Positions 1-64,000 of a stretch of 64,000 nucleotides of DNA are shown one piece after another. The stretch lies in NCBI RefSeq assembly GCF_000189635.1, contig NW_002476169.1, positions 421,618 to 485,617 on the forward strand, read 5' to 3'. A program made the position numbers and the translations under genes. Every line of letters starts with the position of its first letter. Within the stretch, counting starts at the first letter, position 1. Under the pieces are notes generated by a model, which had not been told where the DNA came from, did no database searches, and saw nothing but the letters and a program-made list of their open reading frames with translations. Source of the DNA: Tetrahymena thermophila SB210 (taxonomy: Eukaryota; Ciliophora; Oligohymenophorea; Hymenostomatida; Tetrahymenidae).

Positions 1-3000
1 TTTTTCTATCAATTTTGTATTCATCAGAAATAAGCAATTTTCTTTTCAAAGCTGGGTTTTCAATAGCATAATCCTATAATATAATTAATTAATTAATTAA
101 TAATTTTAATTCAATATTTGCTTACAGTTGAGAATTCCTTTACAATGGCCTCTTCGTAACTTAAAGTTTTATTTTTATCAATTTCCTCTTCATCATAAAT
201 TTAATCTTCATCAATCTTGAATAATTTTTCACTAATAAACTCTAAAGGTATGGCAAAATTTATTACTGAGAGAACTATTCCTATAATTGAAGGGACATAA
301 GGTCTATCTAAACTATTAGATAGCTTAAAAAATAGAAAAGCTGTAGAAGAATATATTATCAAACCAATTTTTAAAATAATCAAAGAGCTTTAAGATAACT
401 TTGTTCCGAAACTGACTAATACAACTCTTCTATAAATTAGCAAATACTTTTTATCATTTAAATAAAATAATTAAATTACAAAATATGTTTCAAAAAAAGA
501 ATTTTATCTTGAAAAAAAAGTTTTATGAAAACAAATTTATATAAAAAAAAGTACTTTAGCTATAACATATTGTATTGCTAGAGCAATAAAAGACCACATT
601 AAGCATAGGGGCATAACTGAAGTATAGAAAAACATCATAAATATTGATTTTAATGTAGTTGCATACTGAACAGACAATTAAAACTCAGGATCTTAAAACA
701 ATCTGTTTTTTTTTTAAATTAGTTAATTAAAAATTATTTGTTTTTAATAAAATTTACTCTTAAGCTTCCCTTTATGTATAAGTACATTTATTTTATTCTC
801 CCAGTTTTTTTTATCTGTTTCTATTAAATTACTTCCATCTGTAAGAAGGGTCAAAAATAAAAGTCATTAAGATGGGCAAAAAGGCATTTGTCATAAAAAT
901 CGAATTTTAGTTAAGAATTAATCCAGCTTTTAAGCATTAAAACAAATTCAAAATTGGCACCAATTTCAAAATTAAATTTTACTTGGACTGTATAGAATGG
1001 AATAATATGAATCTGCGGAAGATACCATTATGAGCAAAAGCAAAGGAATAACTGTAGAATTAAAGAACTAAGTTAAGCAAAGAATAATCATGAAAGATGT
1101 CTACTCGCTTGTTTTCATTCTAAACTTTTTGAGTCTAAAATAAAAAAATGATTTAGCTAAGTTTTGTTGTAATTTAATTAAAATATTTACTAATTTATTT
1201 TTTCGACTAATCTAACTAGAACTTCATTAATTACAGTAATAAAAATTGAGATACCAAGTGAGATTATTTATATAATAAATTTTTCATAATTATTAGGTTC
1301 AATCGAATTAGACTTAGTGTAGGAATACTGAACGTCTGCAAGTCCATATATTGCCATACCAGCTAAGACAATAAGGGCAATGTTCATAAAGAACCCAAAA
1401 CCTATTCTCAACTTTCTTACAGTTTTTGTTGTATAAAGATTACTCCAGCAAATATCAGTTGGATCAGGTGCTTACTATAAAATTTAAATTATATTAAAAA
1501 TAGCTTAAAAAAGTAAAAAATAAATACCTCGAATTGTAGAAGTTTTCCTTAAAATTTTAAATCCTTTTTGTCCATTTTTTTTGTTTTCTTAAGAAATTCC
1601 TATAAGTCTATTAATTAAATTTTAATTATGAAGCAAATTTAATCAACTAAAAATAAATATTATATACCTTTTTAATTATTAAATGATAAAAAAGCTTATC
1701 CAATAAAATTATATCTCATAAATTCTTAATCTTCATCCTCTCCCACAAAACTGTTATAGCACTTATTTTATATTTCACTTATTCTAGTAATTTTTCTTGT
1801 TTCTTCATATTTTTTGTCTTCGATTTCATCAATAATTTTCTATTTTTTTTCAATACCTTTATCATCTCTAGGATATCCAATCTCTTTTAATCTATTATTT
1901 AATTGTTCGATCTCTCTTAAGAGCTTAACTCTATCTTCTGTGTGCTAATTTAACTCATCTAAGTTAAAGCAAAAAGACAATCTGAAAATTTTGCCTTCAG
2001 TTTAAAATTTTTCTTTTAGATATTCCTTTTTAAATTTTATAAAAAGTAAAAATTAAATTTTTAAAATAATAAAAATAATAAAAGAAAGTTCATTTTTTTT
2101 ATATTAATAAGAAATTCATTTAATTAAAATAAAATTTTAAAAAATTTAAATAAAATATAAATGTTTTTTATTCTTAAATTAGCAAATTTAAAGCTAAATT
2201 TTTAATTTTTTATCTTCTAAAATTATTTTTTTAAATAAATTAAATTTAAAAACTTAATAATTTGAGCAAAATATTTTTAAAATAAATAAAAAATTACTTC
2301 AAAGCATTCTTTATAGCTTAAATAAAATTCCTTTTTAACTATAGCATTATTATCCTTTTTATCAGTATTATCGGCATTATTTTACTTTTTTGGTTTTAAA
2401 AGATCCATTTTCTTTTGAATCTAAGTTATAAAAACAGTGTAATCGTTTGGCGTAGTAGTTTTAATATCTATTCTGAATGATTAAATTCTGAAGTTTATTT
2501 CCATATACTGAATAAACACAATCAGAGCTAAGATTGTGAATAAATTTAAATACTCTTAAATTAATAAACTTTTTTCATCATTTCTTCTATTACCTAGTGT
2601 AAATTGTGATATCCAATTCAACTAGCAAGTATTTTAAATTTATTTTTTTGCTGCTGAAAGCGTATAGCCTTAATCAATTAATTATTATAAAGCTTTAGCT
2701 CCATCTTAGCAAGAATTTCCACTTCTTGCATTTGTAATTATATTGACTAATCCGCTAGTTGCAAATATAATTAATATTAGGATATAAATCATTTTAAGGA
2801 AACTAAAAAAGAGAGGATATGCAGGGCCTAAAAATGAAAAATCAATAATATCAGATTTTAATTAGAGTTTAAAATCTATTTTTAATCTTCCACAACAGCT
2901 ACACTGCTTGTCGTCATCATCATCATTGTTTTTGGCAACTTAATCTTGCTGTTTGTTTTGATTTTGATTCTCTAGATCTGAGTTTTTTGTTTAATTTAAG

Positions 3001-3524
3001 TTTGTTTATTCATCATTATTTTCTGTCTCTTCATCATAATACAATCTTAGTACTTTCTTTAAAAATCAAAAGATATAAATTAATTTAAAAACCAATTAAT
3101 TAATCAATGAATAATATAAAGTAAGTAAATAAATAGGTACTTAATGCTTTTCAGCTAATTTAAAATCTGGAGGAAATACATCAAGATCACCTTATTTAAT
3201 TACCTCTAAATTTTTAGCAAGCCTTTCTTAATTTGAATTATCAACGCTGTTTTTTCAAATATTTATTTTAATAAAATATATTTTCATGTTTTTTAATAAG
3301 AAATTAAATAGATAAAAATGAATGATTCATCGTAAATAGTTTTACCCTTATCCATTAGCGTTATTGCCATCTTTTTTAGATTTATTATTTTTGTTTCTTT
3401 TTTTTTTCCCTGATTTATCATCTGTTATTGGATCTTAAGCATTGATATTATTATTTTATTTGTCCTAGTTTGGTATTAAATTTAAATTTAAGTCAGTTGC
3501 TGACGTGTCTGAAATACCAGACAT
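1..3524 (-). CDS. TMEM63/OSCA-like (CSC1) membrane channel, 3' end outside window
   Basis: Multi-exon minus-strand gene read with TAA/TAG=Gln. It starts at the ATG at 3522-3524 (MSGISDTSATDLN) and is still open at base 1, so the C-terminus is missing. Order: Asn/Lys/Gln-rich N-terminus; an acidic stretch then CSCCGR and a first TM segment (about 2700-3000); a charged cytosolic coiled region (about 1730-1980); the motif APDPTDICWSNL at the start of the channel core (about 1430); then TM segments with TSEQTSFM (about 1100) and DPEFQLSVQYAT followed by a hydrophobic helix (about 570-690). These motifs and their order match the TMEM63/OSCA/CSC1 (DUF221) family of mechanically or osmotically gated cation channels. 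A last TM helix and an acidic tail follow (1-470). Exons are separated by short AT-rich introns. The family call is firm; gating and ion selectivity are inferred from the family only. Confidence 0.85.
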
Positions 3525-4463
3525 TTTTATCTATCAAGCAAATTTGTAAAAATTAGTTGGATGTTTTGCCTTTCTTTTATTTTTTAATTAACTATTAAAA
3601 AAGTATCAATTATAATCATACAAAAATCAAGTTTATAATTAAGCACAAGCTATTATTGTATAGTATTTATTATTTTTCATAAAACTACATCTCAACTGAA
3701 AAGTACAATCAAGGACAAATAAGAATATAGGATTAGTAAATTTGAAGTATTTTTTAATACTTAGGTATAGCAAAAGTATTTTATTTAATCAGTATGCATT
3801 TTGAGATGCTTATAATATTTCTAAATCATATTTAAAATTGAATTATATTAGATTACAAAATACTAAATTAAAAAATCTAGTGGTTTGGATACCACTAGAA
3901 ATTAAATTTGTATATCTTAAAGAATAGTAAATCAATTATAAAAAAATTTAAAATAGATTTAATGTTAATCCTGAAATTAAAATATCACCAATTGTATATG
4001 CGCAGATGCTGATCTTTCATTTAATTTTTATTATAATAAGCTAATTTTATTCATACAAATACTATTTTTATCAAATTTTAAAACATTTTTAATAGTTAAA
4101 ATGCCTTTTCACAAATTTAAAACCTAAATAAATTTTTTTACACATTTTCGAAAGCATTCTATTAATAAAATTTTAGAATATTGAAATATATAATCGATAA
4201 ATTGTATATTGGACCAATTAAGGTATATATTATTTAAATTAAAGGTAAAAAAAAACACTTTTAAATACTAAATATCTATTTTGAAGAAATAGATTGATGA
4301 TTTATTTTAAGTAAATTAAATTATTTATTTATTTTTAAAGAAATCTCAACTTTTTTTAATAGTTCTTTTGAGAAATAATTGAATTTTTAACTTAGGATTT
4401 AAATAAGATATTATTAATTAAAATAAACATAAATAAATTAATAGATTTAAATAAAAAACTTAA
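3525..4463. other. Intergenic, AT-rich, with one perfect hairpin
   Basis: This stretch lies upstream of the TMEM63-like gene and downstream of the TPR gene. I see no convincing open frame. The only structured element is the inverted repeat at 3876-3899. Confidence 0.6.
3876..3899. repeat. Perfect 8-bp inverted repeat with 8-nt loop
   Basis: TCTAGTGG (3876-3883) and CCACTAGA (3892-3899) are exact reverse complements around the loop TTTGGATA. The stem holds four G/C pairs in a region almost free of G and C, so it stands out locally. It lies about 570 bp beyond the stop of the neighbouring TPR gene. Function is unknown. Confidence 0.7.
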
Positions 4464-5993
4464 TCAATCAATATATAAGTCCCAATGAGATATTTCATTT
4501 TAATATTTAAGAAAAGGAATAATTTATTTATTGTATGCTAATAAAAGCAATGTATAATTAAATTGCTGCATTTTTAAAAATAGACCTTTTTTAATTTCTT
4601 TATTTTATATTATTTATGAATGTATAATGTGGAGTTTTTTTTAAATAGGTCCATAAAAAGAATTTATTATTTCTAATTTTTTGTAATCAGAAAGATTATT
4701 ATTTCTCCTTTCTAAATTTAACACTAATTTCATAATATCATTTTATATAACATCTTCTTTAAAATCTTTGTAATTTATTGCTTAAAGTTAAATCTCGAGC
4801 GACTTTTCATGTTACTATATTTGATAATAGCAGCTAGATAGCATATCATGGCATTCCAAGAAAATTGTAGTAGATAATTTAAATTTTAAAGATTGTTAAT
4901 AGAAATCAATAGCTTTTTCATATTACTACATAAACTAGTATTGCTCTGCTATCTAAAATAAAATGTAACCAGATTTTGGTTTTAATTCTGAGAGATCCTT
5001 TAAATACTTAGTAGCCTATTCATAGTTATGTTTATTGACTTCAATTGAGCACAAGCAAATATAAGATTTGTAACTGAATTAATTAAATTGGATGGACTTT
5101 TCAAGAAATTCTATTCCTTTGCTAGGCATTTCTTAATTTTCTTCTAGATAATTTTAAATATATAAATAATATCCTAATCTATATAATGTATCACTGTCTT
5201 CAGGATTTATTTCATATGATTTATATAAATAAGAAATTGCTTTTTTTTTATCAACTTTATAATTAAAATAAAAATGTGATATATTATTTAGGATAACTGT
5301 ATTTTAGGGATTTAAGTTCAAAGCTTCTAAATATAATTCTTCTGCTTTATCATGCTAGTTTATCTAAGCATATAGAAAAGCAAGGTTATTTGCAAAACCT
5401 AAGAGTCTATTATTATCTTTGTACATTTATTCTGTATACTCTATAGATTCCTGATAAAGCCCTTTATCATAAAGAACCATCCCTATAGAATTAATTATCT
5501 CATATTTATATTAAGGAGCTTCATCTAAAGCCTATTTTAATATATGAACGCATTCAATATCAGACTATTCGCGAAAATTTTCAAAAAATTTATACAATCC
5601 TAAGCCATATAAATACAATCCCTTCACATAATTATCCTGATTTTCATTTTAATCTTTATAATTTTATGTAAATTTCAATAAAATACAATTGTTTTCTTCA
5701 GTAGCTTCAAGATCTAAATTATACAAATGTTGTTAATAAGTTATTTGCATAAATATATCAATTTCATCTACATTTTCCCCTTTTCTATCTCTAATCTCTT
5801 TGGATAAAATATTAAATTTCTCTTTTGCAATCTAAATCTAACTTTTTTCAAATAAACACCTTATTAAGTAAAACTAGGCTAAACAATAATCATCGAAATG
5901 ACTTTTATCTTTTGCTAACTCTTCTGCTAAGGCTTAGCATTCATCTAAATAGCTATTATAATATTTAAATTTTATTTCTTCTATTGAAACCAT
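4464..5993 (-). CDS. Tetratricopeptide-repeat (TPR) protein, single exon, 509 aa
   Basis: One uninterrupted frame from ATG (5991-5993) to TGA (4464-4466), 1530 nt. The protein is helical throughout. The middle holds clear TPR units, for example around FANNLAFLYAQINQHDKAEE, followed by ALNLNPQNTVILNN and SYEINPEDSDTLYRLGYYLY, with the usual small/aromatic pattern and N/P turn. No catalytic domain, signal peptide or TM segment is visible. TPR arrays are protein-binding scaffolds, and the partner cannot be told from sequence. The stop codon is close to the start of a long AT-rich spacer. No intron is needed. Confidence 0.85.
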
Positions 5994-7331
5994 AATAATT
6001 GTGTTAAGTAATTTTTAATTTGATCAGTATTATATCTGTTTGTTATAATTTCGTATTAATTATTTTCAATATTTTAAAATAAAAAATAAACATAAAATAC
6101 TTACTTACTATTATATTTATTTTTTAGAATTAGAATTTTTTAAACTTTAAGCAACTAAATTTTTTATTAAAAATATCATCTTTTTTAATTGACTCGTAAG
6201 TCAGAAAGCAATTTTAATCTAGAATATGGTATATTCATATAATTTTTATTTAAATTCAATGTATAAAAAGTATATAATGGATTTTTATTTAAATAAATGG
6301 CAATATTAAAAAATAAAATTATAGTATATTTAGTAAATATAACATATTTACTATATAATAAGAAGATGGAATTCACAAGCTTATAATTAAATATAAATTT
6401 AAGATACTTTAGCTAAGTTGAAGAAGTTGGTATTAATATAAATACAAGCTTTTTTTCTCATCTTTTTTAATCAGTTAAAGATTAATTTAGACTTCCATCT
6501 ATGTAAAAAGGGGTGCTTGTTATTGTAGAGAAAATAGATTTATTAAAAAAGAATCAATTATTATTTAATGGTTCATATAGCCTGAAAAAAGGGTATCAAC
6601 ATGTATAATAAAACTTTTTTTATTAAATAATAAATAATATTAGAATATTCTGTAAATCTAATCAAAATAGACTGACTTAAATATTAATAAAAATAAATAT
6701 AATATAATATAATATAAAAAATACAATTTAATTAATCCTAACATAATTAATATAGAAAATAAATTGTGTCGATGTAGTTAAAATTGCCTATGATTTATTT
6801 AATTTATTTAAAATATTTATTATTAGCTAAAATTCAACTTTTATTGTTAAAAAAAGAATTTAATTTTTTGATTTCTGATGGAATGTTATCAAATAGTAAA
6901 TTAAACAAAAATTTAGAGTAAGCATTAATTAATAACTTCTTAAATACAAAAAAGTATGATGATGGTATTTATTCTGTTAACAATTTAAATATTTCTGCAA
7001 AATTTATAAAAATGTATTAATGTTTTAATATAAAATATGCAAATCGATTTAATTCATAAAACAAGATAATAAAAATCAAAAAAGTAATAACATCATTTAT
7101 AGTTGAATTAAAATCTCTCTTCCCACTATTGATCGCTTCAGAAATATCTTAGGATAAAAAAGTCATTACAAATTAAAATCCCATAACAATTATCTTAAAA
7201 AAGTTGTAAATATTCTTCATAAAATAAATAAATGCTAATTTGATTTACTATTAATTAAATTATCAAAATTTTTGCAATCAAAACTAAAAAAACTATCATA
7301 AAAAGGCTTCTAAACTTAATTTTAAAAGTCA
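5994..7331. other. Intergenic spacer between divergent genes
   Basis: This 1.3 kb lies between the start of the minus-strand TPR gene and the start of the first plus-strand paralogue, so it should contain both promoters. It is very AT-rich, with a short TATAA-type run near 6690-6715. A TGA-free frame from about 6772 runs into the paralogue in the wrong frame and is not considered coding. Confidence 0.55.
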
Positions 7332-8591
7332 ATGTAGAAGCATTTATCTCACTTAGAGCTTCAAAAAATCATAAAGAAAGACAGAAGGAGATCAAAAAAA
7401 ACATTATTTATTCTACTTTAAAAACCATTAAACTGTATTAGTGTGTTTTACAAAGAACCTTTGTAAGATAAAAAGCTTTTTATAGCATTCGATGTTGTTA
7501 TCAATTTAGAAATATTTGACTAACAAAAAGAATCTGATTCAGTGATTCTATTCAGTGATTTTAATACATGGCGCATTCCTTTGAAAGTTGAAAAAAAGTT
7601 AATCGCTCACTCATAACTTCCATAAATTTTGTAATAATACCAAATTAATTGTAAGGAGTATGAAGAATCAGGGAATCAAGATCACTAAAACTCGTTTAGT
7701 TCATAAACTGATAAAGGTGATGATTTGCTTAACCCTTAAATAATAGACCATTTTATGGGTAATAATTACCTTATAGAAGTAGAATTAGATACAAATAATA
7801 CAGGCTCTAAAGTATTTGGTGATTTTGCAAAAGTTTTAAACAGTATTCCTAATTAAAAAGCTCATTTATTAGCTGATAAAATAGTTCTCTATCAAAACTT
7901 TGTAAATAATTGCTTGTAGAGTTATAAGTAATACGAAAAAAGTCTTACAAGAATTCTCCCAAACTTAAAAGAAGAAAATATTCTTGAAGCATTATTGCAA
8001 GAATAAATGAGTTCTTCCTATGAATAAGCTTATAAAATTATTTCTGAAAAAATAATTAATAATAAATTTGTCTCATACTTGATAAAAGTTAATAAAGAGG
8101 GTTAGCAAGTGATTCAAAAGTTTGGCTATTCCAAAGCTTTTTTGGATATTCTAGGAATATAGGGTAATTATGAATAGTTCTTTATGAGGAGAGGACCGAT
8201 TAATCCTTTTAATCCTCGAAATAGATTAGACAGACTTATAGTTGGGCTTCATAAAAAAGCGCTTGGATATCAGAGAAATATTGCAGATAAATATGAAGAT
8301 TTTTATACTGACTAAGAAATTTATACTATAGACAATATAGTGTTTAAGACTAACTATAAAACAGAAAAGCACTTTTTGAATTAATCAGACCAGTATTTTA
8401 TAAAATCTTCATTTTTACTCTAAATAACTACATTTGATATACCTGATTAGATTATAGCATAAATAGCTAATATTCGTCACTAAAATTCTATACCGAAATC
8501 GCAAATTGCTTAAAATCAAGAAAAAGAGATTTGGAATTTGCAATATAATTGTGAGTCTGAAATATTTTTGAACAAATATTACATTCATTGA
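7332..8591 (+). CDS. Tandem paralogue 1 (subtype A), unknown function, possible PAS-like fold, 419 aa
   Basis: Single exon, 1260 nt, ATG at 7332 to TGA at 8589-8591. The start matches paralogue 2: both begin with a short helix and a basic patch (here KKDRRRSKK). Then come KKLFIAFDVVINLEIF, a variable Q/N-rich segment, the stretch IEVELDTNNTGS, and a conserved C-terminal half with FVSYLIKVN, KFGYSKAFLDILGI, FMRRGPINPF, NRLDRL, a T-D...F-x-C-like strand region and a final ESEIFLNKYYI. The C-terminal half (glycine-tyrosine-serine turn, helix, then strands) resembles a PAS sensor fold, but this is a weak inference. No TM segment. First of four copies spaced 2.2-2.4 kb apart. Confidence 0.8.
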
Positions 8592-9701
8592 GTTAGAACG
8601 AAATTAAGCAAATAGAACAAATTGAAAGTTTTTAATCAATAAATTACACTTAAAAAAAACTTTCTAAACAAAAAAGATAATAAAAAATATAAAACAAACA
8701 ATTTAACCAATTATTAAAAGGGTAGTAAAATAAATATCTGCCAAAATATAAAACGAAATTAAATTCTATTGTATATAATAATATAATAATTCACAAATGA
8801 ACTCTATTAATCAATTTATTTATCTTTAAATTCAGCATAAAATATTTATCTCACTAATTTTATCAAATTTTATAATCATAATTTGTGATTAAGTCATTAT
8901 CACTTTAAAAAAATTAACACAATTTTCTCTTATTTATTGTATTTTTTTATATATTATTTTACTATGAATTTGCAATTTGAACTTTTACTTAATATTAAGA
9001 ATTTTTGTCAAATTCTGGTGAACTGAGTAAAAGCGAATATAAAATGTAAATTTTATTTTTCTTACACGCGTTAACTATAGCTATTGATCATATTATATAA
9101 TGTAGGTTGTATGAGTTGAATGAACTAAATGAATATTTTTAAAGTTAAAATTAAAATAGAGTTATACAAATATTAATAATTATTTAATGTGAACATTAGT
9201 AGAGAGTAAAAAAATTCATTATTTTATTTTTATAATTATTTTATTCAAAATAAATTAAAATCTTTATGGATTTTCTATTGTATTGATTTAATTGGTATTT
9301 TTTGCTTAATTACATAATTCTTTTATTGTCACAATCTGAAAGAATGAACCATCTAAATTTAGTATTACTAGTTTTAAAAGGAAATTAAGTAAACAAAATT
9401 TTTTATTATAAAAGAATCTCAAATGTTAGAACTAAATACCTTATAAAAAATTTTTATAAACATGGTTAACTAATTTATACATTTATTTAGCTGGGTAAAA
9501 TTTTAAATAGATAATGTTATAAACTATTTCATAATCAAAATCGAATTTGCATTTAATAAACATTTGTATAGCTTTACTGTATTTGGTAAAAGAATAATTA
9601 ATTACTCCTGAGCCAAATAAATAATTAGATTTTTTTACTAATCAAATTCAGATAAAAATTGTTCACAAAAATTTGATTTTTGAATTCAACTTAAATTAAG
9701 A
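8592..9701. other. Intergenic spacer within the paralogue array
   Basis: 1.1 kb of AT-rich DNA between paralogues 1 and 2, close in length to the next two spacers (1041 and 1015 bp). I see no coding potential. It presumably contains the terminator of copy 1 and the promoter of copy 2. Confidence 0.6.
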
Positions 9702-10970
9702 ATGGATAAACATTTTTCAGCAGCAGAACTTTAAAAAGTAATCAAAAAGAATAAAAGAAGATCTAAGAAAGAGTTAATAGTCTTGATTTAAAAAAATATG
9801 AATGTTGTTAGCATATTATATAAGGAGCCTTAGCAGGAAAAAAAAATATTTATTGCGTTTGATGTGGTACTCAACTTGGAACTTTTTTAGTAATGTCAGA
9901 ACTTTGATGAGACATTTTTCTTTCATGATTTAAGCACTTGGAGGACTCCTATAAAAATAGAAAAAAAATATGTAAATGGAGCATTTATTTAAGACTCTTT
10001 GAGTGTTGCAAATATTAGCTAAAATTATTTGAGCGCTAATACTACTTTTTCAGCTTCTACTATTGATTTATCATATAAAAGTCAAAATCCTTTAATATAT
10101 TATTAAAATTCTGATACAAAATCTATTGAAAATAAAATGAGTAATAATTTTTTAATAGAAATAGAATTGGATTCTTAATCAACAGGATTAGTTTAATTTG
10201 GTGATGTTTCTAAAATAATTAAAAGCTTTTCAAGTGAAAAAGCAAATTCACTTGCTATCTAACTTAATAAATATCAAGATTTTGTAAAGGCATGTTTACA
10301 AGAATATAAAGTCCAAGAAAAGAGCATGATGAAAATATTACCAAATTTCTAAGAAATAAATATGCTTGAAAAAGCCATTTAGGAGTCTAATATAATTTCA
10401 ATGTTGAAAGCTCAAAAAATAATTGAAGAAAAGTTGTAAAAGAATTAATTTATTTCATATATAGTAAAAATAAATAAAGATGGATAATAAATTTTACATA
10501 AATTTGGTTATTCTAGAGCTTTTTTAGATATTATGGGTGTCTACAATAACTATGAAAGCTTCTTTATGAGGAGAGGACCTATAAATCCATTTAACTAGTA
10601 AAATAGACTTGATAGACTTATAGCAGGTTTATTTCATAAAGCAGAGGGCTTCTTTTAGAAATAAACAAATAATTATAGTGACTATTACTCAAATGAATAA
10701 ATCTACACACTCGATAACATTTCATTCAATTGTGATTTTGTAATTGATAAAATATTTCTCAACAAATCTGATAAATATTATGTAAATGCAGGATTTCTTC
10801 TCTAAATAGCTACTTACAAAATATCTGAAGATACTCTAGCTAGAATAAAGAGTTTTAGACTAAAAAATGGGCAAAATAAATTACTAAAATATATTGATAG
10901 TAAAGATGAATACCAAGACATTCATTATACATGTGAAACAGAATTATTTTTAAACCGCTATTATTAATGA
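9702..10970 (+). CDS. Tandem paralogue 2 (subtype A), unknown function, 422 aa
   Basis: Single exon, 1269 nt, ATG at 9702 to TGA at 10968-10970. It is the closest relative of paralogue 1. Shared elements are ELQKVIKKNKRRSKKEL near the N-terminus, KKIFIAFDVVLNLELF, an acidic FLIEIELDSQSTG segment, then FISYIVKINKDGQ, HKFGYSRAFLDIMGV, FFMRRGPINPFN, NRLDRLIAGL, the YTLDNISFNCDF strand region, LLQIATYKIS and a terminal ETELFLNRYYQ. The basic KKNKRRSKK patch could be a nuclear signal or DNA-contacting region. Soluble, no signal peptide. Frame integrity and conserved motifs argue for a functional copy. Confidence 0.8.
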
Positions 10971-12011
10971 ATAAGAAACATTTATTTAAAATAACAATAC
11001 ATCTATTAATAATTATTATTTTTGAAATGTTTACAAGAGTTTTACTAATTAAAATTAAATAATTTTTATTTTATATTTTATAATAAATTTGATATCAAAC
11101 TAAGTATTAAAAATAAAATTAATTTAGCTTTTAATAAAAAAAATAATATTTTTTTGATTTAAATTCATAAAATAAATTATTTTGAAATGATTATTTTTAA
11201 TAATAGTTTAACTTTTTATGTTGTACTTTTAGATAGAATTTTTTATTTTTTATGATATTAAATATCATTCGATCTTATTTTATAAATATTTTATTAATTA
11301 AAGTTTTAAATAAGCATCTTAAATAAAAAAAATTTATTTTTCCTAAATTTAAATTAATTAATATTTAATCAACTATTTTAATTAATTTATAAAAATTAAA
11401 AGAAGGAGTAAATGTAAAGAATAATATTTGCTGTTTACTTAGATTATGGTAAATAAATGGCATTCTTAAATTTTATTTAAAAAATTTAGTTAGCTTTATG
11501 CATTTTTTTAATTATTTGCTTAAAAAATTATTTTTTAAGAAAATAAAATTAATAGATTTTTAACTAACAGTTGCTATACTTTATTTTATAATATACAAAA
11601 GGCATTATTATTATTTATTTAGATAAATGGTAATAGATTAATAACAGTTTAATCTAAAAAAAAAATGTTTGTTTATTTAAATATTTTCTATTTAGAAAAT
11701 AACTAATTAATAAATAAAATTAGTTTAATTAGATAAAATATTTTCATTTATGAATGAAATTAATATTAATTTTCTTAGTAATTTTAAATGATAAAAATAA
11801 TATGATTTTATATTCTAATATCATAATTTTAATGGCTGATATATATTTATGATAATTATTAGTAATCTAAATTTCTAATTATATTGATTTGAATGCTTTT
11901 AATCTAATTGTGTTTTCTATTGATTACTTTTCTAGAGAGAAGATTTATTATTAAAATTTTGATCTAGAAAAAGAGTGAATTATATTAAAAATTGAATTAT
12001 TTACTGAATAT
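10971..12011. other. Intergenic spacer within the paralogue array
   Basis: 1.04 kb, extremely AT-rich with many short A and T runs. I see no gene or RNA in it. Confidence 0.6.
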
Positions 12012-13178
12012 ATGCAAATGGAAATAGAAAGTAACTTTTCAGAAACAAAAAAAGGTATATCAGAAGAGTAAAAGTAATAAGAGAAGCTATTAAAAAAATA
12101 AAAAAAGAAACTGCAAAATAAATAGAAGTAAGAGTTATAAATTAAGTAATATGGAGTAAAAAGTGTCATAATTAAAGATCTAAGCTATGAAAAAAAGATA
12201 TTTTTACTTACCGATTTAATAGTTGATTTGGATATGTATTAAAATGAAAATCTAGAGAGACCAACAAAATTTGAATTGATATCAAATTGGAGGCCTTGCA
12301 CAAAAATTGTCAATGAAAATAACATAGTTCACATAGATTTAGATACATCTGTTGATGGATTAAGTAATTTTAACCAAGTTATTAAAATATTGTAAAGTAT
12401 ACCAAATTAAAACGCTTATGAACTTAGCTAGCATATTTAAGCATATGAAAAATCAATAAAGTTATATGATGAAAAAAATAATGACTTAATGTATATTTAT
12501 CGCTTGATAAGTCAAGATTAGAGATCTAATTACACATTAAATGACTACTTTGAAGATGAAGTTTAATAAAGATTAAAGATGGCTTTGTAGTTGATAAATG
12601 AAAAATATAAAACAAACAAATTTATTTCTTACATGATAAAAATTCGCAGAAGGAATCATTAAGTAGTAGCAAAGTATGGGTATTCGGTTGAATTGCTAAA
12701 TTTATTGGGCATTAACAATGAGAATATGTACAGAATTTTATATTAAAATGGTCCATTACTTTTTTTCTCAAATCAAGATAAATTTAATAGACTTAAGAAT
12801 AGCTTAATTAGAAGAATAGAAGGCCTATAATATTTATAATCCTAAACTGAAGATCTTATATATGAAAACTAAACTATATTGACATTTGATGACTTAAAAT
12901 TTAACTGCAATATCCATATGATTAAAACTCAGCTTAATAATGATTAAAATTTTTTTATTAGGAATGTAATTCATATTCAATTAGCACTTTATGATATAAA
13001 CGATGATATTATTAATGAAATTAATCATCTACGCTATAAAAATGCAGAAGAAAGCCAAAATTAAACTAAAAATGAATTTGATGATATATATTATGGTCTC
13101 GATTACCAAACTTAATCAGAAATGTTTTTATAAAAGTTTTATATCAATAAGAATTGTAATCAACCAGCATCTCAATGA
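12012..13178 (+). CDS. Tandem paralogue 3 (subtype B), unknown function, 388 aa
   Basis: Single exon, 1167 nt. The ATG at 12012 is the first in frame after an in-frame TGA, and the stop is TGA at 13176-13178. The N-terminus is a Lys/Gln/Glu-rich likely coiled coil. It is followed by KDLSYEKKIFLLTDLIVDLD, a conserved Trp (NWRPC), HIDLDTSVDGL, and the C-terminal half: FISYMIKIRRRN, KYGYSVELLNLLGI, LYQNGPLLFF, DKFNRLKNSL, TFDDLKFNCNI, IQLALYDI and a final SEMFLQKFY. It aligns with subtype A over the C-terminal half but has a different N-terminus. A standard-code ORF in this region (13003-13206) is a shadow. Confidence 0.8.
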
Positions 13179-14193
13179 AATTCTATTGGAAATAAACTAT
13201 TTATAAAATGAAAAATAATTATAAAATCTAATTTTTAGATACCTCAATTAAAAAGCATAAATTAAAATATAAAATATGTAATTTTATATTCTTTTTTTAT
13301 TTATATAAATAGCTATTATATATTTAGTATTGAAATAGATTTTACATAAAATTTTGAGTGAGTTTTATTTATTTTTTTTATTATAATTGTATATTAAGTA
13401 GTTTTAAGAGTTTAAATATTTTAAAGATTACTTAAAAATAAATATAATAAATAAACAAAATTTTTAATGATCTAATAAAAATTAAATTTTTAAAAATGCA
13501 AATTAATTTTAAAGAATAATTTTTTAAAAAAAGCAGTTCATATTAAAAAACTTAAAACTTATTTTTTTATATTTTACAACATAACAAAAGCTAAAATTGA
13601 CCTGTATTAACTTATCTGAATGCCATTTTTAAGACTAAAACAATATTTAAATATGATAATAACTATTTTCATGTTTTTAAGAAAAATATACATTATTTAA
13701 TTCTAATAAAAGCATTACTTGCTTTAACTAACTCTAATTTAAAAATATAATTTAAAATTTATATAATAATGCAGTTGATTTGTTTTTTAACAAAATATGA
13801 GATGATAAAAGTTTGTTAAGAATTTGCAAATTTTTAATATAAATATTTTTCTATCGTAAATTTTAAGAATAATTAGAAATTTCTAGGTGTAACTTCTGAT
13901 ATTTTAATTTAAAAAATAATCTTAATTCTTATCAAAAATAATAATAATTAAAAGATGCATCAAGAATTTTCTCAAAATTGTTAATCAAATATATATAAGC
14001 TTTAACATATTTGATTATATCAAAATAATATTTTTTTACACATAAAAACTCGATCTTGTGGCTAAGATCTTCATATAATAAATAGCTTGGATCTACAATT
14101 AATTGATTTACCTTAATTATATTTTGTTTACAATATTAATTTAATAATTAGAAAACAAAGTGAACATAAAACTAAAAATTGGAGAGTTTTTTT
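13179..14193. other. Intergenic spacer within the paralogue array
   Basis: 1.0 kb of AT-rich DNA between paralogues 3 and 4 with no visible gene. Its length is close to the other array spacers. Confidence 0.6.
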
Positions 14194-15324
14194 ATGGAAA
14201 TAGAAGAAGAATAAAAGTAAAGCCAAGAAATATAAACCAATGATAAAAATGAAGAATAAGCAAAAATTATTGCCAAATAAAAAAAAAAGCTAAAGAAACA
14301 AAAAAAGGAATAAATGGCTTTGTAATAATTTAGTTATAGAAATTTGATGGTTAAAGATTTAAGCTATGAGAAGAAAATATTTTTATATACAGATTTAGTA
14401 GTTGATTTGAATTTATTCACAAATGATTAATTTGGTCGATCAGATAAATTTGATGCGATAAGCTGTTGGAGACCTCCAGTTAAAATAGAATAAGAAAATA
14501 ATATAATTCATATTAGTTTAGATACTTCAGTGGATGGATTAGTAAATTTTGATTAAATATCTGATATTCTAAATAGCATTCCTAACTAGGATGCTCATGA
14601 AATAAGCAAATATATCTAGCAATATAATTTCTTTCTATAGAAATATTTTGAAAAAAATAGGGATTTACAATATATATTTAACCTTATCTGTCAAGATAAG
14701 CACAATAATTACACTTTATAGGATTACTTTGAAGAGATTATATAAAAGTAAATGATTAAATCTAAAGATTTTGTCAATTCTTGCTATAAGCAAAACAAAT
14801 ACATTTCATACATGATAAAAACTAGAAAGAGAAATAATAAGGTGATAACAAAATATGGGTATTCATTAGATTTGCTTTAACTGTTAGGCATAAATAAAGA
14901 TAATATGTTTAGGATCCTTTATTAAAATGGTCCTCTACAGTATTTTTCAAGCTAAGATAAAATAAAAAGGATGAAGGAAAGCTTATTCCAAAGAATAAAC
15001 CAACTAGAAGCTTTTCATCAAGATAAAGAGGAAAAAAAATTATTAGATTAAACAATAATTACTTTTGATGATTTGTAATTCAAGTGTGATATTACCATGA
15101 TAAAAGATAACATGTCAAAACATGAAAACTTTTATGTGCAGCAAGTTTTTATGATATAGGTAGCCTTATATGATATAAGCGAAGAGGTAGTCCAGTAAAT
15201 ATAAAATATTCGTCAATTAAACCCAAATAAATAATAATTATAAGACGAGCTCAAAGAATTGTATTAGGGTTTAGAATACGAAACTCAATCAGAAATATTT
15301 ATGTCAAAATTTTATAATATTTGA
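14194..15324 (+). CDS. Tandem paralogue 4 (subtype B), unknown function, 376 aa
   Basis: Single exon, 1131 nt, ATG at 14194 to TGA at 15322-15324. The N-terminus has an acidic/Gln stretch and a strongly basic patch (AKQKKKLKKQKKEQ) resembling a nuclear signal or bZIP basic region. Then KDLSYEKKIFLYTDLVVDLN, CWRPPVKIE, HISLDTSVDGL, and the family C-terminus: YISYMIKTRKRNN, KYGYSLDLLQLLGI, LYQNGPLQYF, TFDDLQFKCDI, VALYDIS and SEIFMSKFYNI. Closest to paralogue 3. It is last in the array, 0.76 kb from the end of the convergent HMG-box gene. Function is not recognised; a nuclear regulator is a guess from the basic region and fold. Confidence 0.8.
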
Positions 15325-16088
15325 TGAATTGCTAGTAAAATTTATATCTCCTTTAATCTATATTAGTTATTAAAAATTCTAACTATTTTAAATACTTACC
15401 ATTTTTTGAAAAAGCTATCTTTTTAGGGTTGACTTTTATTGTTTTTTTCTGATTTTAACTCAATTTATCAGCTAATTTAACTCATACGAATCATAAAAAT
15501 ATTTAAAAACATTTTTTTATTCATATAAATTTATATTTTCAAAACATCATTATTACCATTTGTATAAATTAGACACTGAAAAAATTCTAACATACAGAAA
15601 TCTTTGATAGGTGCAAAAGACAAAAAATTTAACTGAATATAGAGCAAAAGGTTCCCATATTTGGATAGGTTGCACTTAAATTTGTTTTAATTTATATTAA
15701 AGAAGAAAGGTCTTAAGCTTAATAAAGAGTAAATAATAATACAATAATAACATTTAGACATATAAAAATATACAATTCTAAATGAAGAATATTATCTACC
15801 TTCACGTTATATATGTTTTCTAGAAAAGCTTACTATTTTAAATTAGTGATTAATTATAAAATACTGTATTTATTTTTATATAATATGTATTATACAAGTC
15901 AAAATATGTTAATTCTTAAAAAATTGCTTTATTAATGGAATTATAGTAAATATTTTAGATATAGAGAGTTTTATTGAAACAGGGTAATAAAATAAATAAT
16001 TTGTGGTTTTTTGAAATTATTTTAGTTTATGCATTTTGGCAGAATTGATGGGTGATTGGTTAAGTTAAATGTTATAGGTTGATAATTT
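15325..16088. other. Convergent intergenic region
   Basis: 0.76 kb between the 3' ends of paralogue 4 and the HMG-box gene. It is AT-rich and I see no further feature. Both 3' UTRs and polyadenylation sites should lie here. Confidence 0.55.
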
Positions 16089-16775
16089 TCAATATATTAC
16101 TTGATATTGTTGGGTACTAGTGAAATTAAGATTATTAGGTATTTACTATAGATGATTTTTACTTTAATTCTAATTATAATAAGCTGCACACTGTCTAGTT
16201 AAAGTGTTTTTTTTAAGTAAAGGTAAGGATTTTTATTCTTTTTGAGCTACCTTTTTCTCATAATGGCTGTTTTCTAATTCGATATTTGCCTTTTTATACT
16301 CTGTGATATCGTTATAATAGCAAAGCTCAAGTATTTAGTGTATTTTAATAAACTACTCCTTTATTCTAAAAATTAGCTCATTTTTCCATTTTTTCTCAGC
16401 AATTTAGAAAATTTATGATTGCTTGAGCTTAGGATAATCTTTCTTTAATTTTTCTTCTACAACTCTAAAATATAAAAACAGAGGAGTCTATGGTTTCAAT
16501 GGCTATTCATAAGAATAAATTGTAATTATTTTAAAAAATCAGAATAGTGAATATTTTACTCTTTTAGTATATTTATCAAATTAAACTATTTAATTTTTGC
16601 TACAAAACAGAGCTACTGATTCAAATAAATTTTTTTGATGCTAAGGCAAATCTACCCAGGCTAGGTATTGTTGTTTCTTTATTAAATTATTGTATTCTTT
16701 TTCTCCATTATTAGTAAAGAAGAGTATTGTTGACTTCCTGTAGTAGTAATAGCCTGCTTACTAAATATTGTTCAT
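16089..16775 (-). CDS. HMG-box DNA-binding protein, 209 aa, two exons
   Basis: Exon 1 is 16775-16560 (72 codons) and exon 2 is 16502-16089 (138 codons, TGA at 16089-16091). They are separated by a 57-bp GT...AG intron (16503-16559). Residues about 73-145 form an HMG box: RPLKPQTPLFLYFRV at the start, then helix 2 with an aromatic FQIAEKKWKNEL core and helix 3 ending YNDITEYKKAN. Exon 1 contains AWVDLPQHQKNLFESVALF, which looks like the second half of another, more degenerate HMG box, so the protein may be a two-box HMGB type. HMG boxes bind and bend DNA in the nucleus. The C-terminal tail is short, basic and then Gln/Asn-rich, without the acidic tail of animal HMGB1. Confidence 0.8.
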
Positions 16776-17658
16776 TTTATCAAAATTGAATTAATTTTCT
16801 ACTTTTCAATGTTTATTTTTTATAAAATATTAATTTGATACATTATATTATTTTTTGCAATTGCTTTATTTATTTATGGATGGATTTTTTTGATTCTATT
16901 TATCTTTTGAAATTTAGTAGTCAAAATCTCAACTAACAATAGAAATTTAATTAATTTTTGATAATTGCGCGTAATATTTTATTAGAATATATCAATAGTT
17001 ATTTGATCTACTCTGTTAATAGAATCCTACCTAAATATTCAACCAATATAAATAATTGCTACATGTTAAATGAATTGATAAAATATTATCTTTATTTTTT
17101 TTAGCATATCAATCAAAAATATTTTTACAAATTTTTTTGTTTATTTTTAAGATATTTAAATTTAATTATCTCATCCAAATCAATACAAATAAAATAAATA
17201 AATAAATGAAAAATAAACATTTGATAAAAATTATTTTTTTCTTCAAAGTAATAGTCACAACTTGACTCGATTTTTAATTCAAGCTAGAGCTAACTTCAAG
17301 CAAAAAATAAATTTTACTAACATATTTATAACGATTTAAATAATTAAGAGAGTATTATATACTTTATAAAGTTTCAGAAATAAATGAACGAACAATCATA
17401 AAGAAAATATAAAGAAATGCATTAATTATTGGATGACTGATGATTCTTGATACATTTAAGCATCTTTTCTATGTAATTTCTTAAATAAACAAAAGAAAAA
17501 AATATTAAATTTTCAAACAAAACTTTAAATTATAAAAATCTTAATATTGTATCTTAAAGAAAGATAATTAATAGTTGATTAAGCAAGCATAAAAGGTAAA
17601 AAAGCATTTTAAATATAACAATAATATAGTCGTAAAGTTAGCAAGCACTTTTGTCTAA
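16776..17658. other. Divergent promoter region
   Basis: 0.88 kb between the HMG-box start (minus) and the TPR gene start (plus). It is AT-rich and holds no open frame that I trust. Confidence 0.55.
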
Positions 17659-19113
17659 ATGTACTAAAAATCTCAAAAAAATGTTGCTGAGGAAAACTTT
17701 TAAGATCCACTAGTTAAATTGATGTCACAAGAGCGTGAAGAAAAAACAGGTATAGAAAAAGTTAAGGAGTTAATAGAATTTGAATACTTTGATGAGGCAA
17801 TTATGACTTGCAATTCAGTTTTATCTGTTAACAAGAAAGACTACCCACATATGATTTAAAAATTTCGAGCATATGTTAAGGCTTCAAAATATGATAACGA
17901 AAATATATTGCCTCTAATCATGGAATTAGAGAAATCATATCCATAATGCTTGAGAGATGTAGAATATGTTGAAGCAAAGTACGATTATTATTTGAATACA
18001 AATAGCTATACAAAGGCAGAAGAGTTCTAAACAACTTTGAAATAAATTTATGGAGAAAAAAATTCAAAGTTTGATGCTGCAATAGCATAATTACATATTA
18101 AAAGAGGTAAATACAATGATGCCTTAGACATTATAGATAGAGGATTAGCATAAAATGAATTTGATGGACTATTATATGAGCTTAAAGGAGATATTTATTA
18201 CTATCAGTTTGGTAGATAGGAAGATGCACTTGTTTAATATAAGTATTCTATGCAAATGAATAAAAGAAACCCAAGTCTTTTTGAGAAAATGGCTACCCTC
18301 CTTTATAATAAAAATTTTTATGATGACACTGTATAATATGCAACAGTTACTTTAGAGCAAATTCGTTCAGCAAAGGATAAAAATCACCTTACTTAGTAAT
18401 AAAGACACTGTATTCTTTTGAGAGGATCTTCTTACATTTATCTAAAATAATTTGAAGAAGCACAAAATAATTTCTAAAGGATTTTAGACTTTGATGAAAA
18501 ATGCATCTAAAGCAGAATGGGTAAGGCTTACGCCTGCATGTATAAAGGTAAAAGCGATTAAGCTGTTGCTATCTTTAAGAAAGGCGAAGAATTAAATGCA
18601 TCTTATCCAGATTATGGCTCCTTTATGGCATTAGCTTATTTCTTGAGAAAAGACTATGACAACTGTGAGATACAACTCAAGAAATATTTTAAGAAATTTA
18701 ATTAGAATTAGGAAGGTTTAACTTAATAGTAACCAAAAAATATATTCAATCTTTTAAATTATGTGAACTTTTTTTACTTAGATGAATCATATGCTAAGTC
18801 TAGTATGGAAAAAGTATTCAGTAGTTTAGACATCTCTACTTTCAAGCTAAGTGACATAGATTTACACTTTATTGAAAATCTCTCAAGCTACGAAGGAATT
18901 AAGAAGAGCTTATTAGAATATTTGCAAAATCTTATATTGTACCTTGCAACAGGTCTTTATAGATGGTATCCAGAAGATTTGTATGTTTTTCTTTCAAAAC
19001 ATAAAGAAAACCAGGAAGTTAGTTAGAAAATTTCTCATATTTATTCTATGATAGACAAAAATAAACAAACAGGTATTCATAACTCAAACTGGAAAAGAAA
19101 AAATTAACTTTGA
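17659..19113 (+). CDS. Tetratricopeptide-repeat protein, single exon, 484 aa
   Basis: Uninterrupted frame from ATG at 17659 to TGA at 19111-19113. Repeated helical pairs with TPR spacing occupy most of the protein: GKYNDALDIIDRGLAQNEFD, GRQEDALVQYKYSMQMNKRN, ILLRGSSYIYLKQFEEAQNN, MGKAYACMYKGKSDQAVAIF. The C-terminal quarter is a different helical region, and a standard-code ORF at 18763-19026 is only a fragment of it. No TM or signal sequence. Composition is richer in Asp/Glu/Gly/Ala than in neighbouring low-complexity genes, as for a conserved folded protein. Role: protein-interaction scaffold; partner unknown. Confidence 0.85.
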
Positions 19114-19326
19114 AATATTTTAACCTCCATCCAATCTATATTAAAAATAATTAAACGATTTCTCACCAATTAATTTAATTAGTTTTCCAAATAAAAAATA
19201 TTGTTGATTGTTTCAGAAATCTGCATTTATGTTTCTTAATCACTTAATTGCTTACTTAATTATTTTATTACTTATTTACTTAATTTTAGTTTTTTGAACT
19301 CAATTTTTGTATTTTTTTCTAACTTT

Positions 19327-20687
19327 ATGATTGGAAGTTTTTTTATATTTATTCTATTGCATTTAGTTTCATTATTAATTATGTTTTTATAGCAAAACAG
19401 AATTACTAACAGAGAATTTAGTAGTATAGTGATAAATTAAATAATGATCAAGACCATTAGAAATTATAAGAAGGTATTTAACTTAACTAGTTGCACTAAA
19501 CTTAGTAAAATACTTCTTCAGATAACGCCGTTTCTGATTTAGAACAACAAATGGCTAAAAATGTATAATTGAGTTTAAAAGAATAAGAATAAAATTTGTA
19601 AAATCAATAAAATTAGTCAACTAATTTTTAAATACAAGAGAAAAATCTCTAAAAAAATGATAAATTAAATAATTAAGAATAAAATAATAAGGATTAAAAA
19701 AAAGAAAAGAGTAATAAAGAAATAAATTTTTAAAAAAATGTTAAGGATTGCTAAGTTAAATAGAATACAAAAGATAACAAAATAATCACTCAATAATAAA
19801 AGTAAAGTATTTAAAATTAAAAATAATAGCAATAGCTATAGCCTTATTAAATTAAAATATAGCCTAAAGAGAGTTTAAATAATAATAAATAAGATCAACA
19901 AAAAGTAAAAAACAACTCCTAATCTATAATTAAACCAGTAGATCTTCCTTAAATAGACAAAAAAGATAATTATAATAATACTTAACGGCAAGAAAAATCC
20001 CAATAAGAATCTATTAACGTATAATAGTAAAGCTTGTAAATAGAAAATAATGAAAATTATGAAAACAGTAAATAATTGCCTCTAAATTTGAATTAAAATA
20101 TTGAGAATGAGTAAGAAAGACAAATTTTGATTTAATCAACTACAGATGTTAAAAAAAAAGAATAAACTGATAATACATTTGATAAAAATTAGCTCAATTA
20201 AGAGATTGAAAAGAACTTATCAAAAAAAACTTTAAAATGTGAAGATTAAACTGATTGCATAAAAACAACACAAAATCCTTCAAATAATTTAATATCAGTA
20301 AAAGAATAATTATTAAACAATTAAAATTAAATTTGTAATCAAAAAGATATATTTGAAACTTAAAATGAAAATTTTGAAAATTAAAACATTGGGCAGTAAA
20401 GTGAAAATGAAATAAAAGAATAAAGTAGTTCTTAAAAAATTCTTATTGCAGAATAGAACTCTAGTTAGCTAACATTCTCCTAAAATAATTTAAAGGATAA
20501 AATTTAAGAATCATCTAAAAAATAGAAAAGAGAAGAATTCTAAAATTTATGCCTTAATTAAGAAACATCGAAAGAATTAAATTAACCACAACAACTAAGT
20601 GAAAATTAGTCAGTAATGAAAAGTAATAACAATCAGCTTCAAACGCCTTAATAAGTAAAAGAATCATCTTGCTGTTCTATATTTTGA
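19327..20687 (+). CDS. Gln/Asn/Lys-rich low-complexity protein with CaaX-type C-terminus, ~434 aa
   Basis: Frame is open from 19393 to TGA at 20685-20687. It is full of TAA/TAG (Gln) with Asn, Lys, Glu and Ser, and has no recognisable domain. The last residues are ESSCCSIF. The final CSIF fits a CaaX prenylation box (C, S, I, then F), and the Cys before it could be palmitoylated, so membrane attachment is likely. The 5' end is a proposal: a 10-nt first exon ATGATTGGAA (19327-19336), a 56-bp intron (19337-19392) and exon 2 at 19393 give a matching phase. Otherwise the first in-frame Met in the long exon is at 19551. Likely disordered; function unknown. Confidence 0.65.
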
Positions 20688-21119
20688 AGAATGTAAACTA
20701 AATAGTTGAAATAAAGAAAGATATTACTTAGTATTTGAAAAATTAAAAAGCTAATCAGTAATAACTTTAAATTGTATTATTACACCAATTGTTTTGAGAC
20801 CTTTAAATTTAAATAGACAAAAAAGTATTTGTTTCGTTTATAAAGTATTTACCATAAATTAATAACTATCACAAAAAAAGTGTATGGATGTTTGTTTATT
20901 TGTTTATCTTCCTTTAAAATAAAGTAAAGTAATGTAAATACACATTTTAAAAAGATTTATTCAAAATATATTTATGCTTTATGAAATATATTTAACATAT
21001 TTCAATATTTATGATTTAACAGAAGTATAGATAGATATATTGACTAAATTAAATATATTACAGAGCAAAAAAATTTTCTATATATTATTTCATATTCAAT
21101 ACAAAATTTAAACTTTTTA

Positions 21120-21449
21120 ATGGATAAAAAACTTTTAAATTAAATAAAAAAAACTCAAAAATATTAAAATGATATTAATTTTTTTGAATTAAATCTAAAG
21201 TAAAGATAGAGAGTTATTCTTAAATATTCTTAAATAATCAGGAGAGATCATCATTCAGCTTACAATTTATTTCGAATAAGAATTTAAATTAATTCTGTTT
21301 ATAAAAATTAGACTAAAAGATAAAAAGAAATCAGCTTTATTTTTACTGGGCTGCTTTTAGAAAACTTAAGCAAACAAAATATCCTTTATTCTTTACTATT
21401 TTTGGAAAAATACTCTAAAGAGAACTTAAAAAAACCAGTTTTTGTTTGA
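21120..21449 (+). CDS. Candidate hypothetical protein, 109 aa
   Basis: ATG at 21120 to TGA at 21447-21449 in the ciliate code. The predicted protein is basic at the N-terminus with mixed polar and hydrophobic residues (for example SFIFTGLLLENLSKQ). That composition is more protein-like than surrounding frames, but a TGA-free run of this length is expected by chance in such AT-rich DNA. No domain is recognised. Treat as tentative. Confidence 0.25.
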
Positions 21450-21632
21450 AGAAGTAGAAAAAATCAGTTCTTTTTTGAAAAAAATATTAACTATAAACTG
21501 AAAAAAAATGTAAATAGAATTTATTGCATGAACTTTTATTATAATGAATTATTTCTTTATTATTTTTATGAGTTTTTATTTAAATTATTTATTAAATATC
21601 AAAAAGTTTAATTGTGCAAAATTTCATTCAAT

Positions 21633-21656
21633 ATCTATCTATCTATCTATCTATCT
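21633..21656. repeat. (ATCT)6 microsatellite
   Basis: Six perfect ATCT units, followed a few bases later by a short ATCA run. Intergenic, about 170 bp upstream of the next start codon. Confidence 0.9.
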
Positions 21657-21826
21657 ATTAATCTTATCAATCAATCAATAAAGAATTCATTCATCATAAC
21701 CTAAAAATATAAAACTCTTAGTAAACATAGGTTGCGTATTTCAATATAAATATATAGCAATTAAATAATATTAATTTTAATTAATTTTTCTAACTAAAAA
21801 GAAAAAAAATCAATTAATTTAAAGCA

Positions 21827-22575
21827 ATGAGTTCTTAAGGTTAAGTTTTGGTAGGCAACACAAATAATTAAAGCAAACCTTTTGAAGAGGGATCTTTGAA
21901 ATTCTATATTAGCAGCTATGGAGATTATGATTAAATGTTTTAGAAATTTTTTAGGTTATAAAAAGAGAGCTTATTAGAAAAAAAAGAAATTTAAAAAGTT
22001 ATGTAAACATAAATTGCGCACTCATATGTGAATCATGCTTTCTTAACATTAAAAGACATTCCATTTATTTAGAGCATTTAAAATACAAGAATTCACATTC
22101 CTGCTTCTATTACCTTAGCTAAAGGTTTATCTGCTACTTCAAGCGATAAACCATCGACTTAATACATGGTTTTAAATGGAGTTAATAATATTAGTTATGA
22201 TGCTAATCATTACTAGGTATTTATTTATTTATTAACAAATATTTGCTTTTTTAGAGTTTTATTCTTAAAATAACACATCATTCTTAATAATATTAAGCTC
22301 ATATAATAAATGAACTAATATTTTTTAATAAAATAAACTAAAATGAATATAGTAAACAAGAACTATATTTTAAAATGTATGCACAGTTATAGGATAATCA
22401 TTCAAGAAAGGATATCTGTTTGACACCATCAAGCTGGTAATATAAATTAATTATTATATAGAGTTTTAGAATTAACTTTTTCAAAAGCTTTATATTATCA
22501 AGCATTATTGGTGTTTTGATTAATTAATTTTATTAAAAACGTAAAAATAGAAAGAACTTCATGTTTAGTTAGTGA
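21827..22575 (+). CDS. Unknown protein with C-terminal hydrophobic segment, 236 aa, two exons
   Basis: Exon 1 is 21827-22216 (130 codons). A 38-bp intron (22217-22254) follows, then exon 2 at 22255-22575 ending in TGA. The N-terminal part begins MSSQGQVLVGN and includes KFYISSYGDYDQMFQKFF and HIPASITLAKGLS. The last 40 residues contain a hydrophobic stretch (FFKSFILSSIIGVLINQFY) followed by a basic KRKNRKN tail, which could be a tail anchor. Alternatively exon 2 might splice at the GT near 22436 into the downstream kinase gene, but I found no phase-compatible acceptor. No family recognised. Confidence 0.55.
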
Positions 22576-22958
22576 CTCTTTCATTTTAAATATCAAGCTA
22601 TTTAGAAAGTCTATGTTATAATTAGCAAGAAGAACTAGTTAATAGCTTTTGTAAGACTTTGAATGACTTCTAAACTCACATACATTGTAAAGTTGCAATA
22701 CATTTGGCTTTTTTATTACATTTTTTAAACTTCTATAAACTGTTTTTTGTAATTAAAAAGCAAAAAGCTCATCAACAGCCAAAAATAAAATAATAGGGAT
22801 GCCTTTACAACATTAAAGTCAAAATTATGTGTAAATTATTGCATATTCCTTAATGCATTAACCACAATTATTACTATTATGCAATCATTTTAAAAACTAA
22901 TTTTTCAAACGTTTGTGAAATTAATGCATTATAACATATTAAAATATTTAAATTTTAA
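22576..22958. other. Short intergenic/5' region of the AGC kinase
   Basis: 383 bp. The kinase frame happens to stay open here, but the translation is rich in Cys, His, Phe and Tyr and looks non-coding, so the kinase start is placed at 22959. Confidence 0.5.
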
Positions 22959-26991
<4,033 letters not shown>

Positions 26992-27789
26992 TCTTAATTT
27001 TAGTTACAATTACTAACCAACAAAGAAATACAGTGGTTAGTTAGTAGATGAATTAATTAATTAATTGGTTTACTTAATTAATTAATTAGTTTCTTGCTTA
27101 AATCAATTCCTAATTTATTTAAAATAATTAATAACATTTTATACAAAAAATACTAGTTAATTTTATTATAATTTTATTTCAATTTAAAATATTCTGCTTT
27201 TACTTTGTTTGTAATTATCTGTTTTTCATTGTAAAATTTTACATTTCAAATAAATTTCTTTGTTTCCCTTTTATTATATCTAAGAAAAAAAATATTATTT
27301 ATTTAACATTTATTTAATTTTAAAAATAATATTTCAAAGTATTCTTATATTAGAAGTATTTTCATGCAAAGTTTTACTAAATAAATCAATCTAGAAAAAT
27401 AAACTCTCTTTAATCAATATCAATCTACTTTGGATTATTTGTAAGTCAAATTAAATTTTTTAATTTTTGGCAGATAAATGTGAAAATAAGAAATAGGATA
27501 ACAACTAAAAAGGACGGAAATACGAACGGACATATATGCATAAAATTAAACGATAGCTAAAATTTATATTAGGAATCTAGATTATAATAATAACAATAAT
27601 AAAATATTAGGTAATTCTTAACTGTTAAACTCATAGTTAATATTTTCATATTTTTATAATTATGTGTTTGAAAGGTATGTATTATGTATGTTTGTTTGAA
27701 GTTTAGTGAATGAATAATTTATGATATTATTATATTTTTATATAGGAGAGATAAATGCTAAGTAACTCTTTCTTTCAAAAAATATTATT
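26992..27789. other. Convergent intergenic region
   Basis: 0.8 kb between the 3' ends of the AGC kinase and the CCCH gene. It has TTAA-rich repeats near 27050-27100 and no recognised gene. Confidence 0.55.
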
Positions 27790-29839
27790 TCAGAGAGATT
27801 GTAAGTATTTTTCAACGTCCTTAAGTATTTCTTTTTTCTTATTGGAAGCATCTTTACGGCTGCAGAGAACTTTTAATTAAGATAATGCTTGTTTAATTTT
27901 TTACTATTCTACAAGTTAGTGAATATCATCAATAATTTTTTAGGTATATTCATCCTTAGAGTCAGCTAATATTTTATTACACATTTCCAAGATGGTATTT
28001 TATTATTATGACAAAACATATTGCAAGAAGTATTGCTAGAAGTATTGGGTGCCTAACATATATTATTACATAGCTAATTATTGTTAATTTCTGTGGCCGG
28101 CGCTATTATTGATATGCTTATGACTGTTTCTGGCATTTTTCAATTAGCTCTAAATGGTTTCAGGAATCTAATATTAAATAATTAATTTTAAGATAAAATA
28201 TTAAATGAAATAGAAAATATTTTAGAAATTTAAGATTTTTTTTCATTTAGTTTGCTTTATTTAGTTGCTTAGTTAGTTTATTAGTTTGATAGGTAGATAG
28301 GTAGTTAGGTAGTTAAAGAATATAATTATTTTATTTGTTTCCTAATAAAACTGCGAAATTAAATTTTTGATTTTTAATTTGAGTCAGGAGATATAAAATT
28401 TAGAACTAAAAATTTAATAATTTGTCAAAAACAGAAAAACAAGAGTTTAATTAATCATCTATTATTGCTGATTGTTAAAATAAATTAAATTATCTTTATT
28501 CTTGATAAATTATTTGAATGCAAATTAAATTTAACCTATTTGGTTAAAATTATTTGAAAATCTGATTTTTTGAAAAATGTATTTCAAACATTTAAGGAGA
28601 TAAACTGGCTCATGATATTTTGTACCAAAAACAAAAAATAATACATTTTTCTAATTTTAGTTAATTCGCTAAACTGTTTACCAGTAAATTTTACTTATTC
28701 TTTCTGTCTGTTTGTTTTACTAGATACTAAAATGAATTAAATGCTTAACAAAAGGTAAACACTAACTAAAATTAGATGTTAAAGCATAACTAAAGCAAAA
28801 AATCATTTTTTATTTCAAAAATTAAATTACATTTCTTTTTTCGTGGTCGCCATGAGCGAAATTGCAATTTTAGTCATACTTACATGTTCCAACTATTATT
28901 TTATGTTAATAGAATATGTTAATTTCTTGTAAATATTTGAAGCTATTATTTAAAATGCTTTTTTTATCTCTTTCTATTATGGAAAAAATTCATGACTAAA
29001 TATTTCTTTGCTAGTCAAACTTGTAGATTTTACTAAGTAGGCAAAAACAATGTTTTAAACTATATTAAAATATGTACCCTATTCGTAGAACTTGCAAAGA
29101 GTAGTCTTGTCTAATTTATTTAAAAAAAACAATTAATATACCTCAAAAATGCTTGTAATAGATATGAAAGAAATGTTATTCCAATGACAATTTTTGGATG
29201 AATTTAAAAAAATAAAATATTTACAATTAGTAGGAATATTAGAAGGCCACTTGCTAAGATAATCAGTATTGCTTTTTTCTACTTCAGCGAAGAAATTAGA
29301 ATTCTTTATTTATAAAAAATCAAATAAGATTTAAATGACCTAAGTTGAATGATGCATATAGAGGTATATAACATCTTGAATATCTCAGTTAAAATGTTAA
29401 TGATATAAATGAATAATCACCTCAGAAACAGCACGTAATTCTTCAGAACCCTATTTAATTAATAAAATAAAATCAATAAACGAAGAAAGCAAGTATATAA
29501 GTTATTATAAATTAATAGAAGTAAAATAATTAATTACATGAGCGAAATGGCAACCAGAGTTACGATTGCATTGAGAATCTAAGTTTATAAAAATAATGAT
29601 GAGCTTATATAACATTATAAGTGATTCAATGTGAAATAGATATTTATTCACTTCTTAAGAGTGGTATTGCAAAAACTTTAATTATTACTAAGATAATTGC
29701 GGCATAAAGCAGTTTTGTACTTAGGATTGGGGATTTCGGAATTGCTAGTAGAGGCAGCAGATCCTTCTGCAGATCCTTGGCTTAAAGTTTCAGCGTTGGC
29801 AGCAGCGGCAGTGTTGATTTCTTTAACTTATTCACTCAT
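27790..29839 (-). CDS. Tandem CCCH zinc-finger (TTP/TIS11-type) RNA-binding protein, 257 aa, seven exons
   Basis: Exons: 29839-29689, 29578-29538, 29450-29421, 29303-29225, 29110-29078, 28892-28831, 28167-27790 (774 nt in total, in frame). Finger 1 is preceded by the lead-in KYKTALCRNY and reads C-x7-C-x5-C-x3-H, ending GCHFAH. Finger 2 follows YKTTLCKFYEQ and reads C-x8-C-x5-C-x3-H, ending NCNFAHGD. The YKT-LC lead-in and the paired fingers are typical of tristetraprolin-like proteins, which bind AU-rich mRNA and promote decay. The N-terminus is Ala/Ser-rich (NTAAAANAETLSQ), and the last exon encodes a Gln-rich then coiled-coil tail ending KYLQSL. Both fingers are split by introns, which hides them from simple ORF searches. 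Confidence 0.87.
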
Positions 29840-30692
29840 TACTATTTTTTTTTTATTTATTTTTAGCTTCAAAATTTATGGATGGATGATTTAGTTATAA
29901 TAATATTTAGTTTCTTTTCTTTCTTTTATTTGATTTTTTTGTTTAGATTTTTAGTTTTTGTATTTTATATGCACTAACTAATATTACTTTTTATCTCTCT
30001 TCAGGATAATAAATAATTAACAATTCTTCCTACTAAAAATGACATAGATTTTTAGATCCTCAATAATTTAATTAAATCCCTTTTATAGTTTATAAATTTC
30101 ATAAATCATCTCAATCAATCTGATATGGATAAAAGCAACAAAGCTGATTAGCCCTTAAAGTGCTCCTTCCGTATATCACATATTACCGACTGATTTTTTA
30201 GTCAAATAAGCTAAATAAGGAAATAAAATTAGTAGAGATAGATTTCTTTGTTAACTTTTTTATATTAAAAATCTTTTTGTTTCTAAATAATTACAATAGC
30301 ATTTTTAACTAAAAATTATAAATAAATTAAAAGTTAATTAATATTACATTCATCACCTCCTTGTTTATTTTTAATTAAAAATATTTTATAATTAATTCTT
30401 TGCTAATTAATATTTTAACTTAATCAAAGCGATTGCACACCCTTAAAAACAGTTCTAAAAAAAATATATTTTCAAAAAAAATAAAGAAATTATTTAACTA
30501 TTATAAAAATAGTTTTATAAATAATTCACAAAATTCTATTTAAAAATTTTTAAAATATTAAAATATCTTATAATTGTCAGTAAATAATAATTATATTTAT
30601 ATAAATTTATATTAACGTTAAAAATAAAAAGATAAATAGATAGAAATATAAATAATTAGCTTTGTTATTAGTTTAATTTTTTCTAAATGAAT
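29840..30692. other. Intergenic region between two minus-strand genes
   Basis: 0.85 kb upstream of the CCCH gene and downstream of hslV. A 22-codon frame at about 30126 is too short to support. It is AT-rich and nothing else is seen. Confidence 0.55.
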
Positions 30693-31677
30693 TCAATCCT
30701 TTTCTTAAGGAATTTCAAATTTAGGTAGAGATTTACTATCCATTATTGAATCAATGCTATCTTATTTGAATTCACTAGGATCCCATTTAAGAGTTTCTAC
30801 AACCCAATTATGATTAGTGTATATACATTTATCAGCTGCTATTTTCATACTTTTTAAAGCTATATCTTTTGCACTCATTCCATCAATATCTATTAAAGCT
30901 CTAGCAGCACCTAATTTTAGAAACAAGTATTTTTTTAGATGAATAATCTAACTAATATATATATAAATAAATAAATTAATTAATTATCATACATTCAGCA
31001 AATGCTCCACCACTACCTATTCCTATTACTTCTGGAATTTCTAAAACCTATTTATTTTTAGTTTATTTAATATATTTTTATTTTTAAAATTTTTTTAATA
31101 TAAGTAGTAGTATTGTATTACATTTCCTGTTCCATCTAATTCAACTATCAAATCTTTATCAACTACTAATAAAGTTGCTTCTAAATGTCTAAGAGCCTTT
31201 CCTTTTAAATTTAATATAATTAATTTATTAGTTTATAAATTATTTTTTATTTTTTTTTCTACCAGTTCTCCATTATTTTGCATAAGTGATACATGCTTTA
31301 AGTGTAGGTTATTTTGTCATAATATTTTCTAATCCTTCCATTAATGTAAATGCATCAGCAAGACTTCCTAGATATATACAATATTTTAGTAATTATTACT
31401 CACATCATCTTTAATTGAAAATAATTAATTTTAATGAGTTTTAACCTGCAAAACCACAAATCGATCCATTTGCTAACTTTCTAACTTTTCTACCATCTGT
31501 TTTAACGACAGTTGAACCTAGAGAGACTTGCCCATCACCTACTATACAAATTTCATTGTTTTTTTTTACAGCCAAAATAGTTGTTTATCTCCATTTTTAA
31601 TCGCTAGAGAAAAAAAACTTCTAGATGCTCAACCTTTATTTTCCAACTTAAGAAATTCTACCAAATAATCCAAACAT
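30693..31677 (-). CDS. hslV: HslV (ClpQ) proteasome-like protease subunit, mitochondrial, 229 aa
   Basis: Exons: 31677-31446, 31367-31263, 31201-31122, 31047-30993, 30910-30693. The first 32 residues ([20 protein letters not shown]...) are basic and amphipathic, fitting a mitochondrial presequence. The mature protein should start at the catalytic Thr in [12 protein letters not shown]. Next come [15 protein letters not shown] (Lys33 equivalent kept), [36 protein letters not shown] and [16 protein letters not shown], all matching HslV. HslV forms a two-ring peptidase that works with the HslU ATPase. The bacterial-type motif suggests descent from the mitochondrial ancestor. A 50-residue C-terminal region after VVETLKW is longer than bacterial HslV. 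Confidence 0.92.
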
Positions 31678-33905
31678 ATCACTTACTTTATAAAACAATA
31701 TATCCTAAAATTAAATATCAAATCAAATTAATATTAATAAATGTTAATATATTCTTCGAATATTCGAAGTCCGCACAAAAAAATAAATATAAACATCCAA
31801 TTATTGTATTTATATTTAAAAACATATAACTTATATATCCATTTAATTGAAAATATTTAACAACACAATTCACATGTTTTTTTTATAAAAAAATATATAA
31901 TTATACTATAAATATGAATAACTAATATTTTTTATCTTTTATCTATATATCCCTTTAAAATAATATCTTCACAATTTAAGTTGCAAAAAAAATAGTTAAA
32001 GAATTAGTATAAATAATATAGATTTTTCATTCAATTTTAGGTATTTATTAATAATTCTTCTAATAAAATTATTTAAAAATATTGAAGAATAAGTTTTATT
32101 AATTTTAAACTATTTTTAAAACTGAATCAATTTTGAAATAAAAATGTCTTATTTATATTTCTTTACTTCATATTTTGGGTACTTAACACTATATTTTCTT
32201 GCTTTCAAAGTTATAAAATTGATGATACTAATAGTATATATTATTAATTAGTATTAGAGAAACGAAGAAAAAGTCTTGGTTGTATAAATGGAAATATTTA
32301 ATATTCATTTATTGTTATTTTATATTTACTAGTATTTTGAAATCTTATTTTTATAGTATTTTAGAAGCTATAAATATCATATTAATCTATTCTAGAAATA
32401 ATATGCCAAACATATTAGAATATTTATACAATCAAATACTAAACAAAAAATTTAACTATTTAAATAGATTTAAGAGTTTAATTTATTACAAAATAATACA
32501 GTTTTTATATTTAAAGCATAAAAAATAATAATAATTTGATAAGAAAAAATCATATAAGATCATTTAAATTTAAAAATTATCCTCAATTAAATGTTAAATT
32601 ATGTAGAAAATTTATTTTAATAATGCAATTAATTATGTTTTATTTGATTTTTAATATATTGATCCCTTAAATATTTTTAGTATTAGTAATCAGTGATATA
32701 AATAAGATTGATAATTCTTATAGTTTACAAATATTTTTAAAAAATTAAAGACACCCTCACAAATATAAACCATAATCTGTTGTATAATAGTATTTATTAA
32801 TAATTATTAGTAAGATTGCTAAAAGTTTAGTTATTTTTAATATCTACATTAATTTCATTATTAAATATTTAATTTCTTTATTCTTATAAATTTTTTTTTA
32901 TTTGATAGAATTTTATAAAAAATAATCCAAATAGTATCTTTTTAAAGATTTTTTTATTAAGTATACAAGTATTAATTTATTTATTTTCTTGTTTTATATG
33001 TGTTCCCATATTTGTTTAGTACTGTTTTATTTTGAACAAAATACAAATAAAATTGTTTTTTTATCGAATTCTATTCAACAAATTTATTATTGTTTATATA
33101 ATTATCTATTTTTAATAAAAGCAATTTCAATGAAAGTATGAATATTACTCAAATTTTTATAAATATTTTTTTAAAATTTTATATTTGAAAAAAAATGTAT
33201 TCAAATCATACATTTAAATAAAATATTATTTAATATATTTCATCAAAAAATAAGATATTTTTAAATTATAATCATAAAATTTTTATAAAATAGCTTAAAT
33301 TTATTTAAATATTTTGAATATAAATACACTTTTTTTCAAAGAAAATAAGTAAGTATTTTATCAATAATCATGCAATTTTACCTTATCAGTAACTTTTGCT
33401 TTTAAGCAATTTAGAAATAATTATAAAATATTTTCAATCATAATATCGCTTTCATCTTAACTAACTAATAGTTTATCACAATTAATCTTTCTTAATATAT
33501 AATTTTGTAATATTTATCTTGCAATCTGTTCTAAAAGCTACAAAAAAATTAATATTAAGGTGAGGAAAATCAATAAAATCAAAAAAAAAAAATTATAATC
33601 TATTTTTTGATAAAATCAAAAGGTCTTTTATGCAATAGTTTATTAAATCGAAGAATTAATAATTTGTTATCAATATAAAAAATACAATATAAAAATCCCA
33701 AATTAAAAATATTAAATCTTTATTTCTAAAATTTAAATCTTTTCTAAAAGCTAAAAACTGTTTATTTTTAATATTAGTTATATTCAATTAATAAATTTGA
33801 ATTTAAAATAAAAAATATTTAATTTTCTATTTTTTTACTAAGACTTCATGAAGATAAAGGTGAATTATAAATATTTGATTTTAGAAAGGTAATTATTTGT
33901 ATAAA
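31678..33905. other. Long AT-rich intergenic region
   Basis: 2.2 kb upstream of hslV. It contains several TGA-free frames (for example 32144-32540) whose translations are Ile/Tyr/Phe/Asn-rich and look like chance. No repeat or RNA is recognised. Confidence 0.5.
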
Positions 33906-34265
33906 ATGCAGATCAGCATTTATGGTCAAAATCAAATTGATTTCAAAGATAATAAAATTTTTTGGCAAAATTTGATTGTATATTTATAACAAGAAGGCTT
34001 TTTACTTTTATTATACAAATCTGTTTTAAATCAACTTCGTAAAATAAGTGGCTAAGAATGTACTGTCAACTATTATTAAATATTAGATTAAACAATTTGT
34101 TTTGAAGTTTTTAAAAAATTGTGCAATACAATTCAATCAATATCAATTTCAGATAAAGTAAATGATATTTTAGAAAAGATAAATAATTTAAAAGGCACCA
34201 CATGTAGAAATTACAAGTAGAAATAGTCCTACCTTTCTCAATTCTTTTTATGTTTTTCATTTTGA
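33906..34265 (+). CDS. Candidate hypothetical protein, 119 aa
   Basis: ATG at 33906 to TGA at 34263-34265, no intron needed. The sequence has a balanced mix of charged and hydrophobic residues (for example DNKIFWQNLIVYLQQEG and SDKVNDILEKINNLKG), unlike the surrounding AT-rich translations. No domain is recognised. It could be a small gene or an exon. Confidence is limited by its short length. Confidence 0.4.
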
Positions 34266-35084
34266 AATGAATAAATCTTCTTTTTAATCAAAAAAATACA
34301 AAAATCTCTCTAATAATTTTACAAATTTAAAAAAAATAGAAAATAATTATTAAATTATTTATTAATTATATTTAAATAAATTTACTAGTTATTTGTACCA
34401 GAAAACAGATTATTTTTGAGAAAAGAGCTTATAAAAAAAGCAATTATATCGTGATTTTTGTTTCATTTAAATTGATTGATTTTAATTTTACTAATTTTGG
34501 TGTTTCTTTGAAAAAAATTATATGCAATTTTTTAATTTTTTATGATTGGGATTAAATTAAATTCCAAAAATAGCCTAAGGGTTAATAATACATAATAAAA
34601 AAATTGGTTTGTATACATAAAGAATAAATGAGTTATTTATTATTAGACACATCCTTAAAAAAATTAAAATTTTGATAAATATTGTATTGAAAAATTCAAT
34701 TGCCTACAGTGATTAATAGCAAAGAATATAGCAAAGCATTCTCAAAGCAATTTTTGTCTAATAATAGGAAAATATTGATTAATCTTATAAAAAAAAGTAA
34801 TAATCTCTATATTAATAGCTGAAAGCTAACATAATATCTGTGAAAAAAGTGTGAAGGATAGCTGCAAAAAGTAAAGAGTGTTGACCTTTGTTTTTATAAT
34901 TTTAGAGAAAGTAATTTAGTTCTATCAATAGAGATAATAATTAATAAAACAAAAAACAAAGAAACAAACAAAATAATCTTCTTATCAGAAGTAATATCAT
35001 TAATTAGAAAAAAAGCAATACTTTAAATAGAAGAAAATAGATAACCAATAGATTTTCTTTTGAGAAACTTCAACGCTAATACAT
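34266..35084. other. Intergenic, upstream of the CDPK gene
   Basis: 0.8 kb, slightly richer in G and C near 34800-35080 than the DNA before it. It probably holds the CDPK promoter and 5' UTR. No gene seen. Confidence 0.5.
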
Positions 35085-38000
35085 ATGGGTCAAACCTGTG
35101 CTGGGGCTAAGCCATCCGCTGAGCATAAAAAAAATAAATAAATAAACAATTTGTAGAATCAAAAGGAAGGCGAAAATAAGTTTGCTGCTGATACTGATTC
35201 TTAAAAAACTAATTCACCAATAATAATTCTAAAGAAGCAAAAACCATTTTCTCAAGAAATAATCACTTCATTCGAGGATATAAGGAAAGTTTATGAGTTT
35301 GAGCCTAATATTTTAGGTAACTTTATATGATTTGTTTGCGTCAAAAATGGCCTTAAATATTTGAAAATAATTTCCGAAAAATGGAAATTCAAAAGCATGA
35401 GCTCCATTAAAAAGGATATAAGCAACAACAAACCATAATCTCTTTTTATTAATTTACTTAGAAATAAGTGTTTTGTATGTAAAAAGATAATTTAGTTATA
35501 TTGTTCAATATGCTCCTTTAATTTGAATACAAACAAATTAATTAAGGATTATTTTTTAACAGGCCTTTTAGTTTAATTGAATATATAAATAACTACTTTA
35601 TTTAACAACTCAATTATCTTAATTTATTTAAAACTTAATACAATTAAGGTCATGGGCATTATGGAACAGTTAGGTTAGCTAATCATATTATCAACAAATC
35701 GAAAAAATATGCAGTTAAAACTATCTCGAAGACTAAGATAAAAAAAGATTTACATCTCTTTAGAAGGGAGCTCGAAATTTTGAAAAGTCTAGACCATCCT
35801 AATGTAATTAAATTTTATGAGACTTATCAAGACAAAAAGTATTTCCACCTTGTTATGGAGGTAAATCTTTATTTTTATATTTTTATATTTAATTGAATAA
35901 GAGATAATTTATCTCTTAGATATTTGAGTACTACTGAGAGTATGTTTGAATTACCATATGAAAAATTAGAAATAACTACAATTTTTTTCCATCAGTAATT
36001 TTAAACATTGTTTAATTAATTGTCTCTATGTTCATGCCTTATTTATCCTACTTCTTTTAAAATCTGATTTTATTTGAGAAAATATTGTTTTAAATAACTG
36101 GATGAAAGATTTAATTTTGTGGTATGCTTGCAAGTTCATTTTAAGGAATTTATTGATGGAAAAGGATCAACTGAAATTATTTGTTTTGAATAAATTGAAT
36201 CTAAATTGTTGTAAGGATGTAAAAAAGGAATATTCGTTCTTCTTCAAAAATTTGAAGATAAATTTATTAAAGTTGATAATGCTTTTTTGTACGCTTGAAA
36301 CGATATTGATTATCTATCAATCTATCTTGTATGTACTTGCCTGAAAATTTGAAATTGTTAAAATAAATTATTTGTTCACTATTTTAAACCCAGAAATATC
36401 AATTTTAAATAGAATGATTAGATAGATATTAATTACGTTTTATGTCTAGCCATGTATTTTTGTTTAAAATAAATTACTTTCTGATTATTAAACAATGCTT
36501 AAAATACTCTCAATCCTAAAAAAATTATTTTATTATTGATAGTTAATATATAACATATTTATTTTTTTAAAAAACATAGTACTGTTCAGGTGGAGAATTA
36601 CTTCATCGTATTGCATAAGATAAGATGGCATCTGAAGAAAAGATGGTAAAGATAATGAAAAAAATATTCCTTGGAGTAAAGTACCTACATGAAAAGGGAA
36701 TTTGCCATCGTGACTTAAAACCTGAAAATTTTCTTTTCTCAAACAACTCTGAATTGAGCGAGATTAAGATTATCGATTTCGGCTTGTCGACATATATAGA
36801 TGAGATTGAAAATGAAGACGATAATGGATTTTTCGGGAATGATCTTCAAACTATTTGTGGTACTGCTAATTATTTAGCTCCTGAGGTTATCAAAGGAAAG
36901 TATGATAAAAGATGCGATATTTGGAGTCTTGGAGTGCTCCTCTATTTCTTGCTTTGCGGCGAGCTTCCTTTTTCAGGTATAACAACTTCTTTTTTTATTC
37001 TTATTTCTAAATTCGTCATATTGAATCTGTTAAAGGAGATTAAGAAGGTATTATTTTTATTAAAAGTGTACTAAAATTAGAATTTGAAAAGTTATTAAAA
37101 TAAGAAAAATTAAGTAAGAATGAATGATTGAACAATTAATTAATTAAGTTAACTTATTTAAAAAGGCTTGTTTGTTTGAATTTTTTACTAGCAAGCTTAA
37201 TTTTTATAACCATCTTTCTTTCATTTGAAAAATTAAATCAAAAATCAATCCACTTCTAGAAATTTTAAATGAGTTATTAAAAATAATTTTACAAGATACA
37301 AGATAGGTAACTAAAAAATAAAAATTAATAAAAATACTTTTAGAAGCAAGCGCTAATCAATTTATTTGTTAAGAATAAATATAATATCTCCAAAAAAAAA
37401 TAAATTTATTTGACAAATCAACCAATCATATAAGCTAACTGAAATCAAAAAAATAATAGGATAAATTTATAATTTCATCTTAATTTATGAAAATTAAAAC
37501 TCAAAAATTAAATATTTATTTTATATATTCGATTATCTCAAATTCATTTGACGATATAGAAAGATATCAATGATTATTTTTAATTGTTGTCGCACTAAAA
37601 TTTAAAAATAAGACTTTAAATCTAAACTTTAATATTAAAAATAGGAAATACCAACACAGAGATATTTGATAAGATATTAAATTAGAAAGTAGAATTCTAG
37701 GGAAATAATTGGAAAAAAGTGTCTAAAGAGGCTAAAGATTTGGTTAAAAAATTATTGGTAGTCAATCCTGATGATAGAATAACTCTAGAATAGGTTTTAA
37801 AACATCCTTGGATTACTAAACTACCATAAAAAAAGCCTTTAGGCTCTGATGGAGAGGACTAGAGAGTTTTAAGCATGCTAAGAAATCACTAAAGCACAGC
37901 TAAATTTAAAAAGGAGGCCTTAAAAGTTTTAGTAAATTTCTTAGAAGAAGAGGAAATCTAAGAACTTAAGCAAATATTTAGGTAAATTGCAATCAATATA

Positions 38001-38833
38001 AATGAATTAAGCAAATAAACTTAAAAATAATTTAATATATAGGAAAATTGATACAAATAACACTGGTATGATAAAAATTGAAGAGCTTTAAAGCGCATTA
38101 AAGAAAGTAGGATTAAATGATTCTGAAGAAGAAGTGAAACGTATTATGCAGACTGTTCATATAGATGAAAAGAGTAATTAAATTAACTACAGTGCATTTA
38201 TAGCTGCAACTTTAGATGAGAAGAAATTCTTCAACAAAGAAAGACTTTGGAATGTTTTCAAGCATTTTGATGTTGATGACACTAATTACATCACAATATC
38301 TAATCTTAGAGAAGCTCTCGCTAGAGCTGGTAGAAAAGTTGATAACTAAGAATTATAGGAAATCATGAATGAAGTTGATTTTAATTTAAACTAAAGAATA
38401 GAGTGGAACTAGTTTGTAACGATTATGACTTAGACTGGTAACACAAAAACCCGTTAACACATAGACAGATCTTTATCATAAATAAGCAATTTTAAGGAAA
38501 ATAATTAAGAATCAGCTAAAAATCAAAACGAAGAACCAAATTAAACTGGTATTGCTACTTCTTAAGTTACTTATAATTAGAGAAAATCATCTTTTGAAGT
38601 TGATGAAGCAGCTAAGCGTTTTAGTGATGACCTTATAAATAATTCACCTTAATAATAGAAAGAAATGTACGTCAATTAAAGTAATAAAATTTTAATTTCA
38701 ATCTAATACTTATCTAAATTTTATTTTAATAATAGATTAATATGATAAAGAAGATGAGAAAGGTCATAATAAAATAAATTAAATAACTCATAAAAATGAG
38801 TAATAATCCAAGATGCAATCATAGCTTAATTGA
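35085..38833 (+). CDS. Calcium-dependent protein kinase (CDPK) with N-myristoylation signal
   Basis: Exons: 35085-35316, 35649-35860, 36580-36976, 37645-37981, 38043-38680, 38736-38833. The N-terminus MGQTCAG has Gly2 and Cys5 for myristoylation and palmitoylation. The kinase domain has GHGHYGTVRLA, YAVKTISK, HRDLKPENF, IIDFGLST, CGTANYLAPEV and DIWSLGVLLYFLLCGELPF. After the kinase comes the junction-like region with KVLVNFLEEEEIQELKQIF and four EF-hand positions. EF1 (DTNNTGMIKIEE) is canonical. EF2 lacks Asp at position 1, and EF2-4 lack Glu at position 12. A polar tail follows. The large introns (332, 719 and 668 bp) contain standard-code ORFs that are not genes. Role: calcium-regulated Ser/Thr kinase at membranes. 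Confidence 0.93.
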
Positions 38834-39398
38834 ATTGAAGAAATAATTTGATCAAGGAGGCTGTTTTAAATTTAAATTGTACAATAAAAACCAAAGAAAT
38901 ATTTAAAAATTTTGATAATTACTAAAAAAATATTTATTGATAATGAATCTTGATTAAAAAATTATTTTTTTAATCTTTTGAAGTTTTAAAGAGAAATCAA
39001 ACATTTAACAAATGCTGCTTTGAAAAGATTTTGTATTTGTAAAAAGTAAGGATAATAAATTAAAAGGATTTATTTTAATTTAAAAAATTGAAAGAGAAAT
39101 CTATCTATATAGTAAACAAAAGACATTTTTGAAGTATATAAGTAAGGAAGTAATAAAGAAATAAAGATAAAACATAAAATAAACAAAAAACAAATATATA
39201 ACGAACTAATAAATAACATTTCTAATAATTTGTAAATATATAAATATATTTATTTCACCTGTAGACATAATGGTTACAACAATTTTATATAAATTTAATT
39301 CACTCTTTATTCATTTATAAAAATTTATACTTAAAGCAATAAACATTTTTAAGTTCTAAAAATAAACAAACAAGCAATAAAACATATTTACTTACTTA
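38834..39398. other. Convergent intergenic region
   Basis: 565 bp between the 3' ends of the CDPK gene and the myristoylated repeat-protein gene. AT-rich; no further feature recognised. Confidence 0.55.
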
Positions 39399-41321
39399 TC
39401 AACTTGTCTCTGTATTTAATACAGATCCTAAAAAACACACAATATTTTAAGCATTTTATACTTACTGATTAGAATCCAAAGCTTATGTTTATATACTTGA
39501 ACCTTTCTGTTTTTAATCAATAGGTAAATCAGTATTGAATTCCTTTAGAAGTTAACTAGCTGTTTACTTGTCTCTTAGTTTAGATTCTTAAAGCTGAGCT
39601 TAGTTATCAATTAAACCATATTTTGTATTAAGATTTAGGATTAATTAGCTACTTGAAGAATTTGGCTAAATATTTTTTTGAATTCCATTATTTTATTCAT
39701 TTTTCTGTTTTTCATCACTATGTAAGTAAGACATACTATATTTATTATTCAAATTTAGGATTAACTAACTATTTTAAGAATTAGGCTAATTATTATTTTG
39801 TATTTCATATTTTTATTCATTTTTTTCTTAGCTGTCATTAGGTAAGTGAGCCATATTATATTTATTATTTAATGCTTAGATTAGCACACTGCTAGAAGAG
39901 TTTTCCTAATTATTATTTTTAGTTTCATATTTTTATTCGTTTTTTTCTTAACCATGAAATTATTAGTTTGGCATACTATATTTATGATCCAGCACTTAGA
40001 TTAGCTAGCTGATAGAAGAGCTTGGCTATTGCTTCTATTCTGTTTCTTAATTAAAATTTTCTTTATTAATTTCATCATTTTAGTTAGAGATAGTCTATTT
40101 TGTGCTTAAAGCATCAAATTTGCTACTAGAAACTTCATTTTTGTGTTAAAGTTATTTCTCTTTATCTTATTAATTAGTATTTAAGGTTAAGTTTGCCTGA
40201 TTATTATCTTTTAAAACTAAAGAGTTTATTTTATCTTTCATATTATGTGGTGAATTGTATTATTAAACCTCTTTATTATTATTGCTAGTATAAATATGTT
40301 CAAAGTTACCTATAAGTGCACTAAGTGATTCAGATTTTTAACTTGGGAAAGGATTTACTGAAAATTTATTTACCTCATTAATTGGGTATATAGAATGTGG
40401 GATTTAAGGACAAGTTTGTGCTTAAATTTTTTATTCATTTTTACATAATGTATTTAAACATTTTATGAATTGCGATTCTCCTTATAAATAACTATTAGTC
40501 ATTTAAATTAGAGGCTGTAAATCTATGTCATCAGATCTTGAAAGTTTTACTGTAAGTATTTTTTCAAATGATTTAAGCTTGCTTAAATTCATTTACTCTT
40601 TTTAAGTTAAGAATAATTTTAATTCATTTGACAATCTTTTTTAAAACTCCTTTTAATTATGATAAAAATAATTTTTAAAGTGATAACAATTATTTAATTT
40701 AAATCGATAAAAATCTTAAAAATTAAAGAATTTAAAATAAGAGAAAATAAAAACTTACTTCATAAAACTCCTACTTTAGTCTTTAATCTATATTATATAA
40801 GTCTTATCCATTAAATTAAGAAATAGCTGAATTAAAACAATCTAAAATTTGTTTCTATACATTTTATTTTTTTAAATATTCCAAAAATTCTGCGTGAAGA
40901 GATGAAAAATTATTGACTAAATTCTATAGGTAGGTTTCTTCAAATAGAATCATAAATACTTTAATTTAAATTGATCCTTCTTCCTTGTCAAGATCCAAGC
41001 AATATTTTCTTACTCTATCTATATTTTATTCTACTTAATCCTTTTTATGATAATCCATTTAAATTTCTTTGTATAATTCCTTTATATTCTATTTGTTTTA
41101 AATAAAGATTTATGGGTATGAAATATAGATGTTTAAAAACAAACTACTTATTTAGTCCTTTGTAAATCATTCTGATTCGAATTATTAATATATAAAAGGC
41201 TTTTTATTTCTTCGCTAAGGTCTGTGTTTCTATGAACATAGTTATAATAATCTCTCATAAAAGAATCTTTTAATTCATATTTTCTGGGATCTATTATTCT
41301 CGGACTTACACAACCACCCAT
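39399..41321 (-). CDS. Predicted N-myristoylated protein with helical domain and 40-aa tandem repeats, 584 aa
   Basis: Exons: 41321-41148, 41088-40759, 40649-39399 (585 codons with stop). The N-terminus MGGCVSPR has Gly2 and Cys4 for dual acylation. Residues about 20-210 are strongly helical and charged (for example IQMDYHKKDQVEQNIDRVRK), perhaps a coiled coil or BAR-like membrane domain, which is a weak inference. The C-terminal half is Asn/Gln/Ser-rich and holds about four tandem copies of a 40-residue unit. The unit has a core L-I-x-x-L-N-x-K-Y-x-M followed by K-N-E-Q and an Asn/Gln-rich link. The gene is convergent with the CDPK. I recognise no family. Confidence 0.75.
39605..40030 (-). 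repeat. ~120-bp coding tandem repeat, about 3.5 copies
   Basis: Within exon 3 of the acylated protein gene the DNA repeats with a period near 120 bp. The plus-strand signature CATACTATATTTAT or a variant recurs near 39730, 39850 and 39972, with a diverged copy near 39614. In protein the units contain QLIQVLDHKYSMP, VLIQALNNKYNMA, QLILNLNNKYSMS and QLILNLNTKYGL. Confidence 0.85.
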
Positions 41322-42390
41322 TAATAAGATTAAACTTCTATATTTGCTTATTTATCTTTTTTTATTTTAATTATTTCTTTATTAATTATTAAATATACTT
41401 AGTAATATTTCAAGCAATTTAACATATTAAGAATTATATATCTATTTGATCAAATTTTATTTTTTTATAATATCTTAAATTTTCTATCAATTTATTCTGC
41501 AATTAGTGCATAAAAATCAATAACCAGAGATAAACATTTTGAATACATTAAAAAAATAAAATACAAACACCACTATTTTTTCTATTTAAAAATTTTATTA
41601 GTCCTATAAATTTTCTTTATTTAAAAATTTTTCAAAAAGTCTACATATTTAAAAAAAATGAAATGAACAGTTTAAATCTAGATGACAATTATTTTTTTTA
41701 GTTTTATTAATAGAAACATTAGAATCTAAAATAAGTTTAATTAATGAATAAATGAATTAAAAACATTTATATGTGAAGGATATTTTTAATATACTAGAAC
41801 ATATTTGAACAAGAATAGTAAAATTTTATATGTACTCTATTTAAATTTTTCTAAAATTATGATCTCAAATTATTTAAATTAGCTTCAAAAAAAGTTATAA
41901 ATTCAATGAAGTTAATCTTTAAAATGATATTTAAAGCATTTTAAGTAATTTTCAAAATATTATTTTAAAGAAAATTAGAAAAAATCATATCATTTAAAAT
42001 TGTTAATATTAATAAAATTCTGTAATTATATGCAAATTTAACATAATTTATGGATTGCATATTAATATTATGAATTTTAATAAACCATAGAAAACTTTAT
42101 AAAATGAAAATTTAAAAGTTAAGGAACATAATTTAAGATATTGCTGACATTTTTAAAAATACTAAAAACATTTTGAATTAATATTTCTAACTTGGCATTA
42201 GCTTTTTTTTTAAAAAAAATGATTCATCCATAATTAATTTTTTAAAGTACTTTCTTTTGTTATGTTTAATTAAATTCTTATTTTTTATATAAAAATAAAA
42301 ATTAATTAGTAAATTAATAATCATAATAAATTTTTATTCTATTTAAAATTATTTACATTTCTTTTTTTATCTAAAATATTTTATTTTAGA

Positions 42391-42745
42391 GCTTTTTGAT
42401 AAATATTTTTAAAAATTAGGTAATTATTTTTTTTATTACAATTTTATTATAACTAAATATTTTTTTTTAAATTTAGCAATTATCATTTATTAACTGTAAA
42501 AACATTAGCTTTTCTATTATTAGATTGTTTTTATTTATATTATAAAATTAAAAATAATTATCATTTTTTTACATTTTTTGATAAATATTTTTAATAATAA
42601 CATACTTATTTTTTTCTTACAATTTTTTTACAACTAAATATTTTTAAATAATTTAGTAATTTTCATTTATCTGCAAGTAAAAATTTTAATTTATTTTTAT
42701 TAGATTATTTTTTATTTACATAATAAAATTAAAAATAAACATTAT
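42391..42745. repeat. Diverged direct duplication, unit ~178 bp
   Basis: Copy A starts near 42393 and copy B near 42573. Both run TTTTTGATAAATATTTTT, then a T-run with TTACAATTTT, then ACTAAATATTTTT, then ATTTAGnAATT(A/T)TCATTTAT, then ATTAGATT(G/A)TTTTTATTTA and AAAATTAAAAATAA. Order and spacing are kept over about 175 bp. Confidence 0.7.
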
Positions 42746-43139
42746 TTTATTTTAGATTTATTTAATACTTAAAAAATAATTGATTTTTTAATGTGTTATA
42801 GTCATTTTATTTTAATATTAAAACAATTATTATCTTTTTTATTTATGATTACTTTTTTTCATCTTTTTCTATTACATATTTCTTGATTCATACATTTTAA
42901 AAATAAGATTAATGCAAACTCTTACTAACTTATTTCTATAAAAGTCTCTAAATAGTTAAACAATAGTCATTTATTCAGATTGTAAAATGCTTTCTAAGTT
43001 GATAAAATATTTTGAATATTTTTACTTACATGATGTTTGATTAATTTGAATACTTTCAAAAGAATTTTTTATCTAAAGTTCTTATTTTTCAGATTTCTGA
43101 AGATAAAAAAAAACAATTTAATTAAATATTAATAAAAAT

Positions 43140-44249
43140 ATGTCCTTGATGACGTAATTTAAAAGGTGGGTTTATCTATGCAAAATCATTAGATTGAAGT
43201 TGAGTTTGTTAAAAATAAAATTAATCTAATATTTGCAATATTAATATTACGAAGAAACAAAACAGTATTATTTTTCATAGCACAACATTAAGATTTTTAG
43301 ATTTTAAGAATAATAAGTAGATTTGTTTCCATTAAACTGTGTAAAAGAAATATGTAATTTTTGCCTCTAATTAATATTTTATAGTAATTGGGAATGTAAA
43401 CAGAATTAAAATAGAATCATCATCATAATACTTAAACAATTAATTTTTTCTGCGAGTTTTGATACCTGTTATTTTTTAATTAAAATTAATTTCTAAAATT
43501 AGAAGCAATATTCGATTTTCATATTTATTAATCTTTAACCTCTTCTGTAAAAATATAATGGAATATTCTAAAAAGATACTCCTTAAATAATTTTCAAACA
43601 ATCATAACTTTAAAGGATAGCTATGAATGAACAGCGTTTAATTAGTATTTTAACGTCTATTCCATTTTTTCTTGACTATTTTTGCATTTTAAAATTTCTT
43701 AGATATTTTGTCACAAAAATAAAATTCTTGCAAAAGTTGATGAGTATTAATTATGAATCTTATTTGAAATAACATAACAGTAATGTTGTTGAATTAATTG
43801 AGTGCAACCTGTCCTTATTAACATGCTTTTAAAAGGTAATCACATAAATATTGTAGTACAAGGATAGGGACGTAGTTCTTAATACAATATATTCCTCTTG
43901 TGATGGAATTCATTAATTTAATTAAATACGGTATAAATTTTTGAAAGTTAAACGTGATGATGTAACTAAATAAATTTATTTGCTTTCAAAAACTGCTGAA
44001 TGCATAAGATTTTTTAAATAATAAATAAAATATTAATATACAAAATAAATTAACAAATCTTTTGCTATTATTGAAATTAGTAAATAGATAAATCATTATC
44101 GATATAACAAAAAACATAAAGCCTAATCATAGTAAACAAAGTAGACTTTTTAATCTTAATAAATTATATATTTTCTCCCTTTAGTAAATCATATTATCAT
44201 AACCAAATAAACAAACATAGTAGCATATAACCTATCTATCATAATTTGA
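43140..44249 (+). CDS. Candidate ORF, 369 codons, hypothetical
   Basis: In the ciliate code the frame is open from an in-frame TGA at 43098 to TGA at 44247-44249, with ATG at 43140 and another in-frame ATG at 43623. The first half translates to Phe/Ile/Tyr/Cys/Gln-rich sequence that looks non-coding. The stretch after 43623 is more protein-like (for example HNSNVVELIECNLSLLTCFQ and YKDRDVVLNTIYSS). The last 45 codons again look non-coding and approach the phosphorylase promoter. It may contain a real exon or be chance. No family recognised. Confidence 0.25.
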
Positions 44250-44436
44250 ATTATAATAACTTTATGAATTAAGATATATAAGGTTATTTATTATTTAAAA
44301 AAACACTGATATTATTTTATATATTATAAATTGCAATAAAATTCAATAAATCTTGAATAGATAGATAATCACCAATCAACATTTGATACTGATTGATATT
44401 TTATTTATTTATAGAATAAATCGCAGGTGAATAAAA

Positions 44437-47400
44437 ATGGAAAACACTGAATAATTCTAACGCTTTTCTCCTTAGAGACGTATGTCCAGAAGGCTTTCTA
44501 CTGGTGGCAGAAATGACTCCTTTAGCTCTCTCTTCAGACCTGAATTCGGTTCTTAGAATAGTCTTATATAAAATGAAAAAATGTGGAAGCTTATGTAGTC
44601 ATATATTAAGAATGATAAGGAAACTATCCAACAGTCAATTGTGAACCATGTTGAATATACTTTAGCTAAGACAAGATTCGATTTCTCCATATTCCATGCC
44701 TATCAAGCCATATCTCACTCTGTTAGAGGTAAAATATTTATTATTTATTTCTTTTTACCAAAAATATTCGTCTGAATAACACATTAGCACAGACTATAAA
44801 TTTAAATTTTATTTTTTTCAAACAACACAAATATAAGTAATGAAAATTATCTTAAATTTTGATATGCCTTAATTAATATATTATATTTTCCTTATGCCTT
44901 TTGCCTACCTATAATCTTACAAAATCATTTTTATTTTATAATCTTCTGATTTCATCTTTTTAATCAAATTGAAGGTTTTAATATTTTTTTTAAATAATGA
45001 AATTACTACTTAAAAACTACTTTTTTGCATATACCAAATTAAATTATGAATAAAATTATTTTAGAGAAACAACTTTTTGAGATTGTTTTTGAATTTTGAT
45101 TTGGAGATAGATATATTTTTAAATAAACTACCATATAAGTCGATAATGCTTATTAAAAACGTTTCTCCTTTTATTATTGGTTGAATGTACTATTCTTAAT
45201 TATTGAACTTCTCCTAATCTTATTATTCTATAAATTAGACAATTTATTGTTAAGAAATAAGATTTGCTTTTGATATTTTTTAATCCAGCAAATGAATGAA
45301 TTAATACTTATATTTTGATTTTAATGGAATAAATTAACAAAATATAATTTATTTGTTTAGGAAATATAATAGATTACTAAGTGAATCAATTATTTTAATA
45401 AAAAAATAGATAGACTTATTGAAGCTTTTAATGATACCGCTCAGTACTTCACTCATCATGATTGCAAGCGTGTATATTACTTGTCTATAGAATTTTTGAT
45501 GGGTAGATATCTTCAAAACGCTTTAATCAATTTAGAACTAGAAGATAATTACAAAGAAGCTGTTTTAGAATTAGGATATAATCTTGAAAGTGTTTATGAA
45601 TAAGAAGTTGATCCTGCCTTAGGAAACGGAGGTCTTGGGTAAATAAATTTATAATACAAATTCACTTAATAAGTCTTAATATATTTAACGAATTTATATT
45701 ATAAATCAGTCGTTTAGCTGCATGCTTTTTAGATTCTATGGCAACTTTAAATTTACCTGCTTGGGGATATGGTATTAGATATAGTTATGGTATCTTTAGA
45801 TAATTGATTAAGGATGGGTATCAATATGAAGTTCCCGATTACTGGTTAGATAATGGTAATCCTTGGGAAATAGAAAGACTTGATGTCAACTACCCTATTC
45901 GTTTCTATGGATATGTTAGAAAGATCCATGAAAATGGAAAAGAAAAATCTATTTGGGAAGGAGGAGAAGTAAATTAATTAATTATATTTAAAGTTAGTTG
46001 ATCATAAATAAATTTGATGAAAGAAATATGATGTTATTTTTTAATAATTTGAAATTATACTAATTTTATTGTCTAGCTTGACCAATCATCAAATTTATTT
46101 GATAAAAAATATAATTTTTGTTAGCACAAATCTGACAGGTAGATACAAATTAAAAAAAAAAGAAGCAAAAATAAAAATAATAAATTAATTAATTAGCTTA
46201 CTAGAATAAAGTTAACGAATAAACAATAATTTCAAATGATTTAATTTACTTTGATAAAATAATATTTAATTAAAATTAAGGCAGCATTTATTATTAGTCA
46301 ACATCATATGATTCATATAACTCTAATTGAAAATTAAATAATTAGTTCTAATCATATCTAATTTTAAACAATAGCTTGTTCTAGCAAGAGCTTACGACAA
46401 TCCAATTCCTGGTTACGATACCTATAACACAATCAACTTGCGTTTATGGCGTTCATTACCAGCCCGTGAATTTGATTTCAATTCTTTCAATTAGGGTGAC
46501 TACTTCAAAGCTTTAGAAGAAAGAGAAAAGGCTGAGTACATTACCTCAGTCCTTTATCCTAACGACTCTAACTACTCTGGTAAGGAGCTACGTTTAAAGT
46601 AATAATACTTGCTTGTATGTGCTACTATCTAAGACGTTATTCGTCGTTTCAAGAAGAAGAAAAGAGATTGGAAAGAACTTCCCGAAAAAATAGCTGTTTA
46701 GCTTAATGACACTCATCCTGCTATGGCTATAGTAGAATTATTGAGAGTCCTTATCGATCATGAAGGTATTGAAATAGAATTTGCTTGGGAACTTGTTTAC
46801 AAAAGTTTCTCTTACACTAACCACACTATTCTCCCTGAAGCCCTTGAAAAGTGGGGAATTGATTTACTTGGAAATCTTCTCCCTCGTCATCTTGAAATCG
46901 TTTATATAATTAACTTTATTTTCCTTGAAAAAGTATCTAAGAAGTTCCCTAACGATCATCATCGTCTTTCTTCACTCTCTATAATTGAAGAAAGTAACCC
47001 TAAGAAAATTCGCATGGCTAACCTTGTAAGATGAATTAATATTTTATATTTTTATGAGTAAAATTAACAAAAAAATCTTCTTTAACTAAAGTCAATTATT
47101 GGATCACATGCAGTAAATGGTGTAGCTGAAATCCACTCAAAACTTTTGACTACTACTCTCTTCAAGGACTTTTATGAACTTAGACCTAAGAAGTTCTAAA
47201 ACAAAACTAATGGTGTTACCCCTAGAAGATGGATTAGATGCTGCAATGTTCAACTTGCACAACTTTACACTGAGTAGCTAGGAGGAGATACATGGGTTAC
47301 TGACCTCACCCAAGTTAGATGCTTAGAGAATATGGTTGAAGATCCTGACTTTTAAAATAATTGGTAGAGAATTAAAAGATAAAATAAAGAATAACTCAAG

Positions 47401-48601
47401 TGGTGGGTAAAAGAAAACTGTTAAATAGACATTAACATTGATTCATTATTCGATGTTCAAGTAATAATTAATTGGTTTATAGCTTTTAAGTTAGAATATA
47501 AGAATTGACATTTCATTTTACAATAATAGGTTAAGAGACTTCACGAATACAAGAGATAATTCATGAATATATTGTATGTCATTCATCGTTATCTTTCTAT
47601 TAAGAAGACACCAGCAGATTAAAGACATGCTAAATTCCTTCCTCGTACTATTATGTTTGGTGGTAAGGCTGCTCCTGGCTACATTAATGCAAAGAGAATC
47701 ATTAAATTAATTTGCTCTGTTGCAGATAAAGTAAACATTATAATTATCATTTAATTTTATTATTGTATGTTTAAAACTGCAAAAATTAAATAAAGTAAGC
47801 ATATACTAATTATTAAAATTAATAAAAATAGGTCAATACTGATAGCGAAATTGGTGATTTAATGAAAATAGTTTATCTACCAAATTACAATGTATCAAAT
47901 GCTTAAATTATCATTCCTGCTACTGAATTAAGTTAACATATCTCAACAGCTGGTTTGGAAGCTTCTGGTACTTCTAATATGAAATTTGTCATGAATGGTT
48001 CCTTAATTATAGGTACTATGGATGGTGCTAATGTTGAAATCGCTGAAGAAGTAGGTAAAGAAAATATGTTTATTTTCGGAGCTTTAGTTGATGAAATAGA
48101 AGGTTTAAGAAATCATATGAGAAATACTGAACCAAGCCAATATTTCCCTCCTGAACTTAATGAAGTTCTTTAAAAAATTGATGAAGGTAGCTTAAACATA
48201 CTAAAATAACTTGCATTTAAATTTATTTTTCATAAAAGGATTTTTCGGAGCTGTTGATGAATTAAGAGAACTTATCAATACTATTAGAAATAGAAATGAT
48301 TATTACCTTCTTGGTGCTGACTTTAAGAGTTATTTGGAAGCCCAAAAAAAAGTTGATGAATGCTACAAAAACAAAAGTTTATGGACTAAAATGTCAATTC
48401 GCAATGCAATTAGATCTTCTAAGTTTTCATCAGATAGAACAATCTAATAATACGCAGACGAGATTTGGTAAAATTTTAAGTAGTAAAATTAATATTAATA
48501 AATTATAATTAAAAAGGGGTGTAAAGGCTTTCTAAATTCCAAATCCATCTCAAAATGCAAGAGAGAGAGTAAAAAGCTACGACAATGTAGCTGCAAATTG
48601 A
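44437..48601 (+). CDS. PYG: Glycogen (alpha-glucan) phosphorylase, 889 aa, nine exons
   Basis: Exons: 44437-44728, 45410-45638, 45710-45968, 46375-47025, 47092-47460, 47530-47730, 47832-48186, 48239-48467, 48517-48601. The protein matches glycogen phosphorylase throughout: [90 protein letters not shown] and the PLP-lysine site [14 protein letters not shown] followed by [10 protein letters not shown]. It releases glucose-1-phosphate from glycogen in the cytosol with pyridoxal phosphate. Length (889) is slightly above the usual ~840. The N-terminal extension ([11 protein letters not shown], then RNDSFSSLF) carries basophilic phosphosite-like motifs, which could replace the Ser14 control of animal enzymes. 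Catalytic sites are intact. Confidence 0.96.
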
Positions 48602-49173
48602 AATAATAGCAGAATTACTTAATGCTAAAGATTAAAATTATTCTATTGAATGTATTTAGCTAATTTAAAAAAAATTAAAATAATAAGAAATATTAATATG
48701 TCTGTCTAAGTGTTTTGTAATTAATTAGTAATTTCTTAATTAATTCTCACAAGTTTTCATTTCAAAATCTCTTTATTTTAAATTAAATTTATTATTTCAA
48801 ACAAAATAAAGATATATTTTAAAGAAATAATTTTTATTTTAATTTGTTTTTACATTTTTAAAGGAAGCTTCAAAGAGTTTTTCATAGTAAATTTTTTTAA
48901 AATACCGTAAATTCTTACATATAAAATTAAATCTTTGTTTCTTATTATTAGCCAGTTAAAAAAAATAAATTGAAATTCTGGTAAAAATTTTAATGAATTA
49001 TTAAAAAAATATTCATCTATGTATGTATGAATGAATGAATGTATATTTATTATTTCTTATAAATTTTAGTGATTACTTAAATAGATTTGTAATATTTTGC
49101 AATATTTATTTTTTTATTAAAAATTTCAACTAATTTTAATAACTTTAAAAACATCTCAAAGTGTTTGTTCAAT
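48602..49173. other. Intergenic
   Basis: 572 bp, AT-rich, with a short TATG/AATG microsatellite-like run near 49018-49046. No gene seen. Confidence 0.6.
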
Positions 49174-50219
49174 ATGAATGCTTTTTCTCAAAAGTTAACA
49201 AGCTGTATTGATTACTTAAGTGACCCTATTAATGGAGAAACTAACTGCTGTTGTTGTTGTTTAAAACTCAAACCAATGAACATTGTAAAAATCCTAGCTT
49301 TATAAGATATTCTAATTTCGGCAGGGCTTATTCTTGTTGGAATAAATGCTATATTGTAAATAAAAATATTTAATTACTACCTTTAGTTATTCTCAACCAA
49401 TAGCTTGCTCTATGGAATAGTTTTTGTTTCTTCAGGAGGTAAATTTATAATATTTGGTTATTAATTCTTTACAAAATTTTATTTTAATGATCAGGTGTGA
49501 TTATAGTGAGTTTGTTGGTTTTTTATTTAGCTAATCGTAAGAAAAATTTAAAATGCTTTGGATTATTCTATGTAATCCTACGTATAATACTTTTTTTAGC
49601 TATAACTGCATATAGTATCCTTCTCCTAATTTGTTCTTTAAATACTACCAGTTCTTCAGACCCTATTTATGGTTTTGATTCTATTACTAAGCTTAATGTG
49701 CAAGATTAAAAGGGTGAATACTATGGAATATTAGCAGGTATTATAGCTTATAGTGCTCTTAACCATTTCTTTTCTTTAATATTATTTCTCAGCTTTAGAT
49801 ATCTAAGTGAAGGTTATGAATATGAGAGAAATATTAATATGAAAGACAAGGAGATAAAGTAAACATTTGCTCCTGAATGGTTCAGAAATTAAGAAGTCTA
49901 AAAAAAAAATAATTTAATTAAAAATCAAGAAAATTAGGATCAAAAAGAAATGCTTATTAATTAAAATAAGAAAAACAATGACCTAGAAATAAATAAAGAT
50001 TAAGGATTTGTGGATACAAAAGATACTAAGCAAAAAACTAAAATTAGTAAGAACAAAGTAGTTCCTTTAAATAATGATTAAAAGGTTAATGATGATGATA
50101 TCAAATCTAAATCTACTAAATTAATTATACATGATGAAAATGATGCCAAAAATTCAATGAAAATTATAAATATGGATGGTATAGGAAGTAATACATCAAT
50201 ACACCAATTAAATTAATGA
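49174..50219 (+). CDS. Four-TM membrane protein with Cys5 cluster, 313 aa
   Basis: Exons: 49174-49355, 49404-49438, 49495-50219 (314 codons with stop). The N-terminal cytosolic segment ends in NCCCCCLKLKP, a likely palmitoylation patch, directly before TM1 (IVKILALQDILISAGLILVG). TM2 spans LLYGIVFVSSGGVIIVSLLV, TM3 is ILRIILFLAITAYSILLLI and TM4 is YGILAGIIAYSALNHFFSLI. The loop between TM3 and TM4 is polar. After TM4 comes a long charged cytosolic tail rich in Lys, Asn, Asp and Gln. The layout resembles four-TM scaffold or tetraspan proteins, but no family motif is seen. Short introns split TM1 from TM2 and interrupt TM2. Confidence 0.8.
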
Positions 50220-51611
50220 TTAAATACTTTAAAAAATTATATTAACTAATTAATAACAATACTTCTTAAATCTAATTTAAATTAAACAAAAATATAATAT
50301 ATTTATATTAAAAAATATTTATTAATATTTATAAAATAAGCAATATTCTAATTGTTTAATTTTTATGCTATGACCTTAAAATAACTTCAGAAAAGAAAAG
50401 AAAAAATTATTTTTAGATTTTTATTTATTTTAACTTTAGAAAATCATTTTTTATAAATTAATCAGCTTTTATAAATATTTTTATTATTTTTAGCAAATAT
50501 TTCATTTTTAAAACTCAATTTTGCTTTTGTTTAATTATATTTTAATAGGAATATTTACTTTTTTTAATTTTTCATCAAATGGAAATTTATTACTTTTTAA
50601 TATAAATTTACATTTAGTTTTAATAAAAAAATAAGACTTAATTAGATTTTACTAAATTTTAAAGAAACATTTACATTTTCATTCAATTACACAACTATAA
50701 ATCATTTTTGTCTGATATTCATAAAAAAAACAAAATCTTTTTTAATTTATTTTTTTTAGATATCTGATGAAAGATTAAATTGATACTTCTTAAATATTTT
50801 TTTAAAACTTATCAATTATGTATAATATTTTTCTTTAAAAGTTTTATTAATATTAATAAATTAATAATATTCTACTTCTTCAATTTAATAACATCGATTT
50901 AAAATAGTTTAAGATAAAATAAATGATTTTTTTTAATTTTTATTTACTTTTACAATGAAAATAATTTTAAAAAAATAGAATCAGCTTTTATTTTAATATT
51001 TTTGTTATTCATTTTTGATGAAAATTCATTTTAAAAATTCAATTTAAGCTTGATAAAAAAATTTTTAATAAGAATATTTACTTTTTGATTGATTTTTGTT
51101 TGTAGATATAAATTTATAATAAAAATTTATAAATTAATTTTTATGATAGAAATGCTACTTTTTAAAATATTTTATTGTACATTAATAAAAAAATTATGAT
51201 GTAAAAATCTAATAAATTTAATTAGTTTTTACTAAGTTTAAAGAAATTTTTATATTTTAATTAAATTTTAGAAATACAATCGTTTTTTGGCTGATATTAA
51301 AAAATAATCAGAATCTTTTTTAGTTTATTTACTTTTAATATCTGATAAAAGATTAATTGAAAGTTTTTTGAAATGCAAAAATAATAGCAAACATAGTAGA
51401 ATTAACAAAATTCTAATTTATAAAAAGAATTAGTTAACTTAGAATCTATTTCAGTAAAGAAATTTTGATTTATTGCTTTTTATTATAGTAATTTATTTAT
51501 AAAAGAGTGAAACATTTTAGGCAAATAAGTTCTTGGAATAGTTTTTTAAATAGTAGAGATATAATTTGATAAAGATAGGTATGTATATCAAAAATTTTCA
51601 ATCTTTCATAG
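50220..51611. other. Intergenic, containing an old duplication
   Basis: 1.4 kb of very AT-rich DNA before the Sec10 gene. A diverged direct duplication (50458-50783 and 50979-51361) covers most of it. The true first exon of Sec10 may lie in its last part. Confidence 0.5.
50458..51361. repeat. Diverged direct duplication (50458-50783 / 50979-51361)
   Basis: The two copies share landmarks in the same order: AATCAGCTTTTAT, then (G/A)GAATATTTACTTTTT, then AATTAG(A/T)TTTTACTAA(A/G)TTT(T)AAAGAAA, then CTGATATT...AATCTTTTTTA, and finally ATATCTGAT(G/A)AAAGATTAA(A)TTGA. Copy 2 is about 55 bp longer. No coding potential. Confidence 0.7.
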
Positions 51612-54588
51612 CTTTATCAATACATAATAATAGATAATCTTGAAGAAGTAGATAAGAATGTCAAAGATATCAGCTAAAATTTAGCTAAAATGGAGACTGT
51701 TTTAACAGAAATGAGCAATAAAGTAAATTGGTTTTACATTTTTAGATAGATAGATAAATAATTAATTAAATAAATAATAAAAATAACTTAAAAGATTAAA
51801 GATGAATTAAACACTTAACTTTATGTAAATAAAATTAAAATGGACTATTAAGCAAATAAAAAAGTGCAAATGGAAAATGAATTTAAGGTATAGATCATTT
51901 AATATTTATGCAGAATTTATAGCAAATGTAGAATAAAATATAAATTGAGCATTAAAAAATTTTGTAAAAATAGAATTTAAAAACAGTATACCAATAGATT
52001 GAGAAATAATTATCGGTGCTTAGTAATCGTAATCCTATCGAGTAGCAGTTAAGAGAAATTAATCAAGAAAAAGATTAAGTCGTTAGAACTAAATAACTGA
52101 TAGAGCACTTTAAAGCTTTTAATAAGTAAATAATTTTTTTATTGTAAAGCTTAAAGTAGAAAAATATTGTTTTAGAAAAAACTAAGAAGATCACCCTTAA
52201 ATGTACAGATAGGTTATTTATGAGAATAAATTAGAAAATATAGAATTAGCAGCAAAGAATATATTGATATTACAAAAAGTTTGTTCAAATATGAATAATA
52301 CAGGAGAGTACAAACTAGCTATTGATAACATAAGGGATATGTTTTAAAAATTTGAAATAAAAATCGAAAAGAAATTTAAAGAGTTTTATTGGTTGTTTGA
52401 TTCACCTAACATGGCAGTAATTTTTAAATTGAATTAATTAAATAATAATTAAATTGAATATTAAATAGAGATATCTTAAAATTGTTAATCTATATGATAT
52501 GATTGGCAAGGTTGCAGAATTTTATATTGACTAGACTCTAGGAGAACTTAAAGTGTAAATTGTTTGTTTAATTTTTATTTGTAGTTTTAAAAGATATTTT
52601 AAATGCAGTAACCAAGATTATAGTCTGTAAGGACCTGAGAATATAAAAAGAGAGATTAAAAATCATTTAGACTTGCTTCATGTTAGATTTAAAAAAGCTT
52701 TATAGGATGAAAATAAAGAGGATGGAGTGAAGAATTCATTTTGCATTTAGGAAATATTTGGTGGATACAGTAGCGACGTTCTTAAATCATTTATTTGCTA
52801 TAGTTTTGATGATATTGTAATTTAATATCAATTAATGAAAAAATATATATATATATTATTTTTCTTTTAAATTTACAAAATAGATGGGGAAAATCGTTAA
52901 GCAAATTCTTAATAATTTCATAAACAATCCTACCTTATACCTTTAATACTTCTAATTTCTTTATGAAACGATTTAAGCTCAAGTTAATAAAATAGATCAA
53001 ATTGAAAGCACATTGAGTTCTCAAGCTAGTGAATTAGCTAACTCCTTTTTTATATCTTTATTCCAGGAGTTTTAAGAAAGATATTTTGAAATAGAAATAA
53101 ACAACTTAACATGCATTATTACAGATAATTCTAATAAAGTAATCGAGTTGATGTAAAGATCTAAAGATTTTGTAAAAATTAAAAAATTTTCAATTTAATT
53201 TAATTTTCAATTTTTTTGTATTCAGACAAAAGAAAGAGTGAAAGGTGAAATACAAAAATGGTTTGAGCATCTTATATTTGATAACACAGATAAAGATTCA
53301 GTTAGGTTAAGTAGGTTTTAATTTTTTAATTTTGATTTTAAAATTACTTTTAATTTATTAGCAAAATCTGAAATGGCCCATAGACTAACAATAATGAAAG
53401 ACATACTACATCAAGAATATATTGAGATTATATTTACATCTGTTTAAGAATCATTAAATAGAAGTGAAAAGATTTCATTAAAGGAATAAAAGTATAAAAA
53501 AATTTTAATTTTAATAATTATCTAAATTCAAATAAATAAGGATAACAAATAAGTGCCACATACTTGAATTATTTTTATCACATTTCGGAACCAATCTCAT
53601 CTCTACTCTTATTGAATAGTAATTAATTTAAAATTATATTTGGATTAAATAAATAAATAAAAAATAATAATAGCACAATTCACACAGTTCCAAATTTAAA
53701 CAGAAAAACTTTGCTTAATGCAGATTTCTTTGAAGTCATTCCTTAATTAAATATTTTAGTAAATAGAATGGATTTAATCTTCTCACAGTATACGGTAATT
53801 CATAAATATAATATTTGATTATATACATTTTTTTAATTTATAAGAAAAACAGCTTTGAGAACACTGAACTTCGTTAAATAGTAAAAAAGAAGGAGGAAAT
53901 AATTTCGACTTTAGAAATAAATATTTTGAAATCCATATAATGCGCTCTAGCTTCTATTTTTATAAATTGTAATAGAATTTTAAATGATAAATAAAAAAGT
54001 AAAGATTTTATAAAATCTACTGATGCTTTACCCAGTCAAACTACAGCTTGTACAGAATTTATTGCATTTCTACAGGTTTACATTGAATCTATCAACTAAA
54101 GTTAGTCTAATTCAAATAAAACTAGAGTTTTAGAATCTATAGGGCTATAAATAATTTCGTAATTAATTATAAAATTTAATTTCTCAGATAAGATTAATTT
54201 ATGCTTTTATATAAATACAGTATCCTAATAGATCATTTTTCAAAGTACAAAGTTAGTTAACAAGGAGCAATACAATAGTTACAAGTAGATTTAGCTTAAT
54301 ATGAAAAGCTTATTATTCAAAATTTCAACTACTTTGAGGTTCTATAAAAGTTTGAACAATTAAAGATTCTTATAAATATATTCAAGGTTAGATTTTCTGA
54401 AAAATATTTAAAATAAAAAGTTGATAATAAATTTATTAAAATTAAAATAATAGATTGAAAAAAGCAATTTAGATTAGTACATATAAGAAGAATCTCTATT
54501 TAAGTAAATAGATCCTGTAACAATCTAAAAATACAGGGATAACAGATAAGATTCATCTGGATCTTATTTGCATATGTTTATGAAATGA
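51612..54588 (+). CDS. SEC10: Exocyst complex component Sec10 (EXOC5)-like
   Basis: Many short exons with introns of about 25-95 bp. Early coding sequence reads DNLEEVDKNVKDISQNLAKM, then KIKDELNTQLYVNKIKMDY, then NPIEQQLREINQEKDQVVRT followed by IEHFKAFNK. The middle has AAKNILILQKVCSNM and FEIKIEKKFKEFYWLF, then GKIVKQILNNFINNPTLYLQ, FFISLFQEFQERYFEIEINN and, later, LRQIVKKKEEIISTLEINIL. The end has IHFSKYKVSQQGAIQLQVDL and stops at TGA 54586-54588. Order and helical pattern match Sec10, the exocyst subunit that tethers secretory vesicles at the plasma membrane. The start is uncertain: the in-frame region begins after a possible acceptor at 51611, the first in-frame Met is at 51690, and an upstream exon is likely. 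Confidence 0.75.
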
Positions 54589-54896
54589 AAATTAATACTA
54601 GTTATTTTTATTTAGTTAACATCAAAGTATTTTATGAAAATAAATTTTTGTAAGACAGACATAATAAAAATCAATAATTAAAAATTAAATTATAAATTAC
54701 TGTTTTAAAATGATAATTATATTTATCAAATTAGTTAATTTTATTTTATTAATAAATTAAAAATTTTTTAATGTGAAAGAATTAAATTGATTATTTAAAT
54801 GAATTAAATGGGGTATAATTGTTTGATTAGAAGTAATTGCTATAAGAAACGAGTGTATAAAGTTTAAAATAGAAAATAGTAGATACTACTAATTCA
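54589..54896. other. Convergent intergenic region
   Basis: About 300 bp between the 3' ends of the Sec10 and S49-like genes. AT-rich, no feature seen. Confidence 0.6.
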
Positions 54897-55799
54897 TCAG
54901 ATAAATGAATTAGAAAATAATGTGTTGCTTTTTAATAAATTATTAGTAAATGATCCAGTGGGAATAGCATCTAAAATTTTGACTCCGTGATATTATTCAT
55001 GAGCAAGTTCTTCAAAAGTTTTAATACCATCAATAAGACTATTATTATAATTTTTTAATATTTAATTTTGAAAACTAAAATAAAATTATTTATTTGTAAT
55101 AGATACCCTATTTATTTAGCTTGTTCTGCTTCAATCATACCTTTTTCCAAAAGTTCTTTATTCACTTATTCATTAGATAATTTAAGATCATGGAACTTCT
55201 AAGCTCTTGTTTAGATAACAGAACTCTTTAAATCATATTCGCTTTCAAGTAAATAATTCTTCATCCTAAACAATAAATATTAGATAGAATTAATTATTTA
55301 TTTTTTTAGAAAGCTTTATTTGTTTAATAAACTGTATAGAATTCAAATTAATTCTTTAAAAGATATTTTTCTTTGAATTTTTTCTAGCATTTATTTTAAT
55401 AAAGTAGATTGATTTATTATTGCTTGGTTATTAGCGTTAATAATTGTTTATTATAAATTACCATTAGGCATCTTCTTATTTTAAATCTTAGAATGGGTTG
55501 AGTTTAACCTTCTTTTCACCAGCATGTACAAATTCTGCCTTCACATTATAATTTTCCAATAATCCTTTATAACCAAATCCTTAGTAGCTATAGCCAAAAT
55601 CTCCTAAGAGTGAATACTTACCTTAAAAATACAAATAATTATTTTAAATACTTGCTAAAAACTCTAATAAAAGCAATTAATATTGTTTTTAAGTATTATA
55701 TTTACCAGCAAAAACTTTATTTCCTGAACTTAATATAAGATTAGCACTATTTAAAACCATATCTTCAGCGAAAGTGTAAACTGGAGCACTTTTGATCAT
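54897..55799 (-). CDS. S49 (SppA/SohB)-like peptidase domain, apparently N-terminally short
   Basis: Exon 1 is 55799-55706; later exons lie near 55625-55465, 55270-55090 and 55020-54897. The predicted start MIKSAPVYTFAEDMVLNSAN corresponds to the PVYTFAED...ASGGY block of S49 peptidases. The Ser of that block (NSAN) is kept, but the two Gly after it are not. Next come GNKVFAGKYSLLGDFGYSYQ, GLLENYNVKAEFVHAGE, LNPFQDL, VIQTRAQKF and EAEQAKQIGLIDGIKTFEEL, all in S49 order. About 60 residues that normally precede the Ser block, and any TM segment, are missing. Either an upstream exon was not found or this is a truncated relative or decaying copy. Family role: cleavage of membrane-embedded peptides. 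Confidence 0.7.
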
Positions 55800-57790
55800 A
55801 ATTTATTTTGTATTAATACATGATTATTTTGCGCAGCAAATTTATATATCTAAAAAAATACCTAGTTTTTTATGAGAAATATTTCAATGCAGTACAGATA
55901 TTCTTTGCTTGGATAAGTGAACCTAGTTTCAATAAAAAAAAATGTGAATAAAACTAATTGAAAACTTTTATCTTAATTTTTAGGTGGACTTTATAATAAA
56001 TGTATATTTTACCACCATGAGAATTAATAGAAACGGCGATAAGTTAGATATCATAAAGTTGTTTATTCTTAAAAGACTAATGTAACTTAATTGCTCTATT
56101 TATTTATTATTTAAATTTTAAAATATAATTTTATAAGCATGATATTTGTATTTATTTTTATTTAATGTAGGATAGGAATTATTTGAATAGCAACCTCTAT
56201 TATTAGCATTAGAGATCTCAATTTAACTCAAATTAAGAAATAAAACATATTTTTGAGAGTTAAATAATCATTTTAGGCTTTTATTGAAATAATTCCTATT
56301 AATATTGCTTCTATAATGAATTATAAATTATTTAATCACAGTGCTTAGTCGATCAAACCGTAAAGCTTAACATGCAAAATTCTTTCCCTGAGATGGCCAA
56401 ACATTTTTTTATTAAGTAATCTATTCCTTTTTTATTTTTACTAAATATTCTTATTTAATTAAATTTTGATTTTATTTGTTTAATGATTTTTTCTAACTCA
56501 TTCTAAAAGATAAATAAATAGATAGATATTTACTTACTAATATCATAAAAAATGAGTATCAAAGATACAATCTTCTAAAAACTATCAGTCACAAAAATAA
56601 TTAATTACTTTCAATAAATTTTTTATAAAATATCTTTTTTTATCATCAATAAAAATCTAAAACTTAAAATCAAATTTTTGCAACTTTAAAATATATTATT
56701 TATTTATTTATCATTTTAAAATTAATAGAATAAAATAAATTGCTTGATAAAGTTAAAGCTATGCACTAAATTTAAGATTTTACAGGATATTAAGAATTAA
56801 TTATTTAACAAAAGTAATTTACTCTAAAAATATTTTAATTATAATATCAAGACTTGTCAAAAATATTTGATCCCTTTTATTCTCAATATAATATTACTCT
56901 ATTCAATACATGTATTTATACATTAAGAAATATTTCTTAAAATTGAACGCATAAATTTAACTAAAAGATCAAAAAATAAAAAAGAACTCAATTAAATGTA
57001 GTTTATAAATGTATTTAAGCAGTAAACAATCTTCACATTATAAAAAATTTGTTAGTGAAAATTTTAACAATTATTTATAATTGAAATGGCTTTAAAAAGA
57101 ATTATTTATTTAATAAATAAATAAATTAACAGAGTAAAGAAATTTATATATACATTTCTATACTCTATTATGTAACAATATTTATCAGGATATTAAGACA
57201 GTTATTTTAAGTAAAAACTAATTTGCACTAAAAATATTTACACCATAAAAACAAGAGTTTCAAAAAAATATTTGATTAACAAAAAAAACACTTCGCCAAA
57301 ATACTATAAATAATTTATTTAAACAGTAAAAATTCATTATAACTCAAAATAAATTTTTAGTGAAAATTGTTACAACTATTTAAAATTTAAAGAGTAAAAT
57401 ATTTTTAGAAAAAAAAACTTTACTTATTACTTAACAAATTAATTTTTTTAAATTTATTTATCAAAAATGTTAAGAATTAAAATAATTAAATATTTAATGT
57501 AAAGTTAAATTACTCAAATTATTTTTAAAAAGAAATGCTGGCTCTTTAATTATGGTGAGAATATAAGAAAAGTATTTATAACAAGGGTTGGTTTTAAAAA
57601 TTTTTATAAGCTATAAAAAGTAATGAACGATAATAACACATACATATAAAAGTCAACTTAACTTTTATTAATTTGTTAGATAATTTGAGATTTATAAGCA
57701 TAATTAATTAATTAATATATTTATTTTTTTATAAGATTATAATTAGTTAATTATTGATTGAACATAGTTTGAAAATTTATATCAACTAAA
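55800..57790. other. Divergent intergenic region with an old duplication
   Basis: 2.0 kb upstream of the S49-like gene and the WD40 gene. It contains the duplication 56783-57087 / 57186-57386 and otherwise A/T runs. I looked for a missing first exon of the S49-like gene and found no convincing one. Confidence 0.5.
56783..57386. repeat. Diverged direct duplication (56783-57087 / 57186-57386)
   Basis: Both copies begin CAGGATATTAAG, continue with TAATTT-CTAAAAATATTT, share AAAAATATTTGAT, then TATTTAA(G/A)CAGTAAA, and end TTAGTGAAAATT(T/G)T(A)ACAA(T)TATTTA. Copy 2 is about 100 bp shorter. The copies are about 400 bp apart. Intergenic, origin unknown. Confidence 0.7.
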
Positions 57791-60700
57791 ATGAATCGAC
57801 AAAAATTAGATTCTCAAAATAATTAAAATACCTAAGATAAAAACTAATTAGATGAAAAAGAATAATTAGGAGGCGATTTTGATGAATCTTTAACATAAAA
57901 AGTAGTTGAGTAATTATTGAAACAAAAAGATAAATAATCTAATGCTCCTTTAATTGAAAAAATTTCAATTAATTACATCATGAATACAATCGAAAAGGAG
58001 CATTTTTCTAAATTGGAAAGTGCGTTTTTTAACTATGGCAAGAAAGGAGTGGGCATTTTAGAATTTATAAAAATATTTTTAGAATTGAATCGATTCAAAA
58101 CAGAAGAAAATATATATTATTTAATGGCTTTGGTAGATCTCTATCAATAAATTCAATAAAATATGAAGGAAGAAAGGAGTATACAGTTTTCTGATTTTAC
58201 TGATTTTTACTATGAAGTAACATAATTATCATAAAACAAATAAATATGATTGATTTTTTAATAGTTCTTTCAGGAAAAGTAGTAAATTAGTGAATATAAA
58301 GTCCAAACATACTTAATGCCTCCTTAAAAAATAATTGATAGCAACTTCTAAAATCAAAGAGAAATAGATATAGTAATTTTATGATAACTTTTTATCTACT
58401 AAAAGATTCATGTTTAATACTCTAAATTATTAGGATCCACCAGTCATAGTAGGATAGAATGAATAAGATTTCTTGAGGCTTAATATAGAAACATTAAGGT
58501 TCGATAGCTTAAAACATAGGAGTGATAACAATATAAAGTATTAAAAACTTTTTAAATCATTTATTTTTGCTAAAGAACTTATAAAATAGAATTTTGTTTT
58601 TATTTAATTTAAAAATGAAATTTGTTTATTTTTATTAATAGAGGATACTATGCTGAAGATTTAGATTAAATGATCACTTTAGATTCTCTTAGTGGTCTTC
58701 TTAATATGTACAATACAAATGCATAAATTACACATCAACTAAAGCCAGCAAATTATTCAGTAGAACTCACTACAGTTATAGTTTCATTTGCTTATTCTAA
58801 TTCAGAACAAAGAGTAAAAGCTAAATAAATAAAGATTATATTTTATTTGAAATTTATTTCATTTCCAAATTACGAAAAAAAAAATAATTTAATATAGATT
58901 GGAGCATCTTTAAAAGACTGCACCTTAGTTTTTTGGGAAAAAGGAGATAATTTCAAGTTTTAGAAATAATTTTCAACTGTACCTTATATTGAAGATTATT
59001 CTACTGATATATGGCATTTAGAGCAGTCAAAAATGTGGATAACAACAAATAGATTAAATTAAATTTATATATGGAATCTGATAGATGAGAAGCTGTCAGA
59101 AACAATCCAAACTAATACGTTTATTAAAGGAAACATAGTATAGGTTATGGAAATAACGCATGTAAAGTTAATCGCAATAGCTTCAGCTGATAAATAGATT
59201 ACATTTTGGAATTTTTATAATAAATAAATGATGCTCTGCTTACCTGTTAAAGATTCAGGTATTCATAATTTATCATATTCATATCACCATCAAATGATTA
59301 TTACTGCTGGCTATGAATAAATTATATACTTATACAGCATAGATCCTGTTAACATCGAATATAAGTAATTTGTTAGATATTTCACTTTAAAAGCAGGCTA
59401 TTTATTTATGTTTCTAATTATTAATTAAAAGGTAGGAAGGTAGATTAATAGGACATGGTAGCATGGTAACAGCCCTATAATAGATTAAGAATACAGAAAT
59501 GATAGTTAGTGCAGATGATTAAGGTGTGCTAAAAATATGGGATATTAGATCTTTTGGATGCTTATAGACTATTTAATTATTCATAAAATCAACTATTAAT
59601 TAAATATAATACATGCCATAAAAATAAGTGCTATGTTTATTGTCATCAAGAGTTGGTTTTATCAACTTTGATATCAAAAGTAATTTAGAAGGTAAAAAAA
59701 CTATTGAAAAGACAAGCCAAGAATGGCCAATAAATGTACAAATAATTCTCTTAAAATTCTGTTGAAATTAATTTATAATTTTTACTTTTAAAAGGTTGAT
59801 TTTGATATGAAAAACTAATAAATAGTAGTTTGTACTTCTAAAGATGTTAGGACTTATGATGGCATGACAGGTAGAATGAAAAAATTAATTAAAGGTATTT
59901 CAAGAGAGTAGACGGAGATCACTAACTTCTGTTTTGTTAATTAATCAAATCATTTCATCATAACTGATGACAAAGGAAGTAGCCATTTATTTGAATACCC
60001 AAATACTTAAAATAAAATAGTAATAAAAATTTTAATTTCATGATTAATTAAACTTATTTAAAATTGATAATTAATAGAAACTTCATAGCCACTAAAGCGA
60101 TATTACATAAATGAGAATAGATTTTAAGAATAAATTAATTATAACAGTTGCTAAGGATTCTTAAATTATTATCTAAAAGATTAATAAAACAGGATAAAAT
60201 GAGCTTAAGAGAGTATTTAAAAATGCTCACTATGGTAAAGGAATAAATTTACTTGAATTCTCATATTATCATAATATGATATTTACAGGAAGTGATTCTA
60301 ATGAGATATTCATTTATGACTATGAATATCTAAAGTGTATTGGCACCGTTATTTTACCAAATAACTAAACTCCCACTTAGATACATCTAATAAATGGCTT
60401 TTCCATATTATCTGTTTCTACAACGGACTCTTTCATATACTTAATACACATTTAATCTAACGAAAACTATAATTTAAAGTTCAAGTTACTTTAAATTATA
60501 GATTTATAGTATCCACAAAGAAATACTTGTGAGTATCTATCTTAGTATTTTAACTCAAATTTAATATCAAATATTCGAACACCATCAGAAAATTAAAATC
60601 ACAATTAATCACAACTAACCCTATCCTATAAGCTGTCATCTAATAAATTAAGCTAAAGTATTTCTAAATCTCCAACAATGATTAATTATTAACATATTGA

Positions 60701-63572
60701 TATTTCAAAAAGTAACTCAAGCATAGTCAAATAGTAATTTATTAAAACTAAAAAAAAATATATTTAAAATATTTGTTCATTAGAAATCAGAAAAATTAGT
60801 AAGATATTCAAGACCAGACATCTTATCCGATTAAACTAATAACAAATAATTCTAAAGAAAATAAACTATGTTTATATGTGGGACTAAATATTGTAAATAA
60901 ATAATACGCAATATTTTATTAAACCAACATATTTTTAATAAATTAAAAATAAAATTTAGGGATAGATAGATCTATACGATATATCTTAAGTAATAGAAAA
61001 GAATAATATTACAATTAAACCATCTTATGAAAATAGCAAAAAAAACTTTAACCCTTTTAGAAATATTACTGAAGAGTTTAAAGTTTTTTCTGAAAAAGCA
61101 GAATAAAATAGATTTTCTATGTAGAATACTCTAACATAGAAAGATAAATAATGGCAAGATATACTTGACTCAACTAGTAATTAGACAGTAAAAATTAAAT
61201 CTTAGCATGTCCATAAAGTATCTCTTAACTCTATGAAAATTATATCTTTAAATAGATAAAAGTATTTTTTAATTTATTTTCATTTTTAGTTTTATTTAAT
61301 CAATTATAAATTCAAAATAAAAGCTATATTGTCACTTGCTCTAATGATGGCTACTTTAAAATATTTGATTTAAATTTAAACGAATAAACAAACACAAATG
61401 TCAATCATCCTTTACCAATGAATTGGAATTTGAAATTGAGTATTTTATCAGAGCAATAAAGAAGAGTAAATTATTTTTATCAATTTAAATATTTTAGGCT
61501 CTAGTTTAAGAGTTATCTGTAAATATCATAAAATATCTAATTCTTTAATTAAAATTAATATAATAACTTTAAACTCTAAAATAAACTTAAAATATGGAGA
61601 ATTAATTATAAAAAATTATTTATTTATTATTTAGTTTTTCTTTACTGTAAAAATATTGGAACTTATGTGCAAAAAATTTGATTCTGATAAGGTATTCTCT
61701 AGATTAAATAGTACTAAACAGTATTTATAGCAAGTTCTCTAAACATCTATCCAAACTATCCAAAATTAGGAAAGTATAATGCTAACATAACCTCCTATTA
61801 ACTTAAATCCTAAAAGCAAATAAGCAAGTAGAAAAAATTCATAGTCAATGGATTTAAATATTTTAATCAATGAAGAAAATACAAAATAATTTTCAAAAGT
61901 TATGACTATGAAAAATTTTTATACTCCAAAAGATATGTAATTTAACAAAATAAAGGATCAGATATAGACTTAAATTAGAGGGCCATCTTTAAAAGAAATG
62001 GAAGTGATTAAGGTTAATACATATATAAAATTTTTTTAAAACAAATTAATTTTGTTTTATATATAAATAAAGAGAATAAAGGAACTAAAAAATAAAGGTG
62101 AGGAAATGGAATAGCAACTATAAGATAAAGATGAAAATAATGATATGGAAGTTGAGAAAAAAATGAGAGAGTAAGAAGATAGAGAAAATGTTGTCTTTTT
62201 GTTGCCTTAATACAGATAAAAGTTGCTTAAAAAAAGTGATGAATTTTAGGATGCATCTGAGTTCCAAAAAAAATTAGAGATAAAATAATAGTAAAATATT
62301 TTTAATTTCTATCAATTCAAATTCTTATATTATTTAAATAGCTACTTAGATAAATAGAGACAGTAGTAAATGAATTAAATAAATAAGTTGTAGCATGGTA
62401 AAACATCAAATGAAGAATAAACAACTCAAATAACTTAGAATTTGTAAATGAACCGTTAAAAATCTTCTTTAAAAGATATAAGCACAAATTTAGATGTTAG
62501 GAATACATCATAAACCATAATTTAAAATAACATTAATATTAACTAAAGCCAAAATGAATCATTTAACAATATGAGCACAACAAATAATTTGAATTCTACT
62601 AAAATGCAAAATATTTAAAATAGTTATTATCATTAAAGTGTTAAAAAACCAATTTAATTTAAAAATTTTAGTTCTCAGATTTAATTATTATCTCTTCCTT
62701 CTATAAATCAATCAAATTTGGCTAATTAAACTTAGACAAATCAAAAGCAAATTTAAACAAATTAGCAATTAAATTAAAGTGTTTATCCATCAAATTAAAG
62801 CACACAAGCTTTTGGGCTGTCAAATTACCCCTCATAGTAAATGTTATTCTCAAACAATTTTTAAAAGTAATAACCTAATTAGTCTATTCTGTAGAGCTAA
62901 AGTAAAATAGCTACCTAGTAAGATATTAATAAAAGAGGTAGCACTAACTCTTCTCCTAGAGTTTAATCTGATTTCTTTAACTATGCTCAATAAAAAAATC
63001 TATATTAGGAAGGTTCAAGCAGATATTAAAATTAATTGAACGAATTATCCTAAATTTTAACAAATAAAAATTCAATTACTGGTGATATTTCTCTATCTTT
63101 AAGAGATGAAAATTGCCTTTAATAAACAACTCAAATAAATTAAATGTAAGCTTGTAAAATTAATTCTCAAAAAAATAAAGTTTAATTGCTGAAGAGAATG
63201 GAAGAAAGAAATAAGCTAAATGATATAATAAAGAACTTAAACTAGAAATTAGTTAATTCAAAACATTACTCTCAAAATAAAGTAAAATCTTAAAACATCT
63301 TGCCTTAAACTACTAATAACTAACAAAGTATTAAAAATACTAACTAAGCTAGTTAATAAAAAATAGAATTTTTATCTTTTTTTTAGTTACCATCCCCAAA
63401 TAATAGCGAAATCGCCACATAAAAAAATATAGAATCATATAAAATCAATAATAACTTCAACACTAACACGAATAGGTAAAATATAACTAAATCAATTAGA
63501 GCTAGACAATTATAATCCTTAAGTTACAATCCCTCCCAAGTTGCTTCTATTAATAATTTATCTCAAATATGA
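57791..63572 (+). CDS. Large WD40-repeat protein with degenerate EF-hand N-terminus and long Gln/Asn-rich tail, next to the telomere
   Basis: Starts at ATG 57791; stop TGA at 63570-63572; many introns. The N-terminal 170 residues contain an EF-hand-like pair (SAFFNYGKKGVGILEFIKIF) whose calcium loop lacks the usual Asp residues. WD40 units follow, for example IWHLEQSKMWITTNRLNQIY with IWNLIDEKL, IAIASADKQITFWNFYNKQM, MIITAGYEQIIYLYSIDPV and EMIVSADDQGVLKIWDIRS. A second propeller-like half spans about 59.8-61.5 kb. The last 1.6 kb encodes a disordered Gln/Asn/Ser tail with a coiled-coil segment (EVEKKMREQEDRENVVFLLP). The EF-hand plus WD40 layout recalls WDR49/WDR64-like proteins of cilia, an inference. 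Exon borders in the middle were not all resolved. Confidence 0.8.
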
Positions 63573-63976
63573 AAAAATTTTTAAAAAAAGTCTATGCAAA
63601 ATATACTTAATTACTTTTATTATTACTTATGTTTATTAAATGTTTTATATTAGTTTTTTAAAATAAAACCAATTTAATATTTTAACTAAACCAAAAAAAT
63701 ATTTTTACTTTGATTTTTATTTTTCAATATTAAAGCAGATGAAAACTAAGTAAATAAAAATGTTAATTAATACATTTTGTCTTATTTTTATTTAACTATG
63801 GATAAACTTAAAGAGAATCAGAAATCAACCTTTTTAATAATTTTTTGAAATTTTAATGAAGTCTATCTTAATGTATTAACAGTCAGAAATAAAAGTTTTA
63901 AATACTTTTAATAAATATTTCTGATATTTTAAGAATTTGTTTTAGAGATATTCTCTTAATTTTTAAAATTAGAAAG
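63573..63976. other. Subtelomeric spacer
   Basis: 404 bp between the WD40 stop codon and the telomere. AT-rich, without telomere-like degenerate repeats. It must hold the 3' UTR of the WD40 gene. Confidence 0.7.
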
Positions 63977-64000
63977 TTGGGGTTGGGGTTGGGGTTGGGG
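63977..64000 (+). repeat. Telomere, (TTGGGG)4
   Basis: Four perfect TTGGGG units end the window, with the G-rich strand running 5' to 3' toward the end. This is the Tetrahymena-type macronuclear telomere. The switch from unique AT-rich DNA (AGAAAG) to repeat is abrupt, as expected where telomerase added repeats at a chromosome breakage site. Confidence 0.97.

Follow-up and report, generated by a model that had tools for sequence, protein, structure and literature searches.

The fungal ERT1/RDS2/AcuK regulators combine an N-terminal DNA-binding part with a PAS-type module (Zn2Cys6 plus PAS_13; PF24990). We examined a window of 64,000 nucleotides from Tetrahymena thermophila SB210, in which four paralogous genes, hereafter P1 to P4, follow one another. 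As in the fungal proteins, a helical lead-in would precede a PAS-type module, and the N-terminal DNA-binding part of the fungal regulators may be counted as a further likeness; in contrast, Zn2Cys6 is absent from the Pfam matches of P1–P4 and from the 25 Pfam families listed among the 38 that were matched by 39 family members. The arrangement of the locus also recalls the LRR families of a Tetrahymena macronuclear genome, described as paralog clusters in tandem whose genes carry 90-bp exons (PMC6564038). P1–P4 differ from them in having no LRR match, either themselves or among the same 25 of 38 families, and in lacking 90-bp exons, because each gene is a single open reading frame (ORF).

Four Intact Genes in Tandem

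Translation with code 6 confirmed the four intact plus-strand genes of the original prediction, each a single ORF ending with a TGA stop: P1 (419 aa, 7332..8591), P2 (422 aa, 9702..10970), P3 (388 aa, 12012..13178) and P4 (376 aa, 14194..15324). Their starts lie 2370, 2310, and 2182 bp apart, and the spacers measure 1110 bp between P1 and P2 (8592..9701, GC 0.179), 1041 bp between P2 and P3 (10971..12011, GC 0.127) and 1015 bp between P3 and P4 (13179..14193, GC 0.151; no strand is assigned to spacers); the distances and spacer lengths are as previously claimed. Judged by sequence similarity, homology among the four genes is far beyond chance: a search of the genome with the single query P0002 retrieved P1 (E 7.8e-111), P3 (E 6.6e-24), and P4 (E 3.9e-21). 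When the family profile, for which P1–P4 were among the source rows, was run over the 1377 stop-to-stop frames of at least 20 residues in the window, it matched exactly these four genes (next E 0.023), and there was no sign of a fifth copy or of a remnant.

The motifs said to be shared are there, apart from two details. (F/Y)(I/V)SY(M/L/I)(I/V)K is present throughout (FVSYLIK, FISYIVK, FISYMIK, and YISYMIK in P1 to P4), as are K(F/Y)GYS and the GP block, which reads (RR or QN)GP. The F-x-C strand, in contrast, reads FKT in P1, so that its cysteine occurs in three of the four genes, and the C-terminal end FL..(K/R)(F/Y)Y is replaced by FMSKFY in P4. No common word of 7–9 bases with at least two G/C was found in the 150 bp upstream of the four starts. 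The proteins look soluble, their top 19-residue hydropathy being 0.80–0.99, and no membrane-like segment was found in any of them.

Duplication and Selection

Identity is 48–50% within the pairs (P1 and its sister P2, 48%; P3 and its sister P4, 50%) and 29–34% between them, in agreement with the topology ((P1,P2),(P3,P4)). In a tree of 36 rows, each with more than 220 filled columns, the window genes group into one clade (SH-aLRT 89) and the two pairs receive values of 99 and 100, which, at the level of sequence, supports local duplication. The proposal that a unit of gene plus spacer had been duplicated was not supported, as the spacers share no homology above the null: the best local match of the three spacer pairs was equaled by 68, 137, and 70 of 200 simulated spacers. 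The near-equal spacing of the genes may thus be fortuitous, or a remnant too ancient to be recognized.

P1–P4 are old tandem duplicates under purifying selection, inside a large unnamed family. Counts gave pN 0.339 and pS 0.721 for P1/P2, and pN 0.318 and pS 0.660 for P3/P4; dN is far below dS for the window genes, dS being saturated, and the substitution counts are far from a Ka/Ks near 1. Decay of the four genes toward pseudogenes was rejected on the pN and pS values within pairs.

A Large Family without a Recognized Relative

By merging seven genome searches, we identified 80 family loci on 47 contigs of the same genome, 35 of which lie in 11 clusters. The merge took matches with an E-value of roughly 0.001 or lower, whereas window rows were accepted at any E up to 0.0066; C247 (E 0.00101) falls just over the cut-off, and C78:101149, C81:331235, C9:125787, and C443:377849 (E 0.0027 to 0.66), as well as C322:429069 (E 4.13), stayed outside it. 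On sequence criteria the family has at least about eighty loci, of which the window four are one branch. The original prediction of an undescribed family is borne out by the lack of a match to any described one, but the four genes do not make up a separate small family. No paper was recognized as describing the family among those listed by the literature searches, no match was found in the phage records searched with P4, and none in IMG/VR, where the window alignment supplied only two weak peptide patterns.

The absence of a recognizable family, as first proposed, was borne out by searches of Pfam (the four genes and 39 members), NCBIfam (the four genes), and PDB (profiles), none of which gave a credible match. 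For P1–P4, no Pfam model rose above noise and no NCBIfam model fitted. The 38 Pfam families matched by the 39 members (best E 0.0067) were all noise; each of the 25 listed matched one member and none was PAS. Profiles of the four genes, of the 39 members, and of the core found no solved relative in PDB. The best hit of the core profile (E 3.2e-5), a designed "CAP repeat" chain, matched through four short repeats, no single stretch of which was significant, and AcrA fragments reached E about 1; both are attributed to chance, as are designed LRR and repeat proteins matched by one consensus (best E 0.0034). The N-terminal-half consensus matched FliT (E 0.0012), which was set aside as a generic helical match.

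Across the 39 full-length rows, the only invariant residue is a Gly, that of LLG; at least 90% of the rows retain the Ser of GYS, the Asp of TFD, an Arg further along, and two Tyr. Alignment A6, which holds 29 of the 39 rows, ten having been omitted as fragmentary, divergent, or with long insertions, makes four residues (Ser, Gly, Asp, and Arg) look invariant; with all 39 rows this is true of Gly alone. The C-terminal tail conforms to the type ...YS.(E/Q)S..FL.K(Y/F)Y. Many members carry a basic stretch ahead of the shared domain, with K+R averaging 21% in the 45 aa upstream versus 11.7% in the rest (33 members) and reaching 24–31% in the same region of the window genes; it is missing in some members (L047, L025, and L062, at 2–4% K+R). 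The stretch covers residues 12–36 in P1 and P2 (7365..7439 and 9735..9809, 9 K/R in 25), 21–45 in P3 (12072..12146, 10 in 25) and 18–42 in P4 (14245..14319, 10 in 25), all on the plus strand. It runs into predicted strands (Chou-Fasman average), and a bZIP reading was dropped because no zipper follows it; nor did bZIP match P1–P4 at E ≤ 10 or figure in the list of 25 families, out of 38, for the 39 members.

A Possible PAS-Like Core

The fold that we infer has a middle part that appears rich in strands at first and helical after that. For the C-terminal core we put the odds at even that it is PAS-like, and we use this term because a PAS domain is not proven. Delimited with alignment A6 and a crude strand/helix average, this core spans 8046..8522 in P1 (FVSYLIK ... 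KFGYS ... TIDN ... FDI ... IR), 10428..10904 in P2, 12600..13079 in P3, and 14779..15252 in P4, on the plus strand. The Chou-Fasman average over the alignment gave clear strands at both core ends and a mostly helical middle, but mixed calls for the second strand and for helices one and two, so that the full PAS order (two strands, three short helices, three strands) is our own reading. This average, the profile comparisons with 17 PAS sequences and with the fungal sequences, and the group consensuses derive from a 42-row alignment that includes two cut repeats; the iterated profile comprised 48 ORF entries, of which three duplicate others as cut repeats. The strand/helix order of the core can be taken for that of a PAS domain (PF13426 PAS_9; PF00989 PAS), and a ..LLG.. 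helix, a T.DG strand, and a (Y/R)DI(S/T) end succeed one another as they do there. The core is unlike PAS in that GYS replaces NPAF and that a nearly invariant Arg follows the core, together with a conserved FLEKYY tail, neither of which is, to our knowledge, familiar from PAS domains. Canonical PAS_9 itself turned up at just two loci of this genome, in a search that scores its best candidates.

A register placing GYS on the NPA position and YDIS on RDIT was set down before consensuses were scanned against Pfam. PAS_9 was the only recurring model, in three of 15 family consensuses (best E 0.0021): one of the five consensuses made from group cores (E 0.03; the N-terminal half served as the sixth query) and two of ten from random subsets (E 0.0021 and 0.024), which overlap and are therefore not independent. 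The random-subset consensus at E 0.0021 also matched PAS (E 0.087). In the three PAS_9 matches, position 17 of the profile is taken by the Ser of GYS (or position 16 by its Tyr), positions 15–17 being N-P-A in PAS_9, and the match extends to 93–103 of 103. Block-shuffled controls matched PAS in none of ten cases, with other chance matches down to E 0.0038. The best consensus scored 18.8 bits against a PAS cut-off of 27, which no scanned member or consensus reached, and NCBIfam PAS models matched none of ten consensuses. Profile-profile comparison of the family with 17 PAS sequences was not significant (P 0.06–0.14), and with a four-row PAS alignment it gave P 0.04 in a different register. With a local PAS profile, members scored no better than shuffles (p 0.08–0.24), reversed sequences (0.12–0.18), or their own N-terminal halves (p 0.56–0.99).

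Proposed Function and Alternative Explanations

Our preferred explanation, which we hold at rather less than even odds, is that P1–P4 are old, selected tandem duplicates that combine a PAS-like module with a basic stretch, and that the family consists of intracellular regulators whose duplicates differ in triggers or timing. The PAS-like module would bind a small molecule or a partner, or form dimers, and the basic stretch would direct the protein into the nucleus or onto nucleic acid; with such a sensor-type module and a targeting stretch, the family would be a set of intracellular regulators, possibly nuclear as a best guess from sequence features, for which duplication could be a source of versions with other triggers or expression times.

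A possible competitor, which we hold at somewhat less than even odds, is a ciliate-specific non-PAS fold in a protein with a structural or scaffold role, such as one of the cytoskeleton or cortex, the PAS matches being chance products of many consensuses. The lack of any Pfam model above noise in the scanned members and of an NCBIfam model for the four genes, the failed direct profile comparisons with PAS, the E-value of 0.0038 that shuffled consensuses too reach for some model, and the partly mixed strand/helix calls would all fit such a fold; what it does not readily explain is that PAS_9 recurs three times in a register stated beforehand, and that none of the ten shuffled controls matched PAS. 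A distant offshoot of the ERT1/RDS2/AcuK regulators, sharing their helical lead-in before the PAS domain, was suggested by eye from fungal sequences and the family consensus, which have a similar layout (an F..L...L.....Q......Y..F helix and another helix, followed by a PAS-like core). Such kinship is very improbable, in view of the absence of PAS_13 from the whole genome (no match at E ≤ 10) and of the profile comparison with four fungal sequences (P 0.52), to which the lack of a Zn cluster among the matches of the four genes and the 25 families listed adds.

The same genes might also be dispensable drifting duplicates without a function of their own, as tandem duplication often leaves in Tetrahymena. 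In line with this, 28 of the 80 loci start within 50 kb of the beginning of a contig, against an expectation of no more than 17.6; but all four ORFs are intact, pN is less than half of pS within pairs, and key residues are kept in at least 90% of the 39 rows, which makes such drift distinctly unlikely.

A bolder and unlikely reading places the array in an undescribed family of ciliate gene regulators, dozens in number, that pair a divergent PAS-like sensor with a basic nucleic-acid-binding stretch; if true, the family would be the Tetrahymena counterpart of lineage-specific regulator families elsewhere, such as ApiAP2 in apicomplexans and the Zn-cluster regulators in fungi. About 80 loci in a model organism, with no Pfam model for the 39 members scanned, represent a sizeable annotation gap for Tetrahymena. 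The nearly invariant G, S, D, and R are direct targets for testing. If the PAS-like reading is true, these loci would give cells that respond to starvation, mating, and environment a large repertoire of candidate sensors or regulators.

The Four Genes and Their Duplication

The four genes P1–P4 belong to an unnamed, sizeable family whose members possibly carry a very divergent PAS-like module. As predicted, under code 6 the plus strand of the window holds open reading frames (ORFs) of 419 (P1, 7332–8591), 422 (P2, 9702–10970), 388 (P3, 12012–13178) and 376 (P4, 14194–15324) amino acids, and the distances between starts and the spacer lengths came out at the same values on re-measurement. The predicted shared motifs are present in all four proteins, except that the cysteine of the F-x-C strand is missing in P1 and that P4 ends in FMSKFY rather than in FL. 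A family profile that includes P1–P4 among its rows matched just these four among the window's 1377 stop-to-stop frames of at least 20 residues, in which there was no fifth family frame (next best E 0.023). The original prediction also held the family to be possibly undescribed, and no curated family fits: searches of P1–P4 against Pfam and NCBIfam returned noise only, and their profile had no match in the PDB.

Identity is 48% between P1 and P2, 50% between P3 and P4, and 29–34% between the pairs. In a tree of 36 members, built by a quick method without bootstrap and containing many long branches, P1–P4 form one clade (SH-aLRT 89), with P1/P2 and P3/P4 at 99 and 100. Nei–Gojobori counts under code 6 gave pN 0.339 and pS 0.721 for P1/P2, and pN 0.318 and pS 0.660 for P3/P4. 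Synonymous sites are saturated or nearly so (dS 1.3–2.4), and an exact Ka/Ks cannot be stated for these pairs, yet the ratio, for which a value near 1 in all copies had been named, along with absent transcripts, as a refutation, is far below 1 in both. It follows that the duplications are old and that the genes were retained: P1–P4 are old duplicates under purifying selection. The idea that a gene-plus-spacer unit had been duplicated repeatedly found no support: local alignments between spacers scored at best 37, 33, and 41 bits, and of 200 simulated spacers 68, 137, and 70 did as well, which leaves no mutual similarity above the Markov null.

Size and Distribution of the Family

Merging seven single-protein searches of the genome (101 Mb, 445 contigs), each with a different family member, two of them from the window, we found at least 80 loci on 47 contigs. 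Locus counts are lower bounds because the search scores the best candidates only; since exons are read one at a time, a gene with a long intron could be counted twice. Some family matches contain TGA and may be intron-split or broken genes. Clusters of neighbors within 5 kb, 11 in number, take up 35 of the 80 loci. The largest cluster among the loci found (C398:253122–274276) has nine minus-strand loci in a span of 21 kb, several with TGA in the match, possibly reflecting introns or broken copies. When a profile of the retrieved loci was iterated, it converged at 48 ORF entries (45 distinct). An N-terminus of the MEIE, MELE, or MEVE type occurs in nine of these entries, eight of them distinct (P3, P4, L022, L023, L025, L029, L043, and L048), which fits the start codons assigned there.

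Of the 80 loci, 28 begin no more than 50 kb from the start of their contig, against at most 17.6 expected, in counts that are non-independent owing to the clusters and that take contig starts whether or not these are chromosome ends. Further clusters lie near the starts of contigs C281, C321, C340, and C268. One study reports that tandem duplicates are commoner around the centromeres and below the telomeres of Tetrahymena chromosomes (PMC6564038), regions that are not necessarily equal to macronuclear contig ends. We did not find the family described in the mostly open-access literature that our search covered, and it may have been published elsewhere.

A PAS-Like Reading of the C-Terminal Half

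Over 39 aligned rows, one residue is invariant, the glycine of LLG, and the serine of GYS, the aspartate of TFD, an arginine after the last strand, and two tyrosines of the tail are at least 90% kept; serine, glycine, aspartate, and arginine are all invariant in a narrower 29-row alignment. Chou–Fasman averages over a 42-row alignment start the C-terminal half with a clear strand (FFSYIIGKIN) and a weak one (FEVEI), mix helix and strand over GYSESLLALLG and EQFQQIILRKG, continue mostly as helix, and end with the strands IEIITFDG, IKIKVKIKKIF, and YEFFLEIVEYDIS and then a helix. In our own reading, this predicted order may be that of a PAS domain, and the register was recorded ahead of the Pfam consensus scans. 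In those scans, PAS_9 was the sole Pfam model matched by the 15-member consensus (E 0.03), the only one of five core consensuses to match it; a sixth query was the N-terminal half. Two of ten random-subset consensuses also matched PAS_9 (E 0.0021 and 0.024), and in one case PAS as well. All three PAS_9 matches start at GYS, aligned with profile position 16 or 17, which we take to be the NPA position of PAS_9, and end at 97, 93, and 103 of 103. Block-shuffled controls gave PAS in none of ten, with other models matched down to E 0.0038.

Other tests spoke against the PAS reading. PAS appeared for none of ten consensuses in NCBIfam. Searched against Pfam, 39 members matched 38 families (best E 0.0067), and PAS was absent among the 25 of these that were listed, each matched by one member. 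The three PDB chains listed for the core profile include no PAS domain. With hhalign, the family compared with 17 PAS sequences gave P 0.06–0.14, mainly aligning the T.DG strand, and compared with four PAS sequences gave P 0.04 in a different register; a local PAS profile did not separate members from shuffles, reversed sequences, or their own N-terminal halves. Because the tests are mixed, we term the C-terminal module PAS-like, with a probability of about 0.5, rather than filing it as a PAS domain.

Canonical PAS_9 was matched, among the candidates scored in this genome, at two loci, L069 1441–1848 and L070 1477–1812 (minus strand); by sequence, the haem PAS domains of FixL and DosP are the solved structures nearest to L069.

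Possible Function

Ahead of the domain, 45 residues average 21% K+R versus 11.7% elsewhere in the 33 members with enough upstream sequence, 13 of which have at least 25%. The figure is 24–31% in P1–P4 and 2–4% in three other members. By Chou–Fasman, the basic stretch is followed by predicted strands and by no zipper. On visual comparison, the helical part ahead of the core resembles that of the fungal ERT1/RDS2/AcuK regulators. We rejected kinship with them: PAS_13, which Pfam assigns at 1e-22 to 1e-40 to the four fungal sequences compared, has no match in the genome, and profile comparison of these four with the family gave P 0.52.

The proposed working starts from a large family of old duplicates under purifying selection, with a conserved C-terminal module and no membrane segment, none of membrane-like character being present in P1–P4. 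The module would have a PAS-like fold and could serve in binding a ligand or partner or in dimerization, and the basic stretch may have a nuclear or nucleic-acid role. Taken whole, observed and conjectural steps together, this prediction is tentative and somewhat more apt to fail than to stand. The finding is of clear use for ciliate annotation; its appeal would reach further only if the family members prove to be regulators.

Chromosomal Setting

The window takes up the final 64 kb of a 485,617-base contig, and at its right edge a macronuclear chromosome ends. GGGGTT telomere repeats close it at 63979–64000, which places the array 48.7–56.7 kb from the chromosome end. Elsewhere in this genome, a telomerase fragment agrees with PDB chain 2r4g, which comes from T. 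thermophila, in 101 of 102 aligned residues; the exception is the first one, where the fragment begins. Together with the telomere repeat and code 6, this assigns the genome to T. thermophila. The neighboring genes are ordinary. On either side of the array lies a gene for a TPR protein, the left one at 4467–6023 (minus strand) and the right one at 17437–19110 (plus strand; weak PDB match to BBS4, E 0.0005). Other neighbors in the window are part of a protein kinase, a WD40-type protein, and a glycogen phosphorylase gene in separate exon-like frames (46312–48254).
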